DNA from: an uncultured Bacteroidia bacterium
Lineage (GTDB): Bacteria > Bacteroidota > Bacteroidia > Bacteroidales > F082
Assembly: GCA_902774365.1 (NCBI GenBank)
Contig: CACYHX010000021.1
Location: forward strand, 1-43,304
DNA length: 43,304 nucleotides
Reading direction: 5' to 3'
The notes under the pieces: model-generated
The model's input: the letters and a program-made list of their open reading frames with translations, nothing else
The model's database searches: none
What the model was told of the DNA's origin: nothing
Part shown: positions 1 to 43,304 of the stretch, in pieces
How the letters are laid out: each line of letters opens with the position of its first letter
Numbering within the stretch: the first letter of the stretch is position 1
Made by a program: the position numbers and the translations under genes

Positions 1-147
1 GCCTCGATGTCCTCTTGGTGTTCCTTTTAAAAGGTTCCTTCCCTCGCGCCGCTCCCGCGGCGCAGGTATCTTGTGCTGGCCTCAGACTTTCAAAGAACTA
101 GCTTCCTTAATCAATCCCTTCATCCAACCCCTCTTTTTTGAGGAAGC
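1..147 (-). other. Probable rRNA-operon leader with boxA-like element and hairpins
   Basis: Read leftward, this is the start of a transcript from the promoter at 154-184. It holds a boxA-like antitermination motif, GTTCTTTGAAA (revcomp of 88-98), close to the boxA of E. coli rrn leaders. It also holds a perfect 7-bp GC hairpin (46-52 with 57-63, loop TCCC), a CCTC/GAGG hairpin with a 6-nt loop (130-143), and a 12-nt palindrome (23-34). No ORF fits. The 16S gene itself would lie beyond the left edge and is not seen, so the rRNA assignment is inference. The leader of another long structured RNA is the alternative. Confidence 0.45.
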
Positions 148-153
148 GGATTG

Positions 154-184
154 CAAAGGTACGACCTTTTTGGAAACTGGCAAT
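154..184 (-). promoter_or_regulatory. Strong Bacteroidota-type promoter, leftward
   Basis: On the minus strand, ATTG (revcomp of 181-184), exactly 19 nt, then TACCTTTG (revcomp of 154-161). This matches the Bacteroidota consensus TTTG-N19-TAnnTTTG, with one mismatch in the -33 box. Transcription should start near 146-148 and run into the boxA-containing leader. Confidence 0.7.
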
Positions 185-284
185 CACTTTTTTTAATTAT
201 TTTGAATAAAATATTATATACTATTGGTAATCAATTGTATAAAATTTTAATTTGTTATGAAAAAGAACGCTTTTTACCGATTTT

Positions 285-938
285 TTACTCGTTTTCCGGG
301 TCTTCGACGAGCCGAAAAACGGTGTTTTGGCTGGTTTGGACGAGGATAATTGTGCCCACAAGGATGAAATCGGCAAGAATAGCCTCCGCTTTTCGCTTGT
401 TGATATGGGCCAACTCCTGGAATTCCTGCAAGGTGATCTCTTTGTTTTCCGACAAATGGCGTAAAAGCAGGGTCTCGGTATCGGTGAAGGCGATTTTGGC
501 GGGTCGGGAGAACTTTTCAGCCTTCCACACCTTAATTAATATAGGGTCGGCGACGAGGTTTTCGTCCTTCACGCGGACGTAAATCTTGTAATTCCCTTGA
601 CTATCAGGTGCTTTGTGCTTGTGATGCTTGTCTCTGGGAATGATGACCTCCAACACGGTCTTGCCGTTGATTTCCCATTCCTCAGTGGAATAGTCCACCT
701 TCGGCTGGCAGTACATCTCGGCGGCGGCTTGTATCATGTGGATCTCTTCGTCGGAACGCACACCCGCGATGGCGCCGTTGTCTTTCACGCCCACGAGGAG
801 GCGCCCGCCATCGGTGTTGGCGAAAGCGGCGAGGGAACGGGCAATGCGACGGCTGTCCGAAATCTCGAACTTGAAGTCGAGCATCTGATGTTCGCCCTCC
901 TGGATCAGGTTCTGGATATGGTGCTCTTTTGCCTTCAT
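285..938 (-). CDS. AlbA_2 (Schlafen-type) putative DNA-binding protein
   Basis: 217 aa. The N-terminal half (about residues 8-125) carries the AlbA_2 pattern: an EGEHQMLDFKFE-like start, then the conserved AFANTDGGRLLVGVKDNG block, followed by the beta-rich part ending near YVRVKDEN. The C-terminal part (about 140-217) is predicted helical and looks like a winged helix (TLQEFQELAHINKRKAEAIL). Such proteins are usually annotated as ATP-binding or DNA-binding regulators, and the actual target is unknown. It is monocistronic: the promoter at 947-954 lies almost on top of the ATG, and the next gene to the left is beyond its own promoter. No odd features in the reading frame. Confidence 0.75.
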   Translation of the reverse strand: MKAKEHHIQNLIQEGEHQMLDFKFEISDSRRIARSLAAFANTDGGRLLVGVKDNGAIAGVRSDEEIHMIQAAAEMYCQPKVDYSTEEWEINGKTVLEVIIPRDKHHKHKAPDSQGNYKIYVRVKDENLVADPILIKVWKAEKFSRPAKIAFTDTETLLLRHLSENKEITLQEFQELAHINKRKAEAILADFILVGTIILVQTSQNTVFRLVEDPENE

Positions 939-946
939 TGCGGGCG

Positions 947-954
947 CAAAGATA
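947..954 (-). promoter_or_regulatory. -7 box for the AlbA_2 gene
   Basis: TATCTTTG on the minus strand fits TAnnTTTG. It ends only 8 nt before the ATG (936-938), so the transcript would be leaderless or nearly so. No good -33 box is seen at 19 nt spacing. Confidence 0.5.
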
Positions 955-1556
955 GGACATTTTTCGACGCGGTGGAAGGGACTATATTAATAAGGTGTGG
1001 AAAAACCACCTCAATTCAGCCTCCAAATTTATGGATTTTCATGTGAAGACGGCCATGACGTGGGAGAGGGTAGAGGGCATTTTTAGGCCGTCTGGGGGCA
1101 TTTGTTTTTGAGTCAATTGTTGGGTCGTTTTTGTGGAAAAAACGCAAAATACGCGATGTTTGGCAACACAATTTTTGTGTCTTTATAAGATTTACAATTG
1201 TATATTTGTAAATTATAAATAATTGTATATCAATAATATAATAAAATATTTACAAATACACTTCATTGTAGTTTACAAAATTGAATTGTTGGCTATTGTA
1301 AAATATTGAAATATTGTACCAAAATTTGTTATTTATTGCTGATATTCAAATATATAAATACAATTATTTAAAGTAAAATAGTAGATTTTACTCAAAAATT
1401 TTGGTTATTTAGTGTTCTATTTTGTATTTACATAAATATTTGTTATATTTGTATTTAATATGGTATATTTAATGTAAAATATCAAAAAGTTATGCTTTTT
1501 AGTGGTGTTTACAAAAATAAAATCTTTGTGTTTGTGTTTTGTAATGTTTTATTGTT
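955..1556. other. Long AT-rich intergenic region with TTTACAA/TTGTAAA motifs
   Basis: No gene is supported here. From about 1180 the sequence is extremely AT-rich. TTTACAA or its complement occurs at about 1207, 1249-1255, 1272-1278, 1296-1302 and 1508-1514. Two of these form a perfect 11-bp inverted repeat (1203-1213 with 1248-1258). The region lies upstream of the XRE regulator and may hold operators, but AT bias alone could create some copies. Confidence 0.4.
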
Positions 1557-1564
1557 TACTTTTG
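1557..1564 (+). promoter_or_regulatory. -7 box for the XRE regulator
   Basis: TACTTTTG fits TAnnTTTG and lies 47 nt before the ATG at 1612. TTTG motifs exist upstream but not at the usual 19-nt spacing. Confidence 0.45.
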
Positions 1565-1611
1565 TCAACTGAAAATAGGGTTAAAATTGAATTTTTAGAC
1601 AGTATACTGGT

Positions 1612-2052
1612 ATGGAAAATGACGAAATGAAAGATCGGATCGCCCACATCATCCGGGCGAAGAATTTGACCGCTGCCGAGTTTGCCGACAGACTCGGCAT
1701 CCAACCTTCCAATGTATCCCACCTCCTTTCGGGACGCAACAACCCGAGTCTGGATTTCGTGCGGAAACTGAAAGAGACATTCCCAGAATATAATCTTGAT
1801 TGGATTGTTTTCGGGATGGGCCCCATGACTGTGTCGGAGCCTTTTGTGGTGACCTCTCCTCATGCCGAGACCCATGCGGTCGAATCCAAAGAACCAGAAG
1901 ACACGCCGAACCCATCTGTCGAAAGTCATTCTTTTTCAGAAAATCGCTCCGTTTTGTCAGAAGAAAGCCCCATTTCTTCCCTGCAATCGGGTTTGAAACA
2001 GCTGATTTTGGTCTATCCTGACAATACTTTTGAGGTTCTCTCGCCCCGTTGA
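1612..2052 (+). CDS. XRE-family helix-turn-helix transcriptional regulator
   Basis: 146 aa. Residues about 6-65 form a classic XRE/Cro-C1 HTH: a first helix DRIAHIIRAKNLTAAEFADRLG, the recognition segment IQPSNVSHLLSGRNNPSLDFV, then a fourth and fifth helix ending in LDWIVFGMGPM. The remaining residues (about 70-125) are polar and Ser/Glu/Pro-rich, probably a flexible linker. They end in a short hydrophobic tail (LILVYPDNTFEVLSPR) that is common in Bacteroidota XRE proteins and may mediate oligomerisation. It follows a long AT-rich region with repeated TTTACAA motifs that could be its own operators. Not obviously linked in function to the DHH/FKBP operon downstream, which has a separate -7 box. 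Confidence 0.85.
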   Translation: MENDEMKDRIAHIIRAKNLTAAEFADRLGIQPSNVSHLLSGRNNPSLDFVRKLKETFPEYNLDWIVFGMGPMTVSEPFVVTSPHAETHAVESKEPEDTPNPSVESHSFSENRSVLSEESPISSLQSGLKQLILVYPDNTFEVLSPR

Positions 2053-2095
2053 CGCTTTTTATATTATTAAATAGGTGTCGAACGGGAAAAATGTG

Positions 2096-2103
2096 TACCT
2101 TTG
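2096..2103 (+). promoter_or_regulatory. -7 box of the DHH/FKBP operon
   Basis: TACCTTTG fits TAnnTTTG. It decides the start of the next gene: an in-frame TTG at 2101 lies inside this box, so translation must begin at the ATG at 2122. No clear -33 box is visible. Confidence 0.6.
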
Positions 2104-2121
2104 CAGGCTTTTTGTAAAGTT

Positions 2122-3144
2122 ATGCAACACGATTCCTTTTTTGAACGCTTTGATGCTGTAATTCAGTCGCCTAAACGCTTTGTCTTGGCTTGTCATGTCA
2201 ATCCTGACGGCGACGCCATCGGCTCCGTTTTGGCCATGGCGGAGTTTCTCAAAGGTAAAGGCCATTTGGTTAAGATGGTGGTTGCCAATGATTTCCCTGA
2301 GTTTTTGCATTGGATGCCAGGTGCTGACGATTTCTTGGTATTTGAGAAAGACGCTGATGCCTGTAAAGACGCCATCGCCGATGCAGAATGTATTATGATG
2401 CTGGATTTCAATAATTTGTCGAGAGGCGGCATCTTACATAACGAAATTGGGAAGACGCGTTGCCCACGTATTTTGGTCGACCATCATCGCGACCCCGACT
2501 TGAGCCAGTTTTATTGTGCCTATTCGGAGACCTGCGTGTCGAGTGCTTCGGAAATCGTGACCGAAATCATCCTTCACTATGGTCAGGAACAGTTCACCCA
2601 AAGCATCGCCACCAATTTGCTGGTGGGCATCATGACGGATACAGGGTCGTTTTCACATTCCATCTATCACCCTCGTACGTTTGAATTGTGCAGTATGTTG
2701 GTGAATTACTCCATGTCGTATATGCTTATCCATCAGCTGGTTTACGATACGATGTCGGAAAACAGGCTGCGTCTCCTGGGCTTCTCCATCAGCAATAGGA
2801 TGGAGGTGTTCGACGAGTATGCAACGGCCATTATCGCATTGGATAAGAGCGACTTGAAGCGTTTCGACTACCAGCCTGGCGACACCGAAGGCGTGGTGAA
2901 TTACCCCCTGTCGATGAAGAAAATCAAGATGTCGGTGCTCGTCACCGAACGCGACGACCAGATTCGCTTTTCGTTCAGGTCGAAAGGCTCGTTCTCGGTG
3001 CATGAGTTGGCACAGAAGTATTTCAAAGGTGGTGGCCATACCAATGCCGCTGGCGGTACCCTGACGTGTTCGTTCGAGGAAGCGGTCGCCAAACTGAAGG
3101 AGGTGTTGCCCGAATATCAGGAATTGCTAAACAAAGCGGAATGA
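2122..3144 (+). CDS. DHH/DHHA1 family phosphoesterase (NrnA-like nanoRNase/pAp phosphatase)
   Basis: 340 aa, the usual length for NrnA-type enzymes, which degrade short oligonucleotides and dephosphorylate pAp. Visible motifs are NPDGDAIGS (metal-binding motif I), DFNNLSR (motif II), VDHHRDP (the DHH motif), and GIMTDTGSFSH (motif IV). The C-terminal DHHA1 domain carries the substrate-binding GGGHTNAAGG near residue 310. Cytoplasmic. The start is the ATG at 2122 because the promoter -7 box overlaps the upstream in-frame TTG. It is the first gene of an operon: its stop overlaps the start of the next gene as ATGA (3141-3144). The following four genes all encode FKBP-like lipoproteins, an association probably reflecting housekeeping linkage rather than shared function. 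Confidence 0.9.
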   Translation: MQHDSFFERFDAVIQSPKRFVLACHVNPDGDAIGSVLAMAEFLKGKGHLVKMVVANDFPEFLHWMPGADDFLVFEKDADACKDAIADAECIMMLDFNNLSRGGILHNEIGKTRCPRILVDHHRDPDLSQFYCAYSETCVSSASEIVTEIILHYGQEQFTQSIATNLLVGIMTDTGSFSHSIYHPRTFELCSMLVNYSMSYMLIHQLVYDTMSENRLRLLGFSISNRMEVFDEYATAIIALDKSDLKRFDYQPGDTEGVVNYPLSMKKIKMSVLVTERDDQIRFSFRSKGSFSVHELAQKYFKGGGHTNAAGGTLTCSFEEAVAKLKEVLPEYQELLNKAE

Positions 3145-3668
3145 AGACCTTGTGTAAATATTTGATATTGATGCTGTTGCTGGTTTCTTTTTCCTGCGAT
3201 GAGAAGAATCCAAAACCATCGCAACCTATTACCAAAGGCGAGATGAAAAGCAGCATGGAGAAAGCCAACCGCTATCTCCTGAACGAGGAGGCGGAAGATA
3301 TCGAGAATTATGTGAAACGCCATGGCTTGAACATGACAACGACGGGTACGGGACTTCGCTATCAGATTCTGAAGCAAGGCTCGGAACAGAAAATCGAGAA
3401 AGGAGAGGTGGTGACTTTGGAGTACGAGCTTCATTCCATCGCTGGAGACTTGATTTATTCTTCTGAAAATAATGGGGTTAAATCGTTTATAGTAGGTGAG
3501 GGGACGGTTGAATCCGGCCTCGATGAAGCCATGACCTACCTGCATCGTGGCGATGTGGCAAAACTCATCATCCCCTTCCATCTGGGCTATGGCCTGCATG
3601 GCGACGACAATAAGATTCCGGAATACGCAACCTTGGTTTATACGATTAAAATATTAGATAATCAATAA
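3141..3668 (+). CDS. FKBP-like lipoprotein, single domain (GldI-like)
   Basis: 175 aa. The N-terminus has a short hydrophobic signal ending LLLVSFSC, an SPII lipobox, so the mature protein is a lipoprotein. The start was set at the ATG overlapping the stop of the DHH gene; the upstream in-frame start lies inside that gene. About residues 60-172 form one FKBP fold, with the characteristic GLRYQIL lead-in, the GEVVTLEYELHS strand and the terminal LVYTIKILD strand. Key FKBP catalytic positions are changed: the FD pair is IY (LIYSS), and the pocket Trp is Leu (ESGLDEA). It may be a weak or non-catalytic prolyl isomerase. In Flavobacteria, related GldI proteins support gliding and type IX secretion; a similar periplasmic folding role is inferred. 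Confidence 0.8.
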   Translation: MKTLCKYLILMLLLVSFSCDEKNPKPSQPITKGEMKSSMEKANRYLLNEEAEDIENYVKRHGLNMTTTGTGLRYQILKQGSEQKIEKGEVVTLEYELHSIAGDLIYSSENNGVKSFIVGEGTVESGLDEAMTYLHRGDVAKLIIPFHLGYGLHGDDNKIPEYATLVYTIKILDNQ

Positions 3669-3671
3669 TTT

Positions 3672-4973
3672 ATGAAGAGAAATTGTTTTACCATCTCATC
3701 AATCTGCCTGTTGGCAGTGATGTTGTTCACGGCTTGCACCCAACAGTTTCCGGGGTACAAGAAAACGGAAAGCGGTTTGTATTACAAGTTTTACAGCCAC
3801 AACACGACGGCTCCAAAGCCTAATCAGACCGATGTCATGAAAGTTGCCATGACGTGCTATCTTCACGATTCAGTCTATTTTGATTTCCAAAAGACTGAAA
3901 GTGAGGTATATGCACAGCTGAAGGAGTCGGTGTTTCCTGCCGACTTAAACGAAGCCTACACCATGATGCATCTTGGTGACTCGGCATCGTTCTATATCAA
4001 GGCCGACTCGGTAGCCATCAAGTATTACGATAAAAACCCCGAGGAGGTCGGGCTGAAACCTGAAGATTATTTCCGTTATGAAGTGAAGCTGCTTGAAATC
4101 AAGACTTTGGAAGAGTTTCAAGCGGAAATCGACAGGTTGAACAAAGCTATGTGTGAACATGCTAAGCAAGAGTTCAATGACTACGTTGAAACGAACCTCG
4201 TTGGCGTAGCGCCTGAATCTTGTGGGGTTTATGTCATCCCGATGGAACCAGGCAAAGGCCCTTGCCCCAAGAAAGGGGATAAGGTCGAGCTTGACTTTTC
4301 CGCCTCGTTGCTCAACGGCCAGTTCGTAGGCTCTACTTACGACCGTCCCGACAAGTTTTCCTTCGTCTTGGGCGAGGGTTATGCCATTCAAGCATGGGAA
4401 GAGATTGTGCCGAAGATGCATCTCGGCGAGCGTGTGAAAGCCATCATCCCCTTCGAGTTGGCTTATGGAGAACATGCTGTAGGCTCGATTCCTGCTTATT
4501 CCAACCTGATTTATGAAATCAAGTTGTTGAAAATCACCCCAAAAGAAGAGCTTCAAGCCGAAGCAGAAAAAGCCTTGGCAGCCTTGAAGGAGGAGTCGAA
4601 AAAGGCCTTTGACGATTATGTTGCAACCAATGGCATCGTCGACCACACGCCTTCAGGATTGTATTATACCAAGTCGTTGGTGACCGATGGCGCCGCGCCC
4701 GAAGAAGGCAAGCATGTCCACATCAAGTTTTTGGCCACCTACCTTGACGGCACGCTCTTGGGCAGCTCCGATGATCTGGAGGGAGATTTCAAGGTGTTGT
4801 TTGGCAGTGGTACCCTCCTGAAAGGCTTGGAAGAGGGGATAGGCTTGATGCATGTGGGCGAAAAGGCCCGTTTTGTGTTGCCTTATACGTTGGCGTATGG
4901 CGAGCAACCCTTCAATAACATCCCGGGCTGCTCCAACCTCGTCTTTGACGTTGAATTACTTGGAATAGAATAA
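3672..4973 (+). CDS. Multi-domain FKBP-like lipoprotein
   Basis: 433 aa, SPII signal (MLFTACTQQ). After the lipobox comes a PGYKKTESGLYYKFY block shared with the next two proteins, then three FKBP-like units: about residues 20-140 (very degenerate), 165-290, and 310-433. Units two and three end in the typical FKBP strands LIYEIKLLKI and LVFDVELLGI and keep the LAYGE loop. Only the second unit retains the pocket Trp (AIQAWEE). The FD pair is VG or LG, so canonical proline isomerisation is doubtful. Helical linkers rich in Glu/Lys join the units. It starts 3 nt after the previous stop in the same operon. Likely a periplasm-facing chaperone-like protein. Confidence 0.8.
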   Translation: MKRNCFTISSICLLAVMLFTACTQQFPGYKKTESGLYYKFYSHNTTAPKPNQTDVMKVAMTCYLHDSVYFDFQKTESEVYAQLKESVFPADLNEAYTMMHLGDSASFYIKADSVAIKYYDKNPEEVGLKPEDYFRYEVKLLEIKTLEEFQAEIDRLNKAMCEHAKQEFNDYVETNLVGVAPESCGVYVIPMEPGKGPCPKKGDKVELDFSASLLNGQFVGSTYDRPDKFSFVLGEGYAIQAWEEIVPKMHLGERVKAIIPFELAYGEHAVGSIPAYSNLIYEIKLLKITPKEELQAEAEKALAALKEESKKAFDDYVATNGIVDHTPSGLYYTKSLVTDGAAPEEGKHVHIKFLATYLDGTLLGSSDDLEGDFKVLFGSGTLLKGLEEGIGLMHVGEKARFVLPYTLAYGEQPFNNIPGCSNLVFDVELLGIE

Positions 4974-5000
4974 TTTACAATATCAAAACACTAAATTAAA

Positions 5001-5918
5001 ATGAAAAAGAGTATCGTTATGTTGGCCGCTATGGCCATGATGATGTTGGGCACTATGAGTGCTTGTGCCGAGAAGAACCCTTATCCGGGTTACGAGAAGA
5101 ACCAAAACGGTTTGTATTACCAATTCTTCAGCCAAAATGAAGGCGAATTGCCGCAAGTTGGCGACCTGATCGAATTGAAGATTTGCTGCATGATCAACGA
5201 CACCACGCCGCTGATTCCCAACACGCAGAACATGATGAAGTTGCAGGAACCTGCTTTCCCTGGCGACCTCAACGAAGGTTTGGCCATGATGCACAAGGGC
5301 GACTCCGCCTCGTTCATCGTCAACACCGACTCCACGTTCAAGTATATGTTCATGCAGCCCACGCTACCTGCTGAATTCAACTCCACCGACGTCATGCGTT
5401 TCGAGATTAAGGTGGTTGACTTCATGCCCGAGAAGGTGTATGCCCAGAACTTCGCCAACGACGTGAAGAACAGGAATGCCGTGCGTATCACCCAGCTGCA
5501 AAACGACCATCCCGAAGAGACCGCCAAGGCCGCTAAGGAACTGGCCGAATATCTGGCTAATAACAAGATTGAAGCCGTGCCTACCGAGACGGGCCTCTAT
5601 TATGTGGTGACCGAACCCGGCAACGGCGAGAAACCCGAGGTGGGCAAACCCGTCACGATGCACTACACCGGCAAGCTGCTCAACGGCACCGTCTTCGACT
5701 CTTCGGTGGAGAGAAACCAGCCTTTCCAGTTCGTCCTTGGCGTCGGTCAGGTCATCCCTGGCTGGGACGAAGGCGTGCAACTGATGACGAAGGGCGAGAA
5801 GGGCCTGCTTTACATCCCTTATTATCTGGCCTATGGCGAGAGAGACATGGGTGACATTCCTCCGTTCTCCAACCTGATTTTTGAAGTCGAACTGATTGAT
5901 TTCGAAACTTTTGAATAA
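5001..5918 (+). CDS. FKBP-type peptidyl-prolyl isomerase lipoprotein with intact active site
   Basis: 305 aa, SPII signal ending GTMSAC. Residues about 25-150 are a degenerate FKBP-like unit sharing the PGYEKNQNGLYYQFF block with its neighbours. A helical linker (about 150-185) is rich in Ala/Lys/Glu. Residues about 190-303 form a complete FKBP domain retaining the expected pocket residues: HYTG (Tyr), VFDSS (Phe-Asp), FQFVLG, QVIPGW (Val-Ile and Trp), LAYG (Tyr) and IFEVEL (Phe). Of the operon's FKBP-like domains this is the only one with the full set, so it is the probable catalytic member for proline isomerisation in the periplasm. The N-linker plus C-FKBP layout resembles Mip/FkpA, though here with a lipid anchor. 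Confidence 0.9.
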   Translation: MKKSIVMLAAMAMMMLGTMSACAEKNPYPGYEKNQNGLYYQFFSQNEGELPQVGDLIELKICCMINDTTPLIPNTQNMMKLQEPAFPGDLNEGLAMMHKGDSASFIVNTDSTFKYMFMQPTLPAEFNSTDVMRFEIKVVDFMPEKVYAQNFANDVKNRNAVRITQLQNDHPEETAKAAKELAEYLANNKIEAVPTETGLYYVVTEPGNGEKPEVGKPVTMHYTGKLLNGTVFDSSVERNQPFQFVLGVGQVIPGWDEGVQLMTKGEKGLLYIPYYLAYGERDMGDIPPFSNLIFEVELIDFETFE

Positions 5919-5919
5919 G

Positions 5920-7230
5920 ATGAAACGTCTTATCGGCTGGGCTTCCGTACTTTCCGTGTTCTTGGCGCTTACCTCGTGCCACGACGACTCCATCTATGCG
6001 GGCTTCAAGAAGACGGAAAGCGGGGCCTATATGAAGTTTTACACCCATAACGAAGGCCAGCAGCCTCGCCTCAACGACGAGGTGACCTTCGAGATGGCGC
6101 AGGTCTTCAACGACTCGCTGCTGTTTACCACGGCTGGCAATGAGCCTATGCAACTCGTCTTGAAGAAAGGCGATTTCGTCGGCGACGTGCCCGACGCCCT
6201 GCTGATGATGCATGTGGGCGACTCGGCGCGGCTGGTGGTGTCGGTCGACTCGGTGCTGACCAGCATGCTCGGCATGGAAGAGGTGCCTGAGGAATATGTC
6301 GGCAAGCCTATCTACTATGACCTGAAGTTGCTCGGCATCAAGCCTTTCGAGGAGCTGGAAGCCGAACGTAAAGTGCTGATGGAGAGTCTGAAACAAGAGG
6401 AAATCGACTTCTTGGCGCCATTGGTCCTCGACCCGAAGCATACCGTGACCGAGTCGGGTCTTATCCTCATGGAGAAGACCGGCAACGGCAAGGTGGCCCG
6501 CATGGGCGACTATGTCGACTTCGACTTCACCATTTGCAGCCCCAAGGGCGACACCATCATGAACTCGTTTGGCGTGGAGCCTGTCGTGATGCAGTACGGC
6601 GAGGAGTTCATCAGCAAGGGCTTCAACGAGGCCCTCGGCATGGTGCCCGAAGGCGGCACGATGCGTCTTGTCATCCCTTCCGAGCTGGCCTTCGACAGCA
6701 CGGGCTACGCACAGTATATCCCGCCTTATACGCCGCTGATCGTCTTGATGAAGATGAACAGCGTGATGGACAAGGCGGCCTACGACAAGCGTCAGGCCGA
6801 AGCGGAAGCCGCCAAGGAGGCGGAAGCGGAGCGCATGATGGCCGCTGAGGCCGTGCGCATCGCCAACTACGTCAAAGCCAACGGCATCACCGAAACGCCC
6901 ACGGAGTCGGGTATCTACATCATCCGCCAGGAAGAGGGTGAGGGCAACGTGGCGCAGTGGGGCGACGAGGTGTCGGTGCACTACATCCTAAGCAACCTCG
7001 ACGGCGACATGGTGGACTCGAGCTACGAGTACGGCGAGCCGATGCAATTCACCATTGGCAAGGGCGAGATGATACCTGCCATCGAAGAGGCCTTGATGAC
7101 CATGGCACCGGGTGCCAAGGCCACCGTGGTTTCACCATCATCGCAGGGCTTTGGCGACATCGCTATCAACGAGAAGATGCCGGCCTATTCGCCGATCGTC
7201 ATCGAGCTGGAGCTGGTGGAAATCAAGTAA
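5920..7230 (+). CDS. Multi-domain FKBP-like lipoprotein, last gene of the operon
   Basis: 436 aa, SPII signal (FLALTSC). The start is the ATG one base after the preceding stop; an in-frame upstream ATG lies inside the previous gene. Three FKBP-like units are seen: about residues 20-140 (shared AGFKKTESGAYMKFY block), 165-280 and 320-436. An Ala/Glu-rich coiled segment (KRQAEAEAAKEAEAERMMAAEA) precedes the last. Pocket residues are poorly kept: the last unit has Tyr (VHYILS) and VDSS but Ala in place of Trp (MIPAIEEA), and the second has Phe in the Trp place. Probably a binding or chaperone module rather than an efficient isomerase. The bidirectional terminator at 7274-7305 closes the operon. 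Confidence 0.8.
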   Translation: MKRLIGWASVLSVFLALTSCHDDSIYAGFKKTESGAYMKFYTHNEGQQPRLNDEVTFEMAQVFNDSLLFTTAGNEPMQLVLKKGDFVGDVPDALLMMHVGDSARLVVSVDSVLTSMLGMEEVPEEYVGKPIYYDLKLLGIKPFEELEAERKVLMESLKQEEIDFLAPLVLDPKHTVTESGLILMEKTGNGKVARMGDYVDFDFTICSPKGDTIMNSFGVEPVVMQYGEEFISKGFNEALGMVPEGGTMRLVIPSELAFDSTGYAQYIPPYTPLIVLMKMNSVMDKAAYDKRQAEAEAAKEAEAERMMAAEAVRIANYVKANGITETPTESGIYIIRQEEGEGNVAQWGDEVSVHYILSNLDGDMVDSSYEYGEPMQFTIGKGEMIPAIEEALMTMAPGAKATVVSPSSQGFGDIAINEKMPAYSPIVIELELVEIK

Positions 7231-7273
7231 AGGGGTTTGGAAACAAATCGTCCGTAAATCTATCGCAAATGAT

Positions 7274-7305
7274 AAAATGTCGCCAACGACTTGGCGACAT
7301 TTTTT
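7274..7305. terminator. Bidirectional rho-independent terminator
   Basis: A perfect 13-bp stem (7274-7286 with 7291-7303) with a CGAC loop, A-rich on the left and T-rich on the right, works on both strands. It separates the FKBP operon (plus) from the converging O-antigen gene cluster (minus), whose last stop codon is at 7304-7306. Confidence 0.85.
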
Positions 7306-8743
7306 ATTCCACCTCCTCAAACTCCTCCCTGTCCGCATAGTAAACGTCGATGGCGGCAATCAGGGCGGCGAGGCTCCAAACGGGGACGGCCAGTTTGTCG
7401 GTGTCGAGGAAGTTGTTGAGGAAGCCGTGGATGAAATAACCGAAGAAGGCAAGGGTGGCACCCAGCACCAGCACCTTGGCTTTCTTGTTCTTGCAACGGC
7501 TGTAGGTCTTCAGGCCACAGGTCACCGTGACGATGACCAAGGTCAGCACGAGCAACGAGCCTACCAAGCCCTGCTCCGCCAGGGGACCGAAGTACTCGGA
7601 GTGGGCGTTGCCTCCGTCGCCGGCATTGGTGCTGATGATGGTCTTCTCCTTCGACATCTGGAAGGGCGCATACACGAACTGGTAGGTGCCGGGACCCCAG
7701 CCGAAGACGGGACGCTCGTTGAACAAGCGGAAGGCCGACTGCCAACGGTTGATACGCTCGAGGTTGGACGCGTCGGTGGAGATGTTGGTGATGCTTTGGA
7801 TGTTCTCCACCAGGTCGCCCGAGGCGTCTTGGTTGTTCTTCTCCAACGCGTCGATGATCTGGTTCTGGAAGGCGAGGAACAAGCCCACAAGAATCACGAC
7901 GGCCGCCGCCACCCAGCGGAACTTGATTTTGAGCAGCACGCAAGCCAGCACGGCCAGCGAAGCCACCACACTCAGCCAGGCGGCACGGCAGTTGGATAAC
8001 ACCAACGCCACACTCAGCAAGGCCACCGCGCCGATGACGAGGAGCCGACGGCCTCTCGTGATGCCGGGCAGGAAGACGTAGGTCAGGGCGAGGGTGAGGT
8101 AGATGGCCAAGGCGGCGCCGTAGGCCGTGTGGTCGTTATAGAAAGGCGTCATCACCCAGTGGGCCGAGTCGCCGTCGAAGCCGAACTGCGCATGGTGGAT
8201 GATGGTGTAGACACAAACAATGCAAAGGCTGGCGATGTAAAGCCAGATGAACAAGTCGATATTTTTCGGTTTCTTGAAGAGCAAGGCGCAGAGGAAGAAA
8301 GCGGGCACCACAAACCACAGCCTCGACACCATGAACTTGATCGACACCACGGGCATCTCGCTCGTGATGGTGGTGACGAGCATCCAGGCGAACATGGCAT
8401 AGATGACGATGGCGATGGGATGGTGCGAGATGCGCCTGTCGTATTTGCCGTCATACAGCATCTTGGCGAGGAAAAGCACCAATATGCCCATGAGTAGCGG
8501 CTCGGCGGGCAGCGAGATGGCCAAGCCCGCGTCGAGGGCTTTCAGATTGACCGACAGCGGCACCGTGAAGGCCGTGAACAACAACACTTTGTCCAAGGAG
8601 AAGATGTAGAGCAACAGCACGCCCAGCACCACGGGCAGCGCAAAGAACAGGTAGGTGTTCTTTTTCACCACCAGAAACAACCCAACGGCGACGAACAACG
8701 CCGCAATCAGGTAAAGCCAGGCTATCTTTGCTCTCTTCTCCAC
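7304..8743 (-). CDS. O-antigen ligase/polymerase family membrane protein (Wzy_C)
   Basis: 479 aa with about twelve hydrophobic segments. The Wzy_C domain landmarks are visible: SNCRAAWLSV (ligase Arg region), a large loop with RPVFGWGPGTYQFVYAPF, and GNAHSEYFGPLAEQGLVGS, the conserved His-containing motif of WaaL/Wzy proteins. It acts in the inner membrane on undecaprenyl-linked glycans, either joining O-antigen to lipid A-core or polymerising repeat units; sequence alone does not decide which. It is the last gene of the leftward group flippase, Wzz, Wzz, ligase, starting 4 nt after the Wzz gene stop. The two Wzz proteins upstream suggest that chain length of its product is controlled. Confidence 0.85.
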   Translation of the reverse strand: MEKRAKIAWLYLIAALFVAVGLFLVVKKNTYLFFALPVVLGVLLLYIFSLDKVLLFTAFTVPLSVNLKALDAGLAISLPAEPLLMGILVLFLAKMLYDGKYDRRISHHPIAIVIYAMFAWMLVTTITSEMPVVSIKFMVSRLWFVVPAFFLCALLFKKPKNIDLFIWLYIASLCIVCVYTIIHHAQFGFDGDSAHWVMTPFYNDHTAYGAALAIYLTLALTYVFLPGITRGRRLLVIGAVALLSVALVLSNCRAAWLSVVASLAVLACVLLKIKFRWVAAAVVILVGLFLAFQNQIIDALEKNNQDASGDLVENIQSITNISTDASNLERINRWQSAFRLFNERPVFGWGPGTYQFVYAPFQMSKEKTIISTNAGDGGNAHSEYFGPLAEQGLVGSLLVLTLVIVTVTCGLKTYSRCKNKKAKVLVLGATLAFFGYFIHGFLNNFLDTDKLAVPVWSLAALIAAIDVYYADREEFEEVE

Positions 8744-8747
8744 GGTA

Positions 8748-9683
8748 TTACTTGTTTTCGCCTACGAATCTCTTTCTGTTTTCGATGATGAAAATCACGA
8801 CGATGGAGAGCAGCAGGGCACCCAGACCGCTGAGGGCGACCACCACCCAACGCACGGGGAAGGCCTTCTTGTCGGAAGGGAACGGCTCGGTGATGATGTT
8901 GGAGTAGGTGAGTTCAGAGTGGTAAAAACGAAGCTCTTTCTCGTAATCCAGTTTGGTGGCGACATAGGTGTTGCCTTCAGCGGCAATTTTGGTGTGCAGG
9001 TCATGGATTTCGGCGCCGTATTGTTCAAGGTTGTCTTTCATTTCCGAGGCTTTTGCCGACCCACTCAGAAGGCCTTTAGTCACTTCACGGGTTTGGCTCG
9101 AGATGTCAGTGATGCCGTATGTGGTGCTGATTTCTGTATAGCGCTGTTTCAGCGAGTCGATGTTATGTTGCTTTTCCCGCAGCTGCCTTTCGTACATGGC
9201 CACCACTTCGCCGACTTTTTGTTTGTGCAGGTTATGCACCTTCTGGTCGTAGAAGTTCAGGATGTCGCGGGCGATGTCGCAGGCCACAAAGGGGTCCTTG
9301 TCCATGACGGTGACCGACACGGCTTCGTATTGCGTCTTGCTGATTTTGATTTTGCTGCCATATTCGTACAGCATGTAGGTCATGGCATGCGGGTCGTTCT
9401 TGTCGATCTTATAGTCCGTCCACAAGTCGTATTTGTTGATGATGGAATCCATGATGGACCGTGAGCCGATGATTTGCAGCATCTGTTCGGTCTCGCTCTC
9501 GTCGGAGTAGGGGGTGACGTTGGCGGGATAGGCCACGGCCTCAGACTTGTAGAGCGGCGTGATGAACATGGAGCTGGAGAAGATGGCACCGCAGAGGGCG
9601 GCAGCCACTGTGATGATGATGATGTGCCACTTCCATTTCAGGATGAGCTGCACGAGAGAAAGGTTGTTGAAATTGTTATCCAT
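8748..9683 (-). CDS. Wzz-type chain-length determinant protein (second copy)
   Basis: 311 aa. Typical Wzz/PCP layout: a cytoplasmic N-terminus, TM1 at about residues 17-38 (IIIITVAAALCGAIFSSSMF), and the ITPLYKSEAVAYP motif directly after it. A long periplasmic region with coiled-coil character follows (about 140-240, Gln/Glu/Lys-rich), then TM2 near 280-302 (WVVVALSGLGALLLSIVVIF) preceded by the proline-containing FPVRW. No kinase domain follows. It is a shorter paralogue of the upstream Wzz protein, sharing the MLQ-nSrsi-D-I and PVRW motifs, and lies 64 nt downstream of it. It probably sets the modal length of the polysaccharide made by the adjacent ligase/polymerase. Confidence 0.85.
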   Translation of the reverse strand: MDNNFNNLSLVQLILKWKWHIIIITVAAALCGAIFSSSMFITPLYKSEAVAYPANVTPYSDESETEQMLQIIGSRSIMDSIINKYDLWTDYKIDKNDPHAMTYMLYEYGSKIKISKTQYEAVSVTVMDKDPFVACDIARDILNFYDQKVHNLHKQKVGEVVAMYERQLREKQHNIDSLKQRYTEISTTYGITDISSQTREVTKGLLSGSAKASEMKDNLEQYGAEIHDLHTKIAAEGNTYVATKLDYEKELRFYHSELTYSNIITEPFPSDKKAFPVRWVVVALSGLGALLLSIVVIFIIENRKRFVGENK

Positions 9684-9747
9684 TGTTGTTTGTGTTGTTT
9701 TCGGAGTGGTGTTGCTGGGTTTGTCGGAGCTGAAAAACGAAGTCAGT

Positions 9748-10812
9748 CTATGGGTTTTGTTTGCCTTGGGCTGTCTTACGGGCCGACTTCTTTTCGGCCT
9801 CCAAACGAAAAAAGCCTTTCGAGCGGTCGTAGAAGACGATGCAGAAGATGAGCAGCAGGAAGGTGCTCAGCATGGTGATGACCACGATGAGCCAACGCAC
9901 GGGATAGCTCTTGCGCTCGGCCTGGAAGGCGGAGGTGACCACGAACTTGTGCGGGATGAACTCGGTGGCGTCGACTTTGGCTTCCTCGTATTTCGACTTG
10001 ACCAGCGACAGCTGCAGGCGGTCGTTGTCCAGACGCTCGTTGATGGCGTAGGAGGCGCCGCCATATTCGGCCAAGATGTCCAACTGTTCTTGTATGTTTT
10101 TGATGCCCTGCGTGTTGCCCTTGCCGAGTTCGACCGCCAGCTGTTGGCTGAGCATCTCCACTTGCGACTCGTAGTCGAACACACCCAACTTACGCAGTGT
10201 GTTGAGCGAGTCTTCTAATGCGTTCATCTCGGCGACGAGGGTGTTGTATTCCTGTTCCACGATGCGGAAGGCCTTGATGGCGACTTCCTTCTGCATCTCG
10301 TTCATGGTGCTGTCGAAGATCTCCGCGATCTCGTTGGCGATGCGGGCCGAGAGCTCGGCGTCCGAGTCAAGGACGGTGATTTTCACTGAGTTGAATTCGG
10401 TGCGGCGGAACTTGATGCGTGCGTCGTAGAGCTTGTTGAGCTTGGTGATGGGGTATTTGCTGTCTCTGATGTCGTAGTGTTCCATCAGGTTGAAGCGGCT
10501 GATGACCTTGTCGCGCACACGGTTCGAGTTCAACACCTGCAGCATCTGCTCGGTCTGTTCGTCCTCACCGATGTTCATGATGTCTTTTTCCGACTGGTAG
10601 GTGGTGCTGATCAACACCTTCGAGATGGAGTTGCTGGAAGTGGGGTAGATGATGGTCGTTGACTTGTAAAGCGGGGTGATGAAATAGGGTGCGCTGAAGA
10701 TGACGGCGCACAGCGCGGCCACAGCCAAAATAATGAGTATGGGCTTCCTATATTCCACCAAAAGTCGGCACAAGTATTTGGAACTGTAGGCGTTATGTTG
10801 TTGTTCGTCCAT
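9748..10812 (-). CDS. Wzz-type chain-length determinant protein (first copy)
   Basis: 354 aa. TM1 at about residues 18-40 (PILIILAVAALCAVIFSAPYF) is followed by FITPLYKSTTIIYPTSS. The central region is helical (EMQKEVAIKAFRIVEQEYNTL, then LDILAEYGG). TM2 lies near 300-325 and is preceded by SYPVRW. A Lys/Arg-rich cytoplasmic tail follows, and no Walker motif is present, so it is not a tyrosine-kinase type Wzc. It has its own well-formed promoter (10835-10865), so this gene and those downstream can be transcribed apart from the flippase gene. Role: inner-membrane co-polymerase controlling glycan chain length. Confidence 0.85.
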   Translation of the reverse strand: MDEQQHNAYSSKYLCRLLVEYRKPILIILAVAALCAVIFSAPYFITPLYKSTTIIYPTSSNSISKVLISTTYQSEKDIMNIGEDEQTEQMLQVLNSNRVRDKVISRFNLMEHYDIRDSKYPITKLNKLYDARIKFRRTEFNSVKITVLDSDAELSARIANEIAEIFDSTMNEMQKEVAIKAFRIVEQEYNTLVAEMNALEDSLNTLRKLGVFDYESQVEMLSQQLAVELGKGNTQGIKNIQEQLDILAEYGGASYAINERLDNDRLQLSLVKSKYEEAKVDATEFIPHKFVVTSAFQAERKSYPVRWLIVVITMLSTFLLLIFCIVFYDRSKGFFRLEAEKKSARKTAQGKQNP

Positions 10813-10834
10813 AGTTATGTGTGAAATAATTCGT

Positions 10835-10865
10835 CAAAAATAGGGAATTCCCCCGAATTGGCAAT
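10835..10865 (-). promoter_or_regulatory. Promoter for wzz-wzz-ligase
   Basis: Minus strand: ATTG (revcomp of 10862-10865), exactly 19 nt, TATTTTTG (revcomp of 10835-10842). It lies 23 nt before the ATG, in the gap after the flippase gene, giving an internal promoter in the cluster. Confidence 0.7.
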
Positions 10866-10878
10866 GAAAAATGTCACT

Positions 10879-12363
10879 TTAGGCCTTTTTTTCCTTGGGG
10901 ATGACGAGGGCGACAATCTCCTTCAGACGCAGCAGACGGGTGAAGAAGATGGCGCCGCAGTTGATGGCAAAGGCGATGACGAAGCCGACCATCCAGTTGA
11001 TATCCAACTGCTTGACGAGGAAAGTGACCAAGGCGACCGTGGCAAGGAAGATGACGATGTGGAGCCAATAACGACCTTGTATCTCCAGTTTCAGGATGCG
11101 CTTGGCGAGGAGGTATTGCAGGAAGGCGGTGACGGCTTGCACGCAGAGGCTGGTGCAGGCGGCGCCCACGGCATAGAAACGCGGGATGACGATGAGGTTG
11201 AGCAGGATGTTGATGGCCACGCCGGCGCCTGCCACGATGTTGAGCTGCTTGAGGCTGCCGTTGGCGGTGAGCAGGGTGCCGAAGACGTAGGTCGTCGACA
11301 GGCAGAAGAAGCTGCCCATGAGGATGGGGAAGATGTTGGCATATTGCCCGACGCGCTCCACGTCGTCGGCGGTGGCGTCGGCAGGGAGATACATCAGCTG
11401 CATGATTTCCTGGCGGTAGAAGACGCACATAATCATGACGATGCCCGCCATGGCCACGATGACGTTGAACGAGGTCTTGACCAGGTTGTTCAGCTCCAGC
11501 TTGTTCTTCAGCGTGGCGGCAAACATGGGCAGCAGCATGATGGCGAAGAGGTTGGAGATGTTGTTGCCCGCGTCGAAGAGACGGTAGGCACGGCTATAGA
11601 AACCGGCTTGAACACCCTTGTCGTCCAAGAGGCGCTCCAGCAGCACCGGCTCGATGCGGCTGTAGACGCTCATCAGCAGCACCAGAAGGGCAAAAGGCAG
11701 GCTTTGTCTCAGTATCTCCTTGAAAAACTGAAAGTTGACCTTGAAGCTGAGACCTTTGGCATGGCGCAAGACGATGGTAAGGGCGAGGGCGAGGGTGACG
11801 ATGTATGCCACGGTCTGCGCCTGCAGATACCAGATGGCGTTGAACCTCTCCATGGGGAACCAGCCACTCCACAGCACCAAGCCCATGATGACGATGGCCA
11901 GCACGCGGTCGAAGACGGAGAGGATGCTGTCCTGCTTGAACAGCAGCAGCCCCTGCATGTTCGACCTGAGGAAGAGGATGAACGAGAGCAGGATCTGGTT
12001 GAGGCCGCACCAGCACAGCAGTTTGAGCTTCATGCCTTCGTTGTAGCCGCAGAAATAACCTACCACGAAGATGACGACGGCATAGAGCAGTCCGAGCAGC
12101 AGCTTGATTTCGGTGAGGCCGCCGAAGTGTTTGGAGAGGTTCTTCGGATCTTGCGCGACGGCGCGGCTGTTGAAGTTGGTGATGCCGAGGTCGAGCAGGA
12201 TATAAAAGAGGTAAGAGAAGTTGAAGAGGGCTTGGTAGGTGCCGTAGGCGGCGTCGCCGAGGATGTTCTGCACCTCGCGGTCGATGCCCAAAATCCAGAA
12301 AGGCTTCACCAACAGGTTGAGAAACAACAGGAAGATGATATTTTTGATGAAGCGGTTCTGCAT
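10879..12363 (-). CDS. Oligosaccharide flippase family protein (Wzx-like, MOP/MATE superfamily)
   Basis: 494 aa, about fourteen predicted hydrophobic helices, the standard size and topology for Wzx/RfbX flippases. The N-terminal NRFIKNIIFLLFLNLLVKPFW stretch and the GDAAYGTYQALFNFSYLF region resemble Bacteroidota flippases. It would move undecaprenyl-pyrophosphate-linked repeat units to the periplasmic face. First gene of the leftward cluster; the ATG at 12361-12363 lies 20 nt after a -7 box. No glycosyltransferase genes accompany it here, which is unusual for a complete O-antigen locus, so the sugar assembly genes must lie elsewhere. Confidence 0.87.
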   Translation of the reverse strand: MQNRFIKNIIFLLFLNLLVKPFWILGIDREVQNILGDAAYGTYQALFNFSYLFYILLDLGITNFNSRAVAQDPKNLSKHFGGLTEIKLLLGLLYAVVIFVVGYFCGYNEGMKLKLLCWCGLNQILLSFILFLRSNMQGLLLFKQDSILSVFDRVLAIVIMGLVLWSGWFPMERFNAIWYLQAQTVAYIVTLALALTIVLRHAKGLSFKVNFQFFKEILRQSLPFALLVLLMSVYSRIEPVLLERLLDDKGVQAGFYSRAYRLFDAGNNISNLFAIMLLPMFAATLKNKLELNNLVKTSFNVIVAMAGIVMIMCVFYRQEIMQLMYLPADATADDVERVGQYANIFPILMGSFFCLSTTYVFGTLLTANGSLKQLNIVAGAGVAINILLNLIVIPRFYAVGAACTSLCVQAVTAFLQYLLAKRILKLEIQGRYWLHIVIFLATVALVTFLVKQLDINWMVGFVIAFAINCGAIFFTRLLRLKEIVALVIPKEKKA

Positions 12364-12382
12364 TATGGCCTGAAATAGAGTG

Positions 12383-12390
12383 CAAAATTA
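12383..12390 (-). promoter_or_regulatory. -7 box for the flippase gene
   Basis: TAATTTTG on the minus strand fits TAnnTTTG and lies 20 nt before the ATG. The -33 region shows no clear match. The rest of the 216-nt divergent gap to clpS is AT-rich and holds nothing else I recognise. Confidence 0.45.
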
Positions 12391-12579
12391 ATAAAATACC
12401 CGTTGGCGGAATTAAAAGTTGCTCAAAAAATCGTAATTGTTTTCAGTTGGCGCCATTATTAGGTTGATTCATTATTTCAAAATAAAGAATATTTCTTGAT
12501 TTTTTGGCTTTTAGTCGGTTTTCTTCCTTTGTTATGGAAATTATGTGTATTTTTACCCCGTGAAAATTGTTTTCTGGAA

Positions 12580-12855
12580 ATGAACAAGGAACAGGAAAGC
12601 GTTGATGTGCTGGAAGAGGAACTTGTTGAAAATGAGAAGAGTCTGCTGCTTATCAACGACGATGTGAATACTTTCGAATATGTCATCGACACCTTGATGA
12701 AGGTGTGCCACCATACCCGCGAACAGGCCGAGACCTGCGCCTGGATCACCCACTACAAGGGCAAGTGCGCCGTCATGCACGGCACCTTCGAGGAGCTGAA
12801 GCCGTATTACGACATCCTGTTGGGACATCAGCTGACGGTTAAGATTACGGATTGA
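12580..12855 (+). CDS. clpS: ATP-dependent Clp protease adaptor ClpS
   Basis: 91 aa. ClpS delivers N-degron substrates to the ClpAP/ClpCP protease. The core is recognisable: LLINDDVNTFEYVIDTLMKVC, with the Asn-Asp substrate-pocket pair and the Thr-Phe turn, followed by AETCAWITHYKGKCAVMHG, where the His-x-x-Gly-Lys pattern of the family (VHxxGxA) is seen in modified form, and ending LTVKI. The acidic N-terminal extension of about 20 residues is normal. The ATG at 12580 was chosen because the longer frame starts with a hydrophobic stretch unlike ClpS. The stop is one base before the RSH gene, so the two are almost certainly co-transcribed, linking regulated proteolysis with (p)ppGpp control. 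Confidence 0.88.
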   Translation: MNKEQESVDVLEEELVENEKSLLLINDDVNTFEYVIDTLMKVCHHTREQAETCAWITHYKGKCAVMHGTFEELKPYYDILLGHQLTVKITD

Positions 12856-12856
12856 T

Positions 12857-15073
12857 ATGGCTGGCTACACTTCATTGGAGATATTGGCAATCCAGCAGGC
12901 CTACGAGGCCATGCTCGACGACATCCATCCCTTCGTCAATGCGCCCGAACATCTGGCGCTGATTGACAAGGCTTTCCGCTATTGCCTGGAGAGATACGAC
13001 GGACGCTACCTCTATTCAGGCAAGGCCTACATGTTCCATCTCATCGACATGGCCCGCATCGCCGTGCTCGAGGTGGGCTTGGGTTATATCTCCGTGGTGG
13101 CCTCGTTCCTGCATGGCATCGACTATAAGGAGAACGTGAGCATCAAGGAACTGGAGAAGGAGTTTGGCAAGACCGTCGCCATCGTGCTAGAGGACTTCAG
13201 CGAGATCTCACAACTCGACACCGAGAAGGTGGCCTACTACTCCGACACCTTCCAGGTGATGTTCCTCTCGCTGATTGACGACATGCGGTCGGTGCTGCTG
13301 AAAATCGTGCACCGTGTGTACGACGTCCGCAACCCGAACGACGTCGACCCCGACCGCCTGGCGAAGTATTTCCACGAAATCAAATACATCTATATCCCCA
13401 TCCTGCATCGTCTGGGCTTGTATAAGCTGAAGGCAGAGCTGGAAGAGAAGCTGATGCTGTTCGAGAATCCTGAGGTCTTCCACGAAATCGAAGCCAAGAT
13501 TGCAGCCACGCATGAGGCCCGCAAGCAGACCGCCGAGTTGTTCATCGCCCGTATCTCCGAAGGCATCAACGCCGAGCTGGAACGCACCAAGAAAGGCAAC
13601 AAGTATAAGTTCACCTATACCATCAAGTGGAGGCTGAAGTCCATCCCGTCGATTTACGCCAAGATGAAGGCTCAAAATGTGCCCTTCGAGGAGGTTTACG
13701 ACCTGATGGCGGCACGCGTCATCATCAGCTGCGCCTTGAAGGACGAGCAGGAGTGCTGCTGGAGCGTGTATTCCGCCATCACCAACATCTATGACCCCAT
13801 GCCCGAACGCCTGCGCGACTGGATCACACAACCCAAGTCCACGGGCTATGAGTCGCTGCACACCACGGTGAAATACGACGACAAGCTTTGGTTCGAGGTG
13901 CAGATACGCACCACCCGCATGGACGAAATCGCCGAGACTGGGCAGGCGGCCCACTATTTATATAAAGGTGAGAAACAGTCGTCGGAGGAGTGGCTGCTCC
14001 ATGTGCGTGAGGTGCTCGAAAACCCCAGCCAGGTGTCGTTTGAGACCTCTTATAGGAAGACCCATCAATCGGATAAGATATTCATCTTCACGCCCGAAGG
14101 CGACCTGAAACAGCTACCCGTCGGCTCCACGGTGCTCGACTTCGCCTACGAGGTGCACACCCGCGTGGGCGAGACCTGCAACGGAGCACGCGTCAACGGC
14201 CGTATGGTGCCCATCCGCCATGAGCTGAAAAACGGCGACAAGGTGGAAATCATCACGAGCAAGAAACAGTCGCCGCGTGCCGACTGGCTGAATGTCGTCG
14301 TCTCGGAGAAGGCGAAAAACAAGATACGCCGCTACCTCAAGGAGCAGGAACTGAAAGAGTCGGAGCTGGGCAAGGGCATGTTGCAACGTCGCCTGAAGAA
14401 CTGGAAGCTGCCGTTCTCTGAGACCGTCGTCGACATGCTCGTCAGGGAGTTCAAGTTGGAGAACTCGCTGCAACTCTATCATCAGATCTCGACCGAGAAA
14501 ATCGACATCGCCGACGTGAAGCGCTTCCTGACGTCGAAGTTTGGCGAGAACGCCGAGAAGACGGAAAGGGTTGTCCCCGAACAGATAGAATCCACCAAAA
14601 AGGAAGTCGCCGCCGAAGCGGAGGAGAGCCTCTCCATCGGCGAGGACATCGACAACGTGACTTACAAGCTGGCCAAGTGCTGCAACCCCATCCCCGGCGA
14701 CCGCGTCTTCGGCTTCGTCACCAACGACGGCACGCTGAGCATACATCGCGTCAACTGCCCTAACGCCAAGGGGATGCAGCAACGCTATGGCTACCGCATC
14801 ATCAAGGTGAAGTGGAACGGCATGGAAGGCAACACCTCGCAGGCCACCATCCGCATCTATGGACGCGACGTGATGGGACTGCTGGGCAAAATCACCAAAG
14901 TCATCTCCGAGGACTTGGAGGTGAACATGAAAAACATCGTCTTCAACTCCGACAAGGAGGGCTACTTCGACGGCAAAATCGTGCTTCAAATCTCCGATGT
15001 GGAGGCACTGGAACAGTTGATAACCAAGATAAAAGCCATCGATGGCATCATGGAAGTGGTGAGAATTGACTGA
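12857..15073 (+). CDS. RelA/SpoT homologue with degenerate hydrolase and intact synthetase domain
   Basis: 738 aa, full RSH layout: HD-type region (about 30-190), synthetase (about 240-370), TGS (about 410-470), zinc-finger/conserved-Cys region (CCNPIPGDRVFGF near 613) and ACT (about 660-738). The hydrolase region keeps one His (MFHLIDMAR) but has LHG instead of the HD pair, lacks the following Glu-Asp, and has IVHRVYDVRN where active enzymes have LADRLHNMRT. It should therefore not hydrolyse (p)ppGpp. The synthetase keeps the substrate Arg/Lys (WRLKSIPSIYAKM), EVYDLMAARV with the catalytic Asp, PKSTGYESLHTTV, and FEVQIRT with the catalytic Glu. It is thus a RelA-like synthetase. Located 1 nt after clpS and 23 nt before cotH. 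Confidence 0.9.
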   Translation: MAGYTSLEILAIQQAYEAMLDDIHPFVNAPEHLALIDKAFRYCLERYDGRYLYSGKAYMFHLIDMARIAVLEVGLGYISVVASFLHGIDYKENVSIKELEKEFGKTVAIVLEDFSEISQLDTEKVAYYSDTFQVMFLSLIDDMRSVLLKIVHRVYDVRNPNDVDPDRLAKYFHEIKYIYIPILHRLGLYKLKAELEEKLMLFENPEVFHEIEAKIAATHEARKQTAELFIARISEGINAELERTKKGNKYKFTYTIKWRLKSIPSIYAKMKAQNVPFEEVYDLMAARVIISCALKDEQECCWSVYSAITNIYDPMPERLRDWITQPKSTGYESLHTTVKYDDKLWFEVQIRTTRMDEIAETGQAAHYLYKGEKQSSEEWLLHVREVLENPSQVSFETSYRKTHQSDKIFIFTPEGDLKQLPVGSTVLDFAYEVHTRVGETCNGARVNGRMVPIRHELKNGDKVEIITSKKQSPRADWLNVVVSEKAKNKIRRYLKEQELKESELGKGMLQRRLKNWKLPFSETVVDMLVREFKLENSLQLYHQISTEKIDIADVKRFLTSKFGENAEKTERVVPEQIESTKKEVAAEAEESLSIGEDIDNVTYKLAKCCNPIPGDRVFGFVTNDGTLSIHRVNCPNAKGMQQRYGYRIIKVKWNGMEGNTSQATIRIYGRDVMGLLGKITKVISEDLEVNMKNIVFNSDKEGYFDGKIVLQISDVEALEQLITKIKAIDGIMEVVRID

Positions 15074-15096
15074 CTGAAACCAAAATCAAATACTAA

Positions 15097-16761
15097 ATGA
15101 AACTTAAACTATTATTAACTACGCTTGTGCTAATAGGAGCTATCTGTTTCGTTTCGGCGCAACAAACCCTGTCATCGAGCTTGAAGCCCTTGTACGGCAT
15201 CGACCGTGACAAGAAAATCATCGTCACCACGGGGCGACTACCTGAGGGCGTGAAACCCTACAAGGAGACCGTGGAAGTCAGGGGAGAGGCCTACACTTGT
15301 TATAGGAGTGAGATGCCGCTCATCACCATCACCACTGACGGCCCTATCGTCAACTCGCCCGCCGTGCATGGCGTCATCAATGTGGCCGATGCCGATGGTA
15401 ATGTCATCACGATGCACGCCGGATTGAAGATTAGGGGCACCTCGTCGCAGCAGTACGACAAGAAATCATACCGTGTGGAGCTGTGGGCCGACGCCACCGG
15501 GACCACGATGGCCGACACCACCTTCCTCGGCTTGCGCAGCGACGACGACTGGAACCTCGAAGCGATGTGGAGCCAGCCGCTCCGCCTGCGCGACAAGGTG
15601 GCCAACGAGCTGTGGATGGAGATGTACCGATTGCCCTACACCGTCAGCGAACCCGATGCCTTGCCGGGCATACGCATGGCGTATGCCGACGTGTTCATCA
15701 ACGACGAATACCAAGGCATCTATGCCCTCACCGAGCGCATGGACCGCAAACAGCTGAACCTCAGGAAATACAACGGGGAGTTGCGTGGCTTGCTCTACAA
15801 AGGCAACGGCCCTGGCGCCCCGACCTTCGAGGCGCTGCTGGCCTACGACAACAGCCAAGACACGTGGAGCAACTACGAGTGGGTGTATCCCAACGAGAGC
15901 GACACCGCCATCAACTGGAACCATCTCTACAGCTTCACCAACTTCGTGATGAACGCCTCCGACAACGTGTTTTATTCCCAATATGCCAACCAGTTCGACA
16001 AAGCCAATGCCATTGACTACTATCTGTTTATCAATGCGTTGATGGGAATGGACAATATGGGCCGTAACCTGTTTGTGGCGCGTTACAAGAAGACGAGCAC
16101 CTACATCTACCTGCCTTGGGACTTGGATGCCATCTGGGGCCTAGACACCGACGGCAACCCAACCTACAACACGGCAGGCCTGCTGGGCAATGGCTTATAC
16201 GACCGTCTCACGCAGGACTGCAGCGACAACGGCTTCGTGGCCGCGGCCAAGGCCCGTTACGACTCCCTGCGCCGTGACATCCTGACCAAGGAACATATCA
16301 TGGAACTGGTTCAGAACCAATACGATGAATTGGTTGAGAGTGGCGCCTACGAACGTGAGCACGAGGCCTGGCCCGAGTTCACCGTCGACGAAAGCCAGCT
16401 GACCTACATGAGCAATTGGCTGGACGACCGTTTCGCCTATCTGGATGGCGAAATCAACGCAGCCTGCGGCACATGGGGTGTTGAGGCCCCTGAGGTCCCT
16501 GAGCCTGTCGAAGGGGTCGAAGGGCCGACTCCAATTGTTGAAATCTATCCCAACCCTGCCAAAGACCGTATCAACATCCGCTTTGCGGAAGCAGGCGAGG
16601 CTTCCGTTAGGTTGTACGACATGACGGGACGTTTGGTATATTCCAATGCTTCAAACTCGCAAGCTTTTGTCATTTCCACGCAAGGGTTGAGCCAAGGGGT
16701 TTATGCGTTGGTGGTGAATGTTGCTGGTAAACAGCAGGCTGATAGGGTGGTGGTGGAATAA
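15097..16761 (+). CDS. Secreted CotH-family protein with T9SS type A sorting domain
   Basis: 554 aa. Sec signal peptide (about 1-21, ending VSAQ). CotH domain about 95-450: LKIRGTSSQQYDKKSYRVEL, a DDDWNLEAM segment, DVFINDEYQGIYALTERMDRK, and the DLDAIWG motif matching the CotH kinase active-site region. CotH proteins are atypical kinases of spore coats, also frequent in secreted Bacteroidota proteins. The last about 75 residues are a T9SS type A C-terminal domain: VEIYPNPAKDRINI, VRLYDMTGRLVYS, then GVYALVVN with a basic tail. It should therefore cross the outer membrane through PorU/PorT-type machinery and be anchored on the surface. A PEVPEPVEGVEG linker joins the two parts and is encoded by a repeat-like sequence (see findings). 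Probably the third gene after clpS and the RSH. Confidence 0.85.
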   Translation: MKLKLLLTTLVLIGAICFVSAQQTLSSSLKPLYGIDRDKKIIVTTGRLPEGVKPYKETVEVRGEAYTCYRSEMPLITITTDGPIVNSPAVHGVINVADADGNVITMHAGLKIRGTSSQQYDKKSYRVELWADATGTTMADTTFLGLRSDDDWNLEAMWSQPLRLRDKVANELWMEMYRLPYTVSEPDALPGIRMAYADVFINDEYQGIYALTERMDRKQLNLRKYNGELRGLLYKGNGPGAPTFEALLAYDNSQDTWSNYEWVYPNESDTAINWNHLYSFTNFVMNASDNVFYSQYANQFDKANAIDYYLFINALMGMDNMGRNLFVARYKKTSTYIYLPWDLDAIWGLDTDGNPTYNTAGLLGNGLYDRLTQDCSDNGFVAAAKARYDSLRRDILTKEHIMELVQNQYDELVESGAYEREHEAWPEFTVDESQLTYMSNWLDDRFAYLDGEINAACGTWGVEAPEVPEPVEGVEGPTPIVEIYPNPAKDRINIRFAEAGEASVRLYDMTGRLVYSNASNSQAFVISTQGLSQGVYALVVNVAGKQQADRVVVE

Positions 16762-16763
16762 TC

Positions 16764-16835
16764 TGTAGGGCTGTCGCATTGCGGCAGCCGCATGGAATTT
16801 ACCCAATGCGGCTGTCGTGGTACGACAGCCCTACA
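16764..16835. repeat. Nested perfect inverted repeats (cruciform element)
   Basis: Outer arms of 13 bp (16764-16776 with 16823-16835) are perfect complements. Inner arms of 9 bp (16785-16793 with 16806-16814) are also perfect. It lies between the convergent cotH and fic genes and may act as a terminator, but has no T-run. A related 20-nt sequence occurs at 18174-18193. Confidence 0.75.
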
Positions 16836-16863
16836 GCCCATATAATACGACCCTACAAACGAA

Positions 16864-16935
16864 TTACATATTCACAAAGACAATTCCTTCAAACTTGCCA
16901 GTGCTGACATTGATGGTTATCTGCAAGGTTATGAT
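16864..16935 (-). pseudogene. C-terminal remnant of an LpoB/CsgG-like paralogue
   Basis: Read on the minus strand, the frame ending with TAA at 16864-16866 gives LQITINVSTGKFEGIVFVNM. This is clearly related to the final residues of the two intact paralogues (VQVVNVSTGEFEGNVTVNL and VQVVNVSTGEYEGNATVNF). Nothing of the rest of the gene is present; the fic gene takes over at 16929. It is therefore a leftover of a third tandem copy, cut off where fic begins. Confidence 0.6.
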
Positions 16936-17999
16936 TTGGTCCCAAACCCTGTAACGGTATAAGATCTGATGCGCTGTTTCACCAAATTGGGCTTGAGGAA
17001 ACCGTTTTTCACTAATGCCAAGCTCCAGTTAATGATGGTGCGGTTGCTGACTTTCATCCGTTCCGCCATTTCAGAAGGCGTGAATGTATCGATGTGATTG
17101 CGAGAAAGATAGTCCAAGAATGCCTTCTCTTTGGCATTGAGGAAAGACCGTGATGCCGCCGATTGTTCTTTGATGGAAGCTGAGGCTAATTCCACCACTT
17201 TTTTGGCGTGAAGTTCCACCATGCGAAGGAAATAATGCAGCCAGATTTCGGGATGAGGCGGGTTGTCGCGACCGTCATAGTACAAAGGTGGCAAACCCAT
17301 CTGCAAGGAGGCATAATACTCGTCCACATCGTAGGCAAAATATTCCTCCAACGACCCGATTTGGTTGAAGCCGTAACCATAAAAATCCAGCACGTAATCG
17401 GAGAGGATGCGTGCCGTGCGACCGTTGCCATCTTCAAAGGGGTGGGTGGTAACCATCTGATAATGAACCACGGCGGCTTTCAGCAAGGGATGGTCATCGG
17501 ATTCGTTTACATAGGCGATTAATTCTTCCAATAAAGGCAAAATGTCATCGCTTATCGGGGGAATATATTCCGCTTGATGGGTGGCTTCATCATACACGGC
17601 GAACAAAACGCCGGGCGGCATGGGACCGCGAATGCCTATTTTTTCCTCACTTTCACCTTGAACGACTTGTCGCTGCAAAGCCATAATCAATTCCAAGGAA
17701 AAAGGCTTTCGCTCTTTCAAATAGCGCTCCGACAGTTCTAAGGCGGCAAAATAGTTGCGTACTTCCTGCTCTGGCTTGAGGAAATGCCTGCTTTTCGCTT
17801 CGATGGCAGCGTTGGATTGCTCCTCCGTAAGCGGATTGCCCTCAATCTGCGTTGAAGCATAGGAACTTTTCTTCTTTGAGCTTTTCCGCAATTTATTGGT
17901 CAAAGACAAGGGCATCTTGCAGGTGCCGAAATGTGTCCTGCACTCCTCAATGGAAAGGATTCTGTTGAGCATCTCGTTGGTAAGTGTGACTTTTATCAT
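16929..17999 (-). CDS. Fic family protein with C-terminal winged helix
   Basis: 356 aa. The Fic motif HPFEDGNGRTAR is complete, with the catalytic His and phosphate-binding Arg, so AMP transfer (or another nucleotide transfer) is possible. The N-terminal part carries the inhibitory motif STQIEG (S/TxxxE-G/N type), the Glu of which normally blocks ATP binding in autoinhibited Fic proteins. The flap region GVLFAVYDEATHQAEYIPP is present. The C-terminus (about 285-350) is a winged-helix HTH (FTPSEMAERMKVSNRTIINWSL), typical of Fic proteins that also act as regulators. The start at 17999 was chosen because three TTTCACTA repeats lie directly upstream. The gene sits between a remnant and intact copies of the LpoB-like family. 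Confidence 0.88.
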   Translation of the reverse strand: MIKVTLTNEMLNRILSIEECRTHFGTCKMPLSLTNKLRKSSKKKSSYASTQIEGNPLTEEQSNAAIEAKSRHFLKPEQEVRNYFAALELSERYLKERKPFSLELIMALQRQVVQGESEEKIGIRGPMPPGVLFAVYDEATHQAEYIPPISDDILPLLEELIAYVNESDDHPLLKAAVVHYQMVTTHPFEDGNGRTARILSDYVLDFYGYGFNQIGSLEEYFAYDVDEYYASLQMGLPPLYYDGRDNPPHPEIWLHYFLRMVELHAKKVVELASASIKEQSAASRSFLNAKEKAFLDYLSRNHIDTFTPSEMAERMKVSNRTIINWSLALVKNGFLKPNLVKQRIRSYTVTGFGTKS

Positions 18000-18004
18000 T
18001 GAAA

Positions 18005-18114
18005 TTTCACTATTTTTTTCACTAAATTTCACTAATTATTTTTTTATTATATTGTTATTCTGAAAATTACATAATGAAAAACAAAACTGATTTGATATTG
18101 CTAAAATAGTGAAA
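18005..18114. promoter_or_regulatory. Operator-like array of TTTCACTA repeats upstream of fic
   Basis: TTTCACTA occurs at 18005-18012, 18017-18024 and 18027-18034, and inverted (TAGTGAAA) at 18107-18114. The first copy is 6 nt from the fic start. Clustered perfect octamers in front of a gene with its own winged-helix domain suggest autoregulation. Inference only. Confidence 0.5.
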
Positions 18115-18141
18115 TTTTCGGAAAAAGAATGTGTTTTTCAC

Positions 18142-18173
18142 AAAAAAATCCTCCGACCTAGGGCCGAAGGATT
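18142..18173 (-). terminator. Rho-independent terminator of the LpoB-like/RiPP operon
   Basis: On the minus strand a 12-bp stem (18162-18173 with 18147-18158, two G-U pairs, 3-nt loop) is followed by a run of U (complement of the A-run 18142-18148). It lies just beyond the stop of the 18195 gene. Confidence 0.8.
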
Positions 18174-18193
18174 TGTAGGACTGTCGTATTGCG
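18174..18193. repeat. Partial copy of the 16764 repeat
   Basis: TGTAGGACTGTCGTATTGCG differs at only two positions from the start of the inverted-repeat element at 16764. Both copies sit just beyond the 3' end of an LpoB-like coding sequence (one intact, one remnant). Confidence 0.6.
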
Positions 18194-18194
18194 T

Positions 18195-18878
18195 TTACAA
18201 ATTCACCGTTACATTCCCCTCAAACTCACCGGTGCTGACATTGACGACTTGCACCTGAATGTATTCCTCGGTGATGCGGGCACTGATGAAGTAGCCTACT
18301 GCAGAGAAGTTGTTGCCTTCTACTGTGGTTTCTTCATTGTAGATGCCGCTCTGCTGGCCTTGCTGCTCCTTGTAGAGTTTCTGCAAATGCTCCTTGGCCA
18401 CCACCTTGTAGCCTTTGCCCAAGAGGTAATCTACGATTTGGCCTTTGGTCTTCTCCTTGTCGGTTTGGCCGTCGGTGATGGTAAGCTTGTCCAAGGCGAA
18501 GCGATTGCCTTCGTCTATCTCGCGCGTGGCTTGGCTGATAGCCTCAAACAGGTGCTGTGCCACCAGACCGGGCAGTTCTACCACGGTGTAGGTGTAGTAA
18601 TGCGACACCGAGCCGTCGCCGTTGACCTTCACATCGCTTTCCTTGAGGTTGCGGATGCCGACCTCCTTGTTGGGGTGGGCTTGCTTGGCCTCGCGCAATG
18701 CGGCTTTGTAGGCAGCCTGATAACTGTCGTAGCCCTTTTTGGTGCGCGTGCTTTTGGTGAGTACCGTTTCCTTGGCTTGCGGTGCCTTTTGTGCGCGGTT
18801 GCAGTCTTCCTGCGCCATGGCCTTGCCCAAGCCAAGCAGCAGGGCAAGAGCCAGAATGATGATTCTTGTTGCTTTCAT
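18195..18878 (-). CDS. Secreted LpoB/CsgG-like protein, paralogue 1
   Basis: 227 aa with a Sec signal peptide (ILALALLLGLGKAMAQ). The start was placed at the ATG giving a compact signal peptide rather than 16 residues upstream. The C-terminal half (about 110-227) resembles the CsgG/LpoB fold: VDYLLGKGYKVVAKEHLQKLYKEQQ, then QSGIYNEETTVEGNNFSAVGYFISARI, and VQVVNVSTGEFEGNVTVNL. Such domains form periplasmic or outer-membrane assemblies (CsgG pore, LpoB activator), but this protein lacks a lipobox Cys, so the exact role is unknown. It is the last gene of a leftward group with paralogue 2, the CSC-repeat peptide and the radical SAM enzyme, closed by the terminator at 18142-18173. Confidence 0.7.
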   Translation of the reverse strand: MKATRIIILALALLLGLGKAMAQEDCNRAQKAPQAKETVLTKSTRTKKGYDSYQAAYKAALREAKQAHPNKEVGIRNLKESDVKVNGDGSVSHYYTYTVVELPGLVAQHLFEAISQATREIDEGNRFALDKLTITDGQTDKEKTKGQIVDYLLGKGYKVVAKEHLQKLYKEQQGQQSGIYNEETTVEGNNFSAVGYFISARITEEYIQVQVVNVSTGEFEGNVTVNL

Positions 18879-18921
18879 TGCTATTAAGTGTTTGTTTGAC
18901 ATTAAATTACGATTCTTTTTT

Positions 18922-18979
18922 GACACGGGACACGGGACTTCGGGACACGGGACGGATCCAATGTCTCGTGTCTCGTGTC
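18922..18979. repeat. Tandem GACACGGGAC units forming a large hairpin
   Basis: GACACGGGAC-type units on the left (18922-18938) pair with GTCTCGTGTC-type units on the right (18963-18979), 17 positions with two G-T wobbles. It lies between the two LpoB-like paralogues. It may be a mobile palindromic repeat or an mRNA processing hairpin. Confidence 0.6.
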
Positions 18980-19001
18980 TCGCAGTCTCGCGTCTTTTAC
19001 A

Positions 19002-19670
19002 CTAGAAGTTTACCGTTGCGTTGCCTTCATATTCTCCTGTGCTTACATTGACCACCTGCACCCGCAGTGAGGTTTCCGTGACCTTCACATTGATGTAGTA
19101 GCCCACGGCGGAGAAGTTGTTGTCCTGCACGGTTGTATTGTCATTGTAAATGCCGCTTTGTTGGGCTTGCTGCTCTTCGTAAAGTTTATCAAGGTAATCC
19201 TTGGCGATGACCTTGTAACCTTTATCCAGCAGCAAATCCAACAGTTGGTCTTTGAGGTTTTCTTTTTCCATTGAGTAGGGGACAGACACTTGGTCTATTG
19301 CCAATCTTGAGCCTTCACGAACATTGCGAAGGGCTTTGTTGAGGGCTTGGGGAAGATTGCCGTATGCTTTCATTTCTGGATCTCGCAAATCCACTACTTT
19401 ACCAATGGCTGGACCACTATAGTAATTTGTTCCACAAGAGTTCCCTGCTTTAATTTCTCTTATGTCTATTTCTTTGTCTGGATACTGTTGTCGTGCTTTA
19501 TCCAATAGTATTATATAATAATTTTGGTAATCTCTACAATTATCTGTAGTTCCCCATGAGACAGTTCCTATTACTTTTTCATTCGCTTTAGGCGCATTTA
19601 AGTAATCTTGTGCATAAACTCCCATGCACATCATCAAAGACATTATTGTCGTTAAAAGTACTTTTTTCAT
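19002..19670 (-). CDS. Secreted LpoB/CsgG-like protein, paralogue 2
   Basis: 222 aa, Sec signal peptide (LLTTIMSLMMCMGVYAQ). The C-terminal about 110 residues align closely with paralogue 1: LLDLLLDKGYKVIAKDYLDKLYEEQQAQQSGIYNDNTTVQ, then SAVGYYINVKVTETSLRVQVVNVSTGEYEGNATVNF. The N-terminal parts differ apart from scattered positions, so the duplication is old or the N-termini are specialised. The resemblance to CsgG/LpoB is in the helix-strand order and the Gln-Ser-Gly-Ile-Tyr segment; this is family-level inference. No promoter is visible in the 39-nt gap to the CSC-repeat peptide upstream, so co-transcription with it is likely. This places a secreted protein directly behind a putative modified peptide. 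Confidence 0.7.
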   Translation of the reverse strand: MKKVLLTTIMSLMMCMGVYAQDYLNAPKANEKVIGTVSWGTTDNCRDYQNYYIILLDKARQQYPDKEIDIREIKAGNSCGTNYYSGPAIGKVVDLRDPEMKAYGNLPQALNKALRNVREGSRLAIDQVSVPYSMEKENLKDQLLDLLLDKGYKVIAKDYLDKLYEEQQAQQSGIYNDNTTVQDNNFSAVGYYINVKVTETSLRVQVVNVSTGEYEGNATVNF

Positions 19671-19709
19671 TTTGTTTAGGTTTTAGTTGTTAGTTTTTGC
19701 TTTGTTGAT

Positions 19710-19937
19710 TTAGTGACTAATCGACCCTGTGCAAGTGTCAAATGGGCCATTCTCACCATCCCAAGAGCATTGATTATCGCAACTGCATTGATAGTCACAA
19801 CTACATTGGTATTCACAGGAACATTGATTGTCGCAAGAGCATTGGTTATCACAAGAGCAGTTGCGAATGCCCATTTTAGAAACACTGTTTTGGGTCCCAC
19901 CCCAAATGCCATAATCGGCGTTACTAATTATTCTCAT
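19710..19937 (-). CDS. Cys-rich tandem-repeat peptide, candidate RiPP precursor
   Basis: 75 aa. A leader-like part (1-26, with GG at 13-14) is followed by five perfect-length hexapeptides CSC[DE][NY]Q (residues 27-56), a sixth degenerate unit CSWDGE, and a tail with one more Cys (69). Twelve Cys in total, all after residue 26. The repeats are encoded by 18-nt units (19752-19859). The start codon lies inside the last codons of the radical SAM gene (14-nt overlap), pointing to translational coupling. A small repetitive Cys peptide directly after a SPASM enzyme is the typical arrangement of sactipeptide or ranthipeptide precursors, in which Cys thiols are linked to neighbouring residues. A metal-binding peptide is the alternative. 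I do not recognise a described family. Confidence 0.75.
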   Translation of the reverse strand: MRIISNADYGIWGGTQNSVSKMGIRNCSCDNQCSCDNQCSCEYQCSCDYQCSCDNQCSWDGENGPFDTCTGSISH

Positions 19938-21228
19938 AGTTATCTGTTTTTAGGTTTACATTTTTGTCTAATAAGGTTAATAATGAGAAGTCAAGGACGT
20001 TCAACTTTAAATTGCAGTAATTTTCATCTGTGTTTGTTTTTTGTGCTGCTCTGCAACCTCCTTGACATAGTGGTAGAACAACACAATTATTACATTTTTC
20101 TTGCAAAACGGGATTGCACCATTCCACAAACTGTTTTGATAATTCTAATTGTTGATGGACATTTCCCACAGATTTTGATTTATCTTTCATGTCCATCGAG
20201 CATTTGAAAAAATCTCCGTTTGCGTTGATTACGAAACTATTTGGCAATACAGCAAAGCAACCAGTAGTTCTTCTTGTATTTATATCATGTTTTGGATTGT
20301 AAAAACCATTCTCCAATAGTGATCGTATTATGATGCTGTTGTAAAGAGCGACTTCCTCATTTTTTATAATACCATCTAAAGAATCATCCGGCCTATTAAA
20401 TATTGGGTATGCGTAACAATGTAAATGGTTATTTCCGACATATTTTGTTCTGATATATGGAATTAGAGTTAGAATGTCTTTCACATTGTTTCTGTCATAG
20501 TTTAATCGGATTGATACATTTATCTCCTTCGCCAACAACTTTTCAATTACATCCAGAGTCTTCTCAAAGGAATTTGGATAGTTTGTGTAATTCTTCCTTC
20601 TTTCATGTTCTTCTTTCATGCCATCCATAGTGACTTGAACATTGCTGATTTTCCATTGTGTTTTTGCTATTTCAATCAAATCATCAGAGAACAAAGAAGC
20701 ATTCGTAATCAGTGAAGAGTGTATTTTCGTTTTAGATTCCTTAAGCCCTTCCATGACATCATGACTGATTGCCGTGATAACTTTAGGGTTTAATAGAGGC
20801 TCACCACCAAACCAATTTAGTGTAATGGATTGTTTGTTTTTTGAGTTGTTTACGATGAAACGGGAAACAGCTTTTGCTGTATCCATATTCATAGTACTTC
20901 TTTCGTAATTCTCTTCATAACAATAAAAACATCTTGCATTACAGCATGTTGTAGTAAGAATTCTATATACTGCGGTGTTCTTTGTAAAGGTGTCACGGAA
21001 TCTACAATAATTCACTAATTCGGTTTCATTGATTGAAGCCTCAATAATAAGTCCCAATCGTATCCATTCCTCAATTATTGCTTCTTCTATGTTGGTATCT
21101 TCAAAGTTGAGCAATTTGGTATACTCTGAATCATCAAGTAAAACCAAAGCCCCTGAAAAGGTATTGAAAACAATTGCCTTGCCATCTTTAGCTTTGTAGA
21201 TGTTGTATCGAGACAATTTGTATTTCAT
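19924..21228 (-). CDS. Radical SAM/SPASM peptide maturase
   Basis: 434 aa from the ATG at 21226-21228, chosen because a -7 box lies at 21260-21267, inside the longer frame. N-terminal region (1-75, YNIYKAKDGKAIVFNTFSGALVLLD) resembles the peptide-recognition part of RiPP maturases. The radical SAM cluster motif is CNARCFYC (Cys 96, 100, 103), GGEP at 141-144 binds SAM. The C-terminus has a complete SPASM pattern: C324-x13-G-x4-C343, then C379-x2-C382-x5-C388-x3-C392, and C405, for two auxiliary 4Fe-4S clusters. Enzymes with this layout install thioether or other crosslinks in peptides, or act as sulfatase maturases; no sulfatase is nearby, whereas a Cys-repeat peptide overlaps its 3' end. The DNA is much more AT-rich than the flanks, suggesting transfer. 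Confidence 0.9.
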   Translation of the reverse strand: MKYKLSRYNIYKAKDGKAIVFNTFSGALVLLDDSEYTKLLNFEDTNIEEAIIEEWIRLGLIIEASINETELVNYCRFRDTFTKNTAVYRILTTTCCNARCFYCYEENYERSTMNMDTAKAVSRFIVNNSKNKQSITLNWFGGEPLLNPKVITAISHDVMEGLKESKTKIHSSLITNASLFSDDLIEIAKTQWKISNVQVTMDGMKEEHERRKNYTNYPNSFEKTLDVIEKLLAKEINVSIRLNYDRNNVKDILTLIPYIRTKYVGNNHLHCYAYPIFNRPDDSLDGIIKNEEVALYNSIIIRSLLENGFYNPKHDINTRRTTGCFAVLPNSFVINANGDFFKCSMDMKDKSKSVGNVHQQLELSKQFVEWCNPVLQEKCNNCVVLPLCQGGCRAAQKTNTDENYCNLKLNVLDFSLLTLLDKNVNLKTDNYENN

Positions 21229-21259
21229 TTTGATAGTTTTAGTTGATGAAACTTGTCGG

Positions 21260-21267
21260 CAAAAGTA
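21260..21267 (-). promoter_or_regulatory. -7 box of the radical SAM operon
   Basis: TACTTTTG on the minus strand fits TAnnTTTG and lies 31 nt before the chosen ATG. No convincing -33 box. It is the only promoter-like site seen upstream of the precursor peptide. Confidence 0.5.
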
Positions 21268-21389
21268 ACCAAATGCCATGCCCAACTTGGGCGAATACCG
21301 TGGATATAAGCCACGTTTTCGTGGATAATTCAAACAGTTATTTAGAGACACATGATACCAGGAAGTCACTCCTTAAGCCTTTAACCCTC

Positions 21390-21468
21390 ATTGCGGGCTT
21401 GACCCGCAATCTTCCAAGCGTGAAAGACTGTCTTCGCGCATAGGAGATGGCGGATCCTTGTCCGCCAT
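21390..21468. repeat. Two palindromic intergenic elements
   Basis: ATTGCGGG-CTTGA-CCCGCAAT (21390-21410) and ATGGCGGA-TCCTTG-TCCGCCAT (21447-21468) are perfect 8-bp stems. The first has the same stem length and loop (CTTGA) as the hairpin at 41858-41878, indicating a dispersed palindrome family. The region holds no ORF. Confidence 0.65.
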
Positions 21469-21501
21469 GAGGGTTTGAGAGTAGGGTTTGTCGTTCCCAT
21501 G

Positions 21502-21813
21502 TTAATTGCTCTCTTTTAACAAGTCAGCCAATCGAAGGACGGTTTCAGGACTTAGGTTGTCCAAATGAATGGTGAACGATGGTGCCTGGGGAATCAGGCC
21601 ATAATGCTCCTCAACATCGGACAAGAAATTGTGCTTCAGCACCAAGGAGATTTTGGCCAGTTGAATGGAATCAACACTTTGACGTTCAAAGAGGCTGTAA
21701 ACCGTGGTGCGCTCCAAGTGGATTTGCCTCGCAAACTCTGATATGGTCATCCCGCTCTCGTCGAAGACAGCTTTGATCATTTGTCCGATATGTAGAGTTT
21801 CTTGCGTGGCCAT
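21502..21813 (-). CDS. Small HTH DNA-binding protein (XRE-like)
   Basis: 103 aa. Residues about 8-60 form an HTH: IGQMIKAVFDESGMTISEFARQIHLERTTVYSLFERQSVDSIQLAKISLVL, with the recognition helix around LERTTVYSLF. The remainder (ILIPQAPSFTIHLDNLSPETVLRLADLLKE-like) ends in a helical tail. Proteins of this kind are frequent in Bacteroidota next to mobile or defence genes; its target is unknown. A perfect 6-bp inverted repeat, TGTCAT-N7-ATGACA, lies 8 nt before the start and is a candidate autoregulatory operator. It is transcribed away from the Abi gene, with the structured region 21859-21997 between them. Confidence 0.75.
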   Translation of the reverse strand: MATQETLHIGQMIKAVFDESGMTISEFARQIHLERTTVYSLFERQSVDSIQLAKISLVLKHNFLSDVEEHYGLIPQAPSFTIHLDNLSPETVLRLADLLKESN

Positions 21814-21820
21814 GGTGTGT

Positions 21821-21839
21821 TGTCATTTGGGTGATGACA
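21821..21839. promoter_or_regulatory. Candidate operator of the small HTH gene
   Basis: TGTCAT (21821-21826) and ATGACA (21834-21839) form a perfect inverted repeat with a 7-nt spacer directly upstream of the HTH start. Confidence 0.4.
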
Positions 21840-21858
21840 TGAAAAAAAGCGTGGAAGA

Positions 21859-21997
21859 TATTTCTTGCTCGATGCTCGGGTTTCCACTCCCATTAGTCTA
21901 ACAAGTCTTTCCACGCCAAATACATGGCGGTTAAGAAACTTATTCTTGACTAATGGTCCCAAAAGGGATTGATGTGGAAAATTGAGCATCAAGAATA
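21859..21997. other. Long imperfect inverted repeat, possible structured RNA or mobile palindrome
   Basis: Four successive helices pair across the element: 21859-21867 with 21990-21997 (one bulge), GATGCTC 21871-21877 with 21984-21990, TTTCCAC 21881-21887 with 21974-21980, and CCATTAGTC 21890-21898 with 21948-21956. Inside are hairpins CGCCA/TGGCG (21914-21929) and TCCC-AAAA-GGGA (21957-21968). No ORF fits. On the minus strand a U-rich tail follows (21842-21848). It may be an sRNA or a MITE-like element; neither is proven. Confidence 0.5.
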
Positions 21998-22132
21998 GCC
22001 TCAAATCGCTATTTGTTCTATGTCAAAGTGATGATGATTTACATGATGATGTGGTTTTGTTGTTATGGTCACAAAAATACAAAGAAAATGTGTTTTGCAA
22101 GGGGAGGAGGTGCTTTTTTTTTCTTCAAAACA

Positions 22133-22163
22133 CTTGCGGGATGGGAAAATATTTGTATTTTTG
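22133..22163 (+). promoter_or_regulatory. Promoter of the Abi leader RNA and gene
   Basis: CTTG (22133-22136), exactly 19 nt, TATTTTTG (22156-22163). Transcription should start near 22170, at the foot of the leader hairpin. Confidence 0.7.
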
Positions 22164-22169
22164 CAGCAC

Positions 22170-22222
22170 GAGAACCCGCCAAGCCTCTTCATAATGCTTA
22201 AATCGGCGGGTCGTTTTATTTT
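22170..22222 (+). ncRNA. abiF-like leader RNA hairpin
   Basis: The about 50-nt leader folds into ACCCGCC (22174-22180) pairing with GGCGGGT (22205-22211). An inner AAGC/GCTT helix (22181-22184 with 22196-22199) extends it directly, with an 11-nt loop. A U-rich stretch follows up to the ATG. Conserved structured RNAs upstream of AbiF-type genes are known as the abiF RNA motif and are proposed to act as the antitoxin. I match this by position and shape only, not by covariance model. Confidence 0.6.
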
Positions 22223-23116
22223 ATGGCACACTATACAAAGATATACTCATCGCCTACCCAATTGGCAGCTTTGCTCCATTCACGTGGCCTTATCCTTGGA
22301 GATGAAGCGAGAGCAAAAGACTATCTCAAACATATTGGGTATTATCGATTCAGCGCATATTTGTACCCGCTTCTGACAATGCCTAAAGAGAACCATGTAT
22401 TCAAAAGCGGATCTACCTTCGACAATGCATTAGACATGTATCGCTTTGATAGGCACCTTCGCTTGTTGATGTTCAACCAGATTGAAAAGATTGAGGTCGC
22501 GGTGAGAAGTGCCATCGTGAATATCACAAGCCGAGAGACTGGTAATCCTTTTTGGATGACCGACCCGACTTGCTTTTACGATGCCGTACAATTCACAAAG
22601 ACCAAGCAACTGATTGATGCCGAGCTGGCCAAATCAAGGGAGGAATTCATTGAGCATTATCGAAGAACTTATTCCGAACTTTATCCTCCAGCATGGATGT
22701 TAGCGGAGATACTGCCTTTAGGCGTAATGACCAAGATATACGAAAACATCAGAAGCAACCAAATCAGGAAGATGATTGCCCAAGAGTTTTCGTTGAACGT
22801 ACCAGTGTTCATGTCATGGATGACTATCATTACGGTAACACGCAACAATTGCTGTCACCATGCCCGCGTTTGGAACCGAACGTTCGCTTTAAGAGCTTTG
22901 ACTATGCGCCGAATGACACGCCCTTGGATCTCAACTCCTATAAACCAACAGAAAGTGTATTTCAGTCTTTGTGTTATTAAGTATTTCCTCAATATCATTT
23001 CGCCCAATAATGATATGACAACGAAACTCCAATCCTTGTTTAAGGACTATCCGACCATTGACACTAATGCAATGGGGATTCCTGCGGGTTGGGAACAAGA
23101 GGCCTTGTGGCAGTAG
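22223..23116 (+). CDS. Abi_2 (AbiD/AbiF) family HEPN protein
   Basis: 297 aa, normal length for the family. The start region (YTKIYSSPTQLAALLHSRGLIL, then AKDYLKHIGYYRFSAYLYPL) and the RFDRHLRLLMFNQIEKIEVAVRSAI block are typical of Abi_2 proteins. The HEPN nuclease motif RxxxxH is present as RNNCCH (Arg207-His212), followed by HARVWNR. The C-terminus (YFSLCVIKYFLNIISPNND, then GIPAGWEQEALWQ) also matches. Such proteins are abortive-infection toxins that cut RNA when phage infection disturbs their control; they are proposed relatives of Cas13 ancestors. It is preceded by its own promoter and a hairpin RNA, the layout of an RNA-controlled toxin. Stand-alone otherwise; the next gene is convergent. 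Confidence 0.9.
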   Translation: MAHYTKIYSSPTQLAALLHSRGLILGDEARAKDYLKHIGYYRFSAYLYPLLTMPKENHVFKSGSTFDNALDMYRFDRHLRLLMFNQIEKIEVAVRSAIVNITSRETGNPFWMTDPTCFYDAVQFTKTKQLIDAELAKSREEFIEHYRRTYSELYPPAWMLAEILPLGVMTKIYENIRSNQIRKMIAQEFSLNVPVFMSWMTIITVTRNNCCHHARVWNRTFALRALTMRRMTRPWISTPINQQKVYFSLCVIKYFLNIISPNNDMTTKLQSLFKDYPTIDTNAMGIPAGWEQEALWQ

Positions 23117-23135
23117 GATGATTTATGTCAAAAAG

Positions 23136-25304
23136 TTATAGTTTCCAAACCGCCTCCACCTTCAAATCCGTCTTGTGGTTCCCTTCAATCTGCGACAGGC
23201 CTGTGCCTACCGTGTTGCGGTCGCTGTAGATGGTGCGACCGATGCGGGCGTAGAGCGTCAACGAATTGAACAGCTTCACCTTTCCTAACAGATAGAACCT
23301 CATGCCCTTGCCGTACATGGCGGGCACGCTGAAGGAATACAGCACGTCGTTTTCGTAGGCGTAGACGCGGGCGTTGTAGTCCTTGGCATCGAAGAGGGCA
23401 TAGCGGAAGGTGAGGCTGAAAGGCAGGTTCTCGGGCTTATAGGCGATGTCCTGGCAGAGGAAATAACCATGCTCGTTGCTGCCGTCTTCGTTGCGGTAGT
23501 GGGCGTATTCAGCCTTGTTGGCACAATGGATGTCCCAGCCCAGCTCATAGGTGATATTGAAACGAACGGTGTTCTTGGTGTAGAAGATGGGGTAGTGGCT
23601 GAACACCTCGCCGTCGGTGGAGTTTTTCATCTTGGTCTTCGAGCGGAACTGCAGGTAGGCGCTGGTGCGACGGTTGAAGCTGTGGGTGACGCGTAGGTAG
23701 TAGTCGTGGCCACGGCTCGGGGCGTTCACTTGTGAGGTCAGCCAAGTGAACTGGAACTGGTCGGCATAGGCGAGGATAGTCCAATAAGGCGCGGGTGCCA
23801 CCTCCACGCCGAGGTAGACGCCGCGTTGCCCTTGGTTGCGGCTGCCTTCGCCGAAGGCGTTGCTCAGCAGGTTTTGGTAGGCCCTGCCATAGTCGCGGTA
23901 CATAACGGTGAAGTTCAGGTAGCCCGCCGGCTTGACGGTCAGGCCGACCAACCCCGCCAAGGCCCAAGGACGTTGTGTCTGTATGAGGTTGGTGCTGTCG
24001 AAGTTCAAGCTCATCGCCATCTCGCCAAAGACGGCGTATTTGCCTTTCACGTACTTGACGTCGATGCCTTGGTTGGTGAGACTCTTGCCTTGGAAATAAA
24101 ACTGGTTGTAATGGCTGGGCCTGAGTTCAAGTGGCACGTTGAGCCAGGTGTGGTAGGCCGTGTAGCCCACCTCGAAATGCGCGATGGCATAGGTCAGATG
24201 TCCGCCCACCACTTGTTGCCGGATGGCATGACGGTCAAGCAGCTCGCCAATGGTGCGGTGGTAACCCGTCTCTTGCAGGCTGCTGACGAATTCGGCCTCG
24301 TTGTCCAAGCTGTCGGCCACGCTGACGTTGGCGTCGACCCAACGATGGGAGTAAAACACCGTGCCGCTGAACGGGCCTTTGCCGAGCGTCACCGCTGCGC
24401 CACGCATGAAGCCATATTCGCTGGCCGAGGCCTTGGGAGCGATGCCGCGCGCTTGTTTCATCACGCTGCTGCCAGCTCCGGCCTTGCCGAAGGTCATGCC
24501 CGACCACAGCGTCAGACCTTGCCCGAACGACAGCTGGTAGTCACCCAACACGGCCGCCTTCACGATGCCCAAGTCCTTGGCATAGAGGTGGAAACCGATA
24601 AAGTCGAAGCCGCGACGATATTGCTTGCCCAGCAAGGATTTGATGGTGTCGCTCACCTTGTCGGTGAAGAACATCTCGCCGGCGTCTTTCTCCACGACGA
24701 AGCCCGCTCTGATTTGGTTCCTGTAGTTATAATTGTATCGGAACTGCAGCTTCTGCGGACAGCCGAGATAACGCGAGTTGGGCTTGGCCAATAAGGCGGA
24801 GTCGTCGATGGGTAAGTAACCTTGCTGCTTTTCAAGGACTTGCTCGTAACGGCCCAAAAGTTGATGCTTGCCATATCGTGCCAGCTTTCTGAAAGTAATC
24901 TTGTCCTTGCTCTTGTCTTGTCCCGCGTAAACCAAGGGTCGGATGATGTCAATGGTTTGAGCATCAAAGCCTTCCACCATCTCCAACTCGTCCAAGAACA
25001 TGAAATCGCCGTAGTAACGACGGTATTTCTTCACTTCCTCGAATTGAAAAGCGGAGATAAGATGCAGTTCCACCAGCCGCACCATGTCATCGCTGTTGAG
25101 GTTGATAGGGTTGTCGCTGAGGAAAATGTAATAGTCCAGCAGCTCCTCGTAGTCGATGTCGTCGTCGCTGTCCTCCGCCATACGCTCCACCTGCTCGATG
25201 AGCAGTTCGTTCAAGGCCTCGGCGCTGAGGGTGTCGATGGCGATTTGTGCCTTGGCAGCGACAGCAAACAACAGGAATGATATGATGATGACCAGTCGTC
25301 TCAT
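23136..25304 (-). CDS. Helix-hairpin-helix domain outer-membrane protein
   Basis: 722 aa. Sec signal peptide (1-19, FAVAAKAQ). Residues about 45-130 contain ComEA-like helix-hairpin-helix units: PINLNSDDMVRLVELHLISAFQFEEVKKYRRYYGDFMFLDELEMVEGFDAQTIDII in segments, the pattern normally used for DNA contact but here in an exported protein. The remaining about 570 residues consist of alternating beta strands with aromatic ends and close with a strand (TDLKVEAVWKL) typical of outer-membrane barrels. Function unknown; such proteins are widespread in Bacteroidota. It starts 1 nt after the stop of the PorV-like gene and is surely in the same operon. Natural DNA uptake or binding is a guess only. Confidence 0.75.
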   Translation of the reverse strand: MRRLVIIISFLLFAVAAKAQIAIDTLSAEALNELLIEQVERMAEDSDDDIDYEELLDYYIFLSDNPINLNSDDMVRLVELHLISAFQFEEVKKYRRYYGDFMFLDELEMVEGFDAQTIDIIRPLVYAGQDKSKDKITFRKLARYGKHQLLGRYEQVLEKQQGYLPIDDSALLAKPNSRYLGCPQKLQFRYNYNYRNQIRAGFVVEKDAGEMFFTDKVSDTIKSLLGKQYRRGFDFIGFHLYAKDLGIVKAAVLGDYQLSFGQGLTLWSGMTFGKAGAGSSVMKQARGIAPKASASEYGFMRGAAVTLGKGPFSGTVFYSHRWVDANVSVADSLDNEAEFVSSLQETGYHRTIGELLDRHAIRQQVVGGHLTYAIAHFEVGYTAYHTWLNVPLELRPSHYNQFYFQGKSLTNQGIDVKYVKGKYAVFGEMAMSLNFDSTNLIQTQRPWALAGLVGLTVKPAGYLNFTVMYRDYGRAYQNLLSNAFGEGSRNQGQRGVYLGVEVAPAPYWTILAYADQFQFTWLTSQVNAPSRGHDYYLRVTHSFNRRTSAYLQFRSKTKMKNSTDGEVFSHYPIFYTKNTVRFNITYELGWDIHCANKAEYAHYRNEDGSNEHGYFLCQDIAYKPENLPFSLTFRYALFDAKDYNARVYAYENDVLYSFSVPAMYGKGMRFYLLGKVKLFNSLTLYARIGRTIYSDRNTVGTGLSQIEGNHKTDLKVEAVWKL

Positions 25305-25305
25305 G

Positions 25306-26130
25306 TCACTTTCCGATGCTGAAAATCATTCCGACTTGAAGGGAAGCGCCCAATTCGTTGTGCAGCTGTGCCGCCACGTTGATTTGGGCAAAGCGGATGC
25401 CATAGCCGACGCCGAACGACAGGATGCCCGGGTTGGTCTGCACGCCGGCGCGGATGTAGAAGTTCTTGAAAGCCTCGTATTCCAAGCCGCCACGCAGGCT
25501 GACGCCACTGCGTTCGGTGTTTTTCTCTATCTCGCATTGCCCGTTGAAGTCTTTCGTGAACTTGTAGGCCAAGCCGAAACGAAACACGATGGGCAGCTTC
25601 TCGTGGTTGAGGGTCTGCTTGAAGCTGAAGCTGATGGGGTTGAAGATGTAGGCGCCCAGGGTCAGTTTGTCGGTGACGTGCGACTGCAAGCCCAACTCAA
25701 AGGTGAAGGCATGGAAGGTGCCATAGTCGTTGCCGACCTTCAGCAGGAGATAGTCGAGTTGCAGGCCGATTTGCAGGTAACGTCCGAAGCCCTTGGCGTA
25801 GGCGAGGCCGAACTTGTTTTCGTTGTATTTCGACGAGCCGAATTGGTTGAAACTCACTCCCAAGGTGCCGAACTTGGTGGGCAGGGCAAAGGCGCCGCAT
25901 TTGTAGGCCGTCTCGGGCAAGAGCCAGCGGTTTTCGTAGTACAGTCCAAGGCTGATTTTCTCTAACTCCGCCATGCCGGCTGGGTTGTTTTGCAGGGCCC
26001 ACAGCCCTTGCGAGGCCACCGACGAGCCACCCATGGCAGCGGCACGTCCTCCCATGGGATGGAGGAAGTCGTAGGCGAAAATCGTTGATGTCGAAAGGAT
26101 TAGTGTTATAAGAAGTAGAAATTTCTTCAT
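25306..26130 (-). CDS. PorV/PorQ-like outer-membrane barrel protein
   Basis: 274 aa. Sec signal (LLLITLILSTSTIFA). The mature N-terminus (DFLHPMGGRAAAMGGSSVASQGLWALQNNPAGMAELEKISLG in parts) shows the PorV/PorQ and FadL-like pattern: an AAAMGG motif followed by NPAG. The rest consists of short beta strands with Gly/aromatic residues, ending in VGMIFSIGK. PorV-family proteins carry type IX cargo on the cell surface, and a CotH protein with a T9SS signal is encoded in this window. A T9SS role is possible but this shorter relative is not the classical PorV. First gene of a two-gene operon with the HHH protein, with an ideal promoter. Confidence 0.7.
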   Translation of the reverse strand: MKKFLLLITLILSTSTIFAYDFLHPMGGRAAAMGGSSVASQGLWALQNNPAGMAELEKISLGLYYENRWLLPETAYKCGAFALPTKFGTLGVSFNQFGSSKYNENKFGLAYAKGFGRYLQIGLQLDYLLLKVGNDYGTFHAFTFELGLQSHVTDKLTLGAYIFNPISFSFKQTLNHEKLPIVFRFGLAYKFTKDFNGQCEIEKNTERSGVSLRGGLEYEAFKNFYIRAGVQTNPGILSFGVGYGIRFAQINVAAQLHNELGASLQVGMIFSIGK

Positions 26131-26149
26131 AGAAAGAATTTTAAAGTTG

Positions 26150-26180
26150 CAAAGTTAGGGCTGATTTCCGTAAAAACAAA
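26150..26180 (-). promoter_or_regulatory. Consensus promoter of the PorV-like/HHH operon
   Basis: TTTG (revcomp of 26177-26180), exactly 19 nt, TAACTTTG (revcomp of 26150-26157). A perfect match to the Bacteroidota consensus. Confidence 0.8.
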
Positions 26181-26190
26181 ACATTTTTTC

Positions 26191-26198
26191 TATTTTCG
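26191..26198 (+). promoter_or_regulatory. -7 box for the DUF456-transketolase operon
   Basis: TATTTTCG differs from TAnnTTTG at one position and lies 28 nt before the ATG. It diverges from the promoter at 26150-26180; no clear -33 box. Confidence 0.4.
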
Positions 26199-26226
26199 CA
26201 GTCAAAACCGAAAGTTCCATACGAAC

Positions 26227-26727
26227 ATGATGTACGTACTGATCGTTTTAGCTATCCTTCTCGCTCTTGTCGGGCTGGTGGGCGCCGTTGTGCCAGGCAT
26301 AGCGGGAACGCCGTTCAGCTTCTTGGCTTTGCTGGCTTTGTCGTTTGTCGACGGCATCGACTATTCCACGCGTTTCCTGGTCATCATGGGTATAATAGGA
26401 GCTGTGGTGTTCACTGTGGATTATGTCGTCCCTGTGTGGGGCACGAAGAAACTCGGCGGCACCAAGGCGGGCGTGAGAGGCAGCACGATAGGCCTGATTT
26501 TGGGATTGCTTGTCACATTCGTGTTTCCCATAGGCTTTATTGCGGTGCTGTTGGGACCCTTCATCGGCGCCTACATCGGCGAGAAGTCAGCCGGCACCGA
26601 GGACCATCTGGCTTGGAAGTCGGCACTCGGCTCCTTTGTGGGCTTTTTGTTCGGCACGGGCATTAAGCTGGTCTATGCCTGCGTGTGTATCTACTTTATT
26701 GTCAAAGATTTAATTGCATTGATATGA
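26227..26727 (+). CDS. DUF456 family membrane protein
   Basis: 166 aa with about four hydrophobic segments (roughly 3-37, 47-70, 84-118, 130-166). The Gly-rich VGLVGAVVPGIAGTPFSFLALL start, the YVVPVWGTKKLGGTKAGVRGSTIG loop and GLLVTFVFPIGFIAVLLGPFIGAYIGE are the DUF456 signature. No function is established. Its stop overlaps the start of the transketolase N-subunit as ATGA (26724-26727), so the two are translationally coupled, a neighbourhood that may only reflect operon structure. Confidence 0.85.
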   Translation: MMYVLIVLAILLALVGLVGAVVPGIAGTPFSFLALLALSFVDGIDYSTRFLVIMGIIGAVVFTVDYVVPVWGTKKLGGTKAGVRGSTIGLILGLLVTFVFPIGFIAVLLGPFIGAYIGEKSAGTEDHLAWKSALGSFVGFLFGTGIKLVYACVCIYFIVKDLIALI

Positions 26728-27530
26728 ATCAATTGGAAGCGAAAGCGAAGCATATTCGCGAGTTGATATTGACCGCTTTGGCGGAGGCTGGCTCGGGACA
26801 TACGGGTGGCTCCCTCGACTTGGTGGATATCTTTACCGTTTTGTATTTCGACCATCTGCGCCACGACCCCCAACGTCCCGATTGGGAAGGCCGCGACAAG
26901 GTGGTGCTTTCTATAGGGCATACGGCCCCGGTGTTGTATGCGACATTGGCGGCAGCAGGTTATTTCCCCGAAGAGGAGCTGCTGACTCTGCGTAAGCTGG
27001 GCAGCCGTTTGCAAGGGCATCCGAGCTTAGAGACGCGCTTGCCAGGACTTGAAACGAGTTCCGGCTCTTTGGGTCAAGGCCTTGGGGTGGCCATGGGCAT
27101 GGCTATGGCGGCCAAGATGGACGGCAAGTCTAATCGTGTCTTTTGCATCATGGGCGATGGCGAGCAGCAGGAGGGGAGTGTGTGGGAATCGGCCATGGCG
27201 GCAGCGCATCATAAGTTAGACAACCTCTGCGCCATCATCGACCGCAACCGCCTGCAAATCGACGGTCGCACCGAAAAGGTGATGGCCATCGACCCGTTGC
27301 GCGACAAATGGACGGCCTTCGGATGGCATACCCTCGAGATTGACGGCCACGACATGAGCCAAATCAAGATGGCCTTGGACTTGGCCGACAAAGAGCAGGG
27401 CAGGCCCACAGTCATCATCGCCGACACCGTCATGGGCAAGGGCGTGAAGAGCATCGAGGACAACAACCAATGGCACGGCAAGGTGCCGACCAAGGAACAA
27501 TTGCATGAGTTTTTAAACGAATTATTGTAG
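26724..27530 (+). CDS. Transketolase, N-terminal (TPP-binding) subunit
   Basis: 268 aa, the usual length of split transketolase N-subunits. Thiamine diphosphate-binding pattern: IMGDGEQQEGSVWESAMAAAHHKLDNL in the middle, with GDG and the following Asn-rich end (IIDRNRLQIDG). The early AGSGHTGGSLDLVDI and GHTAPVLYATLAAAGYF segments carry the expected substrate and cofactor His residues. It acts in the cytoplasm in the non-oxidative pentose phosphate pathway, moving two-carbon units between sugar phosphates, together with the C-subunit encoded 14 nt downstream. The start was set at the ATG overlapping the DUF456 stop; the longer frame starts inside that gene. Confidence 0.92.
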   Translation: MNQLEAKAKHIRELILTALAEAGSGHTGGSLDLVDIFTVLYFDHLRHDPQRPDWEGRDKVVLSIGHTAPVLYATLAAAGYFPEEELLTLRKLGSRLQGHPSLETRLPGLETSSGSLGQGLGVAMGMAMAAKMDGKSNRVFCIMGDGEQQEGSVWESAMAAAHHKLDNLCAIIDRNRLQIDGRTEKVMAIDPLRDKWTAFGWHTLEIDGHDMSQIKMALDLADKEQGRPTVIIADTVMGKGVKSIEDNNQWHGKVPTKEQLHEFLNELL

Positions 27531-27543
27531 AGACGGAATAATT

Positions 27544-29424
27544 ATGAATTATACAAATAAAGGAAACAAACCCACAAAGACCGGCTTCGGGGAGGGTGTC
27601 CTCGCTGCAGCACAAAAAGACAACAGGGTGGTCGGACTGGGTGCCGACATCACCAAATCGGTGGGGATGAACCTCTTCGCGGAGGCCTTCCCAGATAGGT
27701 TTTTCTCCATGGGCATCGCCGAGCAGGATGCCGTGGCGACGGCCGCAGGCTTGGCTTTGAGCGGTAAGATACCTGTGTTCAGCACCTACGGCGTGTTTGC
27801 TGCCCACCGCGCCAACGACCAGATACGTGTATCGGTGTGTTACAACAATGTGCATGTCGTCATCGGCGGCGCTCATGCCGGCGTCTCGGTGGGTCCCGAT
27901 GGCGCCACGCATCAGGCCTTGGAAGACATCGCCACCATGCGTGTGTTGCCCAACATGACCGTCATCTCGCCTTGCGACGCCACACAAGCCAAAATCGCCA
28001 CCGAGAAGGCCATCTTGGAGTGCAAGGGTCCCGTATATGTGCGCTTCGGCCGCGAAGCCATGCCTGATTTCACCGACGAGAACCAGGAGTTTGAGATTGG
28101 GAAGGCGCAGCTGATGCGTGATGGCACGGATATTACCTTTGTGGCCACGGGTCACGAGGTGTGGGAAGCCATGGAAGCCGCTCACATGTTGGAGCATCTG
28201 AATGTCTCCGTCCGTGTCATCAACATGCACACCATCAAGCCGTTGGATGGCGCTATTCTCAACAAGGCTGCAGAGGAAACCCGCATGATCTTTACCATTG
28301 AGGAGCATCAAATCGCCGGTGGTCTGGGCAGTGCCGTGACGGAGTTTTTGGCCGAAAACCACCCCATCCGCGTGTGCCGCATCGGTATGAACGACCGCTT
28401 CGGCGAGTCGGGGCAGGCCATGGCGTTGATGCACAAGTATGGTCTCGATGCTGCGGGCATCGTCCATCGTGTGCTGGAGATTACCTCTAACAAGGATTTC
28501 AGCGTTTATGTCCGCAAGTTGGGAAAACCTTTCGATACCTATATCAAGAAGCTGTATGACAGCAAGAGATTGTATGAAGGCTATGATTACCACGATGAAT
28601 CCACCTTCAAGAATTGCTATGACACGAAAGTCTATCGGCATTATATCGCTCAAGGCAAACGTGGTCACGATGTGTTGGAGACTTTGGCGCGCGCCCTTCA
28701 TGACCATTTCATCACGCACCAACTCTACAAGATGCTTGATTTGTACGACGAAAAGGACGTCATCGGTGTCATGGGCGGCCACGCCAAACGGCGCGACGAC
28801 CCGCAATACCGCCAAATCGTGTTTTTGAGCAAACGTCTCACTGAGATGGGAAAACTGATGGTGACAGGAGGTGGTCCTGGAGCCATGGAGGCCACACATC
28901 TCGGCGCCTGGATGGCGGGTAGGAGCGATGCTGAGGTGGAGGAGGCCATAGACATGCTCATGCCATCGCCGACCTTCAAGGACGAAGGCTGGCTGCGCCG
29001 GTCTTTCGAGGTGATGGAGCGTTTCCCGTTGAAAACAGACTATCGTAGCCTTGCCCTGCCGACGTATTTTTATGGTCACGAACCCACCACGCCTTTTGCT
29101 ACCCACATCGCCAAGTATTTCGACAACAGTGTGCGCGAAGACGGTGTCGTCACCATCGCCAAGGGCGGTATCATCTACACGCCCGGCAGCGCAGGCACCA
29201 TGCAGGAAATCTTCCAAGACGCGGGTCAAAACCACTACGAGAGCGAAGGCTATGCCAGCCCGATGATTTTCTTGGGGAAGGACTATTATACGAAGTACAT
29301 GCCCGCCTACACCTTGTTGAAAGACCTTAGCGACCGCGGCATCTACAAGAACATGCTGCTCACCATCACCGACGACAACGACGAGATTATCGATGCAATC
29401 GTGAAGTTCAAGGAAAGGAGATAG
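27544..29424 (+). CDS. Transketolase C-terminal subunit fused to a LOG-like nucleotide-processing domain
   Basis: 626 aa, about twice the normal size. Residues 1 to about 312 are a complete transketolase C-subunit: FGEGVLAAAQKDNRVVGLGADITKS, the pyrimidine-domain Glu in MGIAEQDAVATAAGLAL, and the C-domain FTIEEHQIAGGLGSAVTEFL. From about 335 on, a LOG/lysine-decarboxylase-like Rossmann domain follows: VIGVMGGHAKRRDD, the GGGPGAMEA nucleotide loop, PTYFYGHEPT, and TPGSAGTMQEIFQDA (the PGGxGTxxE-type catalytic motif, with Ser for the second Gly). Such domains cleave nucleoside monophosphates (PpnN, LOG). One uninterrupted frame, no stop or frame shift at the joint. The fusion would tie ribose phosphate released from nucleotides to the pentose phosphate pathway. 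Confidence 0.85.
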   Translation: MNYTNKGNKPTKTGFGEGVLAAAQKDNRVVGLGADITKSVGMNLFAEAFPDRFFSMGIAEQDAVATAAGLALSGKIPVFSTYGVFAAHRANDQIRVSVCYNNVHVVIGGAHAGVSVGPDGATHQALEDIATMRVLPNMTVISPCDATQAKIATEKAILECKGPVYVRFGREAMPDFTDENQEFEIGKAQLMRDGTDITFVATGHEVWEAMEAAHMLEHLNVSVRVINMHTIKPLDGAILNKAAEETRMIFTIEEHQIAGGLGSAVTEFLAENHPIRVCRIGMNDRFGESGQAMALMHKYGLDAAGIVHRVLEITSNKDFSVYVRKLGKPFDTYIKKLYDSKRLYEGYDYHDESTFKNCYDTKVYRHYIAQGKRGHDVLETLARALHDHFITHQLYKMLDLYDEKDVIGVMGGHAKRRDDPQYRQIVFLSKRLTEMGKLMVTGGGPGAMEATHLGAWMAGRSDAEVEEAIDMLMPSPTFKDEGWLRRSFEVMERFPLKTDYRSLALPTYFYGHEPTTPFATHIAKYFDNSVREDGVVTIAKGGIIYTPGSAGTMQEIFQDAGQNHYESEGYASPMIFLGKDYYTKYMPAYTLLKDLSDRGIYKNMLLTITDDNDEIIDAIVKFKERR

Positions 29425-29428
29425 TGGC

Positions 29429-30556
29429 TTACTTTACCAACACTACGTCATCGTCACCACAAGGCATGACGATGGTGTCGTTCAGCAAGGCGACGTCCGT
29501 CTTGATGGTGTAGACTTTCTTTTGCATATCCAAGGGAAGCTGGAGAGCGACTTGGCCGTTTTCGTCTGAAACCACTACTTGTCCCTCTATCTTCAAGGTG
29601 ACGCCGCTCATCGGTGTCTCCGTTTCAACATTGTATAAGGTAAAATGGATGTCACCATAAACCGAAGGGTCCCTATGGAGAACCAAGGTGTTGCTTTTTG
29701 CCAAAGTCAAGGTGGTGTCGAGGTCGAGGAAGTCGCGGCACGACACGGAGAGTTGTACGGGTTGGCTCAAGAAACGATGGGGGATATTGGAGAAAGTCGT
29801 TTGGCCTTCTATGAAGCTGATGGTGTCGGTTTTGGTCTCATTGTCGAGCGTGAGAGTCACGATGGCGTCTTTCATGGGCGGTAGCTGTGCCTGTGGTGAG
29901 GCCTCAACTATCCTCAGGTCTGCGTCGAAGGGCTGGCTGATGCGCCCAATACCTATCATGGCGGCGATGACGGCAATGCAACCGATGGTCCAAACAGCGG
30001 CCTTACGGAAGAGCAAACGCTTATGTCGCTGCCAAATCGTGTCGAACTCGACGCCGAGCAATTTGGAGACCAGCTGCACATAAGCCCGCTCCCTGTTGAG
30101 CCAGGGCAGACGTGAGATTTTCTCGTTGACGTTGGCACCCAAGACCTCCGAAAGGCCCAGCTTTTTTATCACGGGGTTGAAACATTCCGTTTCGGGGTCG
30201 TCGCTGTTGGGCGAGCCTTCGACGATGAAGAAATGGATGTTGTTGCTACGGCCAAAGCCATGGAAAAACTCGATTTCCTTACCCACCCATTCCGATTTGG
30301 CCGAGTTGGGAGAACATATCACGATGAGGTGCTGCGAGGCTCTCAGACGTTCCTGCAGCTCTTCTGAAAGCCCGCCCGGTTGGATGTCGGTGGGGGCGAA
30401 GAACACGGGTTTGATGGGCGTGCGCGTCCAGCCATGTTCGCTGCATAGCGTCGAAGGCAGCTTGTAGTGCTCCAGCTTCTTTTGCAGCCTTTTGCCCCAA
30501 ATGGTGTCCTTCGAGTTGTAGCTGATGAAAGCGAAGTATTTGAAGGGAGTGCTCAT
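29429..30556 (-). CDS. TIR-domain transmembrane protein
   Basis: 375 aa. Residues about 6-150 form a TIR domain: YFAFISYNSKD (strand A and box 1), the PGGLSEELQERLRASQHLIVICSPNSAKSEW stretch, and WVGKEIEFF, where Glu94 is in the position of the NADase catalytic residue. A Trp-Leu-Asn-Arg helix follows. One transmembrane helix (about 186-206, VWTIGCIAVIAAMIGIGRI) leads to a C-terminal about 165-residue part made of beta strands, ending with a carboxypeptidase-regulatory-like unit (YNVETETPMSGVTLKIEGQVVVSDENGQ). Basic residues before the helix (RHKRLLFRK) put the TIR part in the cytoplasm and the beta part in the periplasm. Last gene of the RCK/RyR-TPR-TIR operon, 1 nt after the TPR gene. Possible NAD-depleting effector. 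Confidence 0.85.
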   Translation of the reverse strand: MSTPFKYFAFISYNSKDTIWGKRLQKKLEHYKLPSTLCSEHGWTRTPIKPVFFAPTDIQPGGLSEELQERLRASQHLIVICSPNSAKSEWVGKEIEFFHGFGRSNNIHFFIVEGSPNSDDPETECFNPVIKKLGLSEVLGANVNEKISRLPWLNRERAYVQLVSKLLGVEFDTIWQRHKRLLFRKAAVWTIGCIAVIAAMIGIGRISQPFDADLRIVEASPQAQLPPMKDAIVTLTLDNETKTDTISFIEGQTTFSNIPHRFLSQPVQLSVSCRDFLDLDTTLTLAKSNTLVLHRDPSVYGDIHFTLYNVETETPMSGVTLKIEGQVVVSDENGQVALQLPLDMQKKVYTIKTDVALLNDTIVMPCGDDDVVLVK

Positions 30557-30557
30557 G

Positions 30558-32468
30558 TCATTCTCCTTTCTCCATGATGGATTTCACAATGGCTTGGATC
30601 TTGACGACTCTGGGGTCTTCCGGACCAAAGGCCTTCTCAAAGATGTTCAACGCTTTGTTGTAGTTCTCCAGAGCCTTTTGATGGTTGCTCATCCTATAGT
30701 AGATTTCGCCAATGTTGTTGTAATACACTGCGATGTCGGGATGCTCTTCGCCGAGGATCCCCTTTTTGATGGTGATGGCTTTGTTGATGTATTCCATCGC
30801 CTCTTCGTATTTCCCCATGTTAAGGTAGGTGGAGCCTACGTTGGCGTATTGTTGTGCGGTTTGGGGGTTGTTGTCGCCAAAGATCTTTTTCAGGATATTC
30901 AGGGATTTGGTGTTGTATTCCAACGCCTTTTCATAGTCTTTTTTCAAGGAAAACATGAGGCTTGCGTTACCATAACATTTTGCGGTGTTGGGATGGCTTT
31001 CGCCCAACGCGATAATGTTGATTTCCAGTGCTCTGTTGAGATGGTAGGCCGCACTGTCGATGTTGCGTTGGTAGTAGAAAATGGAGCCGATGTTGGTGTG
31101 TGACACGGCGATGCTGGGGTCGTTCTCGCTCAGCAGCGCCTTTTTGATGGCCAATCCTTTTTTCTGGTATTCCATGGCTTTGTCGAAGTCGCTTTGTACG
31201 GAATAGATGTAGCCTATGTTGTTGTATGTGGCAGCCACGTCAATATGGTTTTCTCCAAAAGCTGCCTTGCGTATCTCGGCACATTGAAGGAAGTAATCCA
31301 AGGCTTTTTGGTAATCACCTAAGTTTGTGTGTATCAATCCGATGGCGTTGAGCATGGTGGCGACTTCGGGATGGCTGGCCCCATAAAGCTCGGTGTAGAT
31401 GTCCATGGCTTCGTTGAAATCTTCCAAGGCCTCCGAAAACTCACTCCGGTAATAATGGATCATGCCCATGTTGTAATGGATGGTGGCCACCCATTCGCAT
31501 CTCTCGCCAAATTGCTGTTTGGCCTGTCGCATGGCGGTTTGATAATAGGGCGTCGCTTTGTCGAACTCGCTGAGAAACTCCACCAGGAACTTGGCTGCGT
31601 CGTTTTGGCTTTCGATGTCGGTGGTGTCAAGTTGTGCGCGAAGCACGAGATAATGTGCTGCCGAGTCGTTCTGGTGCTGCATGTAGAATGTCTCATAGAA
31701 GCTCAAGCAGCGTTTCGAGGCTTCTTCGACGTCGGAGGCGTGCACGGCTTCGGCTTTTTGAAGCTGTTGCTCCTGTTCCTTAAGGGCTTGTCCCCGTTGA
31801 AGGATGTCGTTCACCTGCGCGGTGAGGTTGCCTCGTGAGCGAAGCAGGGAGTCGGCCTTCGTCAACTCGCCGCTCTCGATGTGATACGACACTTGACGAT
31901 AGAACTCATCCAACTGGTCGTAGTCCAGCTCCGAGTAACGTTTGGCCATGTCGGAGATGAGCTGTTCGTTGCTTTCTTGCTCGGCATAGATTTGCTGCAA
32001 GGCCTTTTGGTATTCTTCCAAAGAGATCTTGTTTTCCTCTTTCAGGGCTTCAATCTCGTCCTCTTTGTCTTGCAGTTGTTTCTGCAAATTGCGGCGTATC
32101 TTTCTTTCGGCGTTCAGCTTGTCCTGTAGCTGTTGCTCAGGTGTCTCCATCAAGATGTAGATGGGGTTGGGCGCGTATTTGTAGGTTTTGGGACAGGCAT
32201 CCATGTCGACCAGCTGGTAGCCTTTCTTCTTTACGGAATCCAAGCGGAATTGTGGTCCGGGGACAGGGAAGGAGAAGGCGCCATCGGCGCTGTTGACCAA
32301 TACTGCTGTGCGGCCCTGCACCGAAACGGTGGCCCCTTTCAGGCCTTGACCAGGCACCAGTTTGCCGTTCACCATGCGCCCTTTGGTTTTCACGTAGCCC
32401 TGCTGCGTCTGGGCGGAAGCCATCAAGCTCAGCATGAATAAAGCGGTTAAGAGGAAATGCTTTTTCAT
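30558..32468 (-). CDS. Exported TPR protein with carboxypeptidase-regulatory-like and coiled-coil parts
   Basis: 636 aa from the ATG at 32466-32468, which gives a clean Sec signal peptide (LLTALFMLSLMASAQ). About 20-100: a beta-rich domain resembling CarboxypepD_reg (GQGLKGATVSVQGRTAVLVNSADGAFSF). About 105-260: charged coiled coil (ERKIRRNLQKQLQDKEDEIEALKEEN, later KEQEQQLQKAEAV). From about 320 to the end: seven TPRs of 42 residues of the kinesin-light-chain type, each with a YxNxGxIY-like start and a YG/FG-x-x-H/NP turn. The protein is likely periplasmic, so it may bind a partner there and signal through the TIR protein, whose own periplasmic part has a similar beta domain. It lies 20 nt after the RCK/RyR gene and 1 nt before the TIR gene. 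Confidence 0.8.
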   Translation of the reverse strand: MKKHFLLTALFMLSLMASAQTQQGYVKTKGRMVNGKLVPGQGLKGATVSVQGRTAVLVNSADGAFSFPVPGPQFRLDSVKKKGYQLVDMDACPKTYKYAPNPIYILMETPEQQLQDKLNAERKIRRNLQKQLQDKEDEIEALKEENKISLEEYQKALQQIYAEQESNEQLISDMAKRYSELDYDQLDEFYRQVSYHIESGELTKADSLLRSRGNLTAQVNDILQRGQALKEQEQQLQKAEAVHASDVEEASKRCLSFYETFYMQHQNDSAAHYLVLRAQLDTTDIESQNDAAKFLVEFLSEFDKATPYYQTAMRQAKQQFGERCEWVATIHYNMGMIHYYRSEFSEALEDFNEAMDIYTELYGASHPEVATMLNAIGLIHTNLGDYQKALDYFLQCAEIRKAAFGENHIDVAATYNNIGYIYSVQSDFDKAMEYQKKGLAIKKALLSENDPSIAVSHTNIGSIFYYQRNIDSAAYHLNRALEINIIALGESHPNTAKCYGNASLMFSLKKDYEKALEYNTKSLNILKKIFGDNNPQTAQQYANVGSTYLNMGKYEEAMEYINKAITIKKGILGEEHPDIAVYYNNIGEIYYRMSNHQKALENYNKALNIFEKAFGPEDPRVVKIQAIVKSIMEKGE

Positions 32469-32488
32469 GTTTCTATAATCGTTTTTTG

Positions 32489-34564
32489 TCAGGTCTTTTG
32501 TTTTTCTGTCATCTTCAGCATCCAAGGGATGAATCTGACAATCTCTATGTCCAGCTGTTTGGCGGACTCAGGCAGTTCGTCGTATGGCCTTATGTCGTGG
32601 TGGATGAAGAAGCTCTTGTTCTTTTTTAATTCGTTGGCAAATTCCGGGTGCAGATACTTGTCCTCTTCGGCTTTGGCCTTCCTGTAGCCCATCAGCAGTT
32701 TTTCCACGTTCCAACGGTTGTGCTCCACAGGGGCGATGGTGCTAATCTCTTCTTCGCTGAGTGGTTGTTGGTCGTGTGAAAAGTCGTCGGGTTTCAAACC
32801 GCGCATGGCTCTCAGCGAGGCCAGCTTGCTTGGTATGTTATAGGCACAATAAAGGTTCGACCACTTTGAGGCCACCGAAAGGCTTTGCCAGTATTTGTCG
32901 GCATCGGCCCAGATGATGTCGGCGGAAGTCGATGAAAGTGCCGTAAAGTCTTGGAAACGTGAATTGTTATAGTCAGCCGTTTGATATAGATAGTTGATGA
33001 GTTTGGCCCTTTGGTAGGAGGTGTCGTCGCTGCAGTACGCCATGTCGTCCATGCCGAAAGGGTAGAGGTTGGCATAGCGGCCTTTCCTCTTTTGGCTCTC
33101 CAGATGTCCGTCTCTGACTTGCGAATAGGTGTTTTCCTTGTCGTCGGCCTTCCTCAGGTTGGTGACGAAGTTGTCGGCTTTGTCTTGGCGAATGAAGACA
33201 GGGATGGCATTGTCGTAGACTTCGTCGGGCATGTTCATGGCCATGATGAAGTTGTTTCTTTGGTCGGCCATCGAGAGGAAGATGGAGAGGTATTGGCTGT
33301 CTTTGTCGTTGGCCCATGCTTTGACCTGGTCCTGTACTTTGTCGGAGAAGATGTCGCCGTTGATGAACTCGAACTCGATGTCAAGGATGTTGTCTTTTTG
33401 GTCAAGGAGTTCGAACAAATGACGGTTGCGGGTCTTGAACAAGGCCTTTTCCTTGTCGGCATTGATGTCGATGAAAGTGATAAGGGTCTTGGGCCGTTTC
33501 GTTGATTCGTCGAAGTTGGGGAAGTGTAGCATGTGCGCGGCTTCCATGGCGAATGATACGGCCAAGTTGGTGGTTCCTACGAAGACCAAATGTACAAATT
33601 TCGGGTCGTCGGGACCGATGCCGTCGCCATAGACGGAGGGATAGGGGATTTCAACGGTCGGGTTGCCCTTCTCTTTGTACGAACGGGTCAAAAACACCTG
33701 TTGTGCCCATCCTGTATAGAAGTTGTATGGGAAAAACTCTATGCCCAGTTCCCTGACTTCTCCGAAAATCTCGGAAGTCTTGAAGGACGCGTAGGTGTCG
33801 ATATCCTCGAAGACGCAGGTGATGCGTGCAGGTCTAGGACTAGAAGGATGTGTTTTCAGGTAGTTACAGATGCTGTCAACACATTCCACGTTGGTGGCAT
33901 CGTGATCGGGACGCATGCGGTTGCCTACGACATAAATCTCCTGTGCGTTTTCGAGGTGGATGTCGTCGTAATAATCCATCGCCGTCCGTTGGCCGTAGTT
34001 GACGATGATTTGGTCGAGCTGTTTTTTGGCGACAGATTTTTTCAGCTTTTCGTTGATTTTTATTGCATCGTATGCGGAAAGCAACAGGATGTACGCGTCT
34101 TTGTCTTTTGAGAAGATATCCTCAATAATGGAAGGCACCATCTCGTCGTATCCCATGATGACAAAGTGGCCCGACTTAAGATAGTGGTTAAGCCCGTTAT
34201 GGTAGTTGTTTACACGGTTTCCGATGGCATTGGTGATGACGCCGACGAGCATGCCGTTGAAGACAAGGAAGCCTATTAAGTAGGTGATGCCGCAGGCGAA
34301 GACCATCCAGCCGTTGACGTCACTGTCCATATAGAGTCTGTTGAAAGCGTTGGCGTCAATCAACAGGTATAGGGGCAAGAGCCATGTGCTGAGTTTGTGC
34401 TCATGACAGAAGTTTCTCCAGTCGCTTCCTGAGAGATTAAGAAAGAGGAAGGAAAGCAGAAAGGTGACAAGGAGTATGCCACAAAGAATGGCAATCTGTT
34501 TGATAAGACTGTTTGACAAGGTCCTATCGAATCTGAGGAGCAGTTTATGTTGTTTTTGAGCCAT
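32489..34564 (-). CDS. RCK (CASTOR/POLLUX-like) membrane protein with C-terminal RyR domain
   Basis: 691 aa. Three N-terminal hydrophobic segments (about 22-46, 58-72, 82-112, the last VFACGITYLIGFLVFNGMLVGVI). Then a first RCK/TrkA-N-like Rossmann unit beginning GHFVIMGYDEMVPSIIEDI (about 130) and continuing through the IYVVGNRM strand. A second such unit begins HLVFVGTTNLAVSFAMEAAHM (about 325). The final about 80 residues have the RyR-domain pattern (EHNRWNVEKLLMGYRKA, then LHPEFANEL and RPYDELPESAKQLD). Related plant proteins CASTOR/POLLUX are ion channels, and RCK units gate them by nucleotide or ion binding. RyR domains occur in predicted prokaryotic signalling and conflict systems. First of a compact operon with the TPR and TIR proteins; probably the sensor or ion-flux component. 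Confidence 0.75.
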   Translation of the reverse strand: MAQKQHKLLLRFDRTLSNSLIKQIAILCGILLVTFLLSFLFLNLSGSDWRNFCHEHKLSTWLLPLYLLIDANAFNRLYMDSDVNGWMVFACGITYLIGFLVFNGMLVGVITNAIGNRVNNYHNGLNHYLKSGHFVIMGYDEMVPSIIEDIFSKDKDAYILLLSAYDAIKINEKLKKSVAKKQLDQIIVNYGQRTAMDYYDDIHLENAQEIYVVGNRMRPDHDATNVECVDSICNYLKTHPSSPRPARITCVFEDIDTYASFKTSEIFGEVRELGIEFFPYNFYTGWAQQVFLTRSYKEKGNPTVEIPYPSVYGDGIGPDDPKFVHLVFVGTTNLAVSFAMEAAHMLHFPNFDESTKRPKTLITFIDINADKEKALFKTRNRHLFELLDQKDNILDIEFEFINGDIFSDKVQDQVKAWANDKDSQYLSIFLSMADQRNNFIMAMNMPDEVYDNAIPVFIRQDKADNFVTNLRKADDKENTYSQVRDGHLESQKRKGRYANLYPFGMDDMAYCSDDTSYQRAKLINYLYQTADYNNSRFQDFTALSSTSADIIWADADKYWQSLSVASKWSNLYCAYNIPSKLASLRAMRGLKPDDFSHDQQPLSEEEISTIAPVEHNRWNVEKLLMGYRKAKAEEDKYLHPEFANELKKNKSFFIHHDIRPYDELPESAKQLDIEIVRFIPWMLKMTEKQKT

Positions 34565-34598
34565 AAGATAGTTTGTTGTCGGGTTCCTGTCCCATCAC

Positions 34599-34618
34599 CC
34601 ATCCTGGTTTAAGGATGG
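34599..34618. other. Intergenic hairpin in front of the RCK/RyR gene
   Basis: CCATCCT (34599-34605) pairs with AGGATGG (34612-34618) around a 6-nt loop. It lies in the 89-nt gap between the TerB-like gene and the RCK/RyR gene. It has no U-run on the minus strand, so it is not an obvious terminator for that direction; it may tune read-through. Confidence 0.35.
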
Positions 34619-34653
34619 CTTTTATCGTTTCGGCCACCGCCGTGATTCCATTC

Positions 34654-34974
34654 TTACTCCAGTAACCTTCTCATCGTCCTCACCATCTGCTCCTCCATCA
34701 CCGTGCACTTTTCGTCGGCTTCGATGATGGCGCAGAGGTCGGCCATGAGGTCGATGCGGTCGCCTTCGGTGGCCACATGGAGCGGCTTGTTCTCGCGGAT
34801 GACGGCGAGCGCTTCGGCATCGCTCATCTTGGCGAAGAGTTTCTCCGTTTTTTCGACGGCCTCGAAACCGCTTCTTTCAAGCATTACTTTCACTTCTTCC
34901 GATTTGATGTTCCCGTCTATATTGGCGGCATAGAGCATCACCAAGGTCTTGAATTCTTCTTTGTTGAGTGTCAT
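34654..34974 (-). CDS. Small TerB-like protein
   Basis: 106 aa, all-helical. The N-terminal TLVMLYAANIDGNIKSEEVKVMLERSGF matches the start of TerB/TerB-like domains (a helix followed by xADGxIxxxE), and ICAIIEADEKCTVMEEQMVRTMRRLL the end, with acidic residues that bind metal in TerB proteins. The Asp-Gly-Asn loop could bind calcium or another metal. TerB proteins occur in stress and phage-defence loci at the membrane. Same strand as, and 89 nt upstream of, the RCK/RyR-TPR-TIR operon; a shared transcript is possible, no promoter for the latter being visible. Function not established. Confidence 0.65.
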   Translation of the reverse strand: MTLNKEEFKTLVMLYAANIDGNIKSEEVKVMLERSGFEAVEKTEKLFAKMSDAEALAVIRENKPLHVATEGDRIDLMADLCAIIEADEKCTVMEEQMVRTMRRLLE

Positions 34975-34987
34975 GGCATTTATGTTG

Positions 34988-35072
34988 TTTAATTGTTTAA
35001 TCGTTGATTGTTTAATTGTTTAATTGTTTAATTGTTGACAGTCAAACGGTTAAACAGTTCAACAGTCAACAA
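34988..35072. repeat. TTTAATTG tandem repeats and TTGTTGAC inverted repeat
   Basis: Units of GTTTAATT(G) repeat across 34988-35035, then TTGTTGAC (35032-35039) pairs with GTCAACAA (35065-35072), with related TTCAAC/GTTTAA motifs between. Low-complexity intergenic DNA between the TerB-like and DUF4301 genes. Confidence 0.65.
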
Positions 35073-35084
35073 TTCAACAAAGAA

Positions 35085-36596
35085 TCAGCTATGCATCGGC
35101 TTCAGCAGGTCGTTCACGGTTTTCACGGGGTTGAAGGTCTCGATGGGCACCTCGACGAAGATGGTGATCCAGTCGGCCATGGCGCCGTTCCATAGACCGG
35201 GCAGCTCGAGGGCTTTCAGCTCGCGGCCGTCCTTCGACTTGTTGGAGACGAAGCCCGTATTGGCGTCCACGTAGTCCGTCAGGCAGAAGGCCTCGCCTTG
35301 GTAGTTCCAGCAGCCGCACACCAGGTCGACGGGGTTGAAGTGGGTGGAGCCTTGGAAAATGGCCTCCTGCTGCGGGTTCTTGTGGTCGATTTGTGACGAC
35401 TCGATGATTTGCAGCGACACCTCGTCGTCCAGGTTCTTCACCCAGAAGGGACCACCGCCGGGCTCGCCTTCGTTCTTCACCATGCCGCAGATGCGCATCG
35501 GGCGGTTGAGCTTGTTGTAGAGGTAGTCGATCTTCTCGATGTCGTTGTATTCCTTTACGAAGTCGGGGATGTCGATCATCAGGTCCTGCTTGGCGAAGCT
35601 ATAGATTTCGTCCAGCTCCTCTGCCGACACGGCACCTTGGTCCAAGATCTCGAGGTAGTCGAAGGTACGTTGCTGCAGGTGGAGTAGGAGACCCGCCAAC
35701 ACCTTTTTATATAATATAGTCGTCTCGGCCTTGGTCTCCGGCACGATGTTGTCGATGTTCTTGATGAAGACGATCTCCTCGCCGAGGTCGTTGAGGTTTT
35801 CGATAAGGGCGCCGTGGCCGCCGGGACGGAACAGGATCTTGCCGTTGGTCTCGCGGAACAACTCACCGTTGGCGTCGATAGCCACGGTGTCGGTGGAAGG
35901 CTTCTGGCAGGAGTAGGTGATGTCGTAACGCACGCCGTATTTCTTCTCATAATCCGCTTTCAATGCGTCGACGGTTTTCTTGAATGGCTCCTCGTGTTCG
36001 GGTGATACGGTGAAGTGCAACCGAGCCAGGCCTTCGTTGTCGGTGGCATAGCGGGCGGCTTCCACAAGGTGCTCTTCCAAAGCCAAGCGGTTGAAGGTTG
36101 GGTAGTGGTGGAACTTCAATAAAGCCTTGGGTAGCTTGCCGTAGTTGAGGCCGTTGTCCAAGAGCAGGGCTTTCACCACGTCCACCTTGCGCCCTTGTTG
36201 CAGCAGGGCGTCGATGTCGGCGCCATAGAGTCGCTTGACAGCCTCGTTCAGGTCGTCGAAGAAGGCGAAGCTATGGATATGGGCGAAGAAGATGTCGGTG
36301 AACTTGGTCTCTTCGCCGCTGTCGGCAAAGGCGAAGAGGTCCTTGAACATACGCGAGGCTGCACCTGAGGCGGGCACGAACTTCGTGAATTGATAGAACT
36401 CCTTGTCGGCGTCGAAGACGGCCGTCATCATATTCACTTGTTCCTCATCGAGGCGAAGGATGCCGTCGTTGAGGGTGGCGGGGCGCATCAGTTGGACATA
36501 TTGGGTGCCTCTTTTCAGTTGTGCGACTTGGTTTATTACTTGATTTTCAGTGATGTTTCTCTCTGAAAGCTGTTGAAGGTCTTTTTCTGTAAGCAT
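35085..36596 (-). CDS. DUF4301 family protein
   Basis: 503 aa from the ATG at 36594-36596; the longer frame runs into the tRNA genes and is not coding. The N-terminus (LTEKDLQQLSERNITENQVINQV) and the blocks FVPASGAASRMFKDL, GLARLHFTVSPEHEEPF, FRPGGHGALIENLNDL and NPVDLVCGCWNYQGE identify the Bacteroidota family DUF4301. The PASGAASRMFK and RPGGHGAL segments resemble nucleotidyltransferase motifs, so a sugar-nucleotide transferase-like activity has been supposed for this family; I cannot confirm it. Cytoplasmic. A -7 box (36618-36625) lies 22 nt before the start. Apparently monocistronic. Confidence 0.9.
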   Translation of the reverse strand: MLTEKDLQQLSERNITENQVINQVAQLKRGTQYVQLMRPATLNDGILRLDEEQVNMMTAVFDADKEFYQFTKFVPASGAASRMFKDLFAFADSGEETKFTDIFFAHIHSFAFFDDLNEAVKRLYGADIDALLQQGRKVDVVKALLLDNGLNYGKLPKALLKFHHYPTFNRLALEEHLVEAARYATDNEGLARLHFTVSPEHEEPFKKTVDALKADYEKKYGVRYDITYSCQKPSTDTVAIDANGELFRETNGKILFRPGGHGALIENLNDLGEEIVFIKNIDNIVPETKAETTILYKKVLAGLLLHLQQRTFDYLEILDQGAVSAEELDEIYSFAKQDLMIDIPDFVKEYNDIEKIDYLYNKLNRPMRICGMVKNEGEPGGGPFWVKNLDDEVSLQIIESSQIDHKNPQQEAIFQGSTHFNPVDLVCGCWNYQGEAFCLTDYVDANTGFVSNKSKDGRELKALELPGLWNGAMADWITIFVEVPIETFNPVKTVNDLLKPMHS

Positions 36597-36617
36597 AATA
36601 ATGAGTTTTAAACGCTT

Positions 36618-36625
36618 CAAAAATA
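36618..36625 (-). promoter_or_regulatory. -7 box for the DUF4301 gene
   Basis: TATTTTTG on the minus strand fits TAnnTTTG; a CAAA (TTTG on minus) lies 15 nt further but not at the usual 19. It supports the ATG at 36594-36596. Confidence 0.5.
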
Positions 36626-36675
36626 AGAAATTATGCAATGCAAAGAAAAAAAACGGCAAAATTTTTCTTGAAATG

Positions 36676-36705
36676 GTTGGGATAACGAAAAAAGTTGTAT
36701 TTTTG
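36676..36705 (+). promoter_or_regulatory. Promoter of the tRNA-Leu genes
   Basis: GTTG (36676-36679), 18 nt, TATTTTTG (36698-36705). Transcription should begin about 6-8 nt before the first tRNA. Confidence 0.6.
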
Positions 36706-36718
36706 CAGCCGATTTGAA

Positions 36719-36802
36719 GCCCAGGTGGTGAAATTGGTAGACACGCTACTTTGAGGGGGTAGTGCCGATTACGGCATGCAAGTTCGACTCTTGTCCTGGG
36801 CA
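36719..36802 (+). tRNA. tRNA-Leu (anticodon GAG)
   Basis: A complete class II tRNA. Acceptor GCCCAGG/CCTGGGC, D-stem GTG/CAC with an AATTGGTAGA loop, and anticodon stem CTACT/GGTAG around loop TTGAGGG (anticodon GAG). The variable arm is TGCC-GATTAC-GGCA, and the T-arm is GCAAG-TTCGACT-CTTGT. Discriminator A at 36802; CCA is not encoded. Confidence 0.93.
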
Positions 36803-36812
36803 CAATCACCAA

Positions 36813-36878
36813 GCCCCGATGGCGGAATTGGTAGACGCGTACGTTTCAGGTGCGTATATCCGACTCCTGTTCGGGGCA
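36813..36878 (+). pseudogene. Truncated tRNA-Leu (CAG) lacking variable arm and 5' T-stem
   Basis: Acceptor GCCCCGA/TCGGGGC, D-arm GCG/CGC, and anticodon stem TACGT/GCGTA with loop TTCAGGT (anticodon CAG) are all intact. After the anticodon arm only TA remains before a T-loop-like TCCGACT and the 3' T-stem CCTGT. The long variable arm and the 5' T-stem strand (ACAGG expected) are missing, about 18 nt. The gene is 66 nt instead of about 84. It could be a decayed gene or an assembly or sequencing deletion. Confidence 0.7.
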
Positions 36879-36882
36879 CCCC

Positions 36883-36922
36883 AAAAAACAAAAGCCGACT
36901 TTTGGTCGGCTTTTTTGTTTTT
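36883..36922. terminator. Bidirectional rho-independent terminator
   Basis: GCCGAC (36894-36899), loop TTTTG, GTCGGC (36905-36910), flanked by an A-rich left side (36883-36893) and T-rich right side (36911-36922). It ends the tRNA transcript and, in the other direction, the RluA gene, whose stop it overlaps. Confidence 0.88.
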
Positions 36923-37847
36923 ATTCCCTCTCCATTCCCGGGAACGGCCTCGCGAAGACTTTCGGGAACGGCGTCTCAAACTCCATGTCTTTCTTTTTGA
37001 TGGGGTGGTGGAAGCATAGCTTGTAGGCATGCAGACACAAGCGACCCAACGAGTTGTCGTAGGCGTCCGAGTCTGACTTGCCGTATTTCGGGTCGCCCAC
37101 CACGGGATGCCCTATGTCCGCCATGTGGACGCGGATCTGGTTCTTGCGACCGGTCTCCAACTGTAACTCCACCAGCGAATAGCGTGGGTTGGAATACAAT
37201 GTCCTGTAATAGGTCTCGGCGTATTTGCCTCCATTGTCCACGGGACTCGAGTAGGTGATGAAGGCCTTGTTGTCCTTCAGCCACGAGGCCACCATGCCTT
37301 CTTTTTTCTCCATGCAGCCACACACCACGGCCACATAACGGCGGTCGTAGACGGTGTTTTTCCAGTCTTCCTCAAACATCAAGGCCACCTCCTTGCTCTT
37401 GGCGAAGAGCATCAGTCCGCTGGTGTCGCGGTCGAGGCGGTGGATGGTGTGGGCACGACAGCGTTGCTGCGTGTAGATGAAATAGTCGTTCAGGATGCCT
37501 TGCGCCGTGTCTTTCTCCTTGGTGGGGCTGTTGGTGAGCAGGCCTTCCTTCTTGTCGATGACGAGAAGGTATTTGTCCTCGTAGACGATGCTCAACCAGG
37601 GATTACGGAAGCGTTCCTTTGCCGTGGGCTTGCCGATCTCTACCACCATGCCGGGCTCCAAGGCGAAGTCGAACTGCGTGGTGCGTTCGCCATCCACGGA
37701 TACGGTTTTGTTGGCCAACATCCTTTTGACTTTGTTGCGGCTGATGCCATCCATCTTCTTCATCAGGAAGTCCATCAGTTGCATCGGTTCCGTGACGTTG
37801 AATTTCAATGGGTTGCTCTTCGAATGAGGGGTTTTATTGTTTTTCAT
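36921..37847 (-). CDS. RluA family pseudouridine synthase
   Basis: 308 aa. N-terminal S4 RNA-binding domain (about 20-85, MKKMDGISRNKVKRMLANKTVSVDG). The catalytic block HRLDRDTSGLMLFAKS, with the essential Asp, is intact, followed by RRYVAVVCG, ETGRKNQIRVHMADIGHPVVGD and RLCLHAYKLCFHHP, all RluA hallmarks. It converts uridine to pseudouridine in rRNA or tRNA in the cytoplasm; which site cannot be told. It starts 28 nt after the dnaB stop on the same strand and is probably co-transcribed with it, ending in the shared terminator next to the tRNA genes. Confidence 0.92.
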   Translation of the reverse strand: MKNNKTPHSKSNPLKFNVTEPMQLMDFLMKKMDGISRNKVKRMLANKTVSVDGERTTQFDFALEPGMVVEIGKPTAKERFRNPWLSIVYEDKYLLVIDKKEGLLTNSPTKEKDTAQGILNDYFIYTQQRCRAHTIHRLDRDTSGLMLFAKSKEVALMFEEDWKNTVYDRRYVAVVCGCMEKKEGMVASWLKDNKAFITYSSPVDNGGKYAETYYRTLYSNPRYSLVELQLETGRKNQIRVHMADIGHPVVGDPKYGKSDSDAYDNSLGRLCLHAYKLCFHHPIKKKDMEFETPFPKVFARPFPGMERE

Positions 37848-37875
37848 TTAAGTCTTTGATTATTAAAACTTTGAT

Positions 37876-39435
37876 TTAGAACGGAATCGGGTCGTCAGAG
37901 GTGATGGAGGGTTGATAGGGCGACATGCCATCGTCGTCGTTCATCTTCGAGCCGATGACCATGGGCTGTGTGTCGAACTGGTTGTTGGGGCCGATGGTGG
38001 TGAAGCTGCTGTTGTCGAAGCCTTGGTCGAACTCCTCGAAGCGGGCGTATTGTCCCACGAACTTCAGCTCCACCTCGCCGAGTTTGCCGTTACGGTGCTT
38101 GGCGATGTCGATGATGGTGTAACCCTTGGGCTTGTCTTCGGCATCCACGCCTTCCTTGTAGTATTCGGGACGGTAGATGAACATCACCATGTCGGCGTCT
38201 TGCTCGATGGCACCCGACTCACGCAGGTCGGAGAGGATGGGTTTCTTGGAGCCGGGACGCTGCTCCACGCTACGGCTGAGCTGCGAAAGGGCCAGCACAG
38301 GGATTTCCAGTTCCTTGGCCAGACTCTTCAGCGATCGCGAGATGGTGCTGATCTCCTGCTCGCGGTTGAGGCCGCGGTCGCCCTTGGCGGTCATGAGTTG
38401 CAGGTAGTCGATGAAGACCATCTGTATGTCGTGCTGCTGCTTCAGTCGGCGGCATTTGGCACGGAGCTCGAAGATGGAGAGCTGTGGCGTGTCGTCGATG
38501 AAGATGGGCGCGCCGGTCAGCGGGGTGACTTTGGTGTTCAGCTGTTGCCATTCGTATTCGGCCAGGTCACCCGAACGCAGCTTGTCGGCGGTGAGCGAGG
38601 TCTCGGTCGAGATCAGACGCGTGACCAACTGCACCGACGACATCTCCAACGAGAAGAAGGCGATGGGCCTGTTGAAGTTGACGGCGGCGTTACGAGCCAG
38701 GTTCAAGGCGAAGGCGGTCTTACCCATGCTGGGACGTGCGGCCAGGATGATGAGGTCCGACTTCTGCCAGCCTTGCGTGATGCGGTCGAGCTCGGTGTAG
38801 CCCGAAGGCACGCCACGTAGCTTGTCGTCGGCGTTCTTGGCCTTCTGGATCTCGGTGATGGCCTTGCTCACCAAGTCCTGCATCGAGTCGTAGCTGCGGC
38901 GCAGGTTGTTCTCGCTGATTTGGAAGAGGTTGTTCTCGGCCTTGTCGAGCAGGTCAAACACATCGGTGGTGTCCTCAAAGGCGTCGTGGATCATGTCGGA
39001 AGAGATTAGGATCAGCTGACGCTGGATGTGCTTCTGCATGATGATACGGGCATGGTATTCGATGTTGGCCGCCGAGACGACGCGGTTGGTGAGTTTCGCG
39101 ATGTAGTAGGCACCGCCGACCATCTCCAATTCACCTCTTTGCTTGAGCTCGTTGGTGACGGTCATGATGTCGATGGGCTCCGACTTTCCAAAAAGCGACT
39201 TGATGGCGGCAAAGATTTTTTGGTGCTTGTCCAAATAAAAAGCCTCAGGCGTGAGGATGTCGATGACCTCGTTGACGGCTTCCTTTTCCAACATGAGGGC
39301 ACCCAAAACGACTTCTTCGAGGTCGGTGGCTTGGGGTGGTATGCGTCCTTGGTTGGCAAAGACCTGCTCGGGAGTCATCAAATTACGTTTGGCGGTATCG
39401 CCGAAAGGTCGGCGTGTGGTGGTATCGTTTGGCAT
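37876..39435 (-). CDS. dnaB: Replicative DNA helicase DnaB
   Basis: 519 aa. N-terminal helical DnaB domain (about 25-130, IPPQATDLEEVVLGALMLEKEAV). A linker follows, then the RecA-type ATPase domain (about 200-470). The Walker A is ARPSMGKTAFALN, Walker B MVFIDYLQLM, and the DNA-loop/arginine region is EIPVLALSQLSRSVEQRPGSKKP. The C-terminal tail is acidic/polar (DDDGMSPYQP). It unwinds DNA at the replication fork. No intein interrupts the ATPase motifs. The start follows a -7 box (39468-39475). Upstream of the RluA gene on the same strand. Confidence 0.96.
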   Translation of the reverse strand: MPNDTTTRRPFGDTAKRNLMTPEQVFANQGRIPPQATDLEEVVLGALMLEKEAVNEVIDILTPEAFYLDKHQKIFAAIKSLFGKSEPIDIMTVTNELKQRGELEMVGGAYYIAKLTNRVVSAANIEYHARIIMQKHIQRQLILISSDMIHDAFEDTTDVFDLLDKAENNLFQISENNLRRSYDSMQDLVSKAITEIQKAKNADDKLRGVPSGYTELDRITQGWQKSDLIILAARPSMGKTAFALNLARNAAVNFNRPIAFFSLEMSSVQLVTRLISTETSLTADKLRSGDLAEYEWQQLNTKVTPLTGAPIFIDDTPQLSIFELRAKCRRLKQQHDIQMVFIDYLQLMTAKGDRGLNREQEISTISRSLKSLAKELEIPVLALSQLSRSVEQRPGSKKPILSDLRESGAIEQDADMVMFIYRPEYYKEGVDAEDKPKGYTIIDIAKHRNGKLGEVELKFVGQYARFEEFDQGFDNSSFTTIGPNNQFDTQPMVIGSKMNDDDGMSPYQPSITSDDPIPF

Positions 39436-39467
39436 AAAATTTCAGATTATTCTTTTGTTTGGGATGG

Positions 39468-39475
39468 CAAAAGTA
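39468..39475 (-). promoter_or_regulatory. -7 box for dnaB
   Basis: TACTTTTG on the minus strand fits TAnnTTTG, 33 nt before the ATG. No clear -33 box. Confidence 0.5.
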
Positions 39476-39521
39476 CGAATTAAAAACCGCCCCCATGAAA
39501 CTCTTTGAGCGAAGTTATCAA

Positions 39522-40988
39522 CTACTTGAAAAGGTGTTGATAAGTTTTTGCAACGATTTCATTCTCAGCAATTAAGTCTTCTCGTGCCTGTTGATAACCT
39601 AAGAGGTCGTTGCTAGTGGCTTCGACGAGAATCCTGCTGTGCTCGAAGAGTTTAGCCTCGTCAAAAAGGGCCGTTTCGAGGCGTTGCAACGTCAGCCCCC
39701 GCTTGATGGCAGGATGGTAAAAACGGGCCTCTTGGAGTATGTCGTATAGGTTGAAGACCTTGTGGCCTACGGTCTGGTTCTGGATGATTTCGTGACGAAG
39801 CAGCGTGGTGCTAAGGTTTTGCGGCGTGAAGCATACAATCAACTCATAATGAGAGAGTTTCTCGATGAGCAGAGGGATGGCCTCTTTCCAACGGCTGTGG
39901 TCCTCGAAGCAGTCCCAAACGAAACATCCCTCAGCAGCAGCCATGTCATCCCCGCGCTGGCTTGTGCGAAGGCGGGGATCTATGGCTGCGTCATGCTCGT
40001 GTTCTCCTTGCAGCGCAAAAGCCAATATCATCTCCTCGTAAGGCCTCGTGCCGTCCAATTCCGGCACGGCGGGACGGTTGAGAAGTAGGTTTAGAAAGGC
40101 CACCGACTTAGGCTTGGGCTGTGGTGCCAACGAGTAAAGCGTCTTGTAATCAATATAATACGAATTGGTCTCCAAGGCCTCAATCTGATGGGCCTCCTCT
40201 GAATCGGGTTCCACTTGTTGGAGCATCTTGGCATTGGTGTTCACCCCGTTGAAATAACATTGGAACAACATTTCGTCATCCATCGCGGTGGTGAAGAGGA
40301 AACTGTTCTTTGGGATGAGTTTCCAGCAATGGCCCTGGAAGTCACAAGGGTAGGGGTTGTGGCATTGTGTCCCGATGTTGACGACGGGGGAATGGGGTAG
40401 GGCCACCACGGCTTTCAGTCGTTCCACATTCTTTGCGACAAAAGCCTCTCTCTCAACGACATAGTCCATCACCGATTCCATCTTAAACAGATGCTGCACG
40501 TCGATGGGGCCGTCTTTCACATAGTCGCCGTTGAGGTACATGAGTCGGAAGTCGCTGAGCGGCACGCCACAGCCGTGCAGCACATAGTATTGCAGGGCGG
40601 CATCGTTATAATAGGTGTCGCTGAGCCGCATGGAACTTTTCACCTCCACGGCCAGCCATTGGTCGCCATCGCGTACCAGTATGTCAAGCATAATGAGTGT
40701 GTCATTGAATTGAAACACAGCCTCATACATCACCTTGACTTCGGGGTTGCTGAGGTTGGCCAGGGTTTCCGCCGCTTTCTTCGGGAATTGTGATGGTGAG
40801 TTGGGCGACATGTCGATGCCGCCGGGAAAGACCTCATGCGCCAGCATACCCACGTCGGTGCCGCGTTGGAACTTGGCCCTTTGTTCGATGCTGAGTTTGT
40901 CGCGCAGGTAAGGATGCTTCTTCTGCATGTACAATGCCTTCTCGCACTGTAAGCCCTTGATGTAGGTTGATTTGGAGAGGATGTGCAT
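39522..40988 (-). CDS. DUF2779 family nuclease-like protein (PD-(D/E)XK, Cas4-like)
   Basis: 488 aa. N-terminal part (LSKSTYIKGLQCEKALYMQKKHP) with Cys14 resembles the first Cys of Cas4-type nucleases. A PD-(D/E)XK core follows: DGDQWLAVEVKSSM (the E-x-K motif near residue 130) and ALQYYVL. A Cys cluster lies downstream (CHNPYPCDFQGHC, about 210-222), as expected for a 4Fe-4S site. The C-terminal half (about 260-488) is the DUF2779 domain, RNase H-like. In-frame within it (about residues 333-350) is a peptide DPRLRTSQRGDDM encoded by a palindromic repeat (39937-39989). Starts 2 nt after the 3'-5' exonuclease gene and is surely co-transcribed; a role in DNA repair or processing is likely. Confidence 0.82.
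   Translation of the reverse strand: MHILSKSTYIKGLQCEKALYMQKKHPYLRDKLSIEQRAKFQRGTDVGMLAHEVFPGGIDMSPNSPSQFPKKAAETLANLSNPEVKVMYEAVFQFNDTLIMLDILVRDGDQWLAVEVKSSMRLSDTYYNDAALQYYVLHGCGVPLSDFRLMYLNGDYVKDGPIDVQHLFKMESVMDYVVEREAFVAKNVERLKAVVALPHSPVVNIGTQCHNPYPCDFQGHCWKLIPKNSFLFTTAMDDEMLFQCYFNGVNTNAKMLQQVEPDSEEAHQIEALETNSYYIDYKTLYSLAPQPKPKSVAFLNLLLNRPAVPELDGTRPYEEMILAFALQGEHEHDAAIDPRLRTSQRGDDMAAAEGCFVWDCFEDHSRWKEAIPLLIEKLSHYELIVCFTPQNLSTTLLRHEIIQNQTVGHKVFNLYDILQEARFYHPAIKRGLTLQRLETALFDEAKLFEHSRILVEATSNDLLGYQQAREDLIAENEIVAKTYQHLFK
39937..39989. repeat. Palindromic element inside the DUF2779 coding sequence
   Basis: GCAGCCAT (39937-39944) pairs with ATGGCTGC (39982-39989) and ATCCCCGC (39948-39955) with GCGGGGAT (39972-39979), loop of 16 nt. 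It is translated in frame into a DPRLRTSQRGDD-like peptide of the type produced by mobile palindromic repeats that insert into genes. Confidence 0.65.
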
Positions 40989-40990
40989 GC

Positions 40991-41695
40991 TTAGTTGGTG
41001 TAGTCCACTTGGCTCTCGTCGATGAGTGAAAGGTAGTTGAAGCGACGCATGAGCTGGGCGATGGCGAGCACGTCCTTCTGACAGTAGGTCTTGATGCGCT
41101 CCAGGTCGTTCTCTTGCCAGTAGACGCGTCCCACCTCGCTGCCGTTGATGTCGTCCTTCGGCGTGGGGATGTCGAGGATGGCGCAGAGCAGGTCCAAGGA
41201 GGTGAAGTTCTTATAGTCGCCGAACTTCCACAGCTCCATGGTGTCGATGAAGTTGGTCTCCCAAGGCTTCTTGCCTGCCACTTGCAGTATGCGAGGGATG
41301 GGTATGCCGTTAATCATCATGCGGCGGGCGATGTAGGGGAAGTCGAACTCCTTGCCGTTGTGGGCGCAGAGTTGCGCGTAAGGCGAGTCGTAGTGCTTGT
41401 TCAGCATGTCGGCGAAGTCGGCAAGCAAGGCCTTCTCGTCGTGGCTGTAAAACGACTTCAAACGGAAACGCTCACCGTTGAAGAAGCCGACGGAGATGCA
41501 GACGATTTTGCCAAACTCGGCATAGATGCCCGCACGGTCGTAGATGTCGGCAGGGGTGAGGTCGTCGTTGTCGCGGTTGAGTTGGTCGGCCTTCTTGTCC
41601 CATAGTTTTTGCATCCGTTCGCTGAGATGGTCGTAGGTTTTCTCTTGCGAGACAGTCTCGATGTCGAGGAAGAGGATTTTGGAGAAGTCTGTCAT
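40991..41695 (-). CDS. 3'-5' exonuclease (DnaQ-like, predicted polymerase-associated type)
   Basis: 234 aa. The DEDD exonuclease pattern is visible: ILFLDIETVS (first Asp/Glu), LCAHNGKEFDFPYIARRM (second Asp), and RIKTYCQKDVLAIAQLM (final Asp in a YC-x-x-D type ending). The linking region INGIPIPRILQVAGKKPWETNFIDTMELWKFGD is characteristic of the family of predicted 3'-5' exonucleases related to PolB exonuclease domains. It probably trims DNA or RNA 3' ends. It pairs with the DUF2779 protein, whose start is 2 nt downstream, suggesting a joint nuclease function. Confidence 0.85.
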   Translation of the reverse strand: MTDFSKILFLDIETVSQEKTYDHLSERMQKLWDKKADQLNRDNDDLTPADIYDRAGIYAEFGKIVCISVGFFNGERFRLKSFYSHDEKALLADFADMLNKHYDSPYAQLCAHNGKEFDFPYIARRMMINGIPIPRILQVAGKKPWETNFIDTMELWKFGDYKNFTSLDLLCAILDIPTPKDDINGSEVGRVYWQENDLERIKTYCQKDVLAIAQLMRRFNYLSLIDESQVDYTN

Positions 41696-41704
41696 TTTGT
41701 TCAG

Positions 41705-41798
41705 TTTAGAGTTTAGAGTTTAGAGTTTAGAGTTTAGGGTTTAGAGTTTAGGGTTTAGAGTTTAGGGTTTAGAGTTGTTCAGTTGTTCAGTTGTTCAG
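41705..41798. repeat. Tandem TTTAGRG and TTGTTCAG repeats
   Basis: Ten tandem 7-mers TTTAGAG/TTTAGGG (41705-41774) are followed by three 8-mers TTGTTCAG (41775-41798). Intergenic, upstream of the exonuclease gene; no ORF. The sequence between 41799 and 41933 holds only the palindrome below and AT-rich DNA. Confidence 0.85.
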
Positions 41799-41857
41799 TT
41801 TTTAGTTGTTCAGTTATTATGGCTTATGGCTCGTGGCTTGTTTCACTCAGGGGCGTC

Positions 41858-41878
41858 ATCGCGGACTTGATCCGCGAT
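41858..41878. repeat. Palindromic element with CTTGA loop
   Basis: ATCGCGGA-CTTGA-TCCGCGAT, perfect 8-bp stem. Same stem length and loop as the element at 21390-21410. Confidence 0.7.
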
Positions 41879-41933
41879 CTCCTTCATAGAGGGACAGCCT
41901 GAGCCATTGGCCATCTGCCATAGTTTTATCATA

Positions 41934-42212
41934 TTATCTTATTTCTTGAAATTCATCATATTTCCCTGTCGCCGCCACCGCCTCAATCTTCATATCAGTT
42001 ATATATGAATAAGGTGTGCCTTCGCCGCAGAGCAGCGTGAAGCGGTCGAGGTCGGTTTCTTCGCCTTCCGCCACGATGTGTACACAGTCGTCAGCGTAGT
42101 CGTTCTCTACATAACCCACCACATTGCATTGCAGCCCGTAGCGGTGCACATAGCGTCGGAAGCCCACGTTGAACACCCGTCCGTAGATCCTTATGTCGTA
42201 GGCTTTGGTCAT
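41934..42212 (-). CDS. Acylphosphatase
   Basis: 92 aa, the normal size. The acylphosphatase pattern is present: YGRVFNVGFRRYVHRYG carries the phosphate-binding loop and catalytic Arg (GxVxGVGFR type, with Asn for Gly), and VVGYVENDYADDCVHIVAEG holds the Asn that positions the nucleophilic water. It hydrolyses acyl phosphates such as 1,3-bisphosphoglycerate or carbamoyl phosphate. The start was taken at 42212, where ATG overlaps the DUF493 stop (ATGA); the longer frame is out of family. Second gene of a two-gene operon. Confidence 0.88.
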   Translation of the reverse strand: MTKAYDIRIYGRVFNVGFRRYVHRYGLQCNVVGYVENDYADDCVHIVAEGEETDLDRFTLLCGEGTPYSYITDMKIEAVAATGKYDEFQEIR

Positions 42213-42478
42213 AGGGCGAATTTGATTTCGGGCACGGTCTTCAGGCCGTCGTAAACGGCATTCATCTGTTCTTGGCTGTCGAGGTCGATGTTGTAGGTGT
42301 AGGTGATGTAAGTGCCTTTGGCGCTGGCTCGGGCGCTCACAAAACTGTGTACGCAGCGACACGTGCTGAACACGCGGCTGATGTTGGCCTTGCTCTCCTC
42401 GATGGGGATGACGGCCGCCACGATGACTTTGATGTCGAAGTTCTGCGGGAAGATGAGTTTCTCTTCTTTTTCGTTCAT
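42209..42478 (-). CDS. DUF493 (YbeD-like) family protein
   Basis: 89 aa. FPQNFDIKVIVAAVIPIEESKANISRVF at the start and GTYITYTYNIDLDSQEQMNAVYDGLKTVPEIKFAL at the end fit the small alpha/beta DUF493 domain (YbeD), a likely regulatory or ligand-binding ACT-like fold. The usual GKY-like strand pair is kept. Translationally coupled to acylphosphatase downstream and divergent from the S4 gene, with -7 boxes for both in the short gap. Confidence 0.8.
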   Translation of the reverse strand: MNEKEEKLIFPQNFDIKVIVAAVIPIEESKANISRVFSTCRCVHSFVSARASAKGTYITYTYNIDLDSQEQMNAVYDGLKTVPEIKFAL

Positions 42479-42498
42479 TTTCGGAATGCTTTATTATG

Positions 42499-42506
42499 CA
42501 AAATTA
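42499..42506 (-). promoter_or_regulatory. -7 box for DUF493-acylphosphatase
   Basis: TAATTTTG on the minus strand fits TAnnTTTG, 21 nt before the ATG at 42478. Confidence 0.45.
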
Positions 42507-42548
42507 CGAATTTCCGACGAGAGAAACAGGTTTTTGTCCCGTTTTTGC

Positions 42549-42556
42549 TATTTTTG
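42549..42556 (+). promoter_or_regulatory. -7 box for the S4-domain gene
   Basis: TATTTTTG fits TAnnTTTG, 18 nt before the ATG at 42574. It rules out the longer upstream frame as the real start. Confidence 0.55.
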
Positions 42557-42573
42557 CGGAAAATACGACAGCC

Positions 42574-42816
42574 ATGGCAAGAAAACTGAATAGAATCGAG
42601 TTCACGCTTCGCGAGGGCGAAGATTTCATCCCTTTGATCTCATTACTGAAAGCCTGCGACGTGGTGTATTCCGGTGCCGAGGCCCAAGAGGTCGTCACGG
42701 CGGGCATGGTGCTCCGCAACGGCGAGGTGGAGACCCGCAAGCGGGCCAAAATCACAGCAGGAGAAGTGATTGTCTTTGAGAATTACGAGATTTTGGTCGA
42801 CTATCAAGGAGAATGA
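42574..42816 (+). CDS. S4 RNA-binding domain protein (YbcJ-like)
   Basis: 80 aa, almost entirely one S4 domain: FIPLISLLKACDVVYSGAEAQEVVTAGMVLRNGEVETRKRAKITAGEVIVFENYEIL in parts. The SGAEAQ helix, the GxVxxNGxxExRKRxKIxxG loop and the final VIVF strand match small ribosome-associated S4 proteins such as YbcJ/YaaA-type. It likely binds rRNA or stalled ribosomes; partner unknown. Monocistronic, closed by the terminator at 42824-42855. Confidence 0.88.
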   Translation: MARKLNRIEFTLREGEDFIPLISLLKACDVVYSGAEAQEVVTAGMVLRNGEVETRKRAKITAGEVIVFENYEILVDYQGE

Positions 42817-42823
42817 CAAAACG

Positions 42824-42855
42824 AAAAAATCGCAACCCGAAGGCTGCGATTTTTT
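42824..42855. terminator. Bidirectional rho-independent terminator
   Basis: A perfect 11-bp stem AAAAAATCGCA (42824-42834) with TGCGATTTTTT (42845-42855), 10-nt loop, between the convergent S4 and gcvP genes. Confidence 0.88.
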
Positions 42856-42883
42856 CATTCTGAGTAGTAGTCCTGCGTGAAGA

Positions 42884-43304
42884 TTATTCCGCGCTGAACT
42901 TGCAGACCAGATTCCTGTCGCCGTATGCATCGTCGATGCGGGTGACGTGCGGGAAGTACTTGTCCTGAACATCGCTCTTCATCGGGAAGCCGGCCTCCTG
43001 ACGGCTGAAGGGGAACTCCCACTTGTCAGCCATCAGCATCTCGGCGGTGTAAGGCGCGTGGCTGATGATGTTGTTGCCCTTCTCGGCCTTGCCGTCTTCG
43101 ATGTCCTTGATTTCCTTGCGGATTTGGATCATGGCTTCGACGAAGCGGTCAAGCTCGGCGATAGGCTCGCTTTCGGTGGGCTCCACCATCAGGGTCTCGT
43201 GCACAGGGAAGGCCACGGTAGGAGCGTGGAAGCCGAAGTCCATCAGACGCTTGGCGATGTCGATGGCGGCCACACCAACAGTCTTGTTGATGCCGTTGAT
43301 GTCG
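42884..43304 (-). CDS. gcvP: Glycine dehydrogenase (decarboxylating), P protein, C-terminal part
   Basis: Partial: the gene enters from the right edge; about 140 C-terminal residues of roughly 950 are seen. DINGINKTVGVAAIDIAKRL (continuing past the edge), MDFGFHAPTVAFPVHETLMVEPTESE and the terminal KYFPHVTRIDDAYGDRNLVC are the well-known GcvP C-terminal motifs; the His in GFHAPT and the basic residues of the loop shape the PLP site. It decarboxylates glycine and passes the aminomethyl group to the H protein in the glycine cleavage system. Stop at 42884-42886, just beyond the shared terminator. Confidence 0.95.
   Translation of the reverse strand, partial: DINGINKTVGVAAIDIAKRLMDFGFHAPTVAFPVHETLMVEPTESEPIAELDRFVEAMIQIRKEIKDIEDGKAEKGNNIISHAPYTAEMLMADKWEFPFSRQEAGFPMKSDVQDKYFPHVTRIDDAYGDRNLVCKFSAE

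Follow-up and report, generated by a model that had tools for sequence, protein, structure and literature searches.

The window (the whole 43,304-nucleotide stretch of DNA that was analysed) carries a gene for a radical SAM/SPASM peptide maturase and a small gene for a Cys-rich repeat peptide, which overlap by 14 nt (19924-19937). Table 1 lists the features of the locus. A possible regulatory gene lies upstream and two genes for probably secreted proteins follow downstream; the CsgG/LpoB label of these proteins finds no PDB support by profile (best E 0.8). A Fic-domain gene (16929-18032) and an Abi_2 (abortive-infection-like) gene (22223-23116) flank the locus, as in a small accessory island.

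Table 1. Features at the locus in the window, and phage-encoded Cys-rich proteins compared with them (positions are those of the sequence named; for the phage contigs they take in the adjoining radical SAM gene).
Feature	Sequence	Position	Strand	Basis or remark
Radical SAM/SPASM peptide maturase, 434 aa	Window	19924..21228	minus	ORF, family models, motif check
N-terminal extension of the maturase, residues 1-85	Window			bbb-aaa element order, as in RiPP recognition elements; low-confidence model
Precursor peptide, 75 aa	Window	19710..19937	minus	ORF, profile, codon comparison
Precursor leader, residues 1-26, conserved N-A-x-Y-G-I-W-x-G	Window	19860..19937	minus	Alignment
Precursor core, residues 27-62: five CSC[DE][NY]Q hexads + CSWDGE	Window	19752..19859	minus	Tandem repeat, motif check, shuffles
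Cro/XRE-type HTH protein, possible regulator	Window	21502..21813	minus	Sub-threshold Pfam matches; conserved upstream of both cassette types
222-aa protein, signal-peptide-like N-terminus, conserved next gene	Window	19002..19670	minus	CsgG/LpoB-like by sub-threshold matches only
Second protein, related to the 222-aa protein and of the same kind	Window	18195..18878	minus	The Met at 18878 is where its homologues begin
Cys-rich protein, 316 aa, 61 Cys	L124 (L123 is the same contig)	4908-6927		35-nt overlap with radical SAM gene
Cys-rich protein, 364 aa, 81 Cys	L131	284-2620		
Cys-rich proteins, about 140-165 aa	L140; L158; L150	6165-8154; 5099-7085; 12635-13477		Alike in kind
Cys-rich proteins, 192 and 202 aa	L167	2729-7344		Among five radical SAM-like genes
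357-aa frame with Cys-rich end	L173	1422-3499		Overlapped by enzyme frame

The maturase start was placed at the ATG at 21228, the M1 common to both homologues, and the frame is open further upstream (GTG 21369). The radical SAM motif CxxxCxxC is at residues 96/100/103, and the SPASM cysteines are arranged as C324-x13-G-x4-C343, C379-x2-C382-x5-C388-x3-C392 and C405. Every motif given in an earlier reading of this DNA (the sequence-only reading) was verified, and the two marks of the radical SAM/SPASM superfamily, CxxxCxxC and a full set of SPASM cysteines, are both present. The protein scores 51.4 bits against TIGR04085 (cut-off 27), 52.8 against Pfam Radical_SAM and 14.7 against the Pfam SPASM model, below its cut-off of 21.5. 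Its N-terminal part has no Pfam match at E <= 1, and the element order resembling RiPP recognition elements is read from an AlphaFold model of low confidence (mean pLDDT 48.9); this model and that of the CsgG-like protein (46.9) are poor, with alignments of 3 and 4 rows.

The precursor has the leader sequence MRIISNADYGIWGGTQNSVSKMGIRN, and the first of its 12 Cys is residue 27. The core reads CSCDNQ CSCDNQ CSCEYQ CSCDYQ CSCDNQ CSWDGE, with the five intact units at residues 27-56, and the tail adds one more Cys. A 75-aa precursor that starts in the last codons of the maturase and has five hexads, a degenerate unit and 12 Cys had been read correctly from the start. The DNA under the core is an 18-nt tandem array (19758-19859) of 5.7 copies with only a 75% match, so drift has gone further in the DNA than in the repeat at protein level. 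C-x-C-[DE] occurs five times in the core against 0.5 expected from 2000 shuffles (p <= 0.0005), and plain C-x-C (5 against 2.8 expected) is not significant (p 0.097). The precursor has no Pfam match at E <= 1 and no NCBIfam match, CefA included, and a word search of the open-access literature yielded no description of CSC[DE] hexads among the matches listed, which is weak evidence of absence. C-x-C-[DE]-x-x is an added repeat grammar, matched by no NCBIfam or Pfam model above cut-off.

Maturase and precursor recur jointly in two other species of the genus among the genomes searched. Maturase homologues of 72-73% identity bring the count to 3 of 100 genomes, its own included (G000, G002 and G018), and the next-best relative in that search is 30% identical; among 393 genomes of the order, its own apart, no match listed exceeds 139.2 bits (G002 and G018 are absent from those matches). 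Among 173 genomes of the family it is again these three that the precursor profile matches (E <= 3e-42), and in 395 genomes of the phylum it matches the window's own genome only (G002 and G018 are again absent from the matches listed). Weak profile matches in G154, G172 and G178 (E 0.001-0.01) were judged to be chance, with no matching Cys-repeat ORF on inspection. In the same three genomes, then, a small precursor gene lies beside a modifying enzyme and is conserved jointly with it, as in RiPP pairs, and the co-occurrence that the sequence-only reading proposed to look for is found.

The three precursors have 5, 5 and 6 units before CSWDGE, and the first unit in G018 is CWWDNQ. The G002 precursor ends at FDT through a frame difference and lacks the tail, CTGSISH, that the other two have, so the tail Cys is not universal. 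The precursor frame, whose conservation had been named as a check, is kept in both related genomes, with the C-terminus shortened in this one. The 14-nt gene overlap is seen in G018 also, and a 20-nt gap separates the genes in G002. The G018 maturase is split between the ends of two contigs near residue 351 (L036 5803-6108 and L037 6259-7366), with unmatched bases past each break; this may be an insertion or an assembly break.

The core is nearly fixed while the leader drifts, the reverse of a fast-changing bacteriocin. Between the window and G002 there are 12 synonymous and 2 non-synonymous differences over the 40 codons of the core; the residue changes number two in this pair and three in each of the other pairs, falling to 1-2 in 34 codons if the first unit is left out. 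Core dN is 0.02-0.06 and dS 0.44-1.14 (three sequences, 40 codons) with unit 3 of G018 taken as inserted, an alignment that gives the G018 pairs dS of 0.44 and 0.61; matching the first CSCDNQ of each gene gives these pairs dS of 1.2-1.9. In the leader (24 codons) dN/dS is about 0.9-1.5 and in the maturase (351 codons) 0.11-0.16, a contrast that rests on three sequences and in which units have possibly been exchanged within the array.

A near-frozen core, a drifting leader and a varying copy number (5 or 6) together argue that the small ORF is a real gene. It is short and lies above an 18-nt repeat in which other registers are open too, as would be the case if it were an accidental reading of repetitive DNA. 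However, both related genomes keep the frame, dN is much lower than dS, Ser is encoded by both AGT and TCN codons, and the leader motif is conserved outside the repeat; the accidental reading is scarcely credible. Other-frame ORFs at 19676-19912 (minus) and 19713-20207 (plus) were rejected because it is the 75-aa frame that is conserved in two genomes.

HTH orthologues of 72-83% identity are present in seven other genomes (99 of the genus searched, its own included). The hexad cassette lies behind the HTH gene in the window, G002 and G018, and a different radical SAM/SPASM cassette lies behind the same gene in G019 (L077 4801-8727, G019:C72) and G171 (L113 5125-7426, G171:C20). The enzymes of this second cassette (rSAM_B) are 86% identical to each other and about 23-25% identical to the window maturase and its homologues, and the G019 copy has GeoRSP as its best model (113.5 bits). 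Two peptides rich in Cys and Asp, ...CYTCDNCNTCNHNPDGSGCNDCNNCDTCEHCDND and ...CFGCDSCDCNCDSCDSCDCDCDSNW, are encoded in G019, and G171 has matches only to their N-terminal parts. This one site is therefore occupied by one or the other of two unrelated maturases, whose peptides resemble each other in composition. No cassette is seen behind the HTH gene in G058, G164 or G050, the last over the 1.5 kb downstream on its contig.

In the window, G002, G018 and G019 the cassette is followed by the two probably secreted proteins, and in G171 by a short remnant; the pair thus stands after 3/3 hexad cassettes and 1/2 cassettes of the other kind; in G030 it is found elsewhere, with no cassette in the stretch examined. 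Alternation of the cassettes at one site behind the same HTH gene, with the same probably secreted proteins after most of them, suggests a role common to both, and these proteins may be partners or merely neighbours of the cassette. Downstream lie short pieces left over from the 3' end of the second of these genes, in the window (16864-16913), L036 (1983-2025, 2149-2169 and 3280-3338), L034 (8654-8725) and L113 (712-808), and small modules lie between remnant and full gene (the Fic gene in the window and, by eye, a RelE-like pair in G018). These remnants may reflect a local duplication or a recombination point. A dispersed repeat derived from this 3' end was considered and rejected, since in five genomes searched the sequence does not occur beyond the locus.

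Among NCBIfam families the maturase scores best against CefB (185.9 bits), followed by Clo7bot (172.8), TIGR04463 (167.3), geopeptide (146.3) and PapB (126.4), all far below the curated cut-offs, so that the bond type is not transferable from these families. The search against RiPP and radical SAM models advised in the sequence-only reading thus places the enzyme nearest to maturases of Cys repeats, all under cut-off, and leaves the precursor unmatched. That reading would have given way had the enzyme grouped with the sulfatase maturases; this assignment is rejected, the TIGR03942 score being 68.6 bits against a cut-off of 349.45 and against the 185.9 bits for CefB. A PDB sequence search gives 5wgg (CteB) as the sole match at E <= 0.01 (E 1.1e-15), and CteB, a thioether-forming maturase (PMC10352776), also heads the Foldseek list for the low-confidence maturase model.

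In a tree of 33 enzymes, in which L056, L007 and L047 are long branches, the window and G002 enzymes (P0002/L034) are sister to L056 of G354 (support 99/96), and this group also takes in the enzymes of G042 and G513 (94/88). L056 is 24% identical to the window maturase. The G354 cluster (L179 2667-6588, G354:C23) contains two SPASM-type enzymes, both with PapB as best model (120.3 and 130.7 bits, below cut-off), and between them four small peptides of 37-41 aa: MEVSELIFL...DCGCDDDGGC, METGYVSELVFL...YCECGRE, MQNEYVSNL...GCDCDGDVDEC and MQNEYVSELIL...DCNCDAVDGS. These have a common VS[EN]L leader motif and one C-x-C unit each, the next residue being D in three and G in one, and no NCBIfam match at E <= 0.01. 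In G042 the enzyme is followed by a 53-aa ORF, a putative gene that starts MRVI like one hexad precursor and ends CSCISEK; farther on in this locus (L038 6448-10477, G042:C18) is an FtsK/SpoIIIE-type ATPase, an unusual neighbourhood for a RiPP enzyme. The neighbours listed for the G513 enzyme (L180) include no small Cys-rich ORF.

Joint occurrence, the split into leader and core, and best-scoring models that are peptide maturases uphold the original proposal of a RiPP-type enzyme and precursor, and we regard such a pair as very likely. The three homologues have 19 units, in which position 1 is C throughout (19/19), position 2 is S in 17, T in 1 and W in 1, position 3 is C in 15 and W in 4, position 4 is D in 16 and E in 3, position 5 is N in 12, Y in 4 and G in 3, and position 6 is Q in 16 and E in 3. 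All four units with Trp for C3 retain C1 and D4. PapB takes Cys-Xn-Asp with n = 0-6 in vitro (PMC9413430), so n = 2 is chemically credible for the hexads, and the reversed order (D..C) gave no product (PMC9413430). The retention of C1-x2-D/E4 even in units without C3, together with this order preference, makes C1 to D/E4 the first choice of bond.

The action of the maturase on the precursor, the type and ends of the bond, export and function are what we infer. The enzyme would bind the leader, which drifts but bears a motif (NAxYGIWxG), and would then proceed along the hexad array, joining C1 of each unit to the acidic residue three on (C1-x2-[DE]4) by a ranthipeptide-type thioether to a non-alpha carbon. 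The result would be a ladder of small rings spaced by N/Y-Q, with C3 either cross-linked as well or kept as a regularly spaced thiol. To such a product of Cys1-Asp/Glu4 thioether rings, predicted from sequence, we give about an even chance; counted against it are the place of PapB, only fifth among the models, and the presence of the pair in three genomes only. The immediate neighbours examined include no transporter or protease gene. The strong conservation of the core points to a fixed chemical or structural role rather than to a fast-evolving bacteriocin; as the neighbours are probably secreted, the cell envelope is one example of where such a role might lie. The hexad pair predicts a change of -2 Da per unit, and five or six near-identical units are a good substrate for asking whether the maturase is processive along the array.

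The peptide could also be a RiPP with another chemistry in each unit, namely a Cys-alpha bond as in sactipeptides, an upstream acceptor (D4-x2-C1'), a Cys-Asn/Gln bond or a non-thioether radical reaction; TvgB, another repeat-modifying radical SAM enzyme, makes cyclopropylglycine (PMC9062424). Asp or Glu stands three residues before C1 in 16/19 units, Gln is at C3 +3 in 15/15, NxxcA joins Cys23 to Asn20 (PMC8326336), and the family model scores do not separate chemistries. We nevertheless hold a different bond to be less likely, since PapB refuses substrates with the Asp before the Cys (PMC9413430), the residues at position 5 (N 12, Y 4, G 3) vary too much for a general acceptor, and C1-x2-[DE] is present in 19/19 units, degenerate ones too.

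In a metallothionein-like reading, the C-x-C pairs would hold metal and the enzyme would add few modifications at most or act elsewhere. C-x-C clusters with acidic residues are well suited to metal binding, and the core shows the conservation of a structural function. However, the precursor gene overlaps and co-occurs with that of an enzyme whose kind modifies peptides, the leader has its own conserved motif and the peptide lacks any Pfam match at E <= 1, and this reading is improbable. A word search of the literature for a metallothionein-like reading of a radical SAM CXC RiPP returned no paper that combined most of its terms, which neither supports nor excludes it. The Cys-Asp/Glu ladder is the reading that we prefer.

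Comparable arrays are found in viral contigs. A DNA pattern for two hexads matched one viral contig, and a looser pattern for three C-x-C-[DE] units matched 55, in seven of which (L124, L131, L140, L150, L158, L167 and L173) a radical SAM gene adjoins the CxC-repeat ORF; many of the others picked by the pattern are simple-repeat DNA (such as CECECE). L161 was rejected, as there is no open frame at its pattern match. L166 encodes the same Cys-rich protein as L131, with no radical SAM match in the 4.6 kb examined, and the enzyme frame of L150 runs off the contig stretch examined. Compared with composition shuffles, C-x-C-[DE] is enriched in L124, L158 and both L167 proteins (p <= 0.0005) and in L140 (p 0.019), and L131 has 8 against 4.9 (p 0.10) or, with Asn included, 15 against 7.6 (p 0.0055); these p values overstate the enrichment, as the contigs were picked by the same motif, and adjacency to a radical SAM gene lies outside that selection. 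L140 is a looser relative, its C-x-C pairs being followed mostly by Ala.

The NCBIfam scan took in the enzymes of four of the seven phage contigs, that of L124 without its first 31 residues. PapB is the best model for those of L124 (113.9 bits) and L131 (148.8) and for the two scanned from L167 (183.2 and 159.6), non-members at the cut-off of 340, and the L140 enzyme scores 73.4 bits against geopeptide and 72.8 against PapB. There is a baseplate-type gene in L124 and there are tail-fibre-like matches in L167; the four phage Cys-rich proteins tested have no PHROG match. The window maturase profile has no match in the viral contigs, and a search for relatives of the L124 enzyme gave its own contig only. 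On the tree, the L124, L131 and L167 enzymes are placed away from the window maturase, which makes convergence or an exchange of modules a more probable source of the similar repeats than shared ancestry. We raise as a tentative possibility that C-x-C-[DEN]-x-x recurs as the substrate code of several distinct radical SAM lines (the gut Bacteroidales hexads, the G354 single-unit clusters and the phage arrays). If true, phages would make enzymatically cross-linked "ladder" proteins, possibly tail parts, and the hexad peptides of bacteria would belong to that chemical class as its small representatives. Whether viral proteins are modified by such enzymes is a question that the phage arrays pose.

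These phage CxC-repeat proteins resemble the window peptide in having repeated C-x-C adjoining a radical SAM gene and, in four of the six counted, mostly D, E or N after C-x-C, but they are longer, those of their enzymes that the tree includes (L124, L131, L140 and L167) are of other lines, and the neighbourhoods are those of phages in the two contigs checked. In SSN Cluster 59, the nearest printed parallel found, a radical SAM enzyme stands beside a peptide in which an Asp-Cys pair is repeated up to six times (PMC9062424); it differs in its Asp-Cys order and recombinase neighbour, the window having a C-x-C-[DE] hexad (PMC9062424). PapA of the PapB system, a ranthipeptide (NF047865), carries six CX3D/E motifs (PMC9413430) and is alike in its tandem Cys...Asp/Glu repeats beside a radical SAM/SPASM enzyme. 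The CX3D/E spacing is absent from the hexads, however, where C1+4 is N, Y or G and C3+4 is Cys, never acidic, and the window maturase scores 126.4 bits against the PapB cut-off of 340.

Clo7bot (TIGR04334), TIGR04463 and geopeptide (TIGR04280) are the next-best models after CefB, match over nearly the full length and are named peptide or RiPP maturases, but the window maturase is under the cut-off in each case (172.8 against 600 for Clo7bot). CefA/CefB (NF038108/NF038107) likewise has a radical SAM/SPASM enzyme beside a small regular-Cys peptide, and CefB is the best-scoring model; however, the score of 185.9 bits falls short of the cut-off of 600, the window Cys are C-x-C with a period of six and not every fifth residue, and NF038108 is unmatched. 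A link to CefA is given by L046 (G504), the best-scoring relative of the maturase outside the trio in the genomes searched (139.2 bits, 30% identity), which adjoins a CefA-type peptide and on the tree lies outside the group of the window maturase. The Bacteroidales peptide at that locus (L046 1414-3062, G504:C1) scores 53.1 bits against NF038108 (cut-off 30) and so counts as a CefA precursor, and the adjoining enzyme, at 191.2 bits, falls below the 600 required for CefB. Radical SAM enzymes that mature Cys repeats of regular spacing already form a catalogued kind, to which the nearest models of the window maturase belong; NCBIfam names include Cys-every-fifth CefA/CefB, Clo7bot and CXXX-repeat. 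The claim of the sequence-only reading that the peptide is unlike the RiPP classes was therefore too strong as regards the kind, that of radical SAM/SPASM Cys-repeat RiPPs, and stands for the C-x-C-[DE]-x-x hexad, which is new.
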